From Pectobacterium versatile (GTDB taxonomy: Bacteria > Pseudomonadota > Gammaproteobacteria > Enterobacterales > Enterobacteriaceae): a stretch of 64,000 nt of DNA. The notes beneath the pieces are model-generated. The model ran no database searches. It had not been told where the DNA came from and saw nothing but the letters and a program-made list of their open reading frames with translations. The translations under genes and the position numbers were made by a program. Location: assembly GCF_020166435.1 (NCBI RefSeq), contig NZ_JAINZP010000004.1, positions 1 to 64,000 on the forward strand, read 5' to 3'. Below, piece after piece: positions 1-64,000 of this stretch (position 1 is its first letter; the number at the start of each line of letters is the position of its first letter).

Positions 1-1951
1 GTTTTCTAAGCTGCCTATACGGCAGTGAACCGATAAGCATCCGTGAGTTAACCATTCTGCCGTTTCTAAGCTGCCTATACGGCAGTGAACAAAATTTTCC
101 AATAACCACTGGGGATCTGCACTTTCTAAGCTGCCTATACGGCAGTGAACAACATGGTGCCTATCACGCTGCTCGCACCACTTTTCTAAGCTGCCTATAC
201 GGCAGTGAACATGATGCTACTGGCACTAGTCTTTCGCTCCTATTTCTAAGCTGCCTATACGGCAGTGAACGATCAGATTGTTTTCGCCCTCATCCCTAAT
301 CATTTCTAAGCTGCCTATACGGCAGTGAACTTACTGGGCTTAACGCCCACCGATCTTGACTGTTTCTAAGCTGCCTATACGGCAGTGAACTAATTCATTG
401 CCCGTTTAACAGTGTTGAAGAGGTTTCTAAGCTGCCTATACGGCAGTGAACAGGTTATTCAGAAGACGGTCAAACTCATTGGATTTCTAAGCTGCCTATA
501 CGGCAGTGAACTGGGCGAACAGGTGCTTATCGCTGCCCCAGGCTTTCTAAGCTGCCTATACGGCAGTGAACATCCTCGTTGAGTACATGAATAGCGTTAT
601 CCATTTCTAAGCTGCCTATACGGCAGTGAACAATTCAGCCATTTTATACCCCATCAACATAGTTTTCTAAGCTGCCTATACGGCAGTGAACGATGTTGTC
701 TTGATTCTGACGAATCGGAACGCTTTCTAAGCTGCCTATACGGCAGTGAACTATTGCATCAAAAAAAATCCCGCCGATTTCCGTTTCTAAGCTGCCTATA
801 CGGCAGTGAACGTCTATCCACCGACATCCCTGCTGGTCATTCTTTTCTAAGCTGCCTATACGGCAGTGAACCAAATTCCTGAACGGCCCCGATGACGGCT
901 ATTTTTCTAAGCTGCCTATACGGCAGTGAACTTTTCCACGGCCAGAATCTGGCGCACCTGGTCTTTCTAAGCTGCCTATACGGCAGTGAACGCAACGTTA
1001 GCGCGGAATTATCCCGTCGCGCTTTTCTAAGCTGCCTATACGGCAGTGAACGCAAGCCAGTAATTATCCGCACTTACTCTGCTTTTCTAAGCTGCCTATA
1101 CGGCAGTGAACTTATTCCATTCTCGCGGCACCACTTTCGGAGATTTCTAAGCTGCCTATACGGCAGTGAACTATCGCTTCTGGCTGCCCGTGTTGCTTTT
1201 AACTTTCTAAGCTGCCTATACGGCAGTGAACCTGAGGCTGATGGAACGGGGCGGGCGAATAGTTTTCTAAGCTGCCTATACGGCAGTGAACCGTGAACGA
1301 ATGGTGTTCACTAACAGGCGATTTTTCTAAGCTGCCTATACGGCAGTGAACTTTGGCAACAAAAAACCCGCCGAAGCGGGTTGTTTCTAAGCTGCCTATA
1401 CGGCAGTGAACGCATTGTGCGTAGACGGTGCTGATGCAGGCGATTTCTAAGCTGCCTATACGGCAGTGAACTGGTCATATTTACGTAGTAGACACCTTCC
1501 TATTTTCTAAGCTGCCTATACGGCAGTGAACGTGCGCTCTTTAACATTGATGGGAATTCTTCCTTTCTAAGCTGCCTATACGGCAGTGAACGCTTCATCG
1601 GTATCTACGATTTTTGACATACGTTTCTAAGCTGCCTATACGGCAGTGAACTTTTTCACGTCGTCAGAAGATGCCCGGATGATTTTCTAAGCTGCCTATA
1701 CGGCAGTGAACATCTTGTTACCGTCTTTCACCAGCACTTTCATTTTCTAAGCTGCCTATACGGCAGTGAACAATGATTAGTAAAGTTATTTATTTTTTTG
1801 CTTTTTCTAAGCTGCCTATACGGCAGTGAACATAAAAGAAAGGCACGGGGTTGGCCATGCCTTTTTCTAAGCTGCCTATACGGCAGTGAACCTTTTCTGT
1901 TGTGATCAGTTGCTCCCGGAGACTTTCTAAGCTGCCTATACGGCAGTGAAC
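1..1951 (-). CRISPR. CRISPR array 1 (type I-F), truncated by window edge
   Basis: Thirty-three copies of one 28-bp repeat are visible, the first at 3-30 and the last at 1924-1951, with no variation that I can see. On the + strand the repeat starts TTTCTAAGCTGCC and ends GGCAGTGAAC, so the transcribed sense is minus and the leader lies on the right, next to cas1. Thirty-two spacers are present. They are 32 nt long except the one at 391-423, which is 33 nt. The repeat folds into the Cas6f hairpin (CTGCC/GGCAG stem) and gives the 8-nt 5' handle CTTAGAAA. The oldest end runs off the window. Two spacers (1352-1383 and 1832-1863) look like intrinsic terminators. Confidence 0.98.
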
Positions 1952-2245
1952 CGTTGCCCGATCACTCTAACGATTTGTTTTATTAGCAGCAATTGCCGTT
2001 TTCGCCGCAAAAACCCTTTTTTTTCGTCCTTTCGTAACTCATTGATTTTTAATCCTGTGAAATAGGCCAAATAAAAAGGGTCTGAGTCTGGGTAATATTT
2101 TTTGCAGCCACCATTTTTCCAGAATATTTGTGATAGTCTGATTTTCGTTAGTTTTCTGAAGATTATATTTTTTCTTATCAAATAGTTAGCCTGCGATTTA
2201 TTCGCTGGCATCACAGCTATTATCGATTGCGGCAGAAAATACATT
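1952..2245. promoter_or_regulatory. Leader of array 1 and divergent cas1 promoter region
   Basis: This AT-rich interval separates array 1 (transcribed left) from cas1 (transcribed right). It holds an exact match to the IHF consensus WATCAANNNNTTR on the minus strand at 2035-2047; IHF is known to assist I-F spacer integration. Toward cas1 there is a TGTGA half-site at 2129-2133 inside a poor 16-bp CRP-like site. A -10-like TATATT follows at 2164-2169, which would place CRP about 40 bp upstream of transcription, a class II arrangement. CRP control of I-F cas genes is reported in Pectobacterium; the site here is my inference. Confidence 0.6.
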
Positions 2246-3226
2246 ATGGATAACGCCTTTAGCCCTTCGGACTTAAAAACCATTCTGCATTCCAAACGTG
2301 CCAATGTTTATTACCTCCAGCATTGCCGCATTCTCGTTAACGGTGGCCGTGTCGAATATGTCACGGAAGAAGGAAACCAGTCCCTGTACTGGAATATCCC
2401 CATCGCCAATACCAGCGTTGTCATGCTGGGAACCGGCACCTCCGTCACGCAGGCAGCGATGCGGGAATTTGCCAGAGCTGGTGTAATGGTTGGCTTTTGT
2501 GGCGGCGGCGGTACTCCGCTGTTTGCGGCCAACGAGGCGGAAGTGGCGGTATCCTGGCTATCGCCGCAGAGCGAATATCGACCAACCGAGTATTTGCAGG
2601 ACTGGGTCAGCTTTTGGTTCGATGATGAGAAAAGGCTGGCCGCCGCCATCGCCTTCCAACAGGTGCGGATAACACAAATTCGTCAGCACTGGCTGGGCTC
2701 TCGTTTGTCCCGCGAATCCCGCTTTACCTTTAAAGCCGACCATCTTCAGGCGCTTCTTGATCGATATGAAAAAGGGCTAACCGACTGCCACACCAGCAAT
2801 GACGTGCTGGTGCAGGAAGCGATGATGACCAAAGCCCTGTACAAACTGGCCGCCACTGCCGTGAGCTATGGCGACTTTACCCGCGCCAAACGCGGCGGTG
2901 GTACCGATCTGGCCAATCGCTTTCTCGATCACGGTAATTATCTGGCTTATGGGCTGGCTGCCGTCGCGACGTGGGTGTTGGGTCTGCCGCACGGATTAGC
3001 GGTGTTGCACGGTAAAACTCGCCGCGGCGGGCTGGTATTCGACGTCGCTGATTTAATTAAGGACGCACTCGTACTGCCACAGGCGTTTATTGCCGCGATG
3101 GAAGGCGAGGATGAGCAAGAATTTCGTCAGCGCTGCCTGACCGCATTCCAACAATCCGAGGCGCTGGATGTGATGATCGGCGGTTTGCAGGATGTCGCCA
3201 GCACGCTGAGTCAGGTGGGTCGATGA
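2246..3226 (+). CDS. cas1: Cas1, type I-F CRISPR integrase
   Basis: Cas1 of subtype I-F (326 aa) is the metal-dependent nuclease/integrase that inserts new spacers at the leader end of the arrays, in complex with Cas2-3. The C-terminal helical domain carries the expected metal ligands Glu191, His255 (in AVLHGKTRRGG) and Asp266/Asp269 (VFDVADLIKD). The N-terminal half is the beta-sandwich domain. It is the first gene of the cas operon, divergent from array 1. Its TGA overlaps the ATG of cas2-3 (ATGA), so the two partners are translationally coupled. The ATG at 2246 fits the family N-terminus (MDNAF...), and length is normal. Confidence 0.97.
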   Translation: MDNAFSPSDLKTILHSKRANVYYLQHCRILVNGGRVEYVTEEGNQSLYWNIPIANTSVVMLGTGTSVTQAAMREFARAGVMVGFCGGGGTPLFAANEAEVAVSWLSPQSEYRPTEYLQDWVSFWFDDEKRLAAAIAFQQVRITQIRQHWLGSRLSRESRFTFKADHLQALLDRYEKGLTDCHTSNDVLVQEAMMTKALYKLAATAVSYGDFTRAKRGGGTDLANRFLDHGNYLAYGLAAVATWVLGLPHGLAVLHGKTRRGGLVFDVADLIKDALVLPQAFIAAMEGEDEQEFRQRCLTAFQQSEALDVMIGGLQDVASTLSQVGR

Positions 3227-6200
3227 ACATTCTGCTAATTTCAGAATGCAATAAGCGCGCGCTGGTCGAAACCCGCCGGATACTGGATCAGTTTGCCGAA
3301 CGCAAGGGCGAGCGTACGTGGCAAACCGCTATTACGCAGGAAGGGTTGAACACGCTACGCAAGCTGCTGCGCAAAACGGCGCGTCGTAATACGGCCGTCG
3401 CCTGTCACTGGGTTCGCAGTGCGAATCATACCGAGCTGCTGTGGATCGTCGGTAATTTACGGCGTTTTAATGCACAGGGGAGCGTGCCGACCAACACCAC
3501 CAGCCGCGATATTCTGCGCTCAAAAGATGAAAATCCGTGGCACAACGCCGAGGTGTTTAGCCTGCTGGCGGCCATTGCCGGGTTATTCCACGATGTCGGC
3601 AAGGCCAATGCGCTATTTCAGTCAGGGTTGAGCGGCACAGGTCCACGCAGCCAACCGTATCGGCATGAATGGGTGTCGCTGCGGCTGTTTCAGGCCTTCG
3701 TGGGGGAGCAAGACGACAAAGGCTGGTTAACCGTACTCAGTAGCATCACTTCGGAAGCCGAAGTCACTTTGCTCGCCAGCCTAAAGCAAGATACGCCAGC
3801 AGTGAACGACACGCCATTTCTGACCCTGCCGCCGCTGGCGCAAGTTATCGCCTGGCTGATTGTGTCGCACCATCGGCTGCCTGTGTTTAACAAATCGACA
3901 GAGCTTACACCCAACAGCAGTGAACCGCAGCTCAACTATGCAGAAACATGGTTAACCGACCATCTCTCGGCACAATGGAATGCACTCAATCATTGCAAGA
4001 CCGATGTCACGCCAGCCAATCTGGCACAGGTGTGGCAGTTTCCTCACGGTACGCCGCTGCGCAGCAGCGTCTGGCGTGAGAAGGCGCGCAAGTTTGCGGG
4101 TCGAGCGCTAAAACTCCCCTCATTCATGCATTTCGCTCAGTTAGATCAACGGTTGACCGTGCATCTGGCTCGTCTCGCACTCATGCTGGCTGACCACCAT
4201 TATTCAGCAGGCGATCCAACAGCGGGCTGGCAGGATCCCGCTTATCCCGTCTGGGCTAACACCGATCGCAAAACGGGGGAATATAAACAGAAGCTGGACG
4301 AACACTGCGTCGGCGTCGGGCAAAATGCTCTGCTGCTGGGACGCAGCCTGCCACACCTGCGCGACACGCTACCCGCGATTACTCGCCACAAAGGTTTCCG
4401 TCAGCGCAGCACGCACCCGCGCTTTCGCTGGCAGGATCGCGCATTCGATCTTGCCTGTTCCATTCAGGAATCCAGCAAGCAGCATGGTTTTTTCGGCGTC
4501 AACATGGCCTCGACAGGCCGGGGGAAAACCTTCGCTAACGCGCGAATTATGTATGGGTTGGCAGATGAAGCGCTCGGCTGCCGCTTCTCAGTCGCGCTGG
4601 GGTTACGCACGCTGACGCTGCAAACCGGTGATGCGCTACGGCAGCGCTTAACGCTGGATGAAGACGACTTAGCGGTGCTGATTGGTTCACAGGCCGTACA
4701 AGATCTCCATGAAATGCGGTTGGAAAATGAGACGCGCCAACAGCACACGCCGCAGACGGGCAGTGAATCCGCCGATCCGCTGTTCTCTGAACATCAGTAT
4801 GTTCGTTACGATGGCTCGCTGGACGATGGCAGGTTAAAGACGTGGCTGGAACGTAGCCCAACCCTGCATCAATTACTGAGTGCACCGGTGCTGATCACCA
4901 CCATCGATCACCTGATGCCCGCAATGGAAAGTCTGCGCGGCGGCCACCAGATTGCCCCGATGCTACGGCTATTGACCTCCGATCTGGTGCTAGATGAACC
5001 GGATGATTTTGGGCTGGAAGATCTTCCCGCGCTGTGCCGACTGGTGAACTGGGCAGGAATGCTGGGATCGCGTGTTCTACTTTCCTCGGCCACGTTGCCA
5101 CCCGCGTTAATTCGCGCGTTGTTCGGTGCCTATCTTGATGGCCGTGCCGCCTGGCAACAGGCTTACGGTACACCGAATACACCGCTTAACGTGTGCTGCG
5201 GCTGGTTTGATGAATTTGATTGTCAGCATGAGCAATATGGTGATGTGAAAAGCTTCATGACCCAGCACGATGCGTTCGTTCAGCAGCGGCTGAAGAATCT
5301 TACCAAAGAGGAACTTCCGCTTCGGCTGGCCTCCATTGTGCCCGTCAGTAGCCCCAGCAAAAATAAAGATGATGTTCATTTGGCTGTCGCGCAGGCGATC
5401 CACCCACTGATACGCGATTTGCACTTACAGCACCATCAGAAACACAAGAACGGCAAAGCCGTTTCTCTGGGGCTGGTCAGAATGGCGAATATCAATCCGC
5501 TGGTTGCCGTCGCCCGTCAGTTGCTTGCTATACCTTCGCCGCCGGACACCTGTATTCATTACTGCATTTATCACAGCCAACACCCGCTGGCGATGCGTTC
5601 CTATATTGAGCAGCGGCTCGATGCCGCGCTGATGCGTAACGACGCCGATGCGCTGTGGCAGGTGGCGGAGATTCGTCAGGCGATAGAAAACGCGCCGCAG
5701 CAGCATCATATCTTTGTGGTGTTAGCGACCTCAGTCGCCGAAGTCGGTAGAGACCATGATTACGATTGGGCGATTGTCGAACCCAGCTCAATGCGTTCAT
5801 TTATTCAGCTTGCCGGACGAATATTACGCCATAGACAGGATGAACAGCATGTACCTAAAACCCCCAATATCTATCTGCTTAGCCACAATATTCGCGCGCT
5901 GAGAGGTGAAGACGTCGCGTACTGTAAGCCTGGGTTTGAATCTAACGATGAACCGCTAACCACACATGACCTTCGTCAGCTATTGCAGGAGGAGGACTAC
6001 CGTCATCTCAACGCCGCCCCGCGCATTGTGCAACCGGCAGCCCTCACCAAGCCGTTTTCACTGGTGGCGTTAGAACATGCTGTTTTAGGAAAAACGCTAC
6101 TTGGCCTAAAAAATCAAAATCTTGATGGGCTGAAACGCCCGCCCGCCGCGTTTTGGTGGCGCGCACATCCGCACTGGAACGGTGAACTCCAACGGCGTAC

Positions 6201-6525
6201 GCCATTTCGTCAATCTGCAAAAGATGAACCGTACACCCTGTGGATCGCCGACGACGATGAAGATGCCGTTTTCATGATACCGGACGACGGCCCCAGCAAG
6301 TGGAAGCAAAGCGATGTGATCCGCCCCACGTCACTGCACATGGCAGAAGGCGTTTGTGCATGGCTCGATCCCGACTACCACGCCTTATACCAGCGACTGG
6401 CGGACGAGAAACAGTGGGAACTCAAACGGGTTAGCGAACGCTTCGGCGAAATTCGCCTACGGGAAAAAGAGGCAAAAGACTGGCTCTGGCACCCGCTGTT
6501 AGGGGTGTTTGGCGCACTCAACTGA
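3223..6525 (+). CDS. cas2-3: Cas2-Cas3 fusion, type I-F nuclease-helicase
   Basis: This 1100-aa fusion is diagnostic of subtype I-F. Roughly the first 90 residues form the Cas2 domain that scaffolds Cas1. An HD nuclease domain follows (FHDVGK with His123-Asp124, then downstream histidines near 147 and 230). The superfamily 2 helicase has Walker A STGRGKT at about 430-436, the Walker B-like DEPD at 591-594, SSAT at 621-624 and the motif VI region QLAGRILRH from 862. It degrades DNA bound by the Csy complex and takes part in adaptation. All motifs are intact with no frameshift. The start overlaps the cas1 stop. Degenerate CRISPR repeats begin directly after the stop codon. Confidence 0.97.
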   Translation: MNILLISECNKRALVETRRILDQFAERKGERTWQTAITQEGLNTLRKLLRKTARRNTAVACHWVRSANHTELLWIVGNLRRFNAQGSVPTNTTSRDILRSKDENPWHNAEVFSLLAAIAGLFHDVGKANALFQSGLSGTGPRSQPYRHEWVSLRLFQAFVGEQDDKGWLTVLSSITSEAEVTLLASLKQDTPAVNDTPFLTLPPLAQVIAWLIVSHHRLPVFNKSTELTPNSSEPQLNYAETWLTDHLSAQWNALNHCKTDVTPANLAQVWQFPHGTPLRSSVWREKARKFAGRALKLPSFMHFAQLDQRLTVHLARLALMLADHHYSAGDPTAGWQDPAYPVWANTDRKTGEYKQKLDEHCVGVGQNALLLGRSLPHLRDTLPAITRHKGFRQRSTHPRFRWQDRAFDLACSIQESSKQHGFFGVNMASTGRGKTFANARIMYGLADEALGCRFSVALGLRTLTLQTGDALRQRLTLDEDDLAVLIGSQAVQDLHEMRLENETRQQHTPQTGSESADPLFSEHQYVRYDGSLDDGRLKTWLERSPTLHQLLSAPVLITTIDHLMPAMESLRGGHQIAPMLRLLTSDLVLDEPDDFGLEDLPALCRLVNWAGMLGSRVLLSSATLPPALIRALFGAYLDGRAAWQQAYGTPNTPLNVCCGWFDEFDCQHEQYGDVKSFMTQHDAFVQQRLKNLTKEELPLRLASIVPVSSPSKNKDDVHLAVAQAIHPLIRDLHLQHHQKHKNGKAVSLGLVRMANINPLVAVARQLLAIPSPPDTCIHYCIYHSQHPLAMRSYIEQRLDAALMRNDADALWQVAEIRQAIENAPQQHHIFVVLATSVAEVGRDHDYDWAIVEPSSMRSFIQLAGRILRHRQDEQHVPKTPNIYLLSHNIRALRGEDVAYCKPGFESNDEPLTTHDLRQLLQEEDYRHLNAAPRIVQPAALTKPFSLVALEHAVLGKTLLGLKNQNLDGLKRPPAAFWWRAHPHWNGELQRRTPFRQSAKDEPYTLWIADDDEDAVFMIPDDGPSKWKQSDVIRPTSLHMAEGVCAWLDPDYHALYQRLADEKQWELKRVSERFGEIRLREKEAKDWLWHPLLGVFGALN

Positions 6526-6601
6526 GTGCGCCGCTGCCTGTACGGCAGTTTATATGTATAGCGAACATATCTATTTCTAAGCTGCTGATACAGCAGTAGC
6601 T
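6526..6601 (-). ncRNA. Mini-CRISPR: two degenerate I-F repeats around a 20-nt pseudo-spacer (CreA/CreR-like candidate)
   Basis: Two degraded I-F repeats lie in the same orientation as array 1. The leader-side one (6574-6601) keeps the full 8-nt handle (CTTAGAAA on minus). Its stem has changed from CTGCC/GGCAG to CTGCT/AGCAG, a compensatory pair that preserves folding. The other (6526-6553) keeps an intact CTGCC/GGCAG stem but has lost its handle half. In a processed crRNA, only the first repeat's handle and the second repeat's hairpin are used, and those are the parts retained. The pseudo-spacer at 6554-6573 reads on minus TAGATATGTTCGCTATACAT. It is 20 nt long against 32 nt in the arrays. 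A decayed leftover array is the alternative, but the retained parts and the nearby target argue against it. Confidence 0.72.
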
Positions 6602-6640
6602 TAATTCTACATAGCAAGCTACATAAAAACCAATTTTTTA

Positions 6641-6663
6641 ATTTTATAGAGAATATATCTAGG
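6641..6663 (-). promoter_or_regulatory. Candidate self-target of the mini-crRNA with CC PAM
   Basis: On the minus strand, CC at 6663-6662 is followed by a 20-nt sequence (6661-6642) that matches the pseudo-spacer at 16 positions, including the first seven. Mismatches are at 8, 12, 18 and 20; positions 12 and 18 belong to the every-sixth-base set that type I effectors leave unpaired. Read on the + strand, 6557-6573 and 6645-6661 are 17-bp direct repeats with two differences. The site sits about 70 bp upstream of the 54-aa ORF and 280 bp upstream of csy1. CC is the known I-F PAM. Binding is inferred. Confidence 0.62.
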
Positions 6664-6695
6664 ATATTTACAACTATTCATTCATCAATTACTAT
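6643..6695. promoter_or_regulatory. Candidate back-to-back promoters sharing a -35 region
   Basis: On the + strand TTTACA (6667-6672), a 17-bp spacer and TACTAT (6690-6695) form a plausible sigma70 promoter for the small ORF and csy1. On the minus strand TTGTAA (6673-6668) pairs with TATAAA (6648-6643, 19-bp spacer) or TCTATA (17-bp spacer), which would start the mini-CRISPR RNA about 35 nt before its first repeat. The two -35 elements overlap, and the candidate Csy target covers the minus promoter spacer and abuts the plus -35. Assignment is by eye only. Confidence 0.4.
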
Positions 6696-6733
6696 TGCCA
6701 TATTGTGTGGGTTTGTTTACAGGCTGTTCCATC

Positions 6734-6898
6734 ATGAAACGATTAAAAATCATTTGGTTATGTGTTTCGGTTATCGCCTGTATATTGATAGTTACCCTTG
6801 GCACGAAACCAATGATTATGTATATCGATAACCAAGCGGACAGTTCAGCAAAGGGACAGCAATTCTCAATTTTTTCTATAACAATCAATCGGAACTAG
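6734..6898 (+). CDS. 54-aa single-span membrane peptide between cas2-3 and csy1 (toxin candidate)
   Basis: A 54-residue ORF begins with MKRLKIIW, a basic start followed by one hydrophobic segment (about residues 6-23) and a polar tail ending FSIFSITINRN. I do not recognise the family. An upstream TTG start at 6695 is possible but would fall inside the candidate -10, so the ATG at 6734 is preferred; its ribosome site (AGG at 6721-6723) is weak. It lies between the adaptation genes and the Csy operon, 40 bp before csy1, just downstream of the candidate mini-crRNA target. In CreTA modules this position is held by a tiny toxin repressed by the Cas effector. Toxicity here is a hypothesis, and the peptide could be a spurious ORF. 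Confidence 0.5.
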   Translation: MKRLKIIWLCVSVIACILIVTLGTKPMIMYIDNQADSSAKGQQFSIFSITINRN

Positions 6899-6914
6899 AA
6901 AAAAATTCATGTAA

Positions 6915-10790
<3,876 letters not shown>

Positions 10791-10919
10791 CCCTTTTTTT
10801 ACGACCAACTGCAAGCTATTGATTTTTAATTGCAGTTGGTCGCCCTAATAAAAAAGGGTTTTTCACCAAAAAAGTCATATTCTCTTTAAAAATCTGGTGG
10901 TTATCTTAAAACCTTAACG
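10791..10919 (+). promoter_or_regulatory. Leader of array 2 with inverted repeat, IHF site and boxA-like motif
   Basis: A perfect 13-bp inverted repeat (10802-10814 and 10830-10842) is nested inside an outer CCCTTTTTT/AAAAAAGGG pair and may end the cas operon transcript. Its loop side contains an exact IHF consensus on the minus strand (10812-10824). Further on, TCTCTTTAAA at 10881-10890 resembles boxA; boxA elements in other CRISPR leaders recruit Nus factors to prevent Rho termination. I see no matching boxA in leader 1. Both leaders share the ATTGATTTTTAAT segment, but in opposite orientation relative to their arrays. Confidence 0.55.
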
Positions 10920-11968
10920 GTTCACTGCCGCATAGGCAGCTTAGAAACTGGGGTGAAGGGGTAAGAGGGGATACCGCCCGTTCACTGCCGCATAGGCAGC
11001 TTAGAAAAGAAGTAGAAATCGAAGAGCAATCACTTGAGCGTTCACTGCCGCATAGGCAGCTTAGAAAATGTGTCGAGCGAATGCGGATTTGTTGCCGGAG
11101 TTCACTGCCGCATAGGCAGCTTAGAAATCGCGCCTTGAGCGCCTCAGGAATAGCGGATTGTTCACTGCCGCATAGGCAGCTTAGAAATTGACGGCTTCGG
11201 CTACTAATTCAAACATGGCGTTCACTGCCGCATAGGCAGCTTAGAAACGACGCGACGGAACGGCGTGGCGTCCTTAGCGGTTCACTGCCGCATAGGCAGC
11301 TTAGAAAAGCATGGTTAATGCAGGAACCTGCGAACTCAAGTTCACTGCCGCATAGGCAGCTTAGAAATATCATGCCTAGCGTTGACTAATTTAAGCATCG
11401 TTCACTGCCGCATAGGCAGCTTAGAAATCCCCCATAGCGCCACACAGGGAGCCTAATATGTTCACTGCCGCATAGGCAGCTTAGAAACGTAAGGGACAGA
11501 ATAAACTCGGTGAATGCTAGTTCACTGCCGCATAGGCAGCTTAGAAAGATCACGTATAGCCCATCTAATTACACCGAATGTTCACTGCCGCATAGGCAGC
11601 TTAGAAATGTCCACGCGTCTAGTTATGTCAGTGAACGGCGTTCACTGCCGCATAGGCAGCTTAGAAATTATCGAGCTAATGAACGCGTTTGGCGCGGAGG
11701 TTCACTGCCGCATAGGCAGCTTAGAAAGAACTGCTGATTGACTGCATCGTGCCGGAAATGTTCACTGCCGCATAGGCAGCTTAGAAAGAAACCAACTTCC
11801 ATACACTGGATTGCGCCATGTTCACTGCCGTATAGGCAGCTTAGAAAATTGGACTGATTCGCTAGCGATCGCTGAACATGTTCACTGCCGTATAGGCAGC
11901 TTAGAAAGAGTAGTTCAGATAAATACATGTAAATCATGGTGTTCACTGCCGCACAGGCAATTCGGTAC
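10920..11968 (+). CRISPR. CRISPR array 2 (type I-F), complete
   Basis: Eighteen repeats at 60-bp spacing run from 10920-10947 to a degenerate terminal copy at 11941-11968, giving 17 spacers (32 nt, the last 33 nt). The sense is plus, with the leader on the left. Fifteen leader-proximal repeats carry CCGCATAGG in the loop, while the two oldest full repeats (from 11820 and 11880) carry CCGTATAGG, the allele found throughout array 1. The terminal repeat has lost its handle end (CAATTCGGTAC in place of CAGCTTAGAAA), which is normal for the trailer end. Confidence 0.98.
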
Positions 11969-11976
11969 TTATCGGG

Positions 11977-12000
11977 ATGCGTCGCTGGCGCGACGCATTT
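11977..12000 (+). terminator. Hairpin after array 2
   Basis: ATGCGTCGC (11977-11985) and GCGACGCAT (11990-11998) form a 9-bp perfect stem with a four-base loop, followed by only a short T run. It lies between the trailer of array 2 and the 3' end of the convergent yjbQ gene, so it may end both transcripts. Confidence 0.55.
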
Positions 12001-12007
12001 CGTGGCG

Positions 12008-12427
12008 TTATTCCCCGTTGAGCGTGACAACCAGCGAGCGGCTGCCGCCGTGGTTGCGATGTTCGCACAGGTAGATGCCCTGCCAGGTGCCGATGTTCAG
12101 GCGTCCGTTGGTGACAGGGATCGTCAGGCTGTTTCCCAGCAAGCTGCCTTTCAGGTGCGCGGGCATGTCGTCGCTACCTTCATACGTATGGCGGTAGTAC
12201 GGTTCATCCTCCGGCACTAAGCGATTAAAGAAACTCTCGAAATCCTGCCGCACCGTAGGGTCGGCATTCTCATTAATCGTTAGTGCCGCTGAGGTGTGCT
12301 TGATGAATACCTGCATCAACCCGACGTTTATCTGACGCAGTGCGGTGACCTGCGCCAGTATTTCATCGGTCACCAGATGGAAGCCTCTGCTTTTCGGCTT
12401 CAGGCGGATTTCATATTGCGTCCACAT
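12008..12427 (-). CDS. yjbQ: YjbQ family protein (UPF0047)
   Basis: A 139-aa member of the YjbQ/UPF0047 family, widespread small proteins with a single compact fold and a conserved His/Glu pocket. Family motifs visible are FIKHTSAALTINENAD (about 42-57), the central DMPAHLKGSLLG, and the C-terminal WQGIYLCEHRNHGG. Members have been linked to weak thiamin phosphate synthase activity, but the physiological role is not settled. The gene lies 16 bp after uvrA on the same strand, so it could be its last cistron, and it converges on array 2. Confidence 0.93.
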   Translation of the reverse strand: MWTQYEIRLKPKSRGFHLVTDEILAQVTALRQINVGLMQVFIKHTSAALTINENADPTVRQDFESFFNRLVPEDEPYYRHTYEGSDDMPAHLKGSLLGNSLTIPVTNGRLNIGTWQGIYLCEHRNHGGSRSLVVTLNGE

Positions 12428-12443
12428 TGCCTTATTCCTGCTA

Positions 12444-15278
12444 TCAGGCTTCGCGCGCCAGAATCGGTCGCAGGAAACGCGCAGTGTGAGACTGTTCGCA
12501 CTCCGCCACCGTTTCCGGCGTGCCGGAGACCAGAATTTCCCCGCCGCCGCTGCCGCCTTCCGGCCCTAAGTCGACAATCCAGTCTGCCGTTTTAATTACA
12601 TCCAGATTGTGTTCAATCACCACGATGGTATTACCCTGATCGCGCAACTGATGCAGAACAGTAAGAAGTTGCTGAATATCGGCAAAGTGCAGACCAGTTG
12701 TAGGTTCGTCGAGAATATACAGCGTCTGCCCGGTGCCACGTTTCGACAGCTCGCGTGACAGTTTCACACGCTGTGCTTCCCCGCCAGATAGCGTGGTGGC
12801 CGACTGCCCAAGACGAATGTAGGACAGGCCGACGTCGATCAGCGTTTGCAGTTTCCTCGCCAGCGCCGGAATGGCATCAAAGAACCCTCGCGCCTCTTCA
12901 ATGGTCATATCCAGCACTTCATGGATGCCTTTACCTTTGTATTGAATCTCCAGCGTTTCGCGGTTATAGCGCTTGCCTTTGCACTGGTCACACGGCACAT
13001 AGACATCCGGCAAGAAGTGCATTTCGACCTTAATCACACCGTCGCCCTGACAGGCTTCACAGCGCCCGCCGCGCACGTTAAAGCTGAAACGGCCAGGATT
13101 GTAGCCACGGGTACGGGCTTCCGGCACGCCAGCAAACAGTTCACGAATCGGCGTGAAAATACCGGTATAAGTTGCGGGGTTAGAGCGCGGCGTACGACCG
13201 ATCGGGCTTTGATCGATATCGATCACCTTATCGAAATGCTCCAGTCCCTGAATCTCGCGGTGCGCGGCAGGCTCTGCCAGCGTTGCACCGTTCAACTGGC
13301 GCTGCGCCAGTGGGAACAAGGTATCGTTGATAAGGGTCGATTTGCCCGATCCCGATACCCCAGTGATGCAGGTAAACAGCCCAACCGGCAGCGTCAGCGT
13401 GACGTCTTTCAGGTTGTTGCCCTTCGCACCAATCAGCTTGAGCACTTTGGTCGGATCCGCAGGCACGCGCTGCTTCGGTATTTCAATCTTGCGTTTACCG
13501 CTGAGGAACTGCCCCGTCAGCGAATCCGGCACCGCCATGATCTCTTCCATCGTGCCTTCTGCGACAATCTGCCCGCCGTGCACGCCCGCACCGGGGCCGA
13601 TATCAATCACATGGTCAGCGGCACGAATCGCGTCTTCATCATGCTCAACCACAATGACGGTATTGCCCAGATTACGCAGGTGAATGAGGGTTTCCAGCAG
13701 TCGCTCGTTATCACGCTGATGCAGGCCAATGGACGGCTCATCCAGAACGTACATGACGCCAACCAGCCCGGCACCGATCTGGCTAGCCAGACGAATTCGC
13801 TGCGCCTCGCCGCCGGACAGCGTTTCCGCCGAACGGGAGAGCGACAAATAGTTCAGCCCGACATTCACCAGAAACTTGAGTCGATCGCCAATCTCTTTCA
13901 GCACTTTCTCGGCGATTTGAGCACGCTGCCCGCTGAGCTTCATATTCTGGAAAAACGTCATCGCATGGCCGATGCTCATATCGGAAATCTGCGGCAGCGT
14001 CGTCTGCTCGACAAACACGTTACGCGCTTCTTCACGCAGACGCGTTCCACCACAGCTGGCGCAGGAACGGTTACTGATGAATTTCGCCAGCTCTTCGCGC
14101 ACCGCCGTGGATTCCGTTTCTTTATAACGGCGCTCCATGTTGTGCAACACGCCTTCGAACGGATGGCGACGTATCGAGGTATCGCCGCGATCGTTGATAT
14201 ATTTGAATTCGACGTTCTCTTTACCTGAGCCATACAGGATCACTTTCTGAACCGCGGCGCTCAGGCTTTCAAACGGGGCATCGACGTCAAATTTGTAGTG
14301 CTCCGCCAAGGAGCGCAGCATTTGAAAATAGTAGAAGTTGCGACGATCCCAGCCGCGAATGGCGCCGCCTGCCAGCGACAGCTCGGCATTTTGCACCACG
14401 CGGGACGGATCGAAGAACTGCTGCACGCCCAGACCATCACAGCTTGGGCACGCGCCCGCGGGGTTATTGAACGAGAACATGCGCGGTTCCAGCTCATGCA
14501 TGCTGTAGCCACACACCGGACAGGCAAAGTTAGCCGAGAACAACAGTTCAGGCTGGGTTGGGTCGTCCATATCGGCAACAACGATACTACCACCGGACAG
14601 ATCCAGCGCGGTTTCGAATGACTCCGCCAACCGCTGTGCCAGATCGTCACGCACTTTAAAGCGATCGACGACGACTTCAATAGTGTGCTTTTTCTGTAAT
14701 TCCAGCTTCGGCGGATCGGACAGATCGCACACTTCACCGTCGATACGGGCGCGGATATAGCCCTGTGAAGCCAGGTTTTCCAGCGTCTTGCTGTGTTCGC
14801 CTTTGCGATCTTTCACAATCGGCGCCAGCAGCATCAGGCGTTTGCCTTCAGGCTGCGCCAGCACGTTGTCCACCATCTGGCTGACCGTTTGCGCATCCAG
14901 TGGCACATCGTGCTCTGGGCAACGCGGCTCACCCACGCGAGCAAACAACAAACGCAGGTAGTCATGAATTTCGGTAATCGTCCCGACCGTGGAACGCGGG
15001 TTGTGCGAGGTGGATTTCTGTTCGATAGAGATGGCGGGCGATAGCCCTTCTATATGATCGACGTCCGGTTTTTCCATCAGCGACAGGAACTGACGGGCGT
15101 AGGCGGAGAGTGATTCCACATAGCGCCGCTGCCCTTCGGCATACAGCGTGTCAAACGCCAGCGATGACTTACCCGAACCAGACAGACCGGTGATTACGAT
15201 CAGCTTGTCACGAGGGATTATCAGGTTGATATTCTTGAGATTATGGGTACGAGCACCACGAACTTCGATCTTATCCAT
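12444..15278 (-). CDS. uvrA: UvrA, excinuclease ABC subunit A
   Basis: UvrA (944 aa) is the DNA damage sensor of nucleotide excision repair, an ABC-type ATPase that loads UvrB. Two Walker A motifs are present (GLSGSGKSS at about 31-39 and GVSGSGKST in the second half). There are two ABC signatures (LSGGEAQR) and CxxC zinc clusters such as [10 protein letters not shown] and [19 protein letters not shown]. Length matches the E. coli protein. It is divergent from ssb, as in other enterobacteria, with a LexA box in between. No anomaly is seen. Confidence 0.98.
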
Positions 15279-15603
15279 TCACACACTTCCCGGAATAAAA
15301 ACGGTTTGTCATCGCCTCTCGAGCAGAGAGAACCGGTACGAAACGAGCAATTATGGCACAAAAAAAATGCCGGACGCATTTTTTAACGTCGCTCGCGACG
15401 GCCCGATAGGGTGGCAAGCAGGGATAGCTTGCCATAAAAAAGGCTGAATGGATATCCAGTATTAAACCCGTTTATTTTGCAAACGCTGCAAATATTACTT
15501 TCATTTCTGAAGCCATTTCGCAGGTATGACAGAGCGTTTTCCCATGTTAAGATTGATCGTTTAGACTTAAAATAAATCTATCGATTCATCAGGAGAGACG
15601 AGC
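15279..15603. promoter_or_regulatory. uvrA-ssb divergent promoter region with LexA (SOS) box
   Basis: The 16-bp sequence at 15444-15459 is CTG-N10-CAG (CTGAATGGATATCCAG), matching the LexA operator form. The uvrA/ssb intergenic region is a classic SOS-controlled site in enterobacteria, so damage-induced expression of uvrA, and possibly ssb, is expected. A GC-rich inverted repeat around TGGCAAGC/GCTTGCCA lies upstream of it. The ssb start is preceded by AGGAGA near 15590. Confidence 0.85.
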
Positions 15604-16149
15604 ATGGCCAGCAGAGGCGTTAATAAAGTGATTCTTGTCGGGAATCTGGGTCAAGACCCGGAAGTCCGCTATATGCCGAATGGTGGTGCAGTTGCCAACA
15701 TCACGCTGGCTACGTCGGAAAGCTGGCGTGACAAGCAAACCGGTGAGCAGAAAGAGAAGACCGAATGGCACCGTGTGGTGCTGTTCGGCAAGCTGGCAGA
15801 AGTCGCGGGCGAATACCTGCGCAAAGGCTCTCAGGTTTACATCGAAGGCGCACTGCAAACCCGTAAATGGGCCGATCAGGCGGGCGTAGAACGTTACACC
15901 ACAGAAGTGGTTGTTAACGTCGGCGGCACCATGCAGATGTTAGGTGGACGCCAGGGCGGCGGCGCACCAGCAGGCGGTGGCAATGCAGGTGGCGGCCAGC
16001 AACAAGGCGGTTGGGGTCAACCTCAGCAGCCGCAGGGTGGCAACCAGTTCAGCGGCGGCGCGCAATCTCAGCAACGCCCAGCACAGAACAGCGCACCAGC
16101 ACAAAGCAACGAACCGCCGATGGATTTCGACGACGACATTCCGTTCTAA
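15604..16149 (+). CDS. ssb: Single-stranded DNA-binding protein
   Basis: SSB (181 aa) coats single-stranded DNA during replication, recombination and repair. The N-terminal OB fold covers about residues 1-110 ([21 protein letters not shown], then [29 protein letters not shown]). A glycine/glutamine-rich linker follows, and the conserved acidic tip MDFDDDIPF ends the protein and recruits partner proteins. Length and motifs are typical. It is divergent from uvrA and followed by a clear intrinsic terminator. Confidence 0.98.
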
Positions 16150-16189
16150 GATTTACTTTTAAGTGCACCAAAAATTTGATTGTGGGAAA

Positions 16190-16212
16190 CCCTGCTCCGG
16201 CAGGGTTTTTTT
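16190..16212 (+). terminator. Intrinsic terminator of ssb
   Basis: CCCTGC (16190-16195) and GCAGGG (16200-16205) form a stem with a TCCG loop followed by seven T residues. It lies 40 bp after the ssb stop. Confidence 0.9.
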
Positions 16213-16725
16213 ATTCCCCAAGATTGATTGCATTTCTCAGGGTCATCCTGATTTAATAGCATAATCATCATGCTACGCGATAAAAATATCATTGGTTATT
16301 TTATCAAAAATGATATTTGAGTTATTAATATCATTAAGTTTGTGAGAGATTTAGCTTTTCCATTACCACTTAAAAAAATTAGTCATAAAAATTATTCTTA
16401 ATAAAATTGCCATAAAAAATCAATGTAAATAGGTATTTTACATTCCTTGGCGTTATGTTCTGGGATTGTAATTGAAACCTGAGTCATCAGAATCACTTAT
16501 AAAATACAATTTATTATTCTCCTCTCACTTAAAAGAAGATCGTGGTAATAATAACCACATTAACAATAACCAAGGAGACTATAAAATAAACCCTTAAAAA
16601 ACAACACGATAAAAGAAAAAATAAAATGAATTATTTTTATCCCTGCGAGATTGACAAAGCCATTCGTTGAATATAATTTATTCTTGCATTAACGTTATTA
16701 AAATGGCTAACAGCAATACTCCTGC
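16213..16725. other. AT-rich gene-free spacer
   Basis: About 510 bp of strongly AT-rich sequence with no convincing ORF, RNA gene or terminator beyond scattered A/T runs. It marks the switch from core genes (uvrA/ssb) to accessory DNA, and its composition differs sharply from the preceding genes. Confidence 0.6.
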
Positions 16726-16853
16726 TATACCCGCCATACTTCAAGCTGCTTGTGCGTTGGCTGCCCTTACTCACCCCAGTCACTTACTGCTGTAAGCTCC
16801 TGGGGATTCGCGCAGTTGCCGCCTTCACGCAACTCGAATTATTTAGGGTATAT
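16726..16853. repeat. ERIC repeat, full length
   Basis: An approximately 127-bp ERIC element bounded by TATACCC and AGGGTATA ends. It contains the central palindrome recognised by the signature GTAAGCTCCTGGGGATTC, and the CAACTCGAATTATTTAGGG end. ERICs are non-autonomous enterobacterial repeats that are often transcribed. Confidence 0.92.
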
Positions 16854-16891
16854 AAAGCATAACTACAATTATTTATTAATAAGGATAAGCT

Positions 16892-17173
16892 ATGTCCACT
16901 ACAAAATTTGAAGCTGTCAAAGTTCAATCAGGTGCAACACAAAGTATAGATTTCGGAACTCGTGTACTTAACGCCTCTGTCGCCGTTCAAGCCTTTGAAC
17001 TTTCTTTCGGTAGTGCTGATCACCATTTAAAAACCATTAGCGTTGCCAGCTCAATATCAAGTTTTAGTGGCAATAAAGTCACCGTTTCTGCAACCTGTTT
17101 TATGGAAGACAAGTCCAATAATAAAGCCTATGGCAGCGTCAACGTTCTTGTTGTCGCAGAATGTGATTCATAA
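16892..17173 (+). CDS. Small beta-rich protein, possibly H-type-lectin-like
   Basis: A 93-aa protein without signal peptide or membrane segment, with AAGGA just before the ATG. The sequence alternates hydrophobic and polar residues as in a beta-sandwich. The pattern (VAVQAFELSFGSADHHLKT, then ISVASSISSF, then VTVSATCFMED and GSVNVLVVAE) recalls H-type lectin domains, but the similarity is by eye and weak. It stands alone 190 bp upstream of the 2734-aa Rhs-type gene on the same strand and lies next to an ERIC. A role as companion of that protein is inference from position only. Confidence 0.6.
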   Translation: MSTTKFEAVKVQSGATQSIDFGTRVLNASVAVQAFELSFGSADHHLKTISVASSISSFSGNKVTVSATCFMEDKSNNKAYGSVNVLVVAECDS

Positions 17174-17364
17174 TTTTATCTTTCTCTTTTTTGATTAATT
17201 ATATCGCAGGTAGCAGAAATGCTATCTGCGACTTTTGAGTACCAGCACACCGTCCAGAATACACGGTTCACACGTCAGAAAGCCATTATCCTCACGACAC
17301 ATTACCGTCTCTAGCCTAACTTATGCATCCTGACTGATAACGCTTCATTAAAAGGATATAAAAA

Positions 17365-20300
17365 ATGAACAATAGCACGAACAGTCAAACCCCAAAAATA
17401 CGCCCAAGCCAATTCGAAAAAAATATCAACAATATATTTAAGGACAGCGTTAATCTATTTCGTGGTGATATAAACCTACCTCTAGACTTAGTTTCACTGC
17501 AAGGAAGAAACAAGCTGGATGTGAAAGTGACGGCATCCTATGGCAGTAATGTTAAAAATGAGATTCATCAATCAAATGCCAGCGCCCCAACAAGTATATT
17601 AGGACTAGGCTGGAAGCTTCCTTTTGAAAGAATAGAAGTTGAAACACGAGGGAGTGCCTCATCAGGCGACAACACCTATCAAATTTACATTAATAACAGC
17701 GCAACAGAATTAATAAGAACAAAAAATGAATGGCAGCGTGCGACACTTTCCAATAACAGTATCCCCCCTCTTAACAAAGGGGAAATAGATTCCGCTATTC
17801 AGTCTCAGTTTATTGATTCTGGAATAACGATTGATAGTCATGCCCGTGTCAATACCATCGAACCGAATCAACAATGGGAAATTATTGATAGCCAAAATCA
17901 ACGTGTGTTTGTCGTTAAGAACCGAGACTCACATCTGAGTGTCCTTTCTGGTGGTTTTGCCTTTGAATGTTTCCAATATGATTTCAGTAAAATTTTATAT
18001 TACCCAGAGTTTGAACGCTGGGAAATTGTGAAAGATGATGGCACCAGTTATTTTTACGGTGGAATAACCCCGAATCAACATGCTATTCAATGGAAAGTAA
18101 GATGGGGTAACTGGTCAGGACAATCAGCGCTGACGCATGCCGGAGATAAAACACGATTACAATCAAGATTCGCGTCAGCCTGGAATTTAGTACAAATCGA
18201 AAGCCTTTGGGGAGATACCATCACGTTCAGCTATGATGTGGTGGAACAACAGATTGGTGACAACGGGTTATCGTTTACTAAAGCCTGCTACCTTTTAACA
18301 ATCACCGACATGTTTAACCGTACCATTAATTTCAACTACAAGGAAAAACTGTACGATATTCATTCCCCTGCTGGCCCGCGCGAATACTTGTCTCCACATT
18401 GGAATGCACCCTATACGCAGATCCCTGATAACCAGCCGAGCCCCTATCAGGACCGATACGAAACTCGTTATCTGGACAATATTGTCGTTAATAATCCTCA
18501 AGGCTCTCTGCTTTATACCGTGCAATTGGGTTATGACATCAGCAGCAATTTCAGCCACTACGCAAAGAATGACAACCTCTACGGCGACACTGTCAAACGC
18601 ACGCTAACCAGTATACGCCGGACATACGCCACCCCGTGTTCCCTGCCAGACCTGCAACTCAGCTACTGGCCGGCAGGCAGCGTTAACGCTGGGGCGCTAA
18701 GCCGTGCGATTACGCCCGATGGGGCCGATATCACCTACCGATACAAACAGCAGGCGCTGCCCCTCTGTGACAGGCAGCAGCAGATTACCACCCCTTGGCC
18801 ACGCACCGCGAAGCCTCGAGTCTGGTTTGGGGCGGACTATGTGGTCAGCCTATGGCTAAACGAATCGACCGACCAGATCCATATCACTTTCTATACCTGG
18901 CTGGGGCGCTGGCAACAGTGGACGCCCACGCCTCAGGTCATCAAGGCCGCGTTCGATATCAATAGTGTTAACGTGATTACCTCCACTGACTTTGCCTGTC
19001 TAACCTATTCCAGCCCACAGAATGGGAAATCAGGCGTACACGTTTACCATAAAGACAACCGCAAATGGGGGGAATGGCTCGAAACGGCACCGATAAATGC
19101 AAAAACCGCTCATTTACAAATCGCCGCGGGTGACAATTTCTTCGTCACTTGTGATAAAGATAACCGCAAGCTACTACGCTACACATGGAATAGCTTTGCC
19201 AAGTCATGGATTATTGAAGAGAGATCCTCCGATCTTGCGGCAAATAAGCCAAACAACAAGCCTTACATCACCGCTACAAACAAGTACTACGCCATTCTGG
19301 ACTATGCGCCAGAAAGCGGCGGCACGCATCACAATACATTCACACTCTATTATCAGGACGGTGGCGAGCAATGGCATACCGGCGCGTCCACAACGCTGAC
19401 CTTTACCATAGGCGGCACTAATCCAGCAAACAGCTTTGGGTTTGCCAGCAGCGCCTCGTTTATTGCGCTGACTTACATTACTCAGGAAGTTTCTCTTAGC
19501 GTTGACTACACCATTAAAGTTCTGGAATGGGACGCTGCTTTTAACACGATAAACAGTGTCGACTTCCCCTGTCGCCTACCGAAAAGTAATCCCTCCAGTG
19601 TGATTACCATTCCCTTTATCGCCAGATTCATCAACAACAGCATGATTGCTTCCGGCCCTCATTTGCTACGCTACAACGGCGCATCATGGTTGTTTAACAA
19701 AAGCCTGAATTTCCGCGATACCTGTAGCGATCAGGACATAAACTGGTATGCCTACGGCACCGATTACGCTATCGCGGTCAGTAATCGGGAATCTGCCGTG
19801 CAAGCCAAACTCATTGGCTACGATCCCACGACCCAAATTACCCGCTGGGATAACAGTGCCATAGATTTGTATAGTAAAGACGGCTCCACATCCGCGCGGA
19901 AAATACATTTCTTCCCAACGGCCGGTGCCGATATTGCCACCATGGGCAATCGTATCTACCAGCGTGGTTCCTGGTGTAACTGGCAGGATGCGGTCAACCA
20001 CTATCAGGAAGTGCCGTATGAGATAGATAGCACCACCATGATCAATCAGGGACCGCGTTTTATTTCTTATTTGAATTTGGCAGGAACGGCAGTCAAAGAT
20101 ACGACCGTCTGGCCACTCCTCAACCAGAACCTTGCCAGTAAAGATGTTATCGTCCAACGCTACTTCACACAGATCGGTGCAGACGGGCAAATCAAAACTA
20201 ACATTAATGGTCAATACCCTTCAGGCCTCTCCACTTTTGTCACCTATTTGCCGCTGGAAAAGAGCTTTGATAACGCAGAAACCCTAACGCTGAACCGCTA

Positions 20301-23300
20301 TCTGGATAATACCCTGCAAGGTACGCTGGTGGATTATTGCGTCGATACGGTCAGTATCAATGACGGTTATACCACCAGCACGACGGCGTATGTTTTTGAT
20401 ATCGCAACGGCAACCTGCGATCCAACCGGTGCCGTATTTAAATATTACAAAAGCACCTCTTATCCGGGCACCACCACGCCAGCCACCCCGCTTTTTGGCT
20501 ATACCGAAAATAATTATTTCAACGGGCTAACCAGAAAAAATCAGAAGGTCAGCACGTCAGACCAAGACGATTCAGGCCTTTTAGATGGGCAGCTTATTGA
20601 ACAAAAAACCTTCGATAGCAGCCATAATCTGTTGGTACATGAACAGAAGCATGTGGAAGTGTTTACAACGCTCACCGTCAAGGGAGTGCAACGTGACTTA
20701 TTTGGCGGCTACATCCGCTGCGTCACCGACACAAGCACCAATGATGGCCTGCTGACGACCACGGGCTACACTTATGACAACCAGTTTGGCAAACTCGTAC
20801 AGGAAACGTTTGATAATGTGACTCAAGACGGTACGGTAGAAACGATCACCAAAGACTATGGTTATGCATATCAGGCCTACCCGTGGTTCTTACTTAAGCA
20901 CGTTATCGACGTTCCTTTCACCCATTTTGACTCGGTTACCAGCTCGGCTAATGGCGGCAAGAAAACGGTATTCTCCGGCAGCCTGCAACAATACACCCCT
21001 CAGTCACGTCAGTTTCCACTCTCTGGTCGCCCAGCTCCAACGGTGTGGGCAGCAAGCCAGGCGTATATCTTGCAACAGGCTTCTGATGACACCACGCCAG
21101 AGAGCTCACATCTCATCGCTGCCAACCCGGGTACATCATGGCTGAAGGTAAATAGCGTTCTGCGCAGGCGTTTTTATGGGGCAATCACCTGTGGGACTGA
21201 CGCCACAAAACAGATAGAAAGCACGCTATGGGATCAAAACGAAATTCTGCCGATTGCGACCTTCACCAGCGAAGACGAGAACACCTGTGATTTTGTCGGT
21301 TTTGAACCCTATGAAGCCTATTCGTCGAACTGGCAATTATCGTCAGGCAAGGGGACGATGGCAGACTATCTCACCTCTGGTGATGCGTGCACAGGCACCC
21401 AGAGTTTTAAACTTGCCGCTAACAGCGCACTGTCGCGAATAGCGCAGCTACAACACTCGCAGACAGTAATCATTGCTGGCTGGATAAAAGTGGAAAAAGG
21501 GTTTCTGACCAACGCGGGCAACGTTTATCTGGAAACGCGCTCAGGCGGCGGTGAACGTAAAAAAATGACGATTATCCCTACCGATGAAGCGAAATGGGTG
21601 TACTGGCAGGCGGTCATCGACTATCAAGGAGAAGGGGTTCCCCTCCCGCTAACCGTGGCATTCACGAATGAAAAATCGTCCGCTTACCTTCTGATCAACA
21701 ACATCAGCATTACCCCGTTGACCAGCAACATGGAAGCGAAATTTTACGACCCAATCTACTGGGATGAAACCGCCACGCTCGGCAATAATGCCGATATCAT
21801 GCGTTATGGCTACGATGCACTACGCCAGAAATTCACCGAAGTTGGCCCACAGGAAAACAGCAAAAAAGGGTCGGTAAGCTACGCGACGCGAAGCTGGAAT
21901 GACGCACAGCCCTTTGCCTATCCTCAAAACGATCCCTCCAGTAGCTGTGACATCATGGCGGCAGAAGGCGGCCTCTACGAAACCTTTATGAACGGCGAGC
22001 AAATCTGGGAGCACTGGCAGCGGGATGTCGTCGGTGCGTGGCGGCTCAATAACGGCCAGCTTTGCCACACGGGTCTGGCAATTAACACCATTTCATGGCG
22101 GCCAACCCAGCAACATGACTGCTATGCTATCGGCGTTACCCTCTCTTCCTACACGCCTCAGAATGCCGCTTTTGGCATCACTATCGGTAATTGCTTAAAC
22201 GCCAAATGGCAGTCATTAACGGGCTGGACGCTGGAACTGGATGGCACGACGCACAAAAATAGCAAAGTTAATGGCCAGGTTCCCGCAACGGTTTTACTGA
22301 TTCCTGTCAACGGAGCCGTGCTCTTATTCGCCGATGGTCGACAAGTTTTTGCCATAAAAAGTCCAACGCCACTGCGTGGCGAATGCGTGTTTTCAGCACA
22401 GGGCGAATTGCAATTCGCTAACCCTGTGACGTATCGCTCACCTCAAATTTCAATGGTGTATAAAAATGCAAATCGGCAGGGTATGCAGTATCAGGTGTTA
22501 AATGGTATCCAGTGTTTGGTTAAAGAAAAATGCTATGACGCCCTAGGGAACTGCATCGCTGAAACCAAGATAGCGACATTTGACAACACACTTTTCGGCT
22601 ACCGCTCAGGGTTTGTCAGCGGGCTGGATAGTGCAACGGGCATGATGAGTGGCGAAATCAGCACGCTTTATCCACAAGATGAAGGATACCCGTACAGCGG
22701 CACTCGCTATGAAGCGTCATCACTTGGTAGACCACTCAAAAAAGGGTTACCCGGTAAACTGTTTGCCATCACTGGCAGCAACAGCCACACCACCCAGATA
22801 AGATATGCCGTTACCGATCAAAAAAGCATCGCAGGAATTCTGTATCGCCCAGGCGAACTATTGGTTACCGCGCTGACCGATGCGAATGGCTCTCAGGTTC
22901 TGGAAATTAAAGATCGTAGAGGACAAACGTTAGGCAAGCAGACCAATGCAGATAACACCGTTGTTGATGCCGTTCAGCAAGTTTTTGATGCCGCGGGGAA
23001 TATCTGCCAAATCCTGCATCCGAACGCTTTTTTACCAGGCAACGACGCTGGGGCATTTACGACCCACAACCGCTATAACTTCCTGCAGCAACTCATATCC
23101 CGAACGACGCCAGATACGGGAGAAACGCGCTATATCTACGATTCCGCAGGTCGTCTACGCTTTAGTTCAACGCCGTTAACGGTTGAGAAAGGCACCGTTC
23201 TCTATAAGAAATATGACATTCTGGGTCGTATCATTGAGGAAGGAGAAATTACGCGTTCTTGGGGGGATGGCAGTCAATTACAGAGCATAGCGAACAGCGA

Positions 23301-25569
23301 TCCGCGCTATCCACAGAATAACCTCTGGGAAACCCAAAATAGCTATGACGGAACAGGGGAAGACGTCACATTACGCGGGCGTTTATGGAAAATACAGAAA
23401 CGAAATGCCAGCGATACGATCGTCGAGAACAGTTACGGCTACGATCGCTACGGCAACACAACACGCACCACATTGAGCGTGCCAGAGCAAGTTGCGCAAA
23501 CCACGACATATACTTACAACAATCTGGGTAATACCACGCGTATTGATTACCCTACCGGCGCGCCCGTTCCCAGTGTCATTTACACCTATAATAACATGGG
23601 GCAAAACACGGCCATCGGTACGGAGAGCGACCCTGGAAAGTTTGCACAATATCGTTATCATGCTGATGGCAGCCTCGCCGGAGAACAGCTCAATACCACA
23701 GGGAGTCGCCCGCTTGTACGTCGTCTGGCTTACAACTCACCGGGATGGGTAACCGAAATAGACAACCAGTACGCTGACGGTAGCCTGTTGCTCAAACACA
23801 CCTTTAGCTATACATCCGGTGGCTATAACGGCTCAGGTTACTACAACGGTAATATTGCCAGCGCCACCAGCGAAAACAGCATCAATCCAGAAAACACATT
23901 TGCCTACCGCTATCAGTACGATAAACGCGGCCAGTTAATCGTCGCACAGCACAGCACTCACGATGACTACAGCCTTGGCGTCGGCCACCCGCTTACCTTC
24001 GATCCCAATGGCAATATCTTGTCTCTTCAGCAGGGAACGGCACTGAGGACATATGATTACCTAAAGAACAGCAATAAAGTTGCTGCCGTTCATCATGATA
24101 ACGCGCAAACACAGCATTATCGTTATGACACCTTCGGCAATGTCACCGCCTCATCGCATCGCCATATTGCACGCATCGACTACAATGCGCTGAATAATTT
24201 ACCGCAGTTCGTTTCACTGGAAGAGGGCAACTCGCTGGAATTTACCTATAACGGCCTTAATCAACGCGTTATAAAGCGGCGGAGTAACGGCACACAAACG
24301 CTGTATGTACATGGGCTGAGTGACTTCCCGCTGATGGAGTCAGGGGAACAAAACACCCAATATATCTATGGCATTGGTGGCCTATTGGCGATGGTAAAAA
24401 ACCATGTGACATATTATGTTCTGAAAGATTTGCAGGGATCGGTACGCGCCGTCATTGCTGACGACGGCACCGTTGCCACCATGCTGGACTACATGCCGTT
24501 TGGTCAGCTATTTGCCAATAGTGTCGGTACACCGGATATTCTTCACTACCGCTATACTGGCCAAGAGTTTGATGCAGAACTGGCAATCTATAACTATCGT
24601 GCCCGCTTTTACGATCCCCAGCTTGGGCGCTTCTACTCGTGCGATCCCAAATTCCAATATGGTGGCCCGTTCGTTTATTGCTACAACAACCCTGTCAACC
24701 AAACCGACTCTTCGGGTGAAATAGCGTCAATTCTGATTATTTTGCTCACGGGGGCACTGGTTGGCGCAGCGATTGGCGGTATCTCCGCTGCCTATACGGG
24801 CGTTCAATCTGGGCTAAAAGGGGGCGCACTGGCAGGTTACATCTTTGCCGGAGCAGGGATCGGTGCCGTTGCGGGGGCACTATCCGCAGCTGGCGGGGTC
24901 GGTGCTTTTGCTGCTGGGTCGGCGGCGGCGGCGGCAACATCAACAACGGCAGGCGGCATCATTGCGGGATCGTTTGTTGGTGCGGTCTCCGGAGGTGTTA
25001 TTGGCGCTGCACAAGGCGTCAGCCAGCATTTTGTCAACGATGCCTTCGGCGTCGCCAACTCGGGAACCTGGCAACAATCGATGTTCAGCGGTGCGATTAC
25101 GGGTGCGATTGGTGGAGCAATCACTGGCGCGGTCTCCGGTGCAGGCGGTGCGTTAGCATACCAACAATCGAAGATTTACGACAAAATTCTTGGTACAGGT
25201 AACAGGCTCTCATTCAGCCCGTCATCGCTTACTGATGTCAGCAATGCCTACAGCTCGTTTGGCAACCTTGGCGTCGTACCACAGTCCACTCAGCTCAGTC
25301 GCATACCCGTAATAAAAACGCTGCAAAGCCTCACGTTGGGCAAATTAACGATACCTGCGTTTGGCAGTCTAACAGGGGCGATAGCCAAACAAGGTGTAAA
25401 ACCATTACTCCCTACGTCAGGTGGAACAAATAGCTCGTCATCTACATCACAGAATCAGCCCCCTTCATTCTACGGGCAACAGGCCTATAATCCGTCGATG
25501 AGCGGCAGCGTAGGGATGCAGTCAGCGCTAATAATGAATCCATCAAACTGGAGTAATAACAAGGCGTAA
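17365..25569 (+). CDS. Giant Rhs/YD-repeat protein with SpvB/TcaC-like N-terminus and glycine-zipper C-terminus
   Basis: A 2734-aa protein. The first 400 or so residues resemble the SpvB/TcaC shell start (RGDINLPLDLVSLQGRN, then TSILGLGWKLPFE). A middle region carries beta-propeller-like WxxW repeats and a lectin-like insertion near 1310-1450. YD repeats run from about 1850 to 2390 (YGYDRYGNTTRT, YTYNNLGNTTR). The Rhs core is at about 2395-2455 (YDPQLGRFYSCDPKF, then CYNNPVNQTDSSGE). Beyond the core, 2453-2600 is a Gly/Ala-rich hydrophobic stretch with GxxxG patterns, then a polar tail. In the family, the part after the core is usually a toxin; here it looks membrane-active rather than enzymatic. 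No signal peptide and no immunity gene are evident. The start has AAAGGA eight bases upstream. Confidence 0.85.
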   Translation: MNNSTNSQTPKIRPSQFEKNINNIFKDSVNLFRGDINLPLDLVSLQGRNKLDVKVTASYGSNVKNEIHQSNASAPTSILGLGWKLPFERIEVETRGSASSGDNTYQIYINNSATELIRTKNEWQRATLSNNSIPPLNKGEIDSAIQSQFIDSGITIDSHARVNTIEPNQQWEIIDSQNQRVFVVKNRDSHLSVLSGGFAFECFQYDFSKILYYPEFERWEIVKDDGTSYFYGGITPNQHAIQWKVRWGNWSGQSALTHAGDKTRLQSRFASAWNLVQIESLWGDTITFSYDVVEQQIGDNGLSFTKACYLLTITDMFNRTINFNYKEKLYDIHSPAGPREYLSPHWNAPYTQIPDNQPSPYQDRYETRYLDNIVVNNPQGSLLYTVQLGYDISSNFSHYAKNDNLYGDTVKRTLTSIRRTYATPCSLPDLQLSYWPAGSVNAGALSRAITPDGADITYRYKQQALPLCDRQQQITTPWPRTAKPRVWFGADYVVSLWLNESTDQIHITFYTWLGRWQQWTPTPQVIKAAFDINSVNVITSTDFACLTYSSPQNGKSGVHVYHKDNRKWGEWLETAPINAKTAHLQIAAGDNFFVTCDKDNRKLLRYTWNSFAKSWIIEERSSDLAANKPNNKPYITATNKYYAILDYAPESGGTHHNTFTLYYQDGGEQWHTGASTTLTFTIGGTNPANSFGFASSASFIALTYITQEVSLSVDYTIKVLEWDAAFNTINSVDFPCRLPKSNPSSVITIPFIARFINNSMIASGPHLLRYNGASWLFNKSLNFRDTCSDQDINWYAYGTDYAIAVSNRESAVQAKLIGYDPTTQITRWDNSAIDLYSKDGSTSARKIHFFPTAGADIATMGNRIYQRGSWCNWQDAVNHYQEVPYEIDSTTMINQGPRFISYLNLAGTAVKDTTVWPLLNQNLASKDVIVQRYFTQIGADGQIKTNINGQYPSGLSTFVTYLPLEKSFDNAETLTLNRYLDNTLQGTLVDYCVDTVSINDGYTTSTTAYVFDIATATCDPTGAVFKYYKSTSYPGTTTPATPLFGYTENNYFNGLTRKNQKVSTSDQDDSGLLDGQLIEQKTFDSSHNLLVHEQKHVEVFTTLTVKGVQRDLFGGYIRCVTDTSTNDGLLTTTGYTYDNQFGKLVQETFDNVTQDGTVETITKDYGYAYQAYPWFLLKHVIDVPFTHFDSVTSSANGGKKTVFSGSLQQYTPQSRQFPLSGRPAPTVWAASQAYILQQASDDTTPESSHLIAANPGTSWLKVNSVLRRRFYGAITCGTDATKQIESTLWDQNEILPIATFTSEDENTCDFVGFEPYEAYSSNWQLSSGKGTMADYLTSGDACTGTQSFKLAANSALSRIAQLQHSQTVIIAGWIKVEKGFLTNAGNVYLETRSGGGERKKMTIIPTDEAKWVYWQAVIDYQGEGVPLPLTVAFTNEKSSAYLLINNISITPLTSNMEAKFYDPIYWDETATLGNNADIMRYGYDALRQKFTEVGPQENSKKGSVSYATRSWNDAQPFAYPQNDPSSSCDIMAAEGGLYETFMNGEQIWEHWQRDVVGAWRLNNGQLCHTGLAINTISWRPTQQHDCYAIGVTLSSYTPQNAAFGITIGNCLNAKWQSLTGWTLELDGTTHKNSKVNGQVPATVLLIPVNGAVLLFADGRQVFAIKSPTPLRGECVFSAQGELQFANPVTYRSPQISMVYKNANRQGMQYQVLNGIQCLVKEKCYDALGNCIAETKIATFDNTLFGYRSGFVSGLDSATGMMSGEISTLYPQDEGYPYSGTRYEASSLGRPLKKGLPGKLFAITGSNSHTTQIRYAVTDQKSIAGILYRPGELLVTALTDANGSQVLEIKDRRGQTLGKQTNADNTVVDAVQQVFDAAGNICQILHPNAFLPGNDAGAFTTHNRYNFLQQLISRTTPDTGETRYIYDSAGRLRFSSTPLTVEKGTVLYKKYDILGRIIEEGEITRSWGDGSQLQSIANSDPRYPQNNLWETQNSYDGTGEDVTLRGRLWKIQKRNASDTIVENSYGYDRYGNTTRTTLSVPEQVAQTTTYTYNNLGNTTRIDYPTGAPVPSVIYTYNNMGQNTAIGTESDPGKFAQYRYHADGSLAGEQLNTTGSRPLVRRLAYNSPGWVTEIDNQYADGSLLLKHTFSYTSGGYNGSGYYNGNIASATSENSINPENTFAYRYQYDKRGQLIVAQHSTHDDYSLGVGHPLTFDPNGNILSLQQGTALRTYDYLKNSNKVAAVHHDNAQTQHYRYDTFGNVTASSHRHIARIDYNALNNLPQFVSLEEGNSLEFTYNGLNQRVIKRRSNGTQTLYVHGLSDFPLMESGEQNTQYIYGIGGLLAMVKNHVTYYVLKDLQGSVRAVIADDGTVATMLDYMPFGQLFANSVGTPDILHYRYTGQEFDAELAIYNYRARFYDPQLGRFYSCDPKFQYGGPFVYCYNNPVNQTDSSGEIASILIILLTGALVGAAIGGISAAYTGVQSGLKGGALAGYIFAGAGIGAVAGALSAAGGVGAFAAGSAAAAATSTTAGGIIAGSFVGAVSGGVIGAAQGVSQHFVNDAFGVANSGTWQQSMFSGAITGAIGGAITGAVSGAGGALAYQQSKIYDKILGTGNRLSFSPSSLTDVSNAYSSFGNLGVVPQSTQLSRIPVIKTLQSLTLGKLTIPAFGSLTGAIAKQGVKPLLPTSGGTNSSSSTSQNQPPSFYGQQAYNPSMSGSVGMQSALIMNPSNWSNNKA

Positions 25570-25576
25570 CCGTGTC

Positions 25577-25671
25577 GCAGGTGAGGAAAGTGGCGTGTCC
25601 TCACCTGCTTGACCAATGAAAAAAGGAATGAAAAAGCCAAATACCTCTTTCATTTTCCGTGGCATTTGGCT
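25577..25671 (+). terminator. Two hairpins downstream of the Rhs gene
   Basis: The first is a perfect 11-bp stem, GCAGGTGAGGA (25577-25587) with TCCTCACCTGC (25598-25608). The second pairs AGCCAAAT (25635-25642) with ATTTGGCT (25664-25671), followed by CTTTATC. The second is the more terminator-like. Confidence 0.6.
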
Positions 25672-25713
25672 CTTTATCACTGATTAACCACCCTTTTATG
25701 ATAAAAAGGGTCA

Positions 25714-26000
25714 CCACCACCACCATGGGGCTTCGCCCTGTCACGTTGCCAGATGTGCTAAAAGGGGAAAATGTTATTTTAGCAAACTGTCAGTCAGACT
25801 GATCGCTCACTCCCCGCCTACATTCCGAATAATTTTGACGCGCAGCATCAGGCAACACGCTATCTCATTGACCGTGGCTACCAAAAACCGCTCTGCTTTT
25901 GGCTCCCTGAGGCAGAAGCGGCAAACCACGATCGGCGTGAAGGATTTGAACATACCTGGCAAACCACGGGGCGCTCATTATCAGACGCCTCGCAGCACCA
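25714..26000 (+). pseudogene. cscR: cscR remnant (LacI-type sucrose regulator), truncated and frameshifted
   Basis: Translating from about 25716 gives TTTMGLRPVTLP...GENVILANCQSD. One extra base near 25800 shifts the frame, and reading continues as DRSLPAYIPNNFDAQHQATR, then YLIDRGYQKPLCFWLPEAE and RREGFEHTW, to about 26000. This aligns closely, from memory, with the middle of E. coli CscR (TTMGLRHITLP, GENIVLANC, QPLCFWLPES, RRQGFEQAW). The DNA-binding N-terminus and the C-terminal third are gone. It abuts an antisense cscA fragment. Confidence 0.8.
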
Positions 26001-26176
26001 TATGATGGTTCAACATGTTGTTGATGTTGGCGCAGGCTTTCCAGTTCACGAACAGGCCGCTGATATAGCTTTCCATGACATTCAACGAGTTCACGCGGCA
26101 GGGTAAACGACCCGGCCCACCCTTCCTGCTTGGACGGCATCGGCGACCATCCATCCCAGAATGACGCGCCTGCCAC
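26000..26176 (-). pseudogene. cscA: cscA remnant (GH32 sucrose hydrolase fragment)
   Basis: On minus, the translation contains SPMPSKQEGWAGSFTLPREL followed by GKLYQRPVRELESLRQ. This matches the conserved C-terminal part of the GH32 catalytic region of CscA-type invertases (SPMPSKREGWAGCMTLAREL in E. coli, from memory). Only about 55 codons remain, with no catalytic N-terminus. It lies between the cscR remnant and a permease start, in csc gene order. Confidence 0.78.
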
Positions 26177-26189
26177 CCGCTGCTAGAAA

Positions 26190-26286
26190 CGACTGACCAT
26201 GTCCAGAAGAAGGCAAATAGCAATCCACTTAACGTTAAGTAATTTTTCCTGACAGAGTGTGCCAGTGTATGCGCGTGTTTATTCAT
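26190..26286 (-). pseudogene. N-terminal fragment of a membrane transporter (probably the csc permease)
   Basis: From ATG 26286 on minus, about 33 codons read as a short polar start followed by a hydrophobic helix (KNYLTLSGLLFAFFWTWS). This resembles the first membrane span of oligosaccharide:H+ symporters of the LacY/CscB family. It then runs straight into cscA-fragment sequence. I infer a deletion joining cscB' to cscA'. The permease identity is less certain than the other two fragments. Confidence 0.5.
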
Positions 26287-26460
26287 GTTGGCCTATCCCG
26301 CAAGAAGCCCGATATGATTGTTAATGTACGGCCCAGAACGTAGGAATTTAAACGAATTGGTCTGCTTCCCTCTCAATAAGTGGATGGGCATAACAGTCTG
26401 TTTAATTGTTATAAATATCAGCCTGATGTTCAGCCCTATCCGCAACCCTATGAGAGTAAA

Positions 26461-26919
26461 ATGATGAATATAGATCAAGAAATTATTATTAATTCCGTCG
26501 CGCCAGAAGACTATGACCAATGGCTGCCTTATTGGAAAAGTTATCAAGCGTTCTATAAAGTCCAACTTACCGATGACGTCACTGAAACCACCTGGGAGCG
26601 CTTTTTTAACGCCGATATACCGGTGTATTGCGCGGTAGCAAGAGAAGGTTCACACATTGTCGGTTTCGTACACTTTGTTTTTCACGATTCCACATGGGGA
26701 GTAAACCCTTATTGTTACTTAGAGGATCTGTTTGTTGTTCCTAGCACTCGCGGTAAACACGTTGGGAAAAAACTGATTGAATATGTCAGGGAAAAGGCAC
26801 AAGAAAAAAACTGCGATCGTCTTTATTGGCATACGCAGGAAACGAATAAAACAGCACAGCGGCTTTATGATTGGGTAGCAGAAAAACCAGGCATGATCGA
26901 ATATAGAATGCCGCTTTAA
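26461..26919 (+). CDS. GNAT-family N-acetyltransferase
   Basis: A 152-aa GCN5-related acetyltransferase that would transfer an acetyl group from acetyl-CoA to an unknown amine. The acetyl-CoA loop is clear (LEDLFVVPSTRGKHVGKKLI, about 92-111), preceded by strand GFVHFVFHDS and followed by the motif B region RLYWHTQETNKTAQRLYD. The ATG at 26461 (MMNIDQE) is preferred over an upstream GTG that would add an unrelated 27-residue leader. It stands alone between the csc scar and an ERIC. The substrate cannot be told from sequence. Confidence 0.9.
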   Translation: MMNIDQEIIINSVAPEDYDQWLPYWKSYQAFYKVQLTDDVTETTWERFFNADIPVYCAVAREGSHIVGFVHFVFHDSTWGVNPYCYLEDLFVVPSTRGKHVGKKLIEYVREKAQEKNCDRLYWHTQETNKTAQRLYDWVAEKPGMIEYRMPL

Positions 26920-27017
26920 CAGTAGCCTTTATGCAAAGCAAAACGTCCCAAGTAAATTATGCGAGCTAACCACCGCCGAATTAGTGGTGATCGCACGGCT
27001 CAATGGCATTAACGGTG

Positions 27018-27217
27018 TATACCCTAAATAATTCGAGTTGCATGAAGGCGGCAACCGCACGAATACCCGAGAGCATACTCAAGTAAGTGACTGGGGTAAG
27101 TAAGGGCAAATTGGCTAAGCCAATTTGAACGCCGCTTGCGGCGGCCCTCTAGAGCGAGGCTCAAAAATGAGCCGAATATTGCCAACGCACAAGCAACTTG
27201 AAGTATGACGAGTATAG
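27018..27217. repeat. ERIC repeat carrying an internal insertion
   Basis: TATACCC (27018) opens a standard ERIC left half up to AGTAAGTGACTGGGG. About 75 bp of extra hairpin-forming DNA follows (CAAATTGG/CCAATTTG; GCCGCTTGCGGCGGC; GGCTC/GAGCC). The normal right end GCCAACGCACAAGCAACTTG through AGTATA at 27217 closes it. ERICs with insertions of this size at this place are known in enterobacteria. Confidence 0.85.
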
Positions 27218-27223
27218 ATAGCT

Positions 27224-27465
27224 TTACGGATATCGGGTGGGTAAGAGAAGAACTGTTGAGATTTTCCCAATCTGTGCGCCAACTTTTGCTGATTTGCGCG
27301 AATTTCTCATCCCAGATGCCGACAAAAGTATCCTGTGCCATCAGAGCCGCCTTTGCCATAGGCCCTGATACACCGCTTTAAACCCGCCGGTAACGGCCTG
27401 TAATCTTTCCACAACACGTATTTCAGACTGTTAATTATGCTCAGCTAAATGTGGGTTTGCAGATA
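27224..27465 (-). mobile_element. IS256-family transposase remnant
   Basis: Minus-strand fragments align with the IS256-family C-terminal region: QTHI...NSLKYVLWKDY at about 27465-27400, then a frame change, then MAQDTFVGIWDEKFAQISKS and WRTDWENLNSSS ending near 27224. Stops and frameshifts break it and no terminal inverted repeats were found, so it is a dead fragment. It borders an ERIC. Confidence 0.75.
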
Positions 27466-27957
27466 CACGATGTTTATCACATCCGAGAAAACTGGTTGAG
27501 ATCGTTTTCGATTTTAAGGAATTTGACCCGCTCAGCCATGAGGGATTTGAGTTTTTTCGTCCATGTTTTTCCTGTCTCTGCTATTGGAGTAAAAGTATAA
27601 AAACAGGCAATTAAATAATTTCAATTACAGTCTTGAAAAAACACATTACAAAACATTTCCGCCTGTATTATTCTAAAAAAAATATCAACATCATCAAATT
27701 AATATATCATAAAATCAAGAATTGATTAAAAATAAGCACAAATATAATTCAATGGCTACGTTTAAAATAAAACATGATATTTCCACCTCTAAATGGAAAG
27801 TTATTAAATATCATTTATAATTACCACATGCACCATGATTTACTTGTGCATACTTTCTATGGCAGCTTTTTCTCATGGGCTATTTTATACCATTCCTTAC
27901 AAATAAAATTAAGCAAGATAATTAAAACTATCCTAACCATTTATTTTGGAGGTATTC
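27466..27957. other. AT-rich intergenic region upstream of the metalloprotease
   Basis: Nearly 500 bp with no credible gene. It becomes strongly AT-rich after 27600. An ORF of 69 codons here has no ribosome site or family likeness and is not called. The stretch immediately before the protease carries a strong ribosome site, GGAGGT at 27947-27952. Confidence 0.6.
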
Positions 27958-29520
27958 ATGATCAGTATCACATCATTATTTAGGGCAAGTTTTCTAGCTT
28001 TATTTTTATTGGGAAATTATGCTAATGCAACCTTACTTTATCAAATCGAACCTAGTGGCAGGTCTGCTGATGCACTTGCAGAACCGATCGTCAAATCACT
28101 ATTAGAAGAAAAAACAACGAAGGAGTTATATATTGGTAAGATAAAAATTAATAAACTAGGTGAGGACATTAAGAGCATTCGACTTGAGACTTCCCCGGGC
28201 GTTATAATTAGCTCTAATTTAGTAAGTTTTAAAAAAGATGAAAACGGCTCTTTAGTTTGGAAAGGCGACATATCATCGTTGATAAAAAATAAATCCATCA
28301 ATGATAAAATAGAAAACACTACAAGTAATTATGTTACGTTGATAGAAAACAACAATCTTATTACCGGTCTCATTTCATTTCGGGATAAAACATACTCCAT
28401 CACGCCCTTAAATAATGAACAAATTGCTATTGTTACGATAGATAGTAGTAAATTCCCCGAAGGAGCACCTCCGATTATTAACTCCGATAGCGAAGAAACC
28501 ACAGTAAAGCCCAAAGAAACACAGATTAATACGGTTACACAGCAACCTATAGACAAAACATCATCATCATTAAATTTAGATGTACGAGCTGATGATATCA
28601 GTAGAATTAATGTTTTGATGATAACAACGCCAGAAGCATATAATAGAATTGGTGCTGCTCAGTATCCTGGTTTTGTTACATTAGCTACAGATACATTACA
28701 GAGCGCAGCAACAAATAGTAAGTTGCCAATTCAGTATAAAGTAACCGCTGTCGTTACTGGTATCAGTGAAGCAGGTCGAACATACGATCAATTACTTTCT
28801 GCACTCCGTGACCCAAATACTCCACTGGGTAAGTTTGCAGCAGAACATCGGGAGCTTGCACAAGCCGACCTTGTTAATTTGATGGTTATCAATCCCGCAT
28901 ATTGTGGTTTGGCATATGTAACAAACGGTACAGTTGAACAATTTAGGAGACTTGGTTTTAGCGTTGTGACACATACCTGTGTGTCTGGATATACATTTCC
29001 GCATGAAATAGGACATAACTTGGGGGCAACACATGACCCAAACGCAGGTAGCAATCCTTATTTTAGTTACGGGTATGGATATCAATATCTAGGAAATCCT
29101 CCCTGGCGGACAGTGATGGCTTATGGATGTCAATCTATTTCTTGTCCTAGAATTAACGCCTACTCCAGCCCTAACCTATTTCATAATAATTTACCAATGG
29201 GAACCGCAAATCAGGATAACGTCCGTGTTCTGAATGCTACACGCCATAATGCAGCTAAAGTTTATCCAAATAAACCAGTTGACCCAGTTGACCCAGTTGA
29301 CCCAGTTGACCCAGTTGACCCAGTTGATTATGACTACGTATTTCCTAACGGTCTTAACGTATATAATGCAGGCACATTGGTGAAACAGCCTAAAAATGGC
29401 AAAATTTATGAATGCAGGCCGGCACCTAATAGTGGCTACTGTCGACAATGGACTCAAACATCAACACAATATGAACCCGGCTTCGGTTTTGCGTGGCGAG
29501 AGGCATGGATAGAGAAGTAG
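27958..29520 (+). CDS. Secreted zinc metalloprotease (reprolysin-like) with C-terminal chitin-binding-like module
   Basis: A 520-aa secreted protein. Residues 1-24 form a signal peptide (MISITSLFRASFLALFLLGN, ending ANA). A propeptide-like region of about 185 residues precedes the catalytic domain. The zinc motif HEIGHNLGATHD is at 349-360 (His349, His353, His359), and a downstream VMAY fits the metzincin Met-turn. A six-unit Pro-Val-Asp repeat (about 440-457) links to a 60-residue C-terminal module (VYNAGTLVKQPKNGKIYECR ... WREAW) that resembles chitin- or polysaccharide-binding modules. Start ATG 27958 is fixed by GGAGGT six bases upstream. Low GC compared with nearby core genes suggests transfer. 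Probable role: degradation of host or competitor protein. Confidence 0.88.
   Translation: MISITSLFRASFLALFLLGNYANATLLYQIEPSGRSADALAEPIVKSLLEEKTTKELYIGKIKINKLGEDIKSIRLETSPGVIISSNLVSFKKDENGSLVWKGDISSLIKNKSINDKIENTTSNYVTLIENNNLITGLISFRDKTYSITPLNNEQIAIVTIDSSKFPEGAPPIINSDSEETTVKPKETQINTVTQQPIDKTSSSLNLDVRADDISRINVLMITTPEAYNRIGAAQYPGFVTLATDTLQSAATNSKLPIQYKVTAVVTGISEAGRTYDQLLSALRDPNTPLGKFAAEHRELAQADLVNLMVINPAYCGLAYVTNGTVEQFRRLGFSVVTHTCVSGYTFPHEIGHNLGATHDPNAGSNPYFSYGYGYQYLGNPPWRTVMAYGCQSISCPRINAYSSPNLFHNNLPMGTANQDNVRVLNATRHNAAKVYPNKPVDPVDPVDPVDPVDPVDYDYVFPNGLNVYNAGTLVKQPKNGKIYECRPAPNSGYCRQWTQTSTQYEPGFGFAWREAWIEK
29275..29328 (+). repeat. Tandem 9-bp repeat encoding (Pro-Val-Asp)6 linker
   Basis: Six nearly perfect copies of CCAGTTGAC (the last ends in GAT) lie inside the protease gene. 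They encode a Pro-Val-Asp hinge between the catalytic and binding domains. Copy number could change by slippage without breaking the frame. Confidence 0.95.
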
Positions 29521-29568
29521 TCAAAATGGCACGGTAGCATATTCAAACGGTAACGCCTGGCAACGATC

Positions 29569-29633
29569 TATACCCGTAATACGTCAAGTTGCATGTGCAT
29601 TGGCTTCCAGCAACTCGAATTATTTGAGGCATA
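29569..29633. repeat. Internally deleted (mini) ERIC
   Basis: TATACCC at 29569 and the right-end sequence CAACTCGAATTATTTGAGG at about 29610-29630 flank only about 65 bp. The central ERIC palindrome is missing. Confidence 0.75.
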
Positions 29634-29722
29634 GCATAATTCGCCGCCTTTTTATTAAAAAGCTCAGTGCCATTACCCCTAACCTCGATCAAGGCTCTGA
29701 TTAAAGTCTCCTGTGATTGTGC

Positions 29723-29761
29723 AAGAATCCGTAATTTCTATGAGATTACGGATTCTTTTTT
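29723..29761. terminator. Bidirectional intrinsic terminator
   Basis: AAGAATCCGTAAT (29723-29735) and ATTACGGATTCTT (29745-29757) form a perfect 13-bp stem with T-rich flanks on the plus side. It lies 100 bp beyond the 3' end of the lacI-type gene and can end transcription from that operon. Confidence 0.8.
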
Positions 29762-29861
29762 ATACTACTCAGCCAGAGCGAATGGTTCGGTGGATATATC
29801 GATTCCCGCGACTACCGCGTCACAGCGCTTGAGCGGCTGTTATCGTTGAAATAACGCCCGC

Positions 29862-30899
29862 CTACCCCACCCGCCGCACCGATTCCCTAACCACCACCTG
29901 CCCAGCCAGTTCAGTACGCTGGGCAATGCCGAGTGCCTGTGCGGGCGTCATTTGCTGCGCCAGTAGCTGTAGCGCGGCACGGGCAATCGTCTCAAACGGC
30001 AGGTGTACCGTGGTGAGTGAAACCGGCAGCATGTCGAACGGCAGGATGTCGTCCATGCCCATGACGGACATGTCCTCCGGCACGCGTAGCCCGTGCTGAT
30101 ACAGCGCGTCGATCACGCCGATAGCCTGATTGTCCGCCGCACAGAAAATCGCAGTAACGCCCAATCTGTCGGGATTAGCCGTCAGCCAGCGCAGCAGCGC
30201 ATCGCGTGCCGTGCGCGGGTGGAAATCCGGCAGCGACAGAATTAGATCCTCATCCACCGCTATGCCCGCCTGCGCGAGCGCATCCCGATAGCCGCGTTCG
30301 CGCTGTTTGATCGTCATACGCGACGTCCAGGTCAGGTGCAGGATCCGCGTGTGCCCTTGTTCAATCAGATAACGCACCGCCGCGGCGGCGGCATAGTGGT
30401 TGGCAGGCGTGACGCTACTCAGGCGCATGGAGGGATCTTCCCCGTTGATCAGCACCGCCGGAATACCACTTTCCGCCACGGCGTTCAGCAGCGTTGGGTG
30501 ATCGTCATTCACGATCAGAATCCCGCTCTCTTTTCCGCCCTGAAGTTCACGCAGTAGCTGCTGTTCGTTAATGGTGTCGTGCTCCCCGAGAAACGGGCGA
30601 AGCTGGATATTACGTTGCAAACACAGCGTTTTCAGGGCGTTAATCAGCGTCAGCGACACCAGATTGTACTCACTTTCCAGCATCAGGTTACGCGGCGTCG
30701 CCAGCAGGATGTGCCGCAGCGGTTCCGTCTGCGCGACGGTCGCTTTGCCCACTTTATGCAGCGGATAGCCTTGCTCGGTGGCAATCGCCATGATGTGCTG
30801 TCTGACTTTGGCGCTGATCGGGGCTGTCCCGTTCAGCGCGCGGGAAACCGTGCTGATGGAAACCCCCGCGCGGTCGGCAATATCCTTGAGTGTCGCCAT
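29862..30899 (-). CDS. LacI-family transcriptional regulator of the sugar locus
   Basis: A 345-aa LacI/GalR-type repressor. The N-terminal helix-turn-helix is classic (MATLKDIADRAGVSISTVSR), followed by the hinge and a periplasmic-binding-protein-like effector domain (VMGMDDILPFDMLPVSLTTV near the C-terminus). The start at 30899 overlaps the permease stop (TAATG); longer starts would add unrelated sequence. It is the last gene of the minus-strand operon, so it likely regulates its own transcription. The two identical 16-bp palindromes in the divergent promoter region (37780-37795 and 37976-37991) are its probable operators. The inducer is unknown, but is probably a product of the GH105 pathway. 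Confidence 0.93.
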   Translation of the reverse strand: MATLKDIADRAGVSISTVSRALNGTAPISAKVRQHIMAIATEQGYPLHKVGKATVAQTEPLRHILLATPRNLMLESEYNLVSLTLINALKTLCLQRNIQLRPFLGEHDTINEQQLLRELQGGKESGILIVNDDHPTLLNAVAESGIPAVLINGEDPSMRLSSVTPANHYAAAAAVRYLIEQGHTRILHLTWTSRMTIKQRERGYRDALAQAGIAVDEDLILSLPDFHPRTARDALLRWLTANPDRLGVTAIFCAADNQAIGVIDALYQHGLRVPEDMSVMGMDDILPFDMLPVSLTTVHLPFETIARAALQLLAQQMTPAQALGIAQRTELAGQVVVRESVRRVG

Positions 30900-31951
30900 T
30901 ATTTCATCCCCGTGTTGGCAATCCCCGTCGTGATGTATTTTTGCAGGAAGACGAACACCGCCGTCACCGGCAGAAGCGAGAGCATCGTCATCGCCAGTAT
31001 ATAGTGCCATTGCACCGAGAACTGCCCCTGAAACGCATTCAGGCCGATTTGCAGCGTAAAATTGTCCTGACTGGAGAGGACGATCAGCGGCCAGAGGAAG
31101 TCGTTCCAACGCCAGATCACCGAGAAGATCGCCAGTACCGCCAGCGCGGGTGCAGTCAGCGGCAGGATGATCTTCCAGTAAATACGGAACTCGCTGGCGG
31201 CATCGATACGCGCTGCCTCGATCAGCTCATCGGGGATCGTCAGCATGTATTGCCGCAGCAGAAACACGCCGGTCGGCGTCGCCACCGTGGGAATAATCAC
31301 GCCCCACAGGTTATCGCCCATGTTCAAGCCAATCACCACCAGAAACGTCGGCACCATCACCACCGACAGCGGAATCATCATCGTGGAGAGAAACAGCGTC
31401 AGCACCGTACCGCGCCCGCGAAACTCGTATTTCGATAGTGCAAAGGCCGCCATCGAACTGAGCAACAGAGTCAGCAACGTCGCCATCACCGTCACGAACA
31501 CAGTGTTCTTCAGGTAGGTGGCAAAGTGGAACTTCGTTATCGGCGTCGTGTAGTTCTCCGTCTCCAGATGCAACGCTTTCATTGGCACCAGATCTTTGGT
31601 CGACACACGCACCACTTCACTCGGCGCATCCGGGTTCACCAGCTGTGCAATCAGCCCGATGCGACGTACCAGCGCCATCGTTTTCGCTTCGCCGTCTTCC
31701 TGCTTAACCTGCCACAGCTCGAGCGGCTTCGGGTACTCCGGCAGCGTGACGGTATCTGCCGCCTGCGGCAGAAAACTCGGTGGAAAGCGATTGATCTCCG
31801 CAGGCGTTTTGAACGACGACATCGCCGCCCACATCACCGGAATCATCACCAGCAGCGTACCCACCACCAGCCAGACCCAGCTCATAATATCCGTAATATG
31901 GATGCGCCCCGGATGACGGGTACGGGTGAGAAATGCGATTATTTTCATCAT
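30899..31951 (-). CDS. CUT1 ABC sugar transporter permease (MalG type)
   Basis: A 350-aa inner-membrane permease of the carbohydrate uptake family 1. The EAA loop that docks to the ATPase is present (EAARIDAASEFRIYWKIILP). Membrane spans occur at the N-terminus (VWLVVGTLLVMIPVMWA) and in the C-terminal half. Between the first two spans is a periplasmic stretch of about 90 residues, longer than usual, which some MalG-type proteins share. It forms a heterodimer with the next permease upstream in the operon, 8 bp away. Confidence 0.94.
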   Translation of the reverse strand: MMKIIAFLTRTRHPGRIHITDIMSWVWLVVGTLLVMIPVMWAAMSSFKTPAEINRFPPSFLPQAADTVTLPEYPKPLELWQVKQEDGEAKTMALVRRIGLIAQLVNPDAPSEVVRVSTKDLVPMKALHLETENYTTPITKFHFATYLKNTVFVTVMATLLTLLLSSMAAFALSKYEFRGRGTVLTLFLSTMMIPLSVVMVPTFLVVIGLNMGDNLWGVIIPTVATPTGVFLLRQYMLTIPDELIEAARIDAASEFRIYWKIILPLTAPALAVLAIFSVIWRWNDFLWPLIVLSSQDNFTLQIGLNAFQGQFSVQWHYILAMTMLSLLPVTAVFVFLQKYITTGIANTGMK

Positions 31952-31959
31952 GGCTCCCG

Positions 31960-32958
31960 TTATTTTTTCCCTTCCAGCCGACGCGTCAGCAGGAACTGTA
32001 ACGCCGTCAGAATCATCAGCACCACGCCCATCAACACCGACGCTGCCGAGGCTAGCCCGTAAAGCGAGGCATTCGACGAGAAAGCGGTCTGGTAGATGTA
32101 CTGCACGATAAAGCTGTTGGCCGTGCCGGGGCCGCCGCCGTTGGTCAGTACCCAGGCTTCATCGAAGATCTGCACGCTATTGATGGTCAGCAGAATCACC
32201 ACCACCAGAATATTCGGTGCTAGCAGCGGCAACGTCAGGCGATAGAAACCACGCCAGCGCGAGGTGCCGTCCACCGCCGCCGCCTCGTAAATATCACGCG
32301 GGATCGCCTGCAATCCGGCCAGCAGAATCAGGGTATAAAACCCGACGTGAAACCAGACGGAGACAAACACCACCCAGAAGCGCGAAAACGTTGGGTCGAG
32401 CAGGAAGGTAATCGGCTGCCCGCCCAGCGACGACAGCACCAGATTCAGCAAGCCGTTGCGGTTCAGGAACCACTGCCAGATCAGGCCAACGACCACCGGC
32501 GACAGCAGCACCGGATAGAAGAACATGGCGCGGAAAAAACCACGGGCGATAATCTTGCGGTTGAGGATCAGCGCCGTCACCAGCGCCACCAGCAGCGTGC
32601 AGAGCACGTTGAAAAAGGTGAACGACACCGTGTTGTAGACGCCAGTCCAGAACAGATCCTGCTCACAGGTGGATGGCTCGGCGTAGTTGCCGCAGCTCAG
32701 CAGCGTGGAAAAGTTATCCACGCCAACGTAGGGGCGCTCCCACAGCAAAATATTGGTGCCGCCAGTAAAGGCGTAGCACACCGCCAGTAGAATCGGAATA
32801 AAGACAAAAACGGCGAACAGCAGCATATTGGGCGCGATAAAAAACCACGGCATCACTTTGCGGCCACCGAGTTTTTGTAGCAGATTCACCGCTTTTTCCA
32901 CTGGCGTCACCAGCTTATCGATCAGCGATCCTGCGGGTAGTAAGGCAATCTTTTTCAT
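31960..32958 (-). CDS. CUT1 ABC sugar transporter permease (MalF/UgpA type)
   Basis: A 332-aa inner-membrane permease with six or so spans and the EAA motif (EAAAVDGTSRWRGFYRLTLP). The first span starts near residue 38 (MPWFFIAPNMLLFAVFVFIP). A periplasmic loop with two cysteines (SCGNYAEPSTCEQ) follows, which could form a disulfide. It is the partner of the MalG-type permease and works with the ATPase just upstream in the operon. Confidence 0.94.
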   Translation of the reverse strand: MKKIALLPAGSLIDKLVTPVEKAVNLLQKLGGRKVMPWFFIAPNMLLFAVFVFIPILLAVCYAFTGGTNILLWERPYVGVDNFSTLLSCGNYAEPSTCEQDLFWTGVYNTVSFTFFNVLCTLLVALVTALILNRKIIARGFFRAMFFYPVLLSPVVVGLIWQWFLNRNGLLNLVLSSLGGQPITFLLDPTFSRFWVVFVSVWFHVGFYTLILLAGLQAIPRDIYEAAAVDGTSRWRGFYRLTLPLLAPNILVVVILLTINSVQIFDEAWVLTNGGGPGTANSFIVQYIYQTAFSSNASLYGLASAASVLMGVVLMILTALQFLLTRRLEGKK

Positions 32959-32981
32959 GTCGTCCTCTCCCGTCGCGATAA

Positions 32982-34073
32982 TTAATGCTCGGTACAGCGC
33001 GGCAATGTGTCATCCGTTTTGCCATCGAACAGATGGCAGTACGTTGGCGGGAAGCGGACGAATACCGATTCACCCGCAGCGAACTCGCGGTGCTGCGCCA
33101 GATGGACGATCATCTCATCGTCAATGCCGCCCATCCGCCCGTAGATAAAGGTTTCATGCCCCATCATCTCGCAGCGATCGACACACAGTGCAATCCCCTC
33201 GCCTTCCTCCACCAGCTCACAGTGTGAAGGGCGAATGCCGAGCGTGACGTTCTGCCCGACGGTGCCGATAAACGGCAGCACCAGACGATTGCCAGACGGG
33301 CACTGCACCTCAACGCCGTCCGCGCAGGTGGCGACGATCTGCGCAGGAAACATATTCATGCGCGGTGAACCAATGAAGCCCGCGACAAATTTGTTTTTCG
33401 GCCGATTGAACAGCTCCAACGGCGTGCCAACCTGCTCGATGCGGCCGGCGTTCAGCACCACAATGCGCTGCGCCATCGTCATCGCTTCCACCTGATCGTG
33501 AGTCACGTAAATCATGGTGGTGCGCAGCTTCTGGTGCAGGCGGGACAGCTCGCCGCGCGTCTGCACCCGCAGCTTGGCATCCAGATTGGAGAGCGGTTCA
33601 TCAAATAGGAACAGGTCAGGTTCACGCACGATGGCGCGCCCAATCGCCACGCGCTGCTGCTGCCCACCCGACAGCGCACGCGGCCGGCGATCCAGATAAG
33701 GTTCCAGCCCCAGCATACGGGCGGCTTCATCAATACGACGGATGATTTCGTCTTTAGGAAAGTGCAGGTTCTCCAGCCCGAACGCGAGGTTCTTGCGCAC
33801 CGAGAGGTGCGGATAGAGCGCGTAAGACTGGAACACCATCGCAATCTTGCGCTCTGCTGGCGTGAGATCGTTCACCTTGCGGTTGTCGATCAACAGCTCA
33901 CCGCTGCTGATCTCTTCCAGCCCGGCAATCATGCGCAGCAGCGTGGATTTTCCACAACCCGACGGGCCGACAAAGACCATGAACTCGCCGTCATGAATCG
34001 TTAAGTCCACGCCTTTGATGATGCTCACCGCACCATAACTTTTGTGGACGTTTTTTAGTTCCAGACTCGCCAT
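32982..34073 (-). CDS. CUT1 ABC transporter ATPase (UgpC/MalK type)
   Basis: A 363-aa ATPase energising the sugar importer. Walker A is GPSGCGKST, the signature is [14 protein letters not shown], Walker B is [15 protein letters not shown], and a switch histidine sits in [13 protein letters not shown]-terminal TOBE/OB domain of the MalK type occupies about 240-363. The start is placed at ATG 34073 (MASLELKNV), two bases after the GH105 stop; a longer start would overlap that gene. It probably serves only this transporter. Confidence 0.95.
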
Positions 34074-34075
34074 TG

Positions 34076-35182
34076 TCAGCCCTCGCAAACAGAATCTAAC
34101 TGTGCCAATAACATCAGCATGACCAGCGCCTGCCCGTAAGGCACAGCGACATTGGGAATATCGCGATAGAACTGTAAGTCGTGTCCCATCGCCGTGCCGT
34201 CCGAGACACCTTGCACCACGCCCTGCGCGTCAATCTGCGCCACCACGGCGGCATAGCCTTTTTCCAAGACGTCCTGCGGGAAGTCGCGCAGCATGCCCAA
34301 CCGCCGTGCCGTCAGAATCCCGGCAATGAATCCCGCGCTGGCAGACGTCTCCAGCGGTGAATCAGGGTCATCCAGCAGCGTGTGCCACAGGCCAGAATCG
34401 TGCTGGCAGCGCGCCAGCGTTGTCGTTTGCTGTTCCAGAATCGCTTCCAGCGTACGCAGTACCGGCGCGGACAGCTGATCCTCCGCCAGCACCCGCATTT
34501 CCGGCAGCACCAGCGTGATCCAGGCATTGCCGCGTCCCCAGAACGCATTCGCATAGTGATGGCGACCGACGAACGTCCAACCGTGATACCACAGCCCGCT
34601 GCGCACATCGGCCAGATAGCGCGCGTGCGTGACAAGCTGGTATTCCGCCTCTTCGATCAGATCGCGGCGGGAAAGTAATTTCCCCGCGACCACCAGAAAC
34701 AGACCCGCCATAAACAGCGTGTCGTCCCACAGCTGTCCGGTATTCGGCCGCTCTTTCACCGTATGCTGGAAGCCGCCATCCTCGGTTTTTGGCAGCGAGT
34801 GCAGCAGCCAATCCGCCCAGTCGCTCACGGTTTCGCGCCACTGTGCAGGCGCATCCGGCTTGTCCTGACACAACAAAGCCAGCACCAGCATCGGAGCCGT
34901 CGAGTTAATCTGGCGCGGTGGCAGCCCAGCATCCAGCTTTTGCTGATACCAGTTCGCCAGCGTCGTCAGCATGGTGTCATCCTGCGTCAGATGCGCCAGC
35001 TTCCAGAAGCCGTACAGCCCGACGCCAACTTCCCAATCCCACTCTTCGAATTGAATCGTCAGCCCGGCATCCGGCGCATCGTCCTGCGTCACGCTGTCAA
35101 TAGCCTTCAGGCGGCAAAACGCCCGCGCCACCTGCGCCAGCAGCACTTCGGTTTGTTGTCGGTTAAGTGAACCTGTCTGCAT
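34076..35182 (-). CDS. GH105-family unsaturated glycuronyl hydrolase (YteR/YesR-like)
   Basis: A 368-aa cytoplasmic enzyme of the (alpha/alpha)6-barrel family GH105. These enzymes remove the 4,5-unsaturated uronic acid left by polysaccharide lyases, typically from rhamnogalacturonan disaccharides. Family motifs seen are [18 protein letters not shown] with the catalytic-type Asp153/Asp154, and [14 protein letters not shown]. There is no signal peptide, so the substrate must enter through the ABC transporter encoded by the same operon. The start at 35182 is one base after the upstream gene's stop. Pectic origin of the substrate fits the host lifestyle but is inferred. Confidence 0.9.
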
Positions 35183-35183
35183 G

Positions 35184-37646
35184 TCATGGATTTCCTGTGT
35201 TGAACTGCGGGACGACCGGGACATCGTCGCGGAAAAGGAAAGGCTGCTGCGCCACGTTGAATCCTGCCGCGTGGCTAAAGGCCAGTTCGCCGTAATCGGG
35301 ATCGTCGATACGCACGCCGTCGCTGTCCTGTATCAGCGAACGCCCTCGGAAGCGGTCAGCAAACGCAGCAAATCCCTCTGCACCATCGCCGCTGTCCACG
35401 GCAACGAACCAGACGTTCTGCTCGCCATACGCCCGCAGTTCGCCTTCCGCCTGCTGGCCTGCGGTCGCAAACGGCTGTAATCCGGCGGGATTATGAAACG
35501 CGGCATAGCCGTTGCCGCCGCGTACGAAGCACCAGACATCTTCAACGATGACCTCATCCAGTGCGGTTTGTGGCAGATAGAGGTGCGTCCACGGGCGAAT
35601 ATCCTGTTGCAGATCGAACACCATCAGCGCGCGATTACGATGTTGCATCAGGTGCGGCAAACGCCCGTTTCCCGCCCAGTAAGAAGGACGGTGCACGCCG
35701 TCGGGGCGATCTTCGCCGGGGTGGTTCACCCACAGGCGGGCGGCATAGTGTGTGCCCAGCCGCACATCCAGCAGATGCTGCTGGTGCCCATGCTCGCCGG
35801 GGTGATGATCGAAAACGGAAGAAAAGGCAACATCGCGCTGCTTCCAGGCGATGATGCGGGCGCTGCGGTTCAGCCCTTGTACCCAGCGCGCTTCGGCACC
35901 GTGCGGCAGTGACCAGTGTGCGATCCGATCCGTCGCTTCCGGTGGCTGATAGTCGCTCAGGCACAGCAGCGGCAGCGCGGCGCAGTGCGGAATCAGCCAG
36001 CCCTCGCCCCACATCAGCGCACACAGGCCGGACAGCTCGGTCAACATGCCGGAACGCAGCTCTTTATCGTAGGCGCGTCCCATCGTGCCAACCGCGACGC
36101 CGTTCTGATGCACCCACGCCGTCATCAGCATGATGCGGTCAATCACCACGCGGGATTTCTCGCGCAGATCGGCGTCCTGAGCCAGTTCGTACAGCGCGAC
36201 TAGCCCAATCAGATCGATGGGGTAATAGGCCGCCGAATTCCACTCCACCAGCCCGTGTTCCAGAATGGAATCAAACCAGCGCGTCAGGCGTTCGTGAGCC
36301 ATCGTCTTCTGCTCCAGCCCGCGACGGCCGCTGCACGGAAAGGTGTCATCCGGGAAGTTTTGTCCGGCCAGATATTGTGCGACGTGGAAGCACAGGCAGT
36401 GGTTTTCGCTCCAGAACCACATGGTGTCGTTGCCCGGCTCATCAATCCAGTAGCGGAAACCGAGAATCGCGCTGCGCACGCGCCGCCAGTCCTGCGGCGG
36501 CAACTGCTGTCCCTGATAGCGCTGCCACAGCCAAATCAGCGGCACCAGTTGGAAATCGGCACAGTCTTCACGACGGCTGATTTTCTGCAATGCGCTATTG
36601 AGAATCGGCGCGGCGGCATCGCTGCCCTCACCAGTTTCGACAATCGCCAGCAGCCGACCGAGGCGCTCAAAACCGTGCAGCGCGGTATGGCGCAGTACCG
36701 CTTCACGCCGCGCCGCTAATGTCGGCAACGCAGGCATCGTTTGTTCAGGCAAGCGCCCAAAGCTGAGGGTGCGCGTCAGCGTAATGCCGTTGCAGGTCGC
36801 GGCGCAGACCAGATCGTAATAGCCAACCAAGATTTCGGGTAAATCCACCTGCCAGCCCAGATTGCCGGCTGGCAGCGTGTGTTGCTGCTGCCACGCAGGA
36901 ACGGACTCGTTGACGTTGCCAACCAATCGGTGTGCCATCGTCACCGTTTCCAACAGCGGTTGTGAGCTATTCAGCACCAGTACGGGCGGTTGGATCAGGT
37001 TATTCTCCAGCGTCAGCCCGTTCACCCAGCTATCCAGCGCGGTCAGCTGTGCGCTGAGCGCAGCGTCTTCATCAAGCTGCCAGAAGAGCGCGTCTTCCCC
37101 CTGATAGCACAGGCTAAACAGGTAGTCGGTATCACGCTCACACAGCTCTTCGCTATGAACCACCAGCGTGTTCAGCCCCGCTCTCAACGGCAGCGAGATC
37201 GCACAGGTTTGCTCAGTGTTGCGGGTAAACGGCGTAAAGCGGGTAACCTGTTCGCCGTTCAGCCACAGCGTGACGCCGCCGCAGGTGCTGAGCGTAAACG
37301 GTGCCGTCTGCGCCCGGTCACTGTGGATCGTGCAGCGAGCAAAGCGCTGAACGTGAACCGGACACGGCCAGAAATCGCTGAAATTCACGCTGCGACTTTC
37401 ATCGCCGCCGCTCCACATCAGCGGGAAATGAAGATTTTCGGGTAACGTCACTTCGCGCTTTGCCTCTTCCTGCAAAAAGCGCACGCGGCAGGGTAAAACA
37501 CCGACATCGACAAAGCCGTTAATAAAGCGGTAATTCACCTTATCCGGCAGCGTATCCGGCTCGGCGAAATAACGTTTCTCCGTCAACTCGGTGATGAGAA
37601 ACCGATTAATGACGCCGTTCTTCTTTAATTTCCAACCGATATTCAT
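35184..37646 (-). CDS. Large (alpha/alpha)-toroid-like protein, possible glycan lyase or hydrolase, unassigned
   Basis: An 820-aa protein with no signal peptide, first gene of the minus operon. The N-terminal third is beta-rich (CTIHSDRAQTAPFTLSTCGG, then VTLWLNGEQV), like a carbohydrate-binding sandwich. The middle third is helical with aromatic pairs (WFWSENHCLCFHVAQYLAGQ, then EWNSAAYYPIDLIGL), as in alpha-toroid lyases and hydrolases. The C-terminal third is again beta-rich. I do not recognise a specific family; heparinase II/III-type proteins share this outline. Candidate catalytic residues are the Glu/Asn/His of SENH and the Tyr pair in AAYYP. Its place ahead of a GH105 gene suggests a linked step in the same glycan pathway. 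Confidence 0.75.
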   Translation of the reverse strand: MNIGWKLKKNGVINRFLITELTEKRYFAEPDTLPDKVNYRFINGFVDVGVLPCRVRFLQEEAKREVTLPENLHFPLMWSGGDESRSVNFSDFWPCPVHVQRFARCTIHSDRAQTAPFTLSTCGGVTLWLNGEQVTRFTPFTRNTEQTCAISLPLRAGLNTLVVHSEELCERDTDYLFSLCYQGEDALFWQLDEDAALSAQLTALDSWVNGLTLENNLIQPPVLVLNSSQPLLETVTMAHRLVGNVNESVPAWQQQHTLPAGNLGWQVDLPEILVGYYDLVCAATCNGITLTRTLSFGRLPEQTMPALPTLAARREAVLRHTALHGFERLGRLLAIVETGEGSDAAAPILNSALQKISRREDCADFQLVPLIWLWQRYQGQQLPPQDWRRVRSAILGFRYWIDEPGNDTMWFWSENHCLCFHVAQYLAGQNFPDDTFPCSGRRGLEQKTMAHERLTRWFDSILEHGLVEWNSAAYYPIDLIGLVALYELAQDADLREKSRVVIDRIMLMTAWVHQNGVAVGTMGRAYDKELRSGMLTELSGLCALMWGEGWLIPHCAALPLLCLSDYQPPEATDRIAHWSLPHGAEARWVQGLNRSARIIAWKQRDVAFSSVFDHHPGEHGHQQHLLDVRLGTHYAARLWVNHPGEDRPDGVHRPSYWAGNGRLPHLMQHRNRALMVFDLQQDIRPWTHLYLPQTALDEVIVEDVWCFVRGGNGYAAFHNPAGLQPFATAGQQAEGELRAYGEQNVWFVAVDSGDGAEGFAAFADRFRGRSLIQDSDGVRIDDPDYGELAFSHAAGFNVAQQPFLFRDDVPVVPQFNTGNP

Positions 37647-38087
37647 ACGGAATCCTGTTTACGGCGTTGAAAATAAAATAACGAAAATGTATGGCTGCAT
37701 TTATTTGCACTTTCGCTGTGCACGCCCTGCCAATATTTAGGGCATCGGCTCATTCACTGCACTGTGACATCGCAATTAGAATGCAAATTTGCATTAAATT
37801 GTCATTTGCATTCATTTATTGATATTTCGCATTAATAAATAAGATTATCTCTTTTATATATGTGATTAATATCACAAAAATGCTTTATTTAAATCAACAT
37901 TTAAAATATCTTTAACCTGCTTCACATAAATCAATCAGGGTTCTGTCCATGATTGCATGATGAAAATGACAGATGAATGCAAATTTGCATTAATTAAAAG
38001 ACAAGATAAATCGCAGGAATAAAATAAGCCCGTCGCCAACGCTTGGGTATTTGCGCCATTAATCAAACCTATGATGTGGAGATGTTT
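37647..38087. promoter_or_regulatory. Divergent control region: two identical operators and a perfect CRP site
   Basis: The 16-bp palindrome AATGCAAATTTGCATT occurs at 37780-37795 and again at 37976-37991, with flanking GA and AA also shared; the copies are 196 bp apart. Between them lies TGTGATTAATATCACA (37861-37876), a perfect match to the CRP consensus arms. An extra half-site TTTGCATT is at 37805-37812. The layout suggests that the LacI-type repressor binds both palindromes, perhaps by looping, while CRP activates both the minus operon and the plus genes when glucose is low. Confidence 0.82.
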
Positions 38088-39395
38088 ATGATACGTCCCA
38101 ACACCGCGTTATTTTTTTCCGCCCTTGCGCTGGGGTTATTCGGCAACAGCGCGTTAGCCGCCAAAACGCAAATAACATTTTTATATAGTGACGACGATCC
38201 CGAATTAGTGCATTTCATGGAGCAGAAAGTTAAATCCTTCTCTCAAAGTAATGAACGCATTGATGTGAATTTCGTCAGCACTGGCTATAACGCGCTGCAA
38301 ACACAGTTACCGATGCAGTTGGCTGCGGGCTTAGGCCCCGATATTGCTAAAACCACGCAAATGGGGCTGCTCGGCTATACGCTGGATTTACGTCCCTACC
38401 TGAAAGATCCCGCTGCATTTGAGAAACGCTACAGCGCCGGTATCGAAAAGATCATGCGCGTGAAAGGCGTGCATAAAGCCGATGCGCTGCCGGGCTTTGT
38501 CGCTTCCTGGACCGCCGACCTGCCATTTATTAACGTGACGCTGTTTGAGCAGGCGGGCGTTCCGCTACCGCAGCCGGGCTACACGATTGATGATTTGATG
38601 AAGGCCTCGAAGCTGGTCGCGGAAAAAACCGGCGTGCATATTCCCTTCACCATCGACCGCAGCGGTTTTCGTTTCTCCGGCCCTGCCTACTCCTATGGCG
38701 CACGTTACGATAAAGACGGGCTGATCAACTTCCCGGATGCGGCAGCACAGCAGTGGATTAAAGATCTGAAGCGCTGGTCGGATGAAGGTGTGTTCCCGCG
38801 TGAAATGTGGGGCGCGGCGGGCGGCGGCCAGTACAAGAGCATGGCGGACGATTTCGTGAACGGTAACATCGTGACCTACTTCTCCGGCAACTGGCTGTTG
38901 AACCAGTTCAGTAAGCAGATTGGCGACGGTTTTGACTGGAAAGTGCTGCCTGCGCCTTGCAAAGAGAAGTGTATTTCGATGGGCGGCGCGACCTTCATCA
39001 TGCCGTTCACCACCACCAAACACCCGCAGGAAGTCGCCGAATTCATGGAGTGGCTGGGCAGTGAGCCGCTGCAACGTGAGATCGCCGAGCGCTTCAATAT
39101 CATCGTCGGCGCAGATATTGCCGATCTACACTACCAGACCAAAGATAAGCACGTGATCGACGGCCTGAACACTGCGCGTGAAGAGATCAAAAAGATCCCG
39201 TCTTACGTCTTTGATTGGGAACGCATGGAAAGTCTGGGCGCGAACGAACTGTACCCCATCATCCTGACGCGCTTTACCCAATATCTGAACGATCAAGTGT
39301 CGTTTGATGAGTATCTGCGCCTGACCTCAAACGATGTGAAGCGCCTCAACGAAACGATCGCGACCAATCAACAACAGCGGAAAAACGCACCGTGA
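38088..39395 (+). CDS. CUT1 ABC transporter sugar-binding protein
   Basis: A 435-aa periplasmic solute-binding protein. Residues 1-24 form a signal peptide (MIRPNTALFFSALALGLFGN, ending in a SALAA cleavage region), and the mature part begins AKTQITFLYSD. The body follows the SBP_bac_1 pattern (LPMQLAAGLGPDIAKT, DDFVNGNIVTYFSGNWLLNQ, CISMGGATFIMPF). One Cys pair near CKEKC could form a disulfide. The start at 38088 has GGAGA seven bases upstream and gives a clean signal peptide. It is divergent from the rest of its transporter and shares operators with it. Confidence 0.93.
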   Translation: MIRPNTALFFSALALGLFGNSALAAKTQITFLYSDDDPELVHFMEQKVKSFSQSNERIDVNFVSTGYNALQTQLPMQLAAGLGPDIAKTTQMGLLGYTLDLRPYLKDPAAFEKRYSAGIEKIMRVKGVHKADALPGFVASWTADLPFINVTLFEQAGVPLPQPGYTIDDLMKASKLVAEKTGVHIPFTIDRSGFRFSGPAYSYGARYDKDGLINFPDAAAQQWIKDLKRWSDEGVFPREMWGAAGGGQYKSMADDFVNGNIVTYFSGNWLLNQFSKQIGDGFDWKVLPAPCKEKCISMGGATFIMPFTTTKHPQEVAEFMEWLGSEPLQREIAERFNIIVGADIADLHYQTKDKHVIDGLNTAREEIKKIPSYVFDWERMESLGANELYPIILTRFTQYLNDQVSFDEYLRLTSNDVKRLNETIATNQQQRKNAP

Positions 39396-39943
39396 AAGGG
39401 CAACTGAGGGAGGTCGGCATTGATGGCGATCGCCCCTTTGATCGGGCGCAGGAGAGCACGTTGTGCGAACAGCGCTGGCCAGGGCAAAGCCGCTATCTGC
39501 TGGTCACCGGCGGCTTTACCCGGCTGCTGTACTGGCATGACGGCCTCCTGACCTGTCGCGGTGGTGATAGCTTTCCCATCGGCAACCCAGCCAGCCTGTC
39601 GCGGCTGGGGCTGTGGGCGGTGCAAGAGATGCTTCAGGCCGTTGAGGGCATCACCCCACTGACGCCACTCAGTGAAGCACTGTTCCTGCACTTCGATAAG
39701 CATATCGATCGGGTGATCGACTGGTCAAAACAGGCGCAGGCCGCAGACTACAGCACGCTAGGGAAAATTGTGCTGGCGCACCCGCAGGATGCGCTGGCGG
39801 TGCAACTGCTGGCCCGCTGCGCAGGTGAACTGGCTCTGCTGCTCAGCAGCCTGCCGGACTCGCAGACTGAAACCGTCAGTATCAGCGGCGATCTGGCGGT
39901 TGCCTGCCTTCACTATCTGGATTCTGGAGCACGCGCATCATGA
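39392..39943 (+). CDS. Half-length paralogue of the downstream BadF/BadG-type sugar kinase
   Basis: A 183-aa protein, GTG start overlapping the previous stop (GTGA). From about residue 56 it parallels the C-terminal half of the kinase encoded next. GGDSFPIGNPASLSRLGLWA aligns with GGHEFPISDQGSGARLGLAA, and ARCAGELALLLSSLP aligns with AQTASEIGLLLAAVA. It lacks the N-terminal phosphate loop (GVDGGGTG) of the kinase, and its GSG-type loop is altered to NPAS. So it is probably not an active kinase alone. It may be a regulatory or structural partner, or a stable remnant of a duplication. Its stop overlaps the kinase start. Confidence 0.7.
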   Translation: MKGQLREVGIDGDRPFDRAQESTLCEQRWPGQSRYLLVTGGFTRLLYWHDGLLTCRGGDSFPIGNPASLSRLGLWAVQEMLQAVEGITPLTPLSEALFLHFDKHIDRVIDWSKQAQAADYSTLGKIVLAHPQDALAVQLLARCAGELALLLSSLPDSQTETVSISGDLAVACLHYLDSGARAS

Positions 39944-40834
39944 CAACATGGCTCTATGCCGGGGTGGATGGCGGCGGCACAGGCTGTCGGGCACGGATTT
40001 ATCAGGCGGACGGCACGCCGCTCGGGCAGGGACACGGCGGCCGTGCCAACCTGCTACTCGGCGTGGAGAACGTACGTCAGTCAGTGGACGACGCTATCGC
40101 ACAGGCGTTGAAGCACAGCGGACTTTTACCGGATGACGTATCCCGGCTGAAAGTCGGGCTGGCACTCGCCAGCGCAGAACACCGTGCCGCCTATGATGCC
40201 TTTCTTGCACTGCCGCATCCTTACGCCGCTCAGGTGCTCAATACCGATGCGCTGGGCGCCTGTCTGGCAGTCAACCAAGGGAAAGATGCGGGCGTAGTGA
40301 TTGCTGGCACGGGTTCCTGCGGGCTGGCGTGGCAAAACCGGACGATTACCGCCTACGGCGGCCATGAATTCCCGATTTCCGATCAGGGCAGCGGCGCACG
40401 GCTTGGCCTAGCGGCGCTGCAACATACCTATGATGTGCTGCAAGGCTGGTGCGCGCCCTCTGCGCTCAGTCAGCGCATCGACGATTTCTTTTCTGCCCGT
40501 GTAGCGCCCGCGCAGGCCGCGAACACGCTCGACGCGCTACAGACGTTTAGTCAGCAGGCGAAACCGGGCGACTATGCGCAGTTCGCCCGCCACGTATTTG
40601 ACTGCGCTCAGCAGGACGATACCGTTTCTCACGCGCTACTGGCGCAGACGGCTAGCGAAATCGGCCTGCTGTTGGCCGCCGTAGCACGCCATACGCCTCC
40701 CCGCCTGTCGCTCATGGGCAGCATCGGCTTACATATTCGTCCGTGGCTACCGGACGAGTGGCAATCCCAACTCGCCGCCCCGATGGGTGATGCACTCGAC
40801 GGCGCACGATTGATAGCCTGTCATGATTATGCGC

Positions 40835-40848
<14 letters not shown>
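39940..40848 (+). CDS. BadF/BadG/BcrA-type kinase (N-acetylglucosamine-kinase-like)
   Basis: A 302-aa ASKHA-fold ATPase, likely a sugar or amino-sugar kinase. Phosphate loop 1 is GVDGGGTGCRARIY (residues 8-21), phosphate 2 is IAGTGSCGLAW, and the adenosine-type loop is FPISDQGSGARLG. It would phosphorylate a sugar released inside the cell by the GH105 pathway. ATG overlaps the half-paralogue stop (ATGA). The last codons (TAC CCT AAA TAA) are provided by the ERIC element that begins at 40835, so the C-terminus was altered by that insertion. The specific substrate is unknown. Confidence 0.88.
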
Positions 40849-40961
<113 letters not shown>

Positions 40962-41011
40962 TACCGCTAGTCCTTTGGGTTCGACCAGCAACCCCACCTA
41001 TGGAGATAGTC

Positions 41012-42835
41012 ATGGAATCACTCACTCGCAGAACTTTCGTTAAGCTCGGTGCAGGCAGCGCCATTACGCTGGCTGGCGGCTTTTTTCACGCTAACGGCGA
41101 ATCGGCAGCCCCCGCCGGACCGCTGCGCATTGCCATTATTTCGGATGTCCACGTCCACAATATCTACGGCAACTACGATTTTGACGGCCTGCCTGATGCG
41201 CAGACGGGAAAAAAGCTGACCATTCGCACCCTGAAAGATTCGGTGAATTCGACCCGCATCTTCAACGAACCCTACTTTGCGCTGCTGGCCGCGCTCGACG
41301 AACTGGCAAAACAGCAGGTGAAATACGTCGTGCTGTCCGGCGATTATTCTGATGATGGGCAACAGCCTACCGTTGAAGGTATTGCCGCTATCCTGACGCA
41401 GTATGAGCAGCGTCACGGTATGCGCTTCTTCGCCACGCCGGGCAACCACGACGTTAATCGCCCGCAGGGGGATGACTCCTCGGAGAGAATGCTCAATGCC
41501 GACGGCAGCAGCACCATGCTGAGCAGTAAATCCGACGTCAAACTCGGTGATGCAAAATCGTTGATTGTCACAGCCAAAATGCAGGCACTCGGCTATGAAC
41601 GTGGCCTGCCGCTGATGAAGCCGTTTGGTTTCTTTAAACGCGACGATTTTCTGCACTGGGAAACGCCGTTTGGTGACAGTGATGAACTCAGTCAGCGTCA
41701 GTATCTCGCCCGTTCGCCGGACGGCAGCAAACAGTGGAACATCGTAGACGCCTCCTATCTGGTGGAGCCGGAAGCTGGACTGTGGCTGCTTTCCATTGAT
41801 GCCAACGTGTATCAGGTTAAAAACGGCCCAGAAAAGCGTGAGGAGATCAAAGGCTACTCCACCAGCAGCGACACGGGCTGGAACGCCTTGTTGACGGAAA
41901 AGCCGTTCATGCTGCCGTGGGTGAAATCGGTAGTGCAACGGGCGAAAGCGCAGAACAAGAAGCTGCTGGTGTTCTCGCACTATCCGCTGGTCGATTTTCT
42001 CGACGGCACGGTAGAAGATGAAAAACAGCTCTTTGGCAGCAACAGCTTCATTAAACGCACGCCGCGGCCAGAGGTCGCCGAACAGGCGCTGGCGGCAGGT
42101 ATTCGCCTGCATTTCAGCGGCCACCTGCACGTTAACGACACCGGCGTGTATCGCGGTTCACAGGGGACGCTGGTCAATGTTGCCGTGCCATCGCTCGCTG
42201 CCTATCCGCCAGCCATGAAGCTGGCGACGCTACACAACGACAGGGTAGATATCGATACGCTGGTGCTGCGCAACGTGCCGCAGTTCAACCATCTGTTCCC
42301 GTTTTATCAGAAAGAGTTGGATCGCACCGGTGAACCGCTGGGTGACATCCTGAAAAGCCGCGATTATTACGATTTCCTGCACCATCATCTGGCGCTGCTG
42401 GTACGCCAGCGTTTTCTGGTGAAAGACTGGCCGGAAGATTTATCGCCCCTCATCACTACGCTGAACTGCGCCGATCTGCTGTGGATCGCACAACAACAGG
42501 AACCGCTCAGCGCCAAAACGCTGCCCGACGCCGCCGAGCGCAAACCGACTGCGGTTGCAGGCACCGAAGGGTTACAGGATATTTCGCTGCTCACGCTGGT
42601 GACCGACTGGTACTGCCTGCGCAACGGCAGCGATCTCGCCTGGCAGGATATCCCGGCTGCGCGGGTGAAACAGTACCGCGCACTGCTGGCGGCCTACACG
42701 CCAACGACCACGCTACCACCGGACAGTCTGCAATACCGCTTCGGCCTGATGCTGAAAATCCTAGCCGGTTACATCAACGATGAGCCTGCTACTCGCTTTG
42801 TGGTTGATATGCAGGGGAATTTTTTAACAGTATAA
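41012..42835 (+). CDS. Tat-exported calcineurin-type metallophosphoesterase
   Basis: A 607-aa protein. The N-terminus MESLTRRTFVKLGAGSAITL is a twin-arginine signal, so it is exported folded to the periplasm. The catalytic domain shows all metallophosphoesterase motifs: SDVHVHN, LSGDYSDD, PGNHDVNRP, FSHYPL and FSGHLHVNDTG (D-x-H, GD, GNH[DE], H, GHxH). About 200 C-terminal residues are helical and of unknown role. The start at 41012 is chosen for the Tat motif and the GGAGA upstream; an earlier GTG would lie within the ERIC. It might remove phosphate from imported nutrients, but a link to the sugar locus is only positional. Confidence 0.9.
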   Translation: MESLTRRTFVKLGAGSAITLAGGFFHANGESAAPAGPLRIAIISDVHVHNIYGNYDFDGLPDAQTGKKLTIRTLKDSVNSTRIFNEPYFALLAALDELAKQQVKYVVLSGDYSDDGQQPTVEGIAAILTQYEQRHGMRFFATPGNHDVNRPQGDDSSERMLNADGSSTMLSSKSDVKLGDAKSLIVTAKMQALGYERGLPLMKPFGFFKRDDFLHWETPFGDSDELSQRQYLARSPDGSKQWNIVDASYLVEPEAGLWLLSIDANVYQVKNGPEKREEIKGYSTSSDTGWNALLTEKPFMLPWVKSVVQRAKAQNKKLLVFSHYPLVDFLDGTVEDEKQLFGSNSFIKRTPRPEVAEQALAAGIRLHFSGHLHVNDTGVYRGSQGTLVNVAVPSLAAYPPAMKLATLHNDRVDIDTLVLRNVPQFNHLFPFYQKELDRTGEPLGDILKSRDYYDFLHHHLALLVRQRFLVKDWPEDLSPLITTLNCADLLWIAQQQEPLSAKTLPDAAERKPTAVAGTEGLQDISLLTLVTDWYCLRNGSDLAWQDIPAARVKQYRALLAAYTPTTTLPPDSLQYRFGLMLKILAGYINDEPATRFVVDMQGNFLTV

Positions 42836-43254
42836 GATTTTCTCTTTCGGGGGAGGCTTCGTACGCCACGCTGAAGATAAAAACTGAGCCAACTCATATT
42901 GCTCACGGGTCTTCTCTTCACGGCGTAAAAAATTATGCTGAGGTGAACATGAACGCCGAGTGAGCGGCATGGATGCCGCGAAAGCCAGTGCCGCGTCGGG
43001 AACGCGTCACTGGCGGCTCGAAAAGCGGGCATGGGCACCGAAGGCACCGCGTTAGCGGCATAATTTCCGCCAAAAGCCGGGGTTCATAGGGGGCTGGCGT
43101 AGCCCCCTATGTCGGGCGCGTGCTACGACGTAGCATGAAGATAACAGTGTTCGACGCGCACGAAATAGTGCCCCCCTGCCTCATCAATCACACCCCTCCC
43201 CCTAATCGGCTTACATAATTTTTTACCTATTCCCTCTGTCGTCGTCGCCAAAAA
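42836..43254. other. Hairpin-rich intergenic element of unknown nature
   Basis: This gene-free interval is packed with inverted repeats: GCGGCAT/ATGCCGC (42964-42979), GCCAGTG/CACTGGC (42984-43014), an 11-bp perfect stem CATAGGGGGCT/AGCCCCCTATG (43085-43111), and TGCTACG/CGTAGCA (43120-43134). No ORF with a credible start spans it. It may be a dispersed repeat of the genus, a cluster of terminators for the phosphoesterase gene, or a structured RNA. The last 100 bp carry the promoter for the zinc operon. Confidence 0.5.
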
Positions 43255-43260
43255 GTGATA

Positions 43261-43275
43261 TGTTATAATATAACA
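43261..43275. promoter_or_regulatory. Zur box overlapping the -10 of the zinc operon
   Basis: TGTTATAATATAACA is a perfect 15-bp palindrome within GTGATATGTTATAATATAAC plus AATTT, matching the enterobacterial Zur operator (ATGTTATANTATAACAT core). A -10 TATAAT (43264-43269) is embedded in it, so zinc-bound Zur would block RNA polymerase directly. Confidence 0.87.
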
Positions 43276-43291
43276 ATTTAGCCTTTTGCCG

Positions 43292-43402
43292 ATGATAATG
43301 ACAAGTTTTTACTCTCTCTCCGCGTTCAAGCGCGTGTTACTGGTTTCCCTGCTGTTGGTGCTGTTGTGGCTATTGGTTGGGTGGGCGGTGATGTTGCCAT
43401 GA
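43292..43402 (+). CDS. 36-aa membrane peptide leading the zinc ABC operon
   Basis: A short ORF (MIMTSFYSLSAFKR followed by LLLVLLWLLVGWAVMLP) encodes one hydrophobic helix after a basic turn. Its TGA overlaps the ATG of the ATPase gene (ATGA), and it begins 17 bp after the Zur box, so it is the first cistron of the Zur-controlled transcript. An internal ATG at 43298 is an alternative start. I do not recognise the family. It could be a small transporter-associated membrane protein or a leader ORF for translational coupling. Confidence 0.62.
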   Translation: MIMTSFYSLSAFKRVLLVSLLLVLLWLLVGWAVMLP

Positions 43403-44109
43403 TTGCTCTACAGGAACTGGCCTTTGGCTATCGTCATCAGCCACCGCTCGCGACACTCAGCGGATGCTTTCATCAGGGATCGCTGACGGCGATTATCGGC
43501 GCGAACGGCAGCGGAAAATCTACGCTGCTGAAAACGCTGGTGGGTCTGCTGCCGCCGCTTTCTGGTTCGTTCAGCCTCGGTAACGACAGCAACAATAATG
43601 CTATTGGCTATCTACCCCAGCTCTCCGAATTTGATCGGCAGTTTCCTATCAGCGTGCGCGATCTGGTGCTTATGGGATCGCTGCCCCATCGCGGCTTGCT
43701 GCGGAGTATTAACGCCAACTGGCACAGCAAAGCGATCGATGCGCTCGACGCAGTCTCCATGACGGACTTCGCCGATCGGCATATTGGCGTCCTGTCCGGC
43801 GGGCAGCTACAGCGCGTGCTCTTCGCGCGACTGCTGCTGACACAGGCTCCCATCATTCTGCTGGATGAGCCTTTTACCGGCGTCGATAGCCAGACCACGC
43901 AAACACTCTTGCAGATTATCGAACAGCTTCACGCCGAAGGCAGAACCATTCTGGCCGTATTGCACAATCTGGAAGTCGTCGGGCAGCACTTCCCAACTAT
44001 CTTACACCTCACCCCAGACGGCCACCGCTGGGGAGATGCCCAACCCCTATTACATAGCCTGCGCAAGGCCGACAGCGATACGCCAACGCTCAGGATTGTC
44101 ACCTCATGA
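43399..44109 (+). CDS. Zinc (metal) ABC transporter ATPase
   Basis: A 236-aa ATPase of the metal-chelate/zinc import family. Walker A is GANGSGKST, the signature is LSGGQLQRVLFARLL, Walker B is IILLDEPFTG, and the switch histidine is in AVLHNLEVV. It starts at ATG 43399 (MIALQELAFGYRH), overlapping the 36-aa peptide; a longer start would ignore that overlap. The stop overlaps the permease start. The Zur box upstream points to zinc rather than manganese or iron. Confidence 0.92.
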   Translation: MIALQELAFGYRHQPPLATLSGCFHQGSLTAIIGANGSGKSTLLKTLVGLLPPLSGSFSLGNDSNNNAIGYLPQLSEFDRQFPISVRDLVLMGSLPHRGLLRSINANWHSKAIDALDAVSMTDFADRHIGVLSGGQLQRVLFARLLLTQAPIILLDEPFTGVDSQTTQTLLQIIEQLHAEGRTILAVLHNLEVVGQHFPTILHLTPDGHRWGDAQPLLHSLRKADSDTPTLRIVTS

Positions 44110-44960
44110 TGCTATTCCACCTGATTACTTCTCCTTTTGCCGAGTTCGGTTTTATGCGTCGTGCGCTGGTCGGCTGTCTGGTCATCACGCTGAGCGCCGC
44201 CCCGCTGGGCTGTTTCCTGCTGTTGCGGCGCATGAGCCTGATTGGCGATGCGCTGTCACACGCGGTCTTACCCGGCGTCGCCATCGGCTACCTCATCTCG
44301 GGGATGTCGCTGCTGGCGATGGGGATCGGCGGTTTTATCGCCGGGCTGTCTGTCGCCATGCTCTCCGGCTTCGTCACCCGCCACACGGAATTGAAAGAGG
44401 ATGCTAGCTTTGCCGGATTTTACCTCGGCTCGCTAGCACTCGGCGTCACGCTGGTGTCACTGCGCGGCTCCAGCGTCGATCTGTTGCATGTGCTGTTCGG
44501 ATCGATTCTGGCGGTAGATCGTGCCGCGCTGATCGACATTGCGCTGATCGGATCGACCTCCTTGCTGGTGCTGGCGGTGATCTATCGGGCGCTGGTGATT
44601 GAATCGTTTGACGTAACCTTCCTGCGCATCAGTTCAGGGCGCTATCGGGCGTTAATCCACGGTCTATTTCTGTCGCTGGTGGTGCTGAATCTGGTCGCTG
44701 GGTTCCAGCTGCTAGGCACGCTGATGACGGTCGGCATGATGATGCTGCCTGCCGCCAGCGCACGCTTCTGGACACAGCGCCTGCCCGTCATGCTCGGCAT
44801 TGCGGTGCTGCAAGGGATGCTCGCCAGCCTGATCGGGCTGCTGTGGTCCTACTATGCCGAGCTGCCCGCCGGGCCTGCCATCATTCTGACGATTACGCTG
44901 TTTTTTTGTTTCTCGGTCTGCGTTGGTCACAACGGTGGGCTGTTACGCCTGCGTCGGTGA
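44106..44960 (+). CDS. Zinc (metal) ABC transporter permease
   Basis: A 284-aa permease of the ZnuB/MntB type with eight or so membrane helices. Conserved motifs include LIGDALSHAVLPGVAIGYL near residue 40 and a long hydrophobic C-terminus (PAIILTITLFFCFSVCVGHN). It overlaps the ATPase stop and is followed 40 bp later by the binding-protein gene. It forms the zinc channel with a second copy of itself. Confidence 0.93.
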   Translation: MMLFHLITSPFAEFGFMRRALVGCLVITLSAAPLGCFLLLRRMSLIGDALSHAVLPGVAIGYLISGMSLLAMGIGGFIAGLSVAMLSGFVTRHTELKEDASFAGFYLGSLALGVTLVSLRGSSVDLLHVLFGSILAVDRAALIDIALIGSTSLLVLAVIYRALVIESFDVTFLRISSGRYRALIHGLFLSLVVLNLVAGFQLLGTLMTVGMMMLPAASARFWTQRLPVMLGIAVLQGMLASLIGLLWSYYAELPAGPAIILTITLFFCFSVCVGHNGGLLRLRR

Positions 44961-45000
44961 CCGATGAATCTCGTTATCTGCAACTGTCTGTGAGGGAAAA

Positions 45001-45879
45001 ATGAAACGTTCACTGTTAGCTATTGCTTTATCCGGCCTGCTGCTTAGCCCACTGGCGATGGCAAAGAATCTTGATGTTGTCGCCAGCTTTTCCGTACTCG
45101 GCGATATGGTCAGCCACATCGGCGGCGATCGCGTTACCGTGACCGATCTGGTGAAACCCAATGGCGATCCGCATGAGTTTGAACCGTCTCCGAAAGACAG
45201 CAAAACGCTGGCTAACGCCGATCTGGTTTTCGTTAACGGGCTGGGTCTGGAAGGGTGGATCGACCGGTTGGTCACCGCCTCCGGCTACCGTGGTGAGGTA
45301 ATCACGGCATCAAACGGAATTGAAACACGCTCGATGGTGGAAGACGGAAAAACCGAAACCGATCCGCATGCCTGGAACAGCATGAGCAACGGCGTGGTCT
45401 ACGCGCACAACATCGTCAATGCGCTGGTGAAAGTCGATCCAACGAATGCCGATTACTATCGTCAGCAGGGTGAAACCTACATCAAACAGCTACAGGGACT
45501 GGATAGCTATGCGAAGAAAACGTTCGCCGACATTCCGCCAGAAAAACGTAAAGTGCTGACCAGCCATGACGCGTTCGGCTATTTCGGTCAGGCCTACGGC
45601 GTGACGTTCCTGTCGCCAGTGGGCTACTCTACCGAGTCAGAAGCCAGCAGCAAAAAAGTGGCCTCGCTGATTAAGCAAATCAAAAAAGAGAAGGTGAAAA
45701 GCTACTTCATTGAAAACCAGACCGATGGACGTCTGGTGAAGCAAATCGCGACGGCCAGCGGCGCGCAGCCTGGCGGTGAACTGTACCCGGAAGCGCTGAC
45801 CGATGCATCTGGCCCCGCGTCAACTTACACGGCGGCGTTTAAGCACAACGTCGATACCCTCGCCGCCAGCATGAAATAA
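45001..45879 (+). CDS. Zinc (metal) ABC transporter binding protein
   Basis: A 292-aa periplasmic cluster A-I metal-binding protein with a signal peptide (MKRSLLAIALSGLLLSPLAMA). Likely metal ligands are the His of DPHEFEPSPKD, the His of DPHAWNS, the His of SHDAFGYFG and an acidic residue in LYPEALTDASGPA. The His-rich loop typical of classic ZnuA is absent, so this is a ZnuA variant or a second zinc system. It is the final gene of the operon and is followed by a hairpin. Confidence 0.92.
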   Translation: MKRSLLAIALSGLLLSPLAMAKNLDVVASFSVLGDMVSHIGGDRVTVTDLVKPNGDPHEFEPSPKDSKTLANADLVFVNGLGLEGWIDRLVTASGYRGEVITASNGIETRSMVEDGKTETDPHAWNSMSNGVVYAHNIVNALVKVDPTNADYYRQQGETYIKQLQGLDSYAKKTFADIPPEKRKVLTSHDAFGYFGQAYGVTFLSPVGYSTESEASSKKVASLIKQIKKEKVKSYFIENQTDGRLVKQIATASGAQPGGELYPEALTDASGPASTYTAAFKHNVDTLAASMK

Positions 45880-45887
45880 GCCCATTC

Positions 45888-45925
45888 CTGCCCTTGCGCT
45901 TATCAACAGAGACGCACAAGGGCAG
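45888..45925 (+). terminator. Hairpin after the zinc operon
   Basis: CTGCCCTTG (45888-45896) pairs with CAAGGGCAG (45917-45925) across a 20-base loop. No T tract follows, so termination strength is uncertain. Confidence 0.5.
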
Positions 45926-45964
45926 CGATACCGGAAAACACTCCGCCGAACGCTGCCCATGGCG

Positions 45965-46015
45965 TCATGTCCTCTGTTAGCTCATGTTCTTTGTTAGCTC
46001 ATGTTCTCTGTTAGA
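45965..46015. repeat. Three tandem 17-bp repeats
   Basis: Three consecutive units, TCATGTCCTCTGTTAGC, TCATGTTCTTTGTTAGC and TCATGTTCTCTGTTAGA, lie between the zinc operon and the 3' end of the ter kinase gene. No function is evident; a slippage-prone spacer is the simplest reading. Confidence 0.9.
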
Positions 46016-46026
46016 ATAGTGCCGTG

Positions 46027-47526
46027 TTAATTTGTGACCAACTGTACTACCACCAGCCTTCCCCCCTCTTGGGTGGAAAGAACAAACTGGGCACCGTCCG
46101 TCAACGCCAGTTTGTCTCCGATGGCGACCTTATTCTTGTCGGGTAACGACATCAATTCCTCAATGCCTTCATTAACCAGCCACCATTGGTCATTATGAAA
46201 CACAAAATAGCCAACACGCTTCTTTTGTTCTGGTGTCGTGCGCTCGTTGGGGGCAATTAACCGGTTCACGTGCCAGGCATACAAGGACTGACCATTCCAT
46301 ACCATCAAACGGTGGTCGTCTGGACGATAGCTTCCCGTTTTACGCGAAGAATACAGATTGAGTATCGGCAGTTTTCCTTTATACGGCGTGCCGCAGTAAG
46401 GGCATGAGGGCTGCGTTTTACCTGAAAACACATACCATTTCTGTTCACAGGCTACATTCTGGCACGGCTGGATGAGATCGACCGTTTTCACCAGTGCCGT
46501 TTCCCACTCGTCGGCCGTTGGGCGCTTGGTTGGCTCATGCAAACCGGTAATAAAGGCTTTATCAAAAAGAGGCGTAAGATAAGGCCCGAGAACGGTATAG
46601 GGGATCTTATCCGTATCTGCCCACGGTAAGGATGATGGGCTAACCTGGCTGAGCTTAACCGCATTGCTGCGGTCTGTCGGGTGCTCGATAAACAAAGCCT
46701 TTTCCCCCATAGACAGGGATTCGTCCCGCATTTCATCATCCATGTCATGAATTTTACCGCCCCGTAGCGGGTGTCGGTAAAACAGATACATGTAGATTAA
46801 TACTGACAGCGCGTGGCGATCGGTGCTGATGCTCGGTAAGATCCGGTTAGCATCCTCTTTCGCCAGATGGGTGGTTTTAACGACTTCGGGAGCGATAAAG
46901 TCCGGCGTGCCGACAACGTCCGGCGGGTATTTCCCCGGCACCACCAAACCATCGATATCGATCACGCAGGCATGCCCGGCCTCAGGATCCACCAGCACAT
47001 TCTTATAACTCAGATCGCTATGACACAAACCCGCTGCGTGCATGCGCCGTACCGCACGGGTCAACAACAGGCAGACTTTCAGATAATTGAGCAGGTTGCC
47101 GCGCTCACGCGGATCGAGGAATTTATTCTGGTTATTCGCACTGGCGAACCATTTCCCTTCTTTTTCCCGCCCCTTGATACCAAGAAAATCATCATTCTTA
47201 GAACCATACTTAAAGAAAAAGTGGCTGTGGTAGGTTGGCACCACAATCCCTATCCGCCCCTGATGCTCAACCACGCTGGTCGGCCAGCAGAACAGGTCTT
47301 GCCAGTAGTCGCCCCCCGCTTGCTCAAAAATACTTTGCCGATAGCGGCCAGTGATCATCGCGATCCGTTCTTTCGCCTGCTCATTCTGGGGCTTTTTGTA
47401 GAAAGCCACCACGTAGGTCTTATCAGGGGAAAAATAGACATCCTTCATCGAACCCGAACCGATGATTTCGTCAACGTATTGGACAGGCTCACCGTCTCGG
47501 GTAGTACAACTAATAATATTAGTCAT
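46027..47526 (-). CDS. Ter-associated Ser/Thr protein kinase with C-terminal zinc ribbon
   Basis: A 499-aa kinase. The N-lobe has GSGSMKDVYF (glycine-rich loop, about 22-31) and VVAFYKK. The catalytic loop is HSDLSYKNVLVD, and CVIDIDGL stands in the DFG position (DID). A C-terminal CxxxC...CxxC ribbon (CQNVACEQKWY, then CPYCGTPY) is followed by a beta-rich tail. It is the last gene of the kinase/phosphatase/VWA half of the ter locus, 30 bp after PP2C. This trio is known from ter loci, where it is proposed to set the phosphorylation state of TerY/TerD proteins. The kinase substrate is unknown. Confidence 0.9.
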   Translation of the reverse strand: MTNIISCTTRDGEPVQYVDEIIGSGSMKDVYFSPDKTYVVAFYKKPQNEQAKERIAMITGRYRQSIFEQAGGDYWQDLFCWPTSVVEHQGRIGIVVPTYHSHFFFKYGSKNDDFLGIKGREKEGKWFASANNQNKFLDPRERGNLLNYLKVCLLLTRAVRRMHAAGLCHSDLSYKNVLVDPEAGHACVIDIDGLVVPGKYPPDVVGTPDFIAPEVVKTTHLAKEDANRILPSISTDRHALSVLIYMYLFYRHPLRGGKIHDMDDEMRDESLSMGEKALFIEHPTDRSNAVKLSQVSPSSLPWADTDKIPYTVLGPYLTPLFDKAFITGLHEPTKRPTADEWETALVKTVDLIQPCQNVACEQKWYVFSGKTQPSCPYCGTPYKGKLPILNLYSSRKTGSYRPDDHRLMVWNGQSLYAWHVNRLIAPNERTTPEQKKRVGYFVFHNDQWWLVNEGIEELMSLPDKNKVAIGDKLALTDGAQFVLSTQEGGRLVVVQLVTN

Positions 47527-47556
47527 TGATTATCACCAGCGATCCATTTCTGAGAC

Positions 47557-49164
47557 TCACCATGCCACGACGATCGTCCGGTCATCATGGTTTCCGGGCG
47601 AGAAAAAGTTTAGCCACTCAGCCAGTTGTTCTGCCGCCTGTTCGCTATCATTCAGACAGGGGGCAATATCGGCGACCAGCGCATCCCATTTTTCCGGATT
47701 TTTTAGCCCGTTATCGGTTTCAAAATACGGATCGGACACCCCATCGGTCATCAGGATCAGGTGCGAAATATCGCTCCATTTGCCGATAATGACTCGCTCG
47801 CTAAACTGGGGATCCTGTACGGCATTCTGATCCAAAAAACGGGTTTGCCCTGCATATTCACCACTATCTGGCTTGCCTAATAGACGAACTTTGCCCACCG
47901 GGCCGTAGGCGGCAATAGCCCCATCTCCCAGCCAGAATGAGGCAGCAAACAGCCCATCCGCAGTGCGCAACGATACCGTCGCGAGCAGCGTGGTGGAGTA
48001 AGATTTGACATGTTCACCGGTTTCTATCGATTCGCCGTCGAGCTTATGTACCGCACGCTGTGCCGCCTTATGAAACTGTCTGCTGAAGAAGGTGAAAATC
48101 TCTTTCTGGCCTTCCGACGTCCACTGGGAAATCTCAGGCTTTAGCCATGCGGCCGATTCTTCCGCCATCTGCCGTGCTAAATAGCCGCCAACCTCCTCTG
48201 TGACCAGCCGCGACCCTTCACGAGAATTTTTGGCACTCCCAGCGCCATCAGCAACCAACAAGACACTCCAGCCGCTGTCATTATCGTGAGCGATAAAATA
48301 ATCATCATCACGAAAAGTGCCAACGTGTTCGTGTGAACGCCCTCGGCGGCTAGCAGCAACGATATTAACGCCTGGTTGACGGATCAGTTGGTGCGCGACA
48401 TTCGCTTTAAAATAACGATCGTCCGCTGGAGGATCGATAATTTTCCATAGGCTGCGCGGATCGGGATTCACGATCAAGAGCACCGTTGTTGTCCCTGTTA
48501 GCGCGGCTCCACATGACCAGTGGAGGGTGATTTCCCGATCGCCACTTTGGGTCGGCGTTCCCACCAGCGACGTCGTGTCTCGGTCGAAATGCAGTCCGAT
48601 CGCTTCGCCAAAAATCACGTCCTGTATATCAGGCTGGATCCCGTTATCGAGGATAATTTCAATAGGCGCGTTAAATGGCGTACCGACACGCGCATTGGCG
48701 ATGTTAACTTTTGCCTGTGGCGCACGCGTCGTGGGAGCCGCGTTCTGGCGCTGGTTCGACGTTGGGATCTGTCCAGGTTTTAGCATATCTGCACCACTCA
48801 GATTATTTTGCGTGGCATTCAATTCCGTAAATGGCATCGTTTCCCACTGTGCTTTTTCCGCGTTCTCCTGCTCTGTCGATTCTACACCGCTGGTCGATAC
48901 CGGCTCGACGCTCTCCGACACGATGATCTCAGACGGAAGCGTATCATCCGGCCCAGATGCGGTTACCACATCGGGTAGCGTTGCGGCGCTAGTTGGCGGC
49001 GTTCCTTCAGCCTTGAGCATCACCTGTTCACGCAGTTTTTCTAACTGTAGGCATAACTCAGTATCGTCGTCCCAGACGTGATGTTCGGCTTCGGGAAGCG
49101 TTTTTCCTGCCTGTTGTAGAATAAGCGTGAATATCTGGCGATTCAGACTGACATCATGATCCAT
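47557..49164 (-). CDS. Ter-associated PP2C-type protein phosphatase
   Basis: A 535-aa protein. About 250 N-terminal residues are low-complexity or beta-sandwich-like (FNAPIEIILDNGIQPDIQDV, then DREITLHWSC). The C-terminal PP2C domain begins ASRRGRSHEHVGTFRDDDYF and has metal-binding VADGAG, SFWLGDGAIAAYG and LMTDGVSDPYF. It would reverse phosphorylation by the adjacent kinase. The ATG overlaps the stop of the upstream VWA gene (TAATG). The N-terminal region may bind the VWA or TerD-family partners. Confidence 0.9.
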   Translation of the reverse strand: MDHDVSLNRQIFTLILQQAGKTLPEAEHHVWDDDTELCLQLEKLREQVMLKAEGTPPTSAATLPDVVTASGPDDTLPSEIIVSESVEPVSTSGVESTEQENAEKAQWETMPFTELNATQNNLSGADMLKPGQIPTSNQRQNAAPTTRAPQAKVNIANARVGTPFNAPIEIILDNGIQPDIQDVIFGEAIGLHFDRDTTSLVGTPTQSGDREITLHWSCGAALTGTTTVLLIVNPDPRSLWKIIDPPADDRYFKANVAHQLIRQPGVNIVAASRRGRSHEHVGTFRDDDYFIAHDNDSGWSVLLVADGAGSAKNSREGSRLVTEEVGGYLARQMAEESAAWLKPEISQWTSEGQKEIFTFFSRQFHKAAQRAVHKLDGESIETGEHVKSYSTTLLATVSLRTADGLFAASFWLGDGAIAAYGPVGKVRLLGKPDSGEYAGQTRFLDQNAVQDPQFSERVIIGKWSDISHLILMTDGVSDPYFETDNGLKNPEKWDALVADIAPCLNDSEQAAEQLAEWLNFFSPGNHDDRTIVVAW

Positions 49165-50213
49165 TAGCCTCTCCCACGGTTAACATCAAAATCTTCCACA
49201 CCGCCATTTTCACTAAAGCTAATGTTATTATCGCACCATGGGCATATCACGGTTTCTGGCCCGTTGATACACAATAGCTTTCCACAGGAACACATCGCGA
49301 AGGCACTGGCATTACCACAATGGGGGCAACCCGGCGCACCGTGTAATTCGCTCGTATTCACCTGTAGCGCAGAGGCGGAGGCATCACTCCAGGCAAAATA
49401 ATCTTCATCAATAGGGAAACAGCCTGCCAAATTAAACCCGTTGATATTGAGCTTAAAATTGAGGGAAGACAGATTGACGTTGGGGCGCTCATATTTCATC
49501 AGATAGGGACGACGTGATTTATTGCAGCGACCGACGAGGATCACACAGTTCTCATCATAAGCCCTCGCCACCTCATCCTTGGCCAACCGAACAATAGACC
49601 CCGTCGTCGGCAACAGCGGCGGTGTCTCCTCTCCGACGCTACGGCTATGTGCGGTAACAGAAGCCGTTATCCATTTAATAAAGCGGGTGAAATCCCCTTC
49701 CTGTGCATCAGTAAACAACAAGACATTTTCGGTGAGCTGGCGCAGCGTACTTAAGTCGGCAGAAGCCCCTAAGCCAATCGCAATCAGGTTAACCTTACTG
49801 GCGTAGTGTGTTTTCCAACGTGTAATCTCTGGGGTGATATCATCCGTCGGGCGACCATCGGTCAGTAGATAGACCACCGGTTTCCAATCACCTTTACGCT
49901 CTTGCGTCGTCTTTCTGACTTGCTCATCGATCTGTTTAGTCAATTCCCGTATCGCCGCCCCGAGGCTAGTACCACCACCTAACGGCAGACGCGGTGGATA
50001 AAATGACACTACTTCCACAAGGGGGACGATGGTTTGCGCCACACCAGCAAAAGCAATGACAGAAATCCATGCGGTTTCGAGGGCGTGAGGGTCTTTTTTC
50101 AGATCGCTGACGATAGTCTGGAGGCCATCGTTCATTTTCTTCAGATTATCTCCGATCATCGACTCCGAGCAGTCGAGAACGAAGAAAATGGGTAGTCGTC
50201 TCATCACAGACAC
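49164..50213 (-). CDS. TerY-type VWA protein with C-terminal zinc ribbon
   Basis: A 349-aa von Willebrand A domain protein. The metal-ion site is DCSES (Asp14-Ser18) with LLTDGRPTDD further on; Thr and Asp positions are kept. After the VWA domain (about 1-210) comes a beta-rich segment and a double-CxxC ribbon (CPHCGNASAFAMCSCGKLLC, then CPWCDNN). This resembles the TerY3-like member of ter loci. It is encoded directly before PP2C and kinase, so it may bridge the VWA proteins and the phospho-signalling pair. Confidence 0.9.
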   Translation of the reverse strand: MSVMRRLPIFFVLDCSESMIGDNLKKMNDGLQTIVSDLKKDPHALETAWISVIAFAGVAQTIVPLVEVVSFYPPRLPLGGGTSLGAAIRELTKQIDEQVRKTTQERKGDWKPVVYLLTDGRPTDDITPEITRWKTHYASKVNLIAIGLGASADLSTLRQLTENVLLFTDAQEGDFTRFIKWITASVTAHSRSVGEETPPLLPTTGSIVRLAKDEVARAYDENCVILVGRCNKSRRPYLMKYERPNVNLSSLNFKLNINGFNLAGCFPIDEDYFAWSDASASALQVNTSELHGAPGCPHCGNASAFAMCSCGKLLCINGPETVICPWCDNNISFSENGGVEDFDVNRGRG

Positions 50214-50323
50214 CTTTATTAAGCGAATCGCTTTTATTCAGAATAGCCTTTGCGGTAAGCGCTTCTCTGGGTTCAATATTGATAAAATAAAGGCAGAGCC
50301 CTGTTGGGAGCCCTGCCTTGGTG

Positions 50324-50962
50324 TCACAGAACCAGCTGTATTTCGGGAGGGGGTGGCGGCAGGTTATCCTGACCCGCATTGACACCGGAGCTAGCGCTAC
50401 CTGATGCAACACTCGCCGAAACCCATTTGAAGAAACCGGAAAACGCCGTAGAGTCCAGCGTTTCTAACGCCACCACTTGGCTGGTCAATTGTTTAAGGTG
50501 TTCATGCTTGGCTTTCGGCCCAACGGCACAGGCAATGATCGAACCAAAAGCACGTTTTTTGATTTCTTTCACTGCCTCATCGTACGCATAAGCGTCAGAG
50601 GGGCTGCCGTCGGTCATGAGGAACACCAGAGGCCGCCAGTCGCCTTTCTGATCGCCATCGGAACGTTTGATATCGCGATCGACTGACTGAATCAGGCACT
50701 CAAGGGCCGCCCCCGTAAACGTTCCGCCCGCGCTAGGCACCACAATATCGGTAAACTGGAAATCTTCCAGCGGCGTCAACGGGATAAACTCTCGCGCTTC
50801 ATTGTCGTATGTGATGATTGAGATATAGACACTTTCTAACGCATAAGGATCCTGACGCAACGCGCTTAGCATCGCTTGGATCCCCACATTGACCGCATGA
50901 ATGGACTCACCACGCATGGAGCCTGACGTATCAATCAAGAGATAAACCGGTAGACGTCTCAT
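50324..50962 (-). CDS. terY: TerY-type VWA protein (second copy)
   Basis: A 212-aa VWA-domain protein with metal-ion site DTSGS (residues 11-15), a downstream FLMTDGSPSDAY and a proline-rich tail (NLPPPPPEIQLVL). It is closely similar to the protein encoded at 51647-52285, both starting MRRLPVYLL and ending in a PPPPPE segment. It is adjacent to terX with no gap. In ter loci VWA proteins are proposed to bind TerD-family proteins at the membrane or in complexes. Confidence 0.93.
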   Translation of the reverse strand: MRRLPVYLLIDTSGSMRGESIHAVNVGIQAMLSALRQDPYALESVYISIITYDNEAREFIPLTPLEDFQFTDIVVPSAGGTFTGAALECLIQSVDRDIKRSDGDQKGDWRPLVFLMTDGSPSDAYAYDEAVKEIKKRAFGSIIACAVGPKAKHEHLKQLTSQVVALETLDSTAFSGFFKWVSASVASGSASSGVNAGQDNLPPPPPEIQLVL

Positions 50963-51607
50963 TTACAGGTAGCTCTTTAAATGCGTGATAAAGGAATCTG
51001 AATCGGAAGGTTCGCCAATCGCGCTAAGTTTCCAGCCCGTCCCTTCACGTACCAGTTCAGCAAACACCATGGAGAATTTTTGGTTAAATGCAGGCCCGCC
51101 AGACAGGTCAAAACGCGCCATTTCGATATTTTTAGCATCTACGGCGCGGATAAAGGCATTCTGTACTTTGCCAAAGTGCTGTTGCAGTTCCCGACCATTG
51201 TAGATCTGGACAATAAAGACGATCTTTTCGTATCTGGCATCCAGCGTATTCAAGTTGGCAATAATCTGCTCATCATCGCCATCTCCCGCGCCGGTGCGGT
51301 TGTCGCCAGTTAACCAGATTTGCCCTGAATGATGTCGCTGGTTATTAAAAAAGATCACATCCCCGTTATCTAACGTTGGCCGACCTTCTTCGATTTTCCC
51401 CAAATCGACTACTTTCCCGTCGGTGTTACACAGGAAGGCAACCACATCAAGATCGTACTCATCTTCTGTTTTTTTGCTAAAGATTCCCCCGAGGAATCCT
51501 TTTTTCTCTTCACTGATGTCCCAGCCTAGACCGATGGTCACAGAGGAGAGATCGAATTCAGTCTTCTTGAGGCTAACACTTTGTCCTTTACGCAAACTGA
51601 CTGACAT
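50963..51607 (-). CDS. terX: TerX, TerD-family calcium-binding protein
   Basis: A 214-aa TerD-domain protein. The N-terminal MSVSLRKGQSVSLKK and the acidic calcium-site region [15 protein letters not shown] (about 101-115) are typical. An insertion rich in Lys/Gly (SEEKKGFLGGIFSKKTEDEY, about 32-51) distinguishes it from TerD/TerE and resembles TerZ. It is encoded between two VWA genes, as in plasmid-borne ter loci. Confidence 0.92.
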   Translation of the reverse strand: MSVSLRKGQSVSLKKTEFDLSSVTIGLGWDISEEKKGFLGGIFSKKTEDEYDLDVVAFLCNTDGKVVDLGKIEEGRPTLDNGDVIFFNNQRHHSGQIWLTGDNRTGAGDGDDEQIIANLNTLDARYEKIVFIVQIYNGRELQQHFGKVQNAFIRAVDAKNIEMARFDLSGGPAFNQKFSMVFAELVREGTGWKLSAIGEPSDSDSFITHLKSYL

Positions 51608-51646
51608 ACAGTCTCCTTGTTTTTTCTGTTAGAGCACTATATTCAT

Positions 51647-52285
51647 TTAGAGTACGACATTCACTTCTGGCGGCGGCGGAGGAAGATCGTCAAGACCGAT
51701 AACTTCTTTTTTACCAGATTCCACTTTTTGACTTCCAACCGAGATGCTCGCCGATACCCACTTGAAAAAAGCCTTAATGGAATTCGAATCCGCGGTATCA
51801 AGTCGTAGGACTATCTCAGTAATTTCCTGTAGTACTTTCGTTTCTGCTACCTGCCCAGCAGCACAAGCAACCACAACGCCAGTACGTGCCGATTTAAAAT
51901 CAGCAACACCTTTACGCCAGTCATCTGTCGGCGCACCGTCTGTCATGATGAAAACTAGCGGACGCCAATCTCCTTTGGTTTCCGCCGTGGTTTTCCGAAC
52001 TTCACTTCCAATAGCTTGTGCTACCAGCGATAACGCTTCACCCAGCGCCGTCGTACCATTGGCCACCAGATCGGGAAATTTGAAATTAAGCAGATCGGTT
52101 AGCGGTACCGCTTGCCGAGCAGAGGTATCAAAGGTAATGACGGAAACATAGGCCGTTTCCAGCGCATAAGGGTCTTGGCGTAGCGTCGTGAGGAGTGTCT
52201 GTACCCCGTTCTTCACGGCTTCAATTGGCTCACCATGCATTGAGCCAGAGGTATCGAGTAACAAATAGACCGGTAGTCTTCGCAT
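51647..52285 (-). CDS. terY: TerY-type VWA protein (first copy)
   Basis: A 212-aa VWA-domain protein with metal-ion site DTSGS at 11-15 (LLLDTSGSMHGEP), a later FIMTDGAPTDDW and the C-terminal DDLPPPPPEVNVVL. It is a paralogue of the 50324-50962 protein. The gene is the first of the minus terY-terX-terY-... series, 39 bp ahead of terX, and starts 157 bp after terW. Confidence 0.93.
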   Translation of the reverse strand: MRRLPVYLLLDTSGSMHGEPIEAVKNGVQTLLTTLRQDPYALETAYVSVITFDTSARQAVPLTDLLNFKFPDLVANGTTALGEALSLVAQAIGSEVRKTTAETKGDWRPLVFIMTDGAPTDDWRKGVADFKSARTGVVVACAAGQVAETKVLQEITEIVLRLDTADSNSIKAFFKWVSASISVGSQKVESGKKEVIGLDDLPPPPPEVNVVL

Positions 52286-52442
52286 GTCATCAATCCATTA
52301 ATTTTATGAATAATACGATTGGGACATCATAATCAATCTGGTCGTTATCTCAACAAAAAATACGCATCGTCAACCAGTTAACTTGAAGGGGATAATGGGA
52401 TACCGCTAGGGATACTGGCGAGAGAAGCCAAAGTGGTGTGGG

Positions 52443-52907
52443 TTATTTTCTTGACGGCGAGGAAGCGCGAATCAACTCATCAGCACATGTACCAATCAGC
52501 ATTTCCACCGCTTCGCTACGCGTAACGTCTTTCAGGCGTGCAAGCGTGTCGATTTTACGCAAGATCGACATCCTTAATGACAGAGAAACCGCTTTCTTTT
52601 TTTCTTTATCCAGAAATACCCGACTCACCGTTTCTTCTTTAAACGCGGCGTTAGATGACAGCGCTTCCGTCATACGACGTAGTGTCTTTTTATCGAGTTG
52701 ACCAGGCTGAACCATGTGATAAGCGTGCAGTGCTTTGCTGTATTTTATCTCTGCAGAATAAGTGATTCTCAACTCCTTCAGTACACGAGTCAACGTAGGT
52801 TCCGAGCAATCAAGTGCGGTGATGATCTGTGAGGCGGCAACGGGCTTCCCCGTTCCCAGGATGTTGGCAAGCTGGAAAACGCGAACCTGACGAGTGCTTA
52901 GTTGCAT
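52443..52907 (-). CDS. terW: TerW, ter-locus DNA-binding regulator
   Basis: A 154-aa protein that begins MQLSTRQVRVFQLANILGTG and has a winged-helix-like first half (ASQIITALDCSEPTLTRVLK). The C-terminal part (VSLSLRMSILRKIDTLARLK, then SEAVEMLIG) looks like a ribbon-helix-helix segment. TerW of enterohaemorrhagic E. coli is known to regulate the ter genes. The same strand and position ahead of terY support the assignment. It probably controls the divergent biosynthetic and terZ operons. Confidence 0.88.
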   Translation of the reverse strand: MQLSTRQVRVFQLANILGTGKPVAASQIITALDCSEPTLTRVLKELRITYSAEIKYSKALHAYHMVQPGQLDKKTLRRMTEALSSNAAFKEETVSRVFLDKEKKKAVSLSLRMSILRKIDTLARLKDVTRSEAVEMLIGTCADELIRASSPSRK

Positions 52908-53257
52908 AGAGAATCACACCCTGCATTCCAGGACAACGATCGTATTGACTGAAAAATAAGTGTGTTCATTGACATTTTTTAAATGACTCTCTCGTGCTAA
53001 TCGCGGTTAATTAACGAGCCACCAATCATACCGCAGCCCTTAAAGCTGGGTGAACCGTAGCACCGCTGTCATTCCTGAACGTGGGCAAAAAATGCTGGCG
53101 ACAGCAGATAAATGCTCCCACATACATTCATTTCTAAGTAAATTTTAATAACTTTTAATTTTAGCAGAAATTTTTCAACGAGAGATAAACCAATGGCAAC
53201 ATTAAACAACGAGCCCCAACCAGAATAAGGTGCATAGCTTATCTACCGCCGATCGCC
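52908..53257. other. Intergenic region between terW and the aldolase gene
   Basis: A 350-bp interval, AT-rich in the middle (53110-53175), that must hold the terW promoter. A ribosome-like GAGAG followed by an 11-codon ORF (ATG 53193 to TAA 53226) on plus is too short to call. No terminator or repeat stands out. Confidence 0.5.
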
Positions 53258-54211
53258 TCAATGATTATGCGTCGCAGCGATAAAGCGCGGTCCCAAGCTT
53301 TGCTCTGATGCAATACCATACACCTTAGCACGTTCGAGAATCCCCGATGCCCAGCGCCGATGGGTAGCAGGCTCGCACATAGCCCCCTGAGATTTAAAGA
53401 CCGCCTGACTGGAATTCAGGATACGCAACGCATCCGCATAGTCAGTATCAGACACCATCAACGCCTGTTCAATGATAGCAATTTGATTAGGATGAATAGC
53501 CGTTTTGCCTACCAACCCATGCGCCATGTCCAACGCGAGTTCGCGGGACATGATGTGGTGATCGTCAATATGTTCACAGACTGGCGCGGTCAAGGCGAAA
53601 TTCCGGGCCGCAAATATCGAGACCAACATTTTGATCACGTATCCCATAGGCCCATCATATAAAGTCAGGTGGCGCGAGCGCCGCAGTGAGATCACATTCA
53701 TCAGATCGTTTCCCCCAATGCGCAGGGCGATAATTCGCTCATGGCAAGGGTGAGACTGGAGTTGAGTGGCTAATTCACGCATCTGCACCACGTCAAAAAC
53801 ATCTTCTGTTTCCAGCGTGGGCATCATGCAAAGCTCGCTATTACGCACCGCTTCCCACCACAGAGGCAAAGAAGACAGGGTAAATTTGGGTAGCACCAGC
53901 CCATCTAGCGGACTCAAATCCATTTCATCCACAAGCCACTGCCCCATTTCGCTGTCGCGCGGACGAACGAAAACCAGCGGCCAGTCAGCTTTTCCATCGG
54001 CGTCTCTCGCTTGTGCCAATCTCGTCAGCAGTTCACGGAGCCGTGATAGTGCCAGAGGCACATCGCTTTCAGCGACCGCATCTTCAAGGCAAATAACCAG
54101 AGAACGCAGCCCGCTAATCTTATCGTTCAGGATAACATCAGCAATATCGGTACGCGTGGCAGGCATATAAAGCGTCGCACCGAGATTCCAAGGAGAAAGC
54201 CTTTTGTTCAT
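53258..54211 (-). CDS. HpcH/HpaI (CitE-like) aldolase of the ter biosynthetic module
   Basis: A 317-aa TIM-barrel C-C lyase. CitE-like features include LRSLVICLEDAVAESDVP (acidic metal ligand), PLVFVRPRD, MPTLETEDVF and ALRIGGNDLMN. It is the last gene of a five-gene minus operon and its start overlaps the previous stop by one base. Published comparative genomics of ter loci (Anantharaman, Iyer and Aravind) describes this module as making a nucleoside-like metabolite; the chemistry here is not proven. Confidence 0.9.
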   Translation of the reverse strand: MNKRLSPWNLGATLYMPATRTDIADVILNDKISGLRSLVICLEDAVAESDVPLALSRLRELLTRLAQARDADGKADWPLVFVRPRDSEMGQWLVDEMDLSPLDGLVLPKFTLSSLPLWWEAVRNSELCMMPTLETEDVFDVVQMRELATQLQSHPCHERIIALRIGGNDLMNVISLRRSRHLTLYDGPMGYVIKMLVSIFAARNFALTAPVCEHIDDHHIMSRELALDMAHGLVGKTAIHPNQIAIIEQALMVSDTDYADALRILNSSQAVFKSQGAMCEPATHRRWASGILERAKVYGIASEQSLGPRFIAATHNH

Positions 54212-55293
54212 CAGAGCACCTTTTTGATGATCGTAGCCGCACGGTACTGACCAATTTCATCACCGACTTCAGTAATGGTAATCCCCTTTTCCTGGGCAAG
54301 ATAAACCAACAGAGCGACATCAGGATCGTCCAGCTTTCGCACCAAAACATGGTCCGGTACACGGCGCAACACGGCACGAGTTGCTTCAGCGATTCCCGGT
54401 TTTATTCTATTGATACTGTTGATGTCATAGCGTTCAGCCAACGTGCGGATCACCCTTTCGCTCTGTTGTTGAAGATAACGCTGTCGTTCAGGCAGTGACT
54501 CACAACATGATGGAACCACAGAAGAGGACGAGCCATGCAGCGCCTCAATGGTATCCACCAGCATTTGGCTGCACTCATAGCGCTTAAGGTGATCGCATAT
54601 CACACAGCCGTGTAGCCCGTCATCGGCCCATAAAGATCGGGATATCAACCCAGAAACAGGTGCGCCCATAATCCCGAACGGAATCAGCCAATCATCATTG
54701 CTCGCCGCCAGCCAGGCACAACCGCAGGGATCTGCCAGTACGACCAAGCGCGGCTGAGCGGGATATCCCGCTCTCCCCTTTAAGGATCGGATCAATTCAC
54801 CCGTGATAGCGCCTTTACCCGTCCAGCCATCAACAAACACAATGCCCTCGCTGCCGTGGCGGGTTTCAATCCATTCCAGCGCGGTGTTATCAATGCCCCG
54901 ATCGCGGATAATGCTAATGCCATAGTGGTAGGACGTTTTCCCCAGAGCACGCAAAGCCCGGTGCAGCATCACGCCCAGAGGAACACCTGCACGCACTAAA
55001 CTGGTCAACACTATCGGCGTATCACCAAAACGATCTGCCAGCGTCTGCGCGAGCATCTGTACCTCCCGAGCTAAACGCCCCCCCCCTTGTTCGAGGGCGC
55101 GGGAGAACAGTTCAAGGTGCCACACCGTCGGTTCCGGTTCCTGACTCAGCATATCTGAATAGTGCTTAGCGCCCGATTGAATCAGCCGTTCCTTCTCTTC
55201 CACAGAAGTCACTTCAATTTCTACGGGCTGAAGCAAAAAGTGGATGTCGTCTGGTAAATAGGAACCAGAAAAGGGCGTGATATCGTCATGCAT
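54211..55293 (-). CDS. StiP-family protein: phosphoribosyltransferase-like domain plus PELOTA-like C-terminus
   Basis: A 360-aa protein. The N-terminal two-thirds is a PRTase-like fold with a PRPP-type loop (GIVFVDGWTGKGAITGEL). A C-terminal domain (INRIKPGIAEATRAVLRRVP, then ITITEVGDEIGQYRAATII) resembles the PELOTA RNA-binding fold. Databases name the family StiP. The start at 55293 (MHDDITPF) overlaps the HAD gene by eight bases; the longer ORF start is rejected. Confidence 0.87.
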   Translation of the reverse strand: MHDDITPFSGSYLPDDIHFLLQPVEIEVTSVEEKERLIQSGAKHYSDMLSQEPEPTVWHLELFSRALEQGGGRLAREVQMLAQTLADRFGDTPIVLTSLVRAGVPLGVMLHRALRALGKTSYHYGISIIRDRGIDNTALEWIETRHGSEGIVFVDGWTGKGAITGELIRSLKGRAGYPAQPRLVVLADPCGCAWLAASNDDWLIPFGIMGAPVSGLISRSLWADDGLHGCVICDHLKRYECSQMLVDTIEALHGSSSSVVPSCCESLPERQRYLQQQSERVIRTLAERYDINSINRIKPGIAEATRAVLRRVPDHVLVRKLDDPDVALLVYLAQEKGITITEVGDEIGQYRAATIIKKVL

Positions 55294-56068
55294 TTTTGGG
55301 GTCTCCGAAAACGCGGCGGGCGATCGCCTCCGCAAACTGGCCTTGTCGGGGCAACCCGTACCAGGTGCAGAGTTTCATAAAACGGTGATCGCTGAGGCTA
55401 TCTCCCAAGCCAATAACGGGAAAGGTTCCCCGTTCCGCACGCAATTTATTGAGTAAATAAGTCACTGCCAGCCCTTTTTCTACTGGATCAGGTAACCAGG
55501 CAATGTTGTTACTATTGCGGTGCACGTAAAAACCCTGAGTCGGATAGCACTGCTCTATTTCATCAGCGATAGCGTAAAGCTCCTCAAGTCTGGTGCTATC
55601 TCGGTGCTTCATCACCAGATAAATCGGGGTATCGCCATATTCGTAATTAATGCGTGCCCAACCGTTAATCCCACGCGCGGCCATCAGTTCGGTGATGCCC
55701 TGCTGCATTGCGTGAAGTTGCTCCGCATAGGGTGCCAGATCGCTCAATATCTGCGCTTTCCAGTCACTGTCCGGTTCACCCTGCGGGGTGAGGATCACCG
55801 CACCATGTGTGGTAACCGCCCAAGAGCGGAAAGGGATGGTCACACGGGCTATTTCCTCCGTGCCACGCGCAGTCACTGGAATCAGTTCAGCGTGTTCCAG
55901 CATCCAGTCCACCAGCATCGCCTGCTCTTCAGTCATAAAACTGCGCGGCGTCAGGCTGGGATCCAGCGCTCCCGTGCGGTACGGCTCCAGATCCAGCTCA
56001 TCAACCATCTTACGCCGCGTCTGAAACAGGGTATCGTCAAGGTCAGAAAAAATAACGGGCTTAGTCAT
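55286..56068 (-). CDS. HAD-family hydrolase of the ter biosynthetic module
   Basis: A 260-aa HAD phosphatase with motif I FSDLDDTLFQTR (Asp9/Asp11 by count), motif II VTARGTEEI and the C-terminal VIGLGDSLSDHRFMK. A Cof-like cap lies between. It starts at ATG 56068, overlapping the PRTase stop by eight bases. It presumably dephosphorylates the product made by the two PRTase-like enzymes. Confidence 0.9.
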   Translation of the reverse strand: MTKPVIFSDLDDTLFQTRRKMVDELDLEPYRTGALDPSLTPRSFMTEEQAMLVDWMLEHAELIPVTARGTEEIARVTIPFRSWAVTTHGAVILTPQGEPDSDWKAQILSDLAPYAEQLHAMQQGITELMAARGINGWARINYEYGDTPIYLVMKHRDSTRLEELYAIADEIEQCYPTQGFYVHRNSNNIAWLPDPVEKGLAVTYLLNKLRAERGTFPVIGLGDSLSDHRFMKLCTWYGLPRQGQFAEAIARRVFGDPKNA

Positions 56069-57203
56069 AGCTGATAATCTCCACCTGGGGCGCAACCGTC
56101 GCCAGCGCATCGAGTAATTGGGAATCAACACTCTCTGGCGGCGTTTCCACGCAGAGCAAAATGCGATCGAAACGTTGATGCAGCACGTTGTAGACAAAAT
56201 TCGCAATGCCTAACCCGTAATTATCATTGAACGTTATCGCTGACTGAATAGCGAATCCGTTTGCGATAGGCGATCGCGTAGTTGAACCGAACTTAACCTT
56301 GGCCCCCTGCGTGTGCAAATGTTCTGCCAGTAAGAAAGGCTCCCAAACAAACTCACTACTGCCCAACACCAATATTTTTTCACCCTGCGACACGCATAAA
56401 TCTCGTCCTAAATCCCCCGCAGGTTCAACCATTCCCAAACGTCCCCAGCTCTGTTTGCCAGTGATCGCAACGTTACCGCGTGCCGTAACGTTAACCGTCG
56501 GCATCACAGGCAGTGGTGCATCTGGCTCCGGCACCCACTGCCAGTCGCCCTGAACCAGAGAGATCGACTGAATCGGTAAAGGACAACGCTGTGCAAGAGC
56601 ACTACCGCTCCAATCAGTCAGCGTGACGGCAAACACCTGTTGCAAATGCTTGAATAACGTCGTTTCACGCAGTGCAGCGAGTAAATTAATGAATGTATTG
56701 CCAGTGGTCGCTTCATCATCGATCAGGATCAGAGTACGCGAATCAAGTACGCGACGACGCAGTTGTTCTGCGTCGGGAAGATAGATCAGGTGATCGGTAG
56801 CGTGGCTATGCGCTTCCTTAAACTCACACAGCAGTTCGCCATCTTGCGGATGACGAGTGGAAGTCAAATAAACGGCGTCACTGACCCGTTGCCTCACCTC
56901 ATCAAAAACCCCTGCGCCCAAACCCACCGCGGTTTCAGCCATGCCAATAAACAGCACGGGACCCGCGATAGAAGCGGGAAGTTGTTCTGCAAGCTGGCGA
57001 TAAACACCGCGCATAACCGTTGGAGACACAGGAATATGTCGCCCCAGAACCTTACTAACAAACAAAAAGGCGCGCTTAGGATTACGGCGTTCAGCGATAT
57101 CAAACAATGTATCCAGTGCCGCCACCCCGCCGGTTGGCGTCACATTCAGTGTGCCGCAGGAAAGATTGCGAGTATAAACGGGCTGTGGTGAAACCTGTGA
57201 CAT
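56061..57203 (-). CDS. Phosphoribosyltransferase with C-terminal TRSP domain
   Basis: A 380-aa protein. The PRPP-binding loop is LILIDDEATTGNTFINLLAA. The C-terminal part carries the signature FGSTTRSPI that names the TRSP domain, and ends VEIISYD. Such PRTase-TRSP proteins are confined to ter-type loci. It is the second gene of the module, six bases after the ATP-grasp gene. Confidence 0.9.
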   Translation of the reverse strand: MSQVSPQPVYTRNLSCGTLNVTPTGGVAALDTLFDIAERRNPKRAFLFVSKVLGRHIPVSPTVMRGVYRQLAEQLPASIAGPVLFIGMAETAVGLGAGVFDEVRQRVSDAVYLTSTRHPQDGELLCEFKEAHSHATDHLIYLPDAEQLRRRVLDSRTLILIDDEATTGNTFINLLAALRETTLFKHLQQVFAVTLTDWSGSALAQRCPLPIQSISLVQGDWQWVPEPDAPLPVMPTVNVTARGNVAITGKQSWGRLGMVEPAGDLGRDLCVSQGEKILVLGSSEFVWEPFLLAEHLHTQGAKVKFGSTTRSPIANGFAIQSAITFNDNYGLGIANFVYNVLHQRFDRILLCVETPPESVDSQLLDALATVAPQVEIISYD

Positions 57204-57209
57204 GGCGAC

Positions 57210-58274
57210 TTACCCTTCTTGAAGTCGATTAGACAACGTGGTCTGGTAACGGACAACATCGGTTATAGCGCGTACTGTCGCGGGCGAAAAAGCGTCAGCC
57301 GCCAGCTCAACCACCTGTTGTGTACTCAGTAATCCCAGTTGGCGCAGGGCAAATAGGCCGGGCAGGTTTACGCCACTAAAACGGGTATAACCGATGCCAC
57401 CAGAAGGGCGCATATTGATCTCAAGCAGTTGGGGGATCCCATCGCTATTGTTGCGGGTTTGCACATTGACTAAACCATCTGCCTGCATTGCCTCAGCGCA
57501 GGCAATGGCGAGCTGATAAGCCTCACCACTGTTCTCCAGATATTGCAGCGCACCGACCTTACGCCGCGCAACCGCCGCCAACACGGTGCCGTTTTCTACC
57601 AGCATATCGACAGAATATTCCGGCCCCGGCAGGTACGGCATGAGTACCAGCGGCGCAAAATTCCCCGCCTCTTCCTGTGCTTGCAAATAGTATTTCGGTG
57701 CAACCAGACGTCTGTCTGGATCGGTAAATATCGACATCGGTGAGGCGTTATCATCAAAACGCCAAAAACCCATGCCATAAATTCCCGTTACAGGTTTCAC
57801 GCACAGCGGTGCACCAGAAAAAGGTGCCGCAGCGATCTGCTGCCTGAGTTCATCAACAGAGGACACGCGAATTGACGGCACGACAGCCAGCCCCAGTTTC
57901 TCCATTTCATCGGCAAAAGAGACTTTGTCATCCGCTATCAGTAACGATTTGGCATCGACAGTGCCAGTAGTGAGTTTTACACCAAGGGATTCAATTTCAC
58001 GTCGATGGTTTTCGCACCAGCGGCCATGTCGGCCAGCATGGATGACATGAATTCCCTGCGTCTTGAGGATGGTGAGAATAAACGAGAGTCGAGCAGCCTC
58101 GTCTTTAGGCTCCAGGATCGCACGATCGGCCAGAGACAAAATTTCATTACGTTCATTACGATGAGAGGCAAAAATGGTCACATCTGCACGGCGCGTTTCG
58201 GCAAAAGACTTGATCGCCAAAATCATATCGCGCTGGGAAGACAAACCTTCCATCAGCCAAATTTTATGTGTCAT
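57210..58274 (-). CDS. ATP-grasp ligase of the ter biosynthetic module
   Basis: A 354-aa ATP-grasp enzyme that would join a carboxylate to an amine or similar nucleophile. The central nucleotide-binding segment (CVKPVTGIYGMGFWRFD) and metal-binding PQLLEINMRPSGGIGYTR are clear. The N-terminal domain (MEGLSSQRDMILAI) is Rossmann-like. It is the first gene of the operon and is divergent from terZ, across a 322-bp control region. Confidence 0.91.
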   Translation of the reverse strand: MTHKIWLMEGLSSQRDMILAIKSFAETRRADVTIFASHRNERNEILSLADRAILEPKDEAARLSFILTILKTQGIHVIHAGRHGRWCENHRREIESLGVKLTTGTVDAKSLLIADDKVSFADEMEKLGLAVVPSIRVSSVDELRQQIAAAPFSGAPLCVKPVTGIYGMGFWRFDDNASPMSIFTDPDRRLVAPKYYLQAQEEAGNFAPLVLMPYLPGPEYSVDMLVENGTVLAAVARRKVGALQYLENSGEAYQLAIACAEAMQADGLVNVQTRNNSDGIPQLLEINMRPSGGIGYTRFSGVNLPGLFALRQLGLLSTQQVVELAADAFSPATVRAITDVVRYQTTLSNRLQEG

Positions 58275-58596
58275 TGGTATGTATTTCCATACGGTGTTGA
58301 CTGATTACTTTAAGCGTACTGAGTCTATTTATGCCATCTCTATATGTCAATCATATTATGATTTATATCAAGTAAATAAAAAACCTTAATGAAACATCTT
58401 AAAATAGCAATACGCCATCGATGATTTATGCATATTTGTTAATATTCATATTAAAATCATTAGCATGATACATTTAAAACAATAAAAGGTAAAAAGTTTC
58501 TTGCTCACAAACTACATCATGATATGATTTTCTTAATCAATGGGTTTTGGTGTAAAAAGCGTTGTTCTTTTCAATACCTTTATAAGGAATATGGCT
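58275..58596. promoter_or_regulatory. Divergent control region between the biosynthetic module and terZ
   Basis: A 322-bp AT-rich interval that must carry promoters for both operons; it is the likely TerW-binding region. I find no strong palindrome or known operator by eye. The terZ ribosome site AAGGA is at 58584-58588. Confidence 0.55.
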
Positions 58597-59178
58597 ATGG
58601 TTTCGTTAAGTAAAAACCAGACAATTTCTCTCAGTAAACAGTCTTCTGCAATCAGCAATCTTCATTTTGGTTTAGGCTGGGATCCACTCAAAAAGAAGGG
58701 CCTTTTAGGGGGATTATTTGGCGGCAATGCGTCAATTGATCTCGATGCTGGTTGCGTGCTGCTCGACAAAGCGGGTAATGAAATCGATACCGTATGGTTT
58801 CGTAAATTGAAATCCTCCTGTGGGTCGGTAGTGCATAGCGGTGATAACCTGACTGGCGAAGGAGACGGCGATGACGAAGTGATCCGCGTTGATCTGAACC
58901 GGTTACCTCAAAACGTCGAATATTTGGCGTTCACCGTGAACAGCTTCCGTGGCCAAACATTTAATGAAGTTGAAAATGCATTCTGCCGCGTTGTTGATCA
59001 GGCCAATAAAGAACAGGCTCGCTATCAGTTGACCGAACAAGGTTCTCATACTGGTATCGTTATCTCCTCACTGCGTCGCAATAACGGCCAATGGGATTTC
59101 ACGGCTCATGGGCAGGCCTGTCGTGGTCGCACCATTAGTGATATGCACGCCGATATTGTTACTACGGTGGTGCGCTAA
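58597..59178 (+). CDS. terZ: TerZ, TerD-family protein
   Basis: A 193-aa TerD-domain protein, opening MVSLSKNQTISLSKQ. It has the Lys/Gly-rich insertion LKKKGLLGGLFGG and the acidic loop [14 protein letters not shown] for calcium. The ATG at 58597 is preferred because AAGGA lies eight bases upstream, while an ATG at 58591 would leave only two bases. It begins the terZABCDE operon and overlaps terA by one base (TAATG). Ter proteins confer tellurite, phage and colicin tolerance by an unclear mechanism. Confidence 0.94.
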   Translation: MVSLSKNQTISLSKQSSAISNLHFGLGWDPLKKKGLLGGLFGGNASIDLDAGCVLLDKAGNEIDTVWFRKLKSSCGSVVHSGDNLTGEGDGDDEVIRVDLNRLPQNVEYLAFTVNSFRGQTFNEVENAFCRVVDQANKEQARYQLTEQGSHTGIVISSLRRNNGQWDFTAHGQACRGRTISDMHADIVTTVVR

Positions 59179-60338
59179 TGAATTTGATCCCAGGAGGCAA
59201 TGCCCCCGTCCCCAATAAAACGTTGCAGGTTCGTATACTTTCCGGCTCAGCAGTAGACGCCAGTGCTTTCCGTCTGTTCTCAACCGGTAAGGTACAGGGC
59301 GATGCTGATATGGTTTTTTACGGTCAGCCACGTAACGATGACGGCAGTATCAGTCTGAGTAACGAAGGGAATAACACCGTTTTCACTATCGATGTTACCC
59401 GACTAAAACCAGACGTACAAAAAGTCGCCTTCACCGTTGCCTGTGAAGGCAGCCAGACCGTCACAAATTTACAGCGACTCAACATTCAAGTTGAGGCTGA
59501 TAATGAGGTTCTGGTTAACGGCAACGTCGAATTGGCAGGACGCCAGGAAGCGGCCTTGATCCTGGGAGAGCTTTACCGTCGTAACAACGACTGGAAATTC
59601 CGCTTTATCGCTCAGGGATTTAACGGCGGGCTACAGCCTCTCGCCGAGCACTTTGGTATTGAGGTGTCGGCAAGCCCAGCGCCTACCGCAGCGCCTGCGC
59701 CCACGCCAGCACCGACTCCCGCACCAACCCGCATCAACCTGAGCAAGGTATCACTCACCAAAGAAAAACCGGCCATTAGCCTGGAGAAGCGAGACAACTT
59801 CGGCGAGATCCGCATCAACCTCAACTGGCATCGTGAAAGTAAAGCTTCTGGGCTACGAGGTATGTTTGGTGGCAGTAAGGGCGTCGATCTCGACCTCGGT
59901 GCTTTTGTCGAAATGCAAGATGGTCACAAAACCGTGATTCAGGCTCTGGGAGGCCGCTTTGGTGACTACCAGAACGAGCCGTTTGTCCTGCTCAAAGGGG
60001 ATGACCGTACTGGTGATGTGTCAGATGGCGAATGGCTGCATATCAACGGTCGTGAATGGAAGAACCTGCGTCAGATTCTGATTTACGCCTTTATCTACGA
60101 AGGTGTGCCTAGCTGGGATAAAACCGATGGCGTAGTCACGCTACACATCCCCGATCAACCGCCTATCGAAACCCGCATGACGGAAGGACAAGATAATCGC
60201 AGCATGTGTGCTGTCGCACGTCTTGTCAATGAAGGGGGAAGCATCAAAGTAGAACGTATCAACCAATTCTTCCGTGACCACGGCGAGATGGATAACGCAC
60301 ATGGTTGGGGGTTCCGCTGGAAGGCGGGCTCAAAATAG
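59178..60338 (+). CDS. terA: TerA, tandem TerD-domain protein
   Basis: A 386-aa protein with two TerD-like domains (about 1-165 and 190-386) joined by an Ala/Pro linker (PAPTAAPAPTPAPTPAPTR). The second domain has the KASGLRGMFGGSKG insertion and GDDRTGDVSDGEW acidic site. The tail LNQF-type calcium sites of TerD are partly changed, which is usual for TerA. It is translationally coupled to terZ. Confidence 0.94.
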   Translation: MNLIPGGNAPVPNKTLQVRILSGSAVDASAFRLFSTGKVQGDADMVFYGQPRNDDGSISLSNEGNNTVFTIDVTRLKPDVQKVAFTVACEGSQTVTNLQRLNIQVEADNEVLVNGNVELAGRQEAALILGELYRRNNDWKFRFIAQGFNGGLQPLAEHFGIEVSASPAPTAAPAPTPAPTPAPTRINLSKVSLTKEKPAISLEKRDNFGEIRINLNWHRESKASGLRGMFGGSKGVDLDLGAFVEMQDGHKTVIQALGGRFGDYQNEPFVLLKGDDRTGDVSDGEWLHINGREWKNLRQILIYAFIYEGVPSWDKTDGVVTLHIPDQPPIETRMTEGQDNRSMCAVARLVNEGGSIKVERINQFFRDHGEMDNAHGWGFRWKAGSK

Positions 60339-60361
60339 TTTCATTTTACGAGGGTTTAAAA

Positions 60362-60817
60362 ATGAGTTTTCTTAATAAGGTTAAAGGTGCCTTTAACGCC
60401 AGTCGGGAAGAGTTGACCAAACAGGTCGGACGCTTCAAAAACAAGAAATTTCTGCAAGGTACTGTCGCTGTTTGTGTCCGTATCGCGGTATCCAGCGGTG
60501 GTGTGAGTGCAGAAGAAAAACAGAAGATGATCGGTTTTCTCAAATCATCAGAAGAGTTAAAAGTATTTGATACTGCTGAAGTCATTGAATTTTTTAACAA
60601 ATTAGCCACCAGTTTCGATTTCGATGAAGAAATTGGAAAAGGTGAAACGATGAAATATATCCTGGCGCTCAAAGATCAGCCTGAAGCGGCACAACTCGCC
60701 CTGCGAGTGGGTATTGCTGTTGCTAAAAGTGACGGTGATTTCGATGCAGCAGAACAAAATGCCGTGCGCGAAATCGCAACAGCGCTTGGGTTTCAACCGG
60801 CCGATTTCGGCCTTTGA
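60362..60817 (+). CDS. terB: TerB, all-helical tellurite-resistance protein
   Basis: A 151-aa helical protein of the TerB family, which binds metal and associates with TerC at the membrane. Conserved acidic motifs are AVAKSDGDFDAAEQNAVREI and DFDEEIGKG. The start at ATG 60362 (MSFLNKVKG) is preceded by GAGGG; the longer ORF would overlap terA. Confidence 0.94.
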   Translation: MSFLNKVKGAFNASREELTKQVGRFKNKKFLQGTVAVCVRIAVSSGGVSAEEKQKMIGFLKSSEELKVFDTAEVIEFFNKLATSFDFDEEIGKGETMKYILALKDQPEAAQLALRVGIAVAKSDGDFDAAEQNAVREIATALGFQPADFGL

Positions 60818-60842
60818 TGTCAATATCCTCTAAGGGTTATTT

Positions 60843-61886
60843 ATGGTGTCTACTAATATCGGCTTCCCGACAGAAACCGTCATTGTTTTCATAGCACTGG
60901 CTATCGGGGCCATTTTTATCGACCTATTCATGCACCGTCATGATAAGCCGATTTCATTGAAAAGCGCTGCACTTTGGTCTGTGTTCTGGGTCGCGGTGGC
61001 AATGGCTTTTGCAGGGTTCCTCTATATACACCACGGTACCGAGGTCGCCAGCTTGTTCATCACTGGCTATGCGCTGGAAAAAGTGCTGTCGGTAGATAAC
61101 CTGTTCGTGATGATGGCGATTTTCTCCTGGTTCTCCGTTCCAGACCGCTACCGTCACCGCGTTCTTTACTGGGGGATTATCGGGGCTATCGTGTTCCGCG
61201 GTATCTTCGTTGCGATCGGGACTGGGCTGCTCAGCCTGGGGCCTTATGTGGAGATCGTCTTTGCGTTGATCGTTGCCTGGACCGCCGTCATGATGTTGAG
61301 AAGCGGTGACGATAGTGATGAGATCGAGGACTACTCACAGCACCTTGCTTATCGTTTAGTTAAGCGTTTCTTCCCTATCTGGCCAAAATTGCGAGGCCAC
61401 GCTTTTCTGTTAAACCAGAAGGAAGTGGACGAAGAACTCGCTAAACCAGAGAACAAAGACGTCACCATTGGCCGTGGTACCAAAGCCGCGTTTTACGCCA
61501 CCCCACTGATGCTGTGTGTGGCAGTCGTAGAACTTTCTGACGTGATGTTCGCCTTTGACTCTGTTCCCGCTATTATTGCCGTGAGCCGTGAACCGCTGAT
61601 CGTCTATAGCGCCATGATGTTCGCTATCCTTGGTTTGCGTACACTCTATTTTGTACTGGAAGCGCTGAAACAATATCTGGTGCATCTGGAAAAAGCCGTT
61701 ATTGTGTTGCTATTCTTCATTGCCGCCAAGCTTGGCCTGAACGCAACCGATCACATATGGCACCATGGCTATGGCATCTCGGCAACCACCAGCCTACTTG
61801 TTGTTCTGGGTGTACTGGCGCTAGGTATTATCATCAGTATCATGTTCCCAGGTAAACCCGATGCTGAGGAGAACAAGGAGAGCTAA
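60843..61886 (+). CDS. terC: TerC, integral membrane protein
   Basis: A 347-aa membrane protein with about nine spans. The TerC signature sites ALEKVLSVDNLFVMMAIF and ELSDVMFAFDSVPAI place acidic residues within the membrane, as expected for a metal-ion transporter; related TerC proteins act in manganese export. It lies 25 bp after terB and 52 bp before terD. Confidence 0.96.
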   Translation: MVSTNIGFPTETVIVFIALAIGAIFIDLFMHRHDKPISLKSAALWSVFWVAVAMAFAGFLYIHHGTEVASLFITGYALEKVLSVDNLFVMMAIFSWFSVPDRYRHRVLYWGIIGAIVFRGIFVAIGTGLLSLGPYVEIVFALIVAWTAVMMLRSGDDSDEIEDYSQHLAYRLVKRFFPIWPKLRGHAFLLNQKEVDEELAKPENKDVTIGRGTKAAFYATPLMLCVAVVELSDVMFAFDSVPAIIAVSREPLIVYSAMMFAILGLRTLYFVLEALKQYLVHLEKAVIVLLFFIAAKLGLNATDHIWHHGYGISATTSLLVVLGVLALGIIISIMFPGKPDAEENKES

Positions 61887-61938
61887 TCTTCTTCTCCTTA
61901 CACTGAATTCTGAAATATCAACTTAAGAGGTTAATTTA

Positions 61939-62517
61939 ATGAGCGTTTCTCTTTCTAAAGGCGGTAATGTTTCACTGAGCAAAGCAGCGCCGACGATGAA
62001 AAATGTCTTAGTCGGCCTTGGCTGGGATGCCCGCGCAACAGATGGTCAGGACTTTGACCTGGATGCTTCGGCATTCCTGTTAAATGTTAACGGCAAAGTG
62101 CGTGGCGATACTGACTTCATTTTCTACAATAACCTGAAGTCTGCTGACGGCTCAGTGGCTCACACCGGCGATAACCGCACAGGCGCGGGCGATGGAGATG
62201 ACGAGTCATTGAAAATTAAGTTAGATCTGATTCCAACTGAAGTGGACAAAATCGTTTTCGTTGTCACGATTCATGATGCACAAACACGTAACCAGAGTTT
62301 TGGTCAGGTTTCCGGTGCGTTCATCCGCCTGGTAAACGATGACACTCAGACCGAAATCGCACGCTACGATCTGACTGAAGATGCTTCAACCGAAACCGCA
62401 ATGCTGTTCGGTGAACTGTATCGCCATAATGCGGAGTGGAAATTCCGTGCAGTTGGTCAAGGCTATGCGGGTGGTTTGGCATCTGTTTGTTCACAGTACG
62501 GTATCAACGCATCCTGA
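61939..62517 (+). CDS. terD: TerD, calcium-binding stress protein
   Basis: A 192-aa TerD-domain protein ([20 protein letters not shown]), with [12 protein letters not shown] and [20 protein letters not shown] calcium-binding segments and the C-terminal [17 protein letters not shown]. TerD of other bacteria binds two calcium ions. It is close to terE (about two-thirds identical by eye), so the pair is a tandem duplication. Confidence 0.96.
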
Positions 62518-62539
62518 TAACCCTCACCTTGTTTCCCCT

Positions 62540-62561
62540 CCGGGCAGCCTGAACTGCCCGG
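62540..62561 (+). other. Hairpin between terD and terE
   Basis: CCGGGCAG (62540-62547) and CTGCCCGG (62554-62561) form a perfect 8-bp stem with a six-base loop. No T run follows, so it is more likely an mRNA-stabilising or processing element than a terminator. Confidence 0.6.
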
Positions 62562-62589
62562 TAATCCAATCTAAAGCAGGAGCTATAAA

Positions 62590-63165
62590 ATGGCAGTTTC
62601 TCTGGTAAAAGGCGGTAATGTATCCCTGACGAAAGAAGCACCAACCATGAATATCGCCATGGTCGGCCTGGGGTGGGACTCTCGTGTCACCGATGGGCAA
62701 TCTTTCGATCTGGACGCCTCAGTATTTATGGTAGGTGAAGATGGCAAGGTACTGTCTGACGCTAATTTTATTTTCTTCAATAATAAACTGAGCCCATGCG
62801 CCTCCGTTGAACACCAAGGTGACAACCGTACTGGAGAAGGTGACGGCGATGATGAGCAGGTGAAAATCCATCTGGCGAAGGTGCCGGCTGAAGTGAAAAA
62901 GCTGGTATTTTCCGTGACTATTTACGATGCCGAAGGTCGTAAACAAAACTTCGGTATGGTCAGCAACAGCTTCATGCGCGTATATAACAATGATACGGGC
63001 ACTGAAATTGCTCGTTTCGATTTATCTGAAGATGCCTCCACCGAAACTGCCATGATTTTTGGCGAACTGTACCGTAACGGTACTGAGTGGAAATTCAAGG
63101 CCGTAGGTCAAGGTTTCGCGGGTGGGTTGTCCGCCCTTGCGTCCCAGCACGGCGTCAATATCTAA
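62590..63165 (+). CDS. terE: TerE, TerD paralogue
   Basis: A 191-aa TerD-domain protein ([20 protein letters not shown]) with [12 protein letters not shown] and [17 protein letters not shown] acidic calcium sites. It is the last gene of the terZABCDE operon, 72 bp after terD with AGCAGGAG upstream, and ends before a hairpin. No terF follows. Confidence 0.96.
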
Positions 63166-63172
63166 TTGATAC

Positions 63173-63200
63173 TGGCTCCTCGGTTCAAACTGGGGAGCCA
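63173..63200 (+). terminator. Hairpin after terE
   Basis: TGGCTCC (63173-63179) pairs with GGAGCCA (63194-63200), followed by TTAATATTTA. It lies between convergent terE and the HAD gene and may end both. Confidence 0.55.
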
Positions 63201-63207
63201 TTAATAT

Positions 63208-63891
63208 TTAAGGATGTCCTTTAACGACACCCGATAGCAGCAACCGTTTTGCAAGCGGCTTGAGCCGCATCCAGTGCGGGTGAAAATGACGCCAGTGCGC
63301 ATCTTGAGCGGATGCTAATAGCTCGTAGTCGCCACGGGTATCGCCCCACGCGCGCAAATGATATTGGCTCAGCGGGCCATACACCCCTTCCAAGCGTTCT
63401 ACCTTATAAAGACATCGGCAGTTATGCCCGTTAATCTTCCCGGTCAGTACGCCATTTTTCACTTCAAGCTGCGTCCCAATCAGTTTGATACCGAGTCGAT
63501 CGGCAAAAGGACGTAACACGATCTCTGGCGATGCTGAACAGAGTGTCACTTCGGCCCCAGAATGGAGTTCTGCGGCAACGCCAAGTAAGCCTGACTTACG
63601 CATCAACGTATTCCACTTGCGGTTGCAGAAGGCCTCTGCTTTTTCCTGCATCCAGGAAACCTCGATACCCGTAAGAAAGGTGGCGATGAGCGCTTCTTTG
63701 AGTTCATCTCGCGTCAATTTGCGCTGTATACAACGCACAGAAGGCAACACTAGATGTATCACTCGGCGAGCAAACACACGCTTGCCGAAGGCGAAGCGTA
63801 AAAAAGGAATAAAACTGTCATGGTAGGTCAACGTTCCATCGAAGTCGAAGACCGATAGAACCTGACGAGCGTGATTAAACTCAATGCTCAT
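63208..63891 (-). CDS. HAD-IB family phosphatase (YfhB/PgpC-like)
   Basis: A 227-aa HAD superfamily IB hydrolase. Motif I is SVFDFDGTLTYHDSFIPF, motif II is TLCSASPEIVLRP, and the acidic motif is AWGDTRGDYELLA. A helical cap between motifs I and II fits phosphatases such as phosphatidylglycerophosphatase C or phosphoserine phosphatase-like proteins. It converges on terE and is the likely start of the flanking core region. The exact substrate is unknown. Confidence 0.85.
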   Translation of the reverse strand: MSIEFNHARQVLSVFDFDGTLTYHDSFIPFLRFAFGKRVFARRVIHLVLPSVRCIQRKLTRDELKEALIATFLTGIEVSWMQEKAEAFCNRKWNTLMRKSGLLGVAAELHSGAEVTLCSASPEIVLRPFADRLGIKLIGTQLEVKNGVLTGKINGHNCRCLYKVERLEGVYGPLSQYHLRAWGDTRGDYELLASAQDAHWRHFHPHWMRLKPLAKRLLLSGVVKGHP

Positions 63892-63907
63892 TGGTCAAAA
63901 AACTCCC

Positions 63908-64000
63908 CTATAAACCACCAACCAGCGTCAGATTAAACGTTTTGCCTTTCAGTTCCGTTTGCGCCTCGGGTGCTAACGCGCTGTCGGTGATGATATCGGT
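63908..64000 (-). CDS. C-terminal end of a DeoR-type regulator (partial)
   Basis: The last 30 codons of a minus-strand gene, whose stop is at 63908-63910 and whose remainder lies beyond the window. The frame reads TDIITDSALAPEAQTELKGK and so on to VGGL. The TDIITDSAL segment is typical of the C-terminal part of the effector domain of DeoR/GlpR-type repressors. With so little sequence, family is a likely, not certain, call. Confidence 0.6.
   Translation of the reverse strand, partial: TDIITDSALAPEAQTELKGKTFNLTLVGGL

Follow-up and report, generated by a model that had tools for sequence, protein, structure and literature searches.

The csy1 locus and its intergenic module

The window, by which we mean the whole stretch of 64,000 nucleotides (nt) of Pectobacterium versatile that was analysed, has a type I-F CRISPR-Cas locus with all six genes (cas1, cas2-3, csy1 to csy3 and cas6f), I-F repeats and two flanking arrays. 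The genes and features around the region between cas2-3 and csy1 are the following:

3223..6525, plus strand: cas2-3 (Cas23f; hmmscan E 0), stop codon at 6523-6525, PsiR2 starting immediately after it
6553-6526, minus strand: PsiR2, degenerate I-F repeat (Rfam CRISPR-DR4, 20.0 bits, E 0.12, below the gathering cut-off of 35)
6534-6548, minus strand: PsiR2 hairpin, CUGCC-GUACA-GGCAG (fold -8.6 kcal/mol, z -3.7)
6573-6554, minus strand: guide (PsiS), TAGATATGTTCGCTATACAT, 20 nt, read from the sequence between PsiR1 and PsiR2
6601-6574, minus strand: PsiR1, degenerate I-F repeat (Rfam CRISPR-DR4, 20.7 bits, E 0.075, below the gathering cut-off of 35)
6604..6633, minus strand: predicted mini-CRISPR (creA) promoter, -35 TTGGTT at 6633-6628, 18-nt spacer, -10 TAGAAT at 6609-6604
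6661-6642, minus strand: target, TAGATATATTCTCTATAAAA, with CC PAM at 6663-6662; pairs with the guide at 16 of 20 positions
6667..6695, plus strand: predicted promoter of the small open reading frame (ORF) and csy genes, -35 TTTACA at 6667-6672, 17-nt spacer, -10 TACTAT at 6690-6695
6734..6898, plus strand: small membrane-protein ORF before csy1, 54 aa, candidate toxin (from the ORF list)
6939..8273, plus strand: csy1 (cas8f; hmmscan Cas8f, 3.3e-165)
8270-9202, plus strand: csy2 (hmmscan Cas5f)
9195-10226, plus strand: csy3 (hmmscan Cas7f)
10236-10790, plus strand: cas6f (hmmscan Cas6f)

The two I-F arrays (3-1930 and 10920-11970) lie on opposite strands and flank the cas genes. Stretches of 41 nt beside them (2013-2053 and 10790-10830) are 76% alike and in direct orientation, though the arrays are oppositely directed, and the second array has a degenerate last repeat (11938). 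Two spacers of the first array (1352-1383 and 1832-1863) resemble, by eye, intrinsic terminators on the strand of the array transcript and could shorten that transcript.

An earlier note, made from the sequence alone, had described two degenerate I-F repeats around a 20-nt pseudo-spacer; both are present, and their coordinates are now fixed at 6526-6601, where the minus strand reads PsiR1, guide, PsiR2. The arrays usually have spacers of 32 nt, 12 nt more than the guide, and in them a 28-nt repeat recurs with a 60-nt period. PsiR1 is identical to the array repeat at 21 of 28 positions, carries the complete 8-nt handle CTTAGAAA and has a possible five-pair hairpin, CUGCU-GUAUC-AGCAG, whose closing C-G is U-A in the window; P. 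betavasculorum, with the same guide, has C-G. This canonical hairpin is not the minimum-energy fold of the window PsiR1, for which the predicted fold pairs part of the handle. Neither PsiR1 (z -1.4) nor the whole 80 nt (z -1.1) is unusually stable, and energy folding backs the I-F hairpin for PsiR2 and not for PsiR1. A crRNA-like guide from degenerate repeats near cas genes, as expected of CreTA, is thus present.

Pairing of guide and target

Guide and target are 68 nt apart and mismatched at positions 8, 12, 18 and 20. The match leftward from 6661, the pairing of the first 7 nt and the adjoining CC were all reproduced as the earlier note had given them, and its estimate that so good a match exceeds chance was borne out. 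The 343 nt downstream, which have 12 GG sites, were dinucleotide-shuffled 20,000 times: no shuffle gave a CC-flanked match of at least 16/20, and 11 gave a match this good when the PAM was not required. A search of the 4.83-Mb genome with guide positions 1-17, leaving 6 and 12 free, returned the target as the only CC-flanked site with at most one mismatch; allowing up to two added a single CC-flanked site, with two mismatches. P. betavasculorum (L007/L098) keeps the same guide, and its target differs only at the unpaired position 12. The site also has the character expected of a CreTA target, partial pairing next to a PAM and beside a predicted promoter, whose -35 begins 3 nt past the PAM.

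Comparison of csy1 loci

Neighbourhoods of csy1 were collected in four overlapping searches of 25, 392, 394 and 369 genomes, with a Csy1 match in 14, 60, 59 and 32, respectively. Further loci came from a scan of named genome contigs, with 46 loci, and from two extractions of 20 loci each, and some genomes were included twice. The gap between cas2-3 and csy1 is shorter than 120 nt in 91 of the 167 loci in which both genes were placed, leaving no room for a module there; 15 more loci had no placed cas2-3. The regions scored were the 83 distinct ones of at least 120 nt or with cas2-3 unplaced. A PsiR1 candidate was found in 54 of these 83, yielding 52 distinct guides, and was absent from the other 29 regions scanned.

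A pair was accepted when positions 1-5 and at least four of positions 7-11 were paired and a CC adjoined, on either strand. Under this rule a target was found in the guide's own region for 37 of the 52 distinct guides, compared with 12 of 2,652 swapped guide-region pairs, some of which may stem from related guides; a stricter one-strand rule gave 31 of 52 and 7 of 2,652. Because many guides are visibly unrelated to each other, the own-region matches represent guide-target covariation. This was a check that the earlier note had named, and related loci that keep the repeats do change guide and target together.

Fifteen of the 52 guide candidates lack a seed-paired CC target in their own region. 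Nine are weak repeat candidates (15-17/28) and the other six are L016, L088, L114, L122, L140 and L176; among repeat candidates of at least 18/28, the rule is satisfied by 29 of 35. L016 pairs at 16 of 20 positions, yet fails the rule at position 5. L148, with 16/20 pairing and a CC, was found once both strands were scanned; its target lies on the strand opposite to that of the other scored modules, and the complex would therefore sit the other way round. In Mixta tenebrionis (L122) there are three repeat-like elements, and by eye a guide of some 15 nt stands between the second and the third and matches a site bordered by GG, downstream of which lies a hydrophobic ORF of 34 codons; this match, possibly an even shorter guide, was excluded from the counts.

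The backbone of the I-F complex flips every sixth base, leaving such positions free of the need to pair. Among 37 pairs with positions 1-5 paired, position 6 is mismatched in 25, position 12 in 27 and position 18 in 26, compared with 1, 3, 1, 1 and 1 at positions 7 to 11; the absence of mismatches at 1-5 was a selection criterion, whereas the 6-nt rhythm was not selected for. The clustering at 6, 12 and 18 extends to other modules the remark of the earlier note on base-flip positions, which in the window concerns 12 and 18. The window departs from the common pattern in that its position 6 is paired and its position 8 unpaired.

The PsiR1 hairpin was compared over 41 distinct sequences, in which 172 of 205 cells are paired. 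Shuffles, which here as for the guide match and the leftward promoter ignore the kinship of the sequences, gave a mean of 154.7 (sd 2.5), and none of 5,000 was as high. Failures occur mostly, by eye, in eight PsiR1 rows with another loop length. From this comparison, the PsiR1 hairpins are seen as kept through compensatory changes across modules.

Predicted promoters and layout

All promoters given here are consensus matches and are thus predicted. The creA promoter scores 8/12, and its -10 ends 2 nt before PsiR1. In 23 of 36 modules the best-scoring leftward -10 is located 2-5 nt ahead of PsiR1, where dinucleotide shuffles give a fraction of 0.205, and leftward scores of at least 9 occur in 11 of 36, against 0.113.

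In the window the rightward promoter is the only promoter-like match to the consensus in 6480-7000, where 2.1 are expected by chance. Eighteen of 37 modules, as compared with 14 of 389 other GG sites, have a -35/-10 pair that scores at least 8 and begins 2-5 nt beyond the PAM, the 2-5 nt range having been picked after inspection of the same modules; no such pair starts there in the remaining 19. In a looser check, the best promoter within -25 to +45 falls at that place in 17 of 37 modules, against 27 of 333. The best -35 match overlaps the target in L008, L011 and L016. Since the window target lies between both predicted -35 boxes (6628-6633 and 6667-6672), one bound complex could block both promoters. 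Three loci of one genus (L043, L152 and L158) have guide and target without a good promoter match by the PAM, and in them a hydrophobic ORF of 20-27 codons starts 10 nt past the PAM.

Target, predicted promoter, ORF and csy1 follow one another in one direction. ORF and csy1 are separated by 40 nt with no terminator-like site between them, and may be co-transcribed. For P. atrosepticum, a single transcript that starts at the cas1 promoter is reported to cover the csy genes, and the internal promoter may therefore contribute little. The central proposal of the earlier note, that a mini-crRNA guides the Csy complex to the promoter by csy1, is backed by the covariation, the mismatch clustering and the placement of the -35; whether this serves to hold down a toxin, to adjust Cas levels or both was left open there, and the layout permits both.

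The 54-aa membrane-protein ORF

The 54-aa ORF that the earlier note had placed before csy1 was confirmed. Its hydropathy maximum over 17 residues is 2.99 and its Shine-Dalgarno sequence is weak (AGG only). In 17 regions the stretch from target to csy1 contains a hydrophobic ORF of 44-58 aa (L001, which is that of the window, L006, L007, L008, L011, L016, L020, L027, L031, L034, L039, L048, L110, L118, L119, L147 and L148), with hydropathy computed for 14 and the remainder assessed by eye. The regions with a named host come from P. betavasculorum (L098 = L007), Brenneria roseae (L101 = L016), Dickeya undicola (L106 = L020), Serratia grimesii (L119), Erwinia psidii (L110) and Photorhabdus (L116 = L031, and L118). 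An alignment of 15 of the ORFs has a hydrophobic N-terminal half and, in several genera, the C-terminal motif FSIFSITINRN or variants of it, which L008, L011, L016 and L039 lack.

The dN/dS of the window ORF against two congeners is 0.20 (L001/L007) and 0.28 (L001/L006), and other close pairs give 0.30 (L008/L011) and 0.38 (L031/L118), estimates that are rough because the gene is very short. Distant pairs range unreliably from 0.16 to 0.63 (L001/L027, 0.63), with L034/L147 undefined. Three independent pairs indicate purifying selection (combined Fisher p = 0.0006), and by the close-pair values of 0.20-0.38 the ORF is evolving as a protein under such selection.

No family was found for the window ORF in Pfam or NCBIfam, and for its relative in L027 the matches, one to Pfam and three to NCBIfam, are weak and fall well short of the cut-off. 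The genome of the window has a single copy. A profile search of 384 genomes of the family gave 10 places with E 3.1e-5 or better, all adjoining csy1, and seven weaker places, four in long reading frames and three with stops. No free-living copy was found in these 384 genomes, where the loose first look may miss some; most of the 10 places had built the profile, so this search shows just that further copies were not found. When all loci up to L182 were scanned, the family occurred only in regions with a mini-array, except for the remnants in L018/L104 and L113; the ORFs of L048 and L148 are too diverged for the profile. Both remnants have lost the mini-array and the N-terminal membrane half; csy1 and a C-terminal piece persist, which would be expected if the membrane part could not be retained in the absence of its guide. 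In L155 the ORF stops after 20 codons, and guide and target remain. Photorhabdus asymbiotica (L113) has no cas2-3 and no mini-array upstream of csy1, where the end of a cas1-like gene is followed by the C-terminal remnant; it looks as if one deletion took cas2-3, the guide and the membrane half of the ORF.

Gain, loss and variants of the module

On a Csy1 tree of 52 rows, the presence of the ORF (15 rows) takes 15 changes by parsimony, of which well-supported branches force at least 12. This state shows no more clustering than shuffled labels do (mean 13.1; 500 of 500 as low). The tree was built with a quick method and covers loci other than duplicates, rows of less than 380 aa, most non-enteric loci, L143-L182 (csy1 start only) and L014, L015 and L103 (csy1 split); it also omits, without good reason, L032 and L033 (copies L120 and L121), L108, L113 and L114, none of which was scored intact. 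Close relatives differ as well: Serratia grimesii has the module, whereas in S. quinivorans the gap is 29 nt. This patchiness indicates that the module is easily lost or swapped, unusually so for an addiction element.

Five non-enteric loci (L044, L045, L046, L141 and L164) have a mini-array and a CC target 51-64 nt from csy1, with no ORF of at least 18 codons between target and csy1, and from their sequences look like plain autoregulation. The same promoter plan occurs in modules with and without the ORF, which suggests that the two forms may interconvert.

Csy1 relatives on plasmids comprise 17 records, all below 60% identity. In the Acinetobacter plasmid locus L197 an all-pairs scan for CC-flanked repeats recovered a CreTA-like module with 17/20 pairing and no ATG ORF of more than 18 codons after the target; L198, also on an Acinetobacter plasmid, has a 14-nt gap and no module. 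The gap between cas2-3 and csy1 is 478 in L118. It is 776-864 nt in L058, L060, L064 and L065, from genomes of 2-3 Mb, with a repeat-like element in opposite orientation (19-21/28). Long regions, of 1027-1143 nt where measured, also occur in the Photorhabdus loci L032, L033, L038, L114 and L117, in which the module is absent or the repeats stand without a target; relatives have intact modules, and these five look like decayed ones.

Comparison with known systems

Work by Shmakov et al. (2023) is said to describe mini-arrays that target cas8 promoters, one I-F1 mini-array among them acting as a regulatory guide. The type I-F CreTA of Acinetobacter (Wang et al. 2023; PMC10097628) occupies the same intergenic place, with a 20-nt PsiS and a CC PAM; pairing is 17/20 with mismatches at 6, 11 and 18, the target is downstream of the promoter and toxicity comes from a small RNA that contains a 33-bp mini-ORF. 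As in WCHA45 and its relatives, the mini-CRISPR of the window lies between cas3 and csy1, divergent from the gene that it would repress, and shares the PsiS length, the PAM, the partial pairing and the I-F effector. It differs in that the gene codes for a 54-aa membrane protein selected as a protein, where the Acinetobacter toxin is RNA, and in that the target lies just upstream of the predicted -35.

The type I-E CreTA of Citrobacter rodentium (PMC12055562, 2025), compared by description and not by sequence, has an ATG PAM and a 96-bp ORF that must be translated, and its toxin is reported as conditionally active. The window resembles it in the intergenic place (cas3-casA there), the crRNA-like guide on the opposite strand and the promoter-side target, which there is a UP element. 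According to the reviews drawn on, CreR (types I-B, I-E and V-A) has a guide that represses the effector-gene promoter and responds to crRNA abundance and anti-CRISPRs. The window would likewise have a mini-CRISPR guide aimed at the promoter of effector genes, if ORF and csy genes share a transcript; CreR is generally uncoupled from a toxin gene in those reviews, whereas here a conserved small-protein gene heads the predicted operon. In CrePA, a protein toxin under a guided CRISPR effector, the passages reviewed describe CreP as typically having a KilA-N domain and acting on FtsZ; the window ORF, as a candidate toxin, differs in having no Pfam match such as KilA-N, which was looked for.

In the I-F1 system of Aggregatibacter (PMC7296934), a spacer of 20 nt is expected to take up four Cas7f rather than six, and the truncated complexes bind more weakly and form R-loops without cutting by Cas2/3, which fits a 20-nt guide that represses without self-cleavage. 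No account of the present module was found in the literature searched, and Pectobacterium is not mentioned in the main text of the CreTA literature searched for that word; Shmakov et al. (2023) and Shu et al. (2024) may list the module. CRISPR-guided switches are known, and what looks new is a conserved membrane-protein gene heading a csy operon that is probably repressed and the layout with the PAM beside the -35.

Proposed mechanism and alternatives

Taken together, the comparisons probably describe a module like CreTA and CreR, whose operon of a tiny protein and Csy is held down by a Csy complex of reduced length. The mini-CRISPR would be transcribed leftward from its own promoter and cut by Cas6f in both repeats, yielding a small crRNA-like guide whose 5' handle is normal and whose spacer is 20 nt long. 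This guide would assemble a shortened Csy complex that binds DNA without triggering Cas2-3, if the length rule of the other I-F1 system applies. The complex would occupy the CC-flanked target, which separates the divergent promoters, and with Cas8f abutting the -35 it would repress the rightward promoter, a step for which pairing and placement come from the comparison of loci and repression is the expected consequence. That promoter would drive the 54-aa membrane protein and then csy1, csy2, csy3 and cas6f, so the switch would both limit Csy and hold the small protein down. If free Csy falls, through mutation, an anti-CRISPR or competition among crRNAs, the promoter would open, Csy would be restocked and the small protein made. 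We place high confidence in the part that runs from the making of the guide to the repression of the promoter: guided binding at the ORF/csy promoter is, to judge from the sequences, close to certain and its repression by guided Csy very likely. Toxicity of the 54-aa protein is plausible; a toxic product, most likely acting on the membrane, is somewhat favoured.

The main alternative, rather unlikely in our view, is pure autoregulation of the CreR kind, in which guided Csy sets Csy levels and the 54-aa protein is a non-toxic accessory or regulatory membrane protein. It agrees with the five non-enteric loci in which no ORF precedes csy1 and with a window promoter that also points at csy1. P. 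atrosepticum bears on it too: a cas6f deletion strain was made and used (PMC3630108, 2013), and a 365-bp cas2-3/csy1 intergenic region is reported. Our regions L008 and L011 are close to that length (362 and 365-368 nt, a length that varies with the start taken for csy1), so P. atrosepticum may carry the module and its existing strains could serve as a test. If it does, loss of Csy is non-lethal and derepression is tolerated in culture, as with the C. rodentium toxin, and the deletion strain weighs against a strong, constitutive toxin. Autoregulation leaves unexplained, however, why 17 regions have a hydrophobic ORF exactly between the repressed promoter and csy1 and why the membrane half is missing from the only two remnants that were seen to lack a mini-array, and toxicity is described for the I-F and I-E modules published from that position.

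A toxic transcript with an incidental ORF, as in Acinetobacter CreTA, would suit the shared intergenic site, guide length, PAM and orientation; it is improbable, and was disfavoured, because the close-pair dN/dS points to protein-level selection, the FSIFSITINRN-type motif recurs across genera and the Acinetobacter module in L197, in contrast, has no comparable ORF. That the bound complex activates the promoter is highly improbable. In its favour, many modules have their target immediately before the -35, a place where activators bind, and the P. atrosepticum cas1 promoter is reported to be activated from a CRP site at -41.5; but the known CreA and CreR complexes described in the sources repress, including the C. 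rodentium one whose target covers a UP element, the best -35 overlaps the target in three modules, and positive feedback on csy would presumably lock itself. As for an old array remnant with a chance match, the degeneracy of the repeats and their scores under the Rfam cut-off would agree with it, and it was rejected, with a negligible probability, on the shuffles, the genome search, the covariation across guides and the P. betavasculorum guide, kept while its target changed only where unpaired.

Implications

Within the preferred reading of a guided Csy complex repressing the ORF and csy genes, a more tentative extension is a repair-or-die sensor, in which one derepressed transcript delivers both a membrane toxin and the Csy genes that cure it. 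Where new Csy is assembled, the promoter would shut and the cell would live; where Csy is blocked by an anti-CRISPR or broken, the toxin would keep coming. At the same tentative level, the whole reading includes membrane peptides associated with CRISPR that would form a family not described before; it occurs in several genera of Enterobacterales, possibly with the I-F model P. atrosepticum among the hosts. The some 37 natural guide-target pairs that follow the 6-nt rule of Csy provide a data set on the pairing needs of the shortened Csy complex, and a candidate family of small membrane proteins linked to CRISPR is gained. Should the reading hold, a phage with an anti-CRISPR or a mutation in csy would release a promoter from which both fresh Csy and a membrane toxin are made, and autoregulation and addiction would be combined in one operon.
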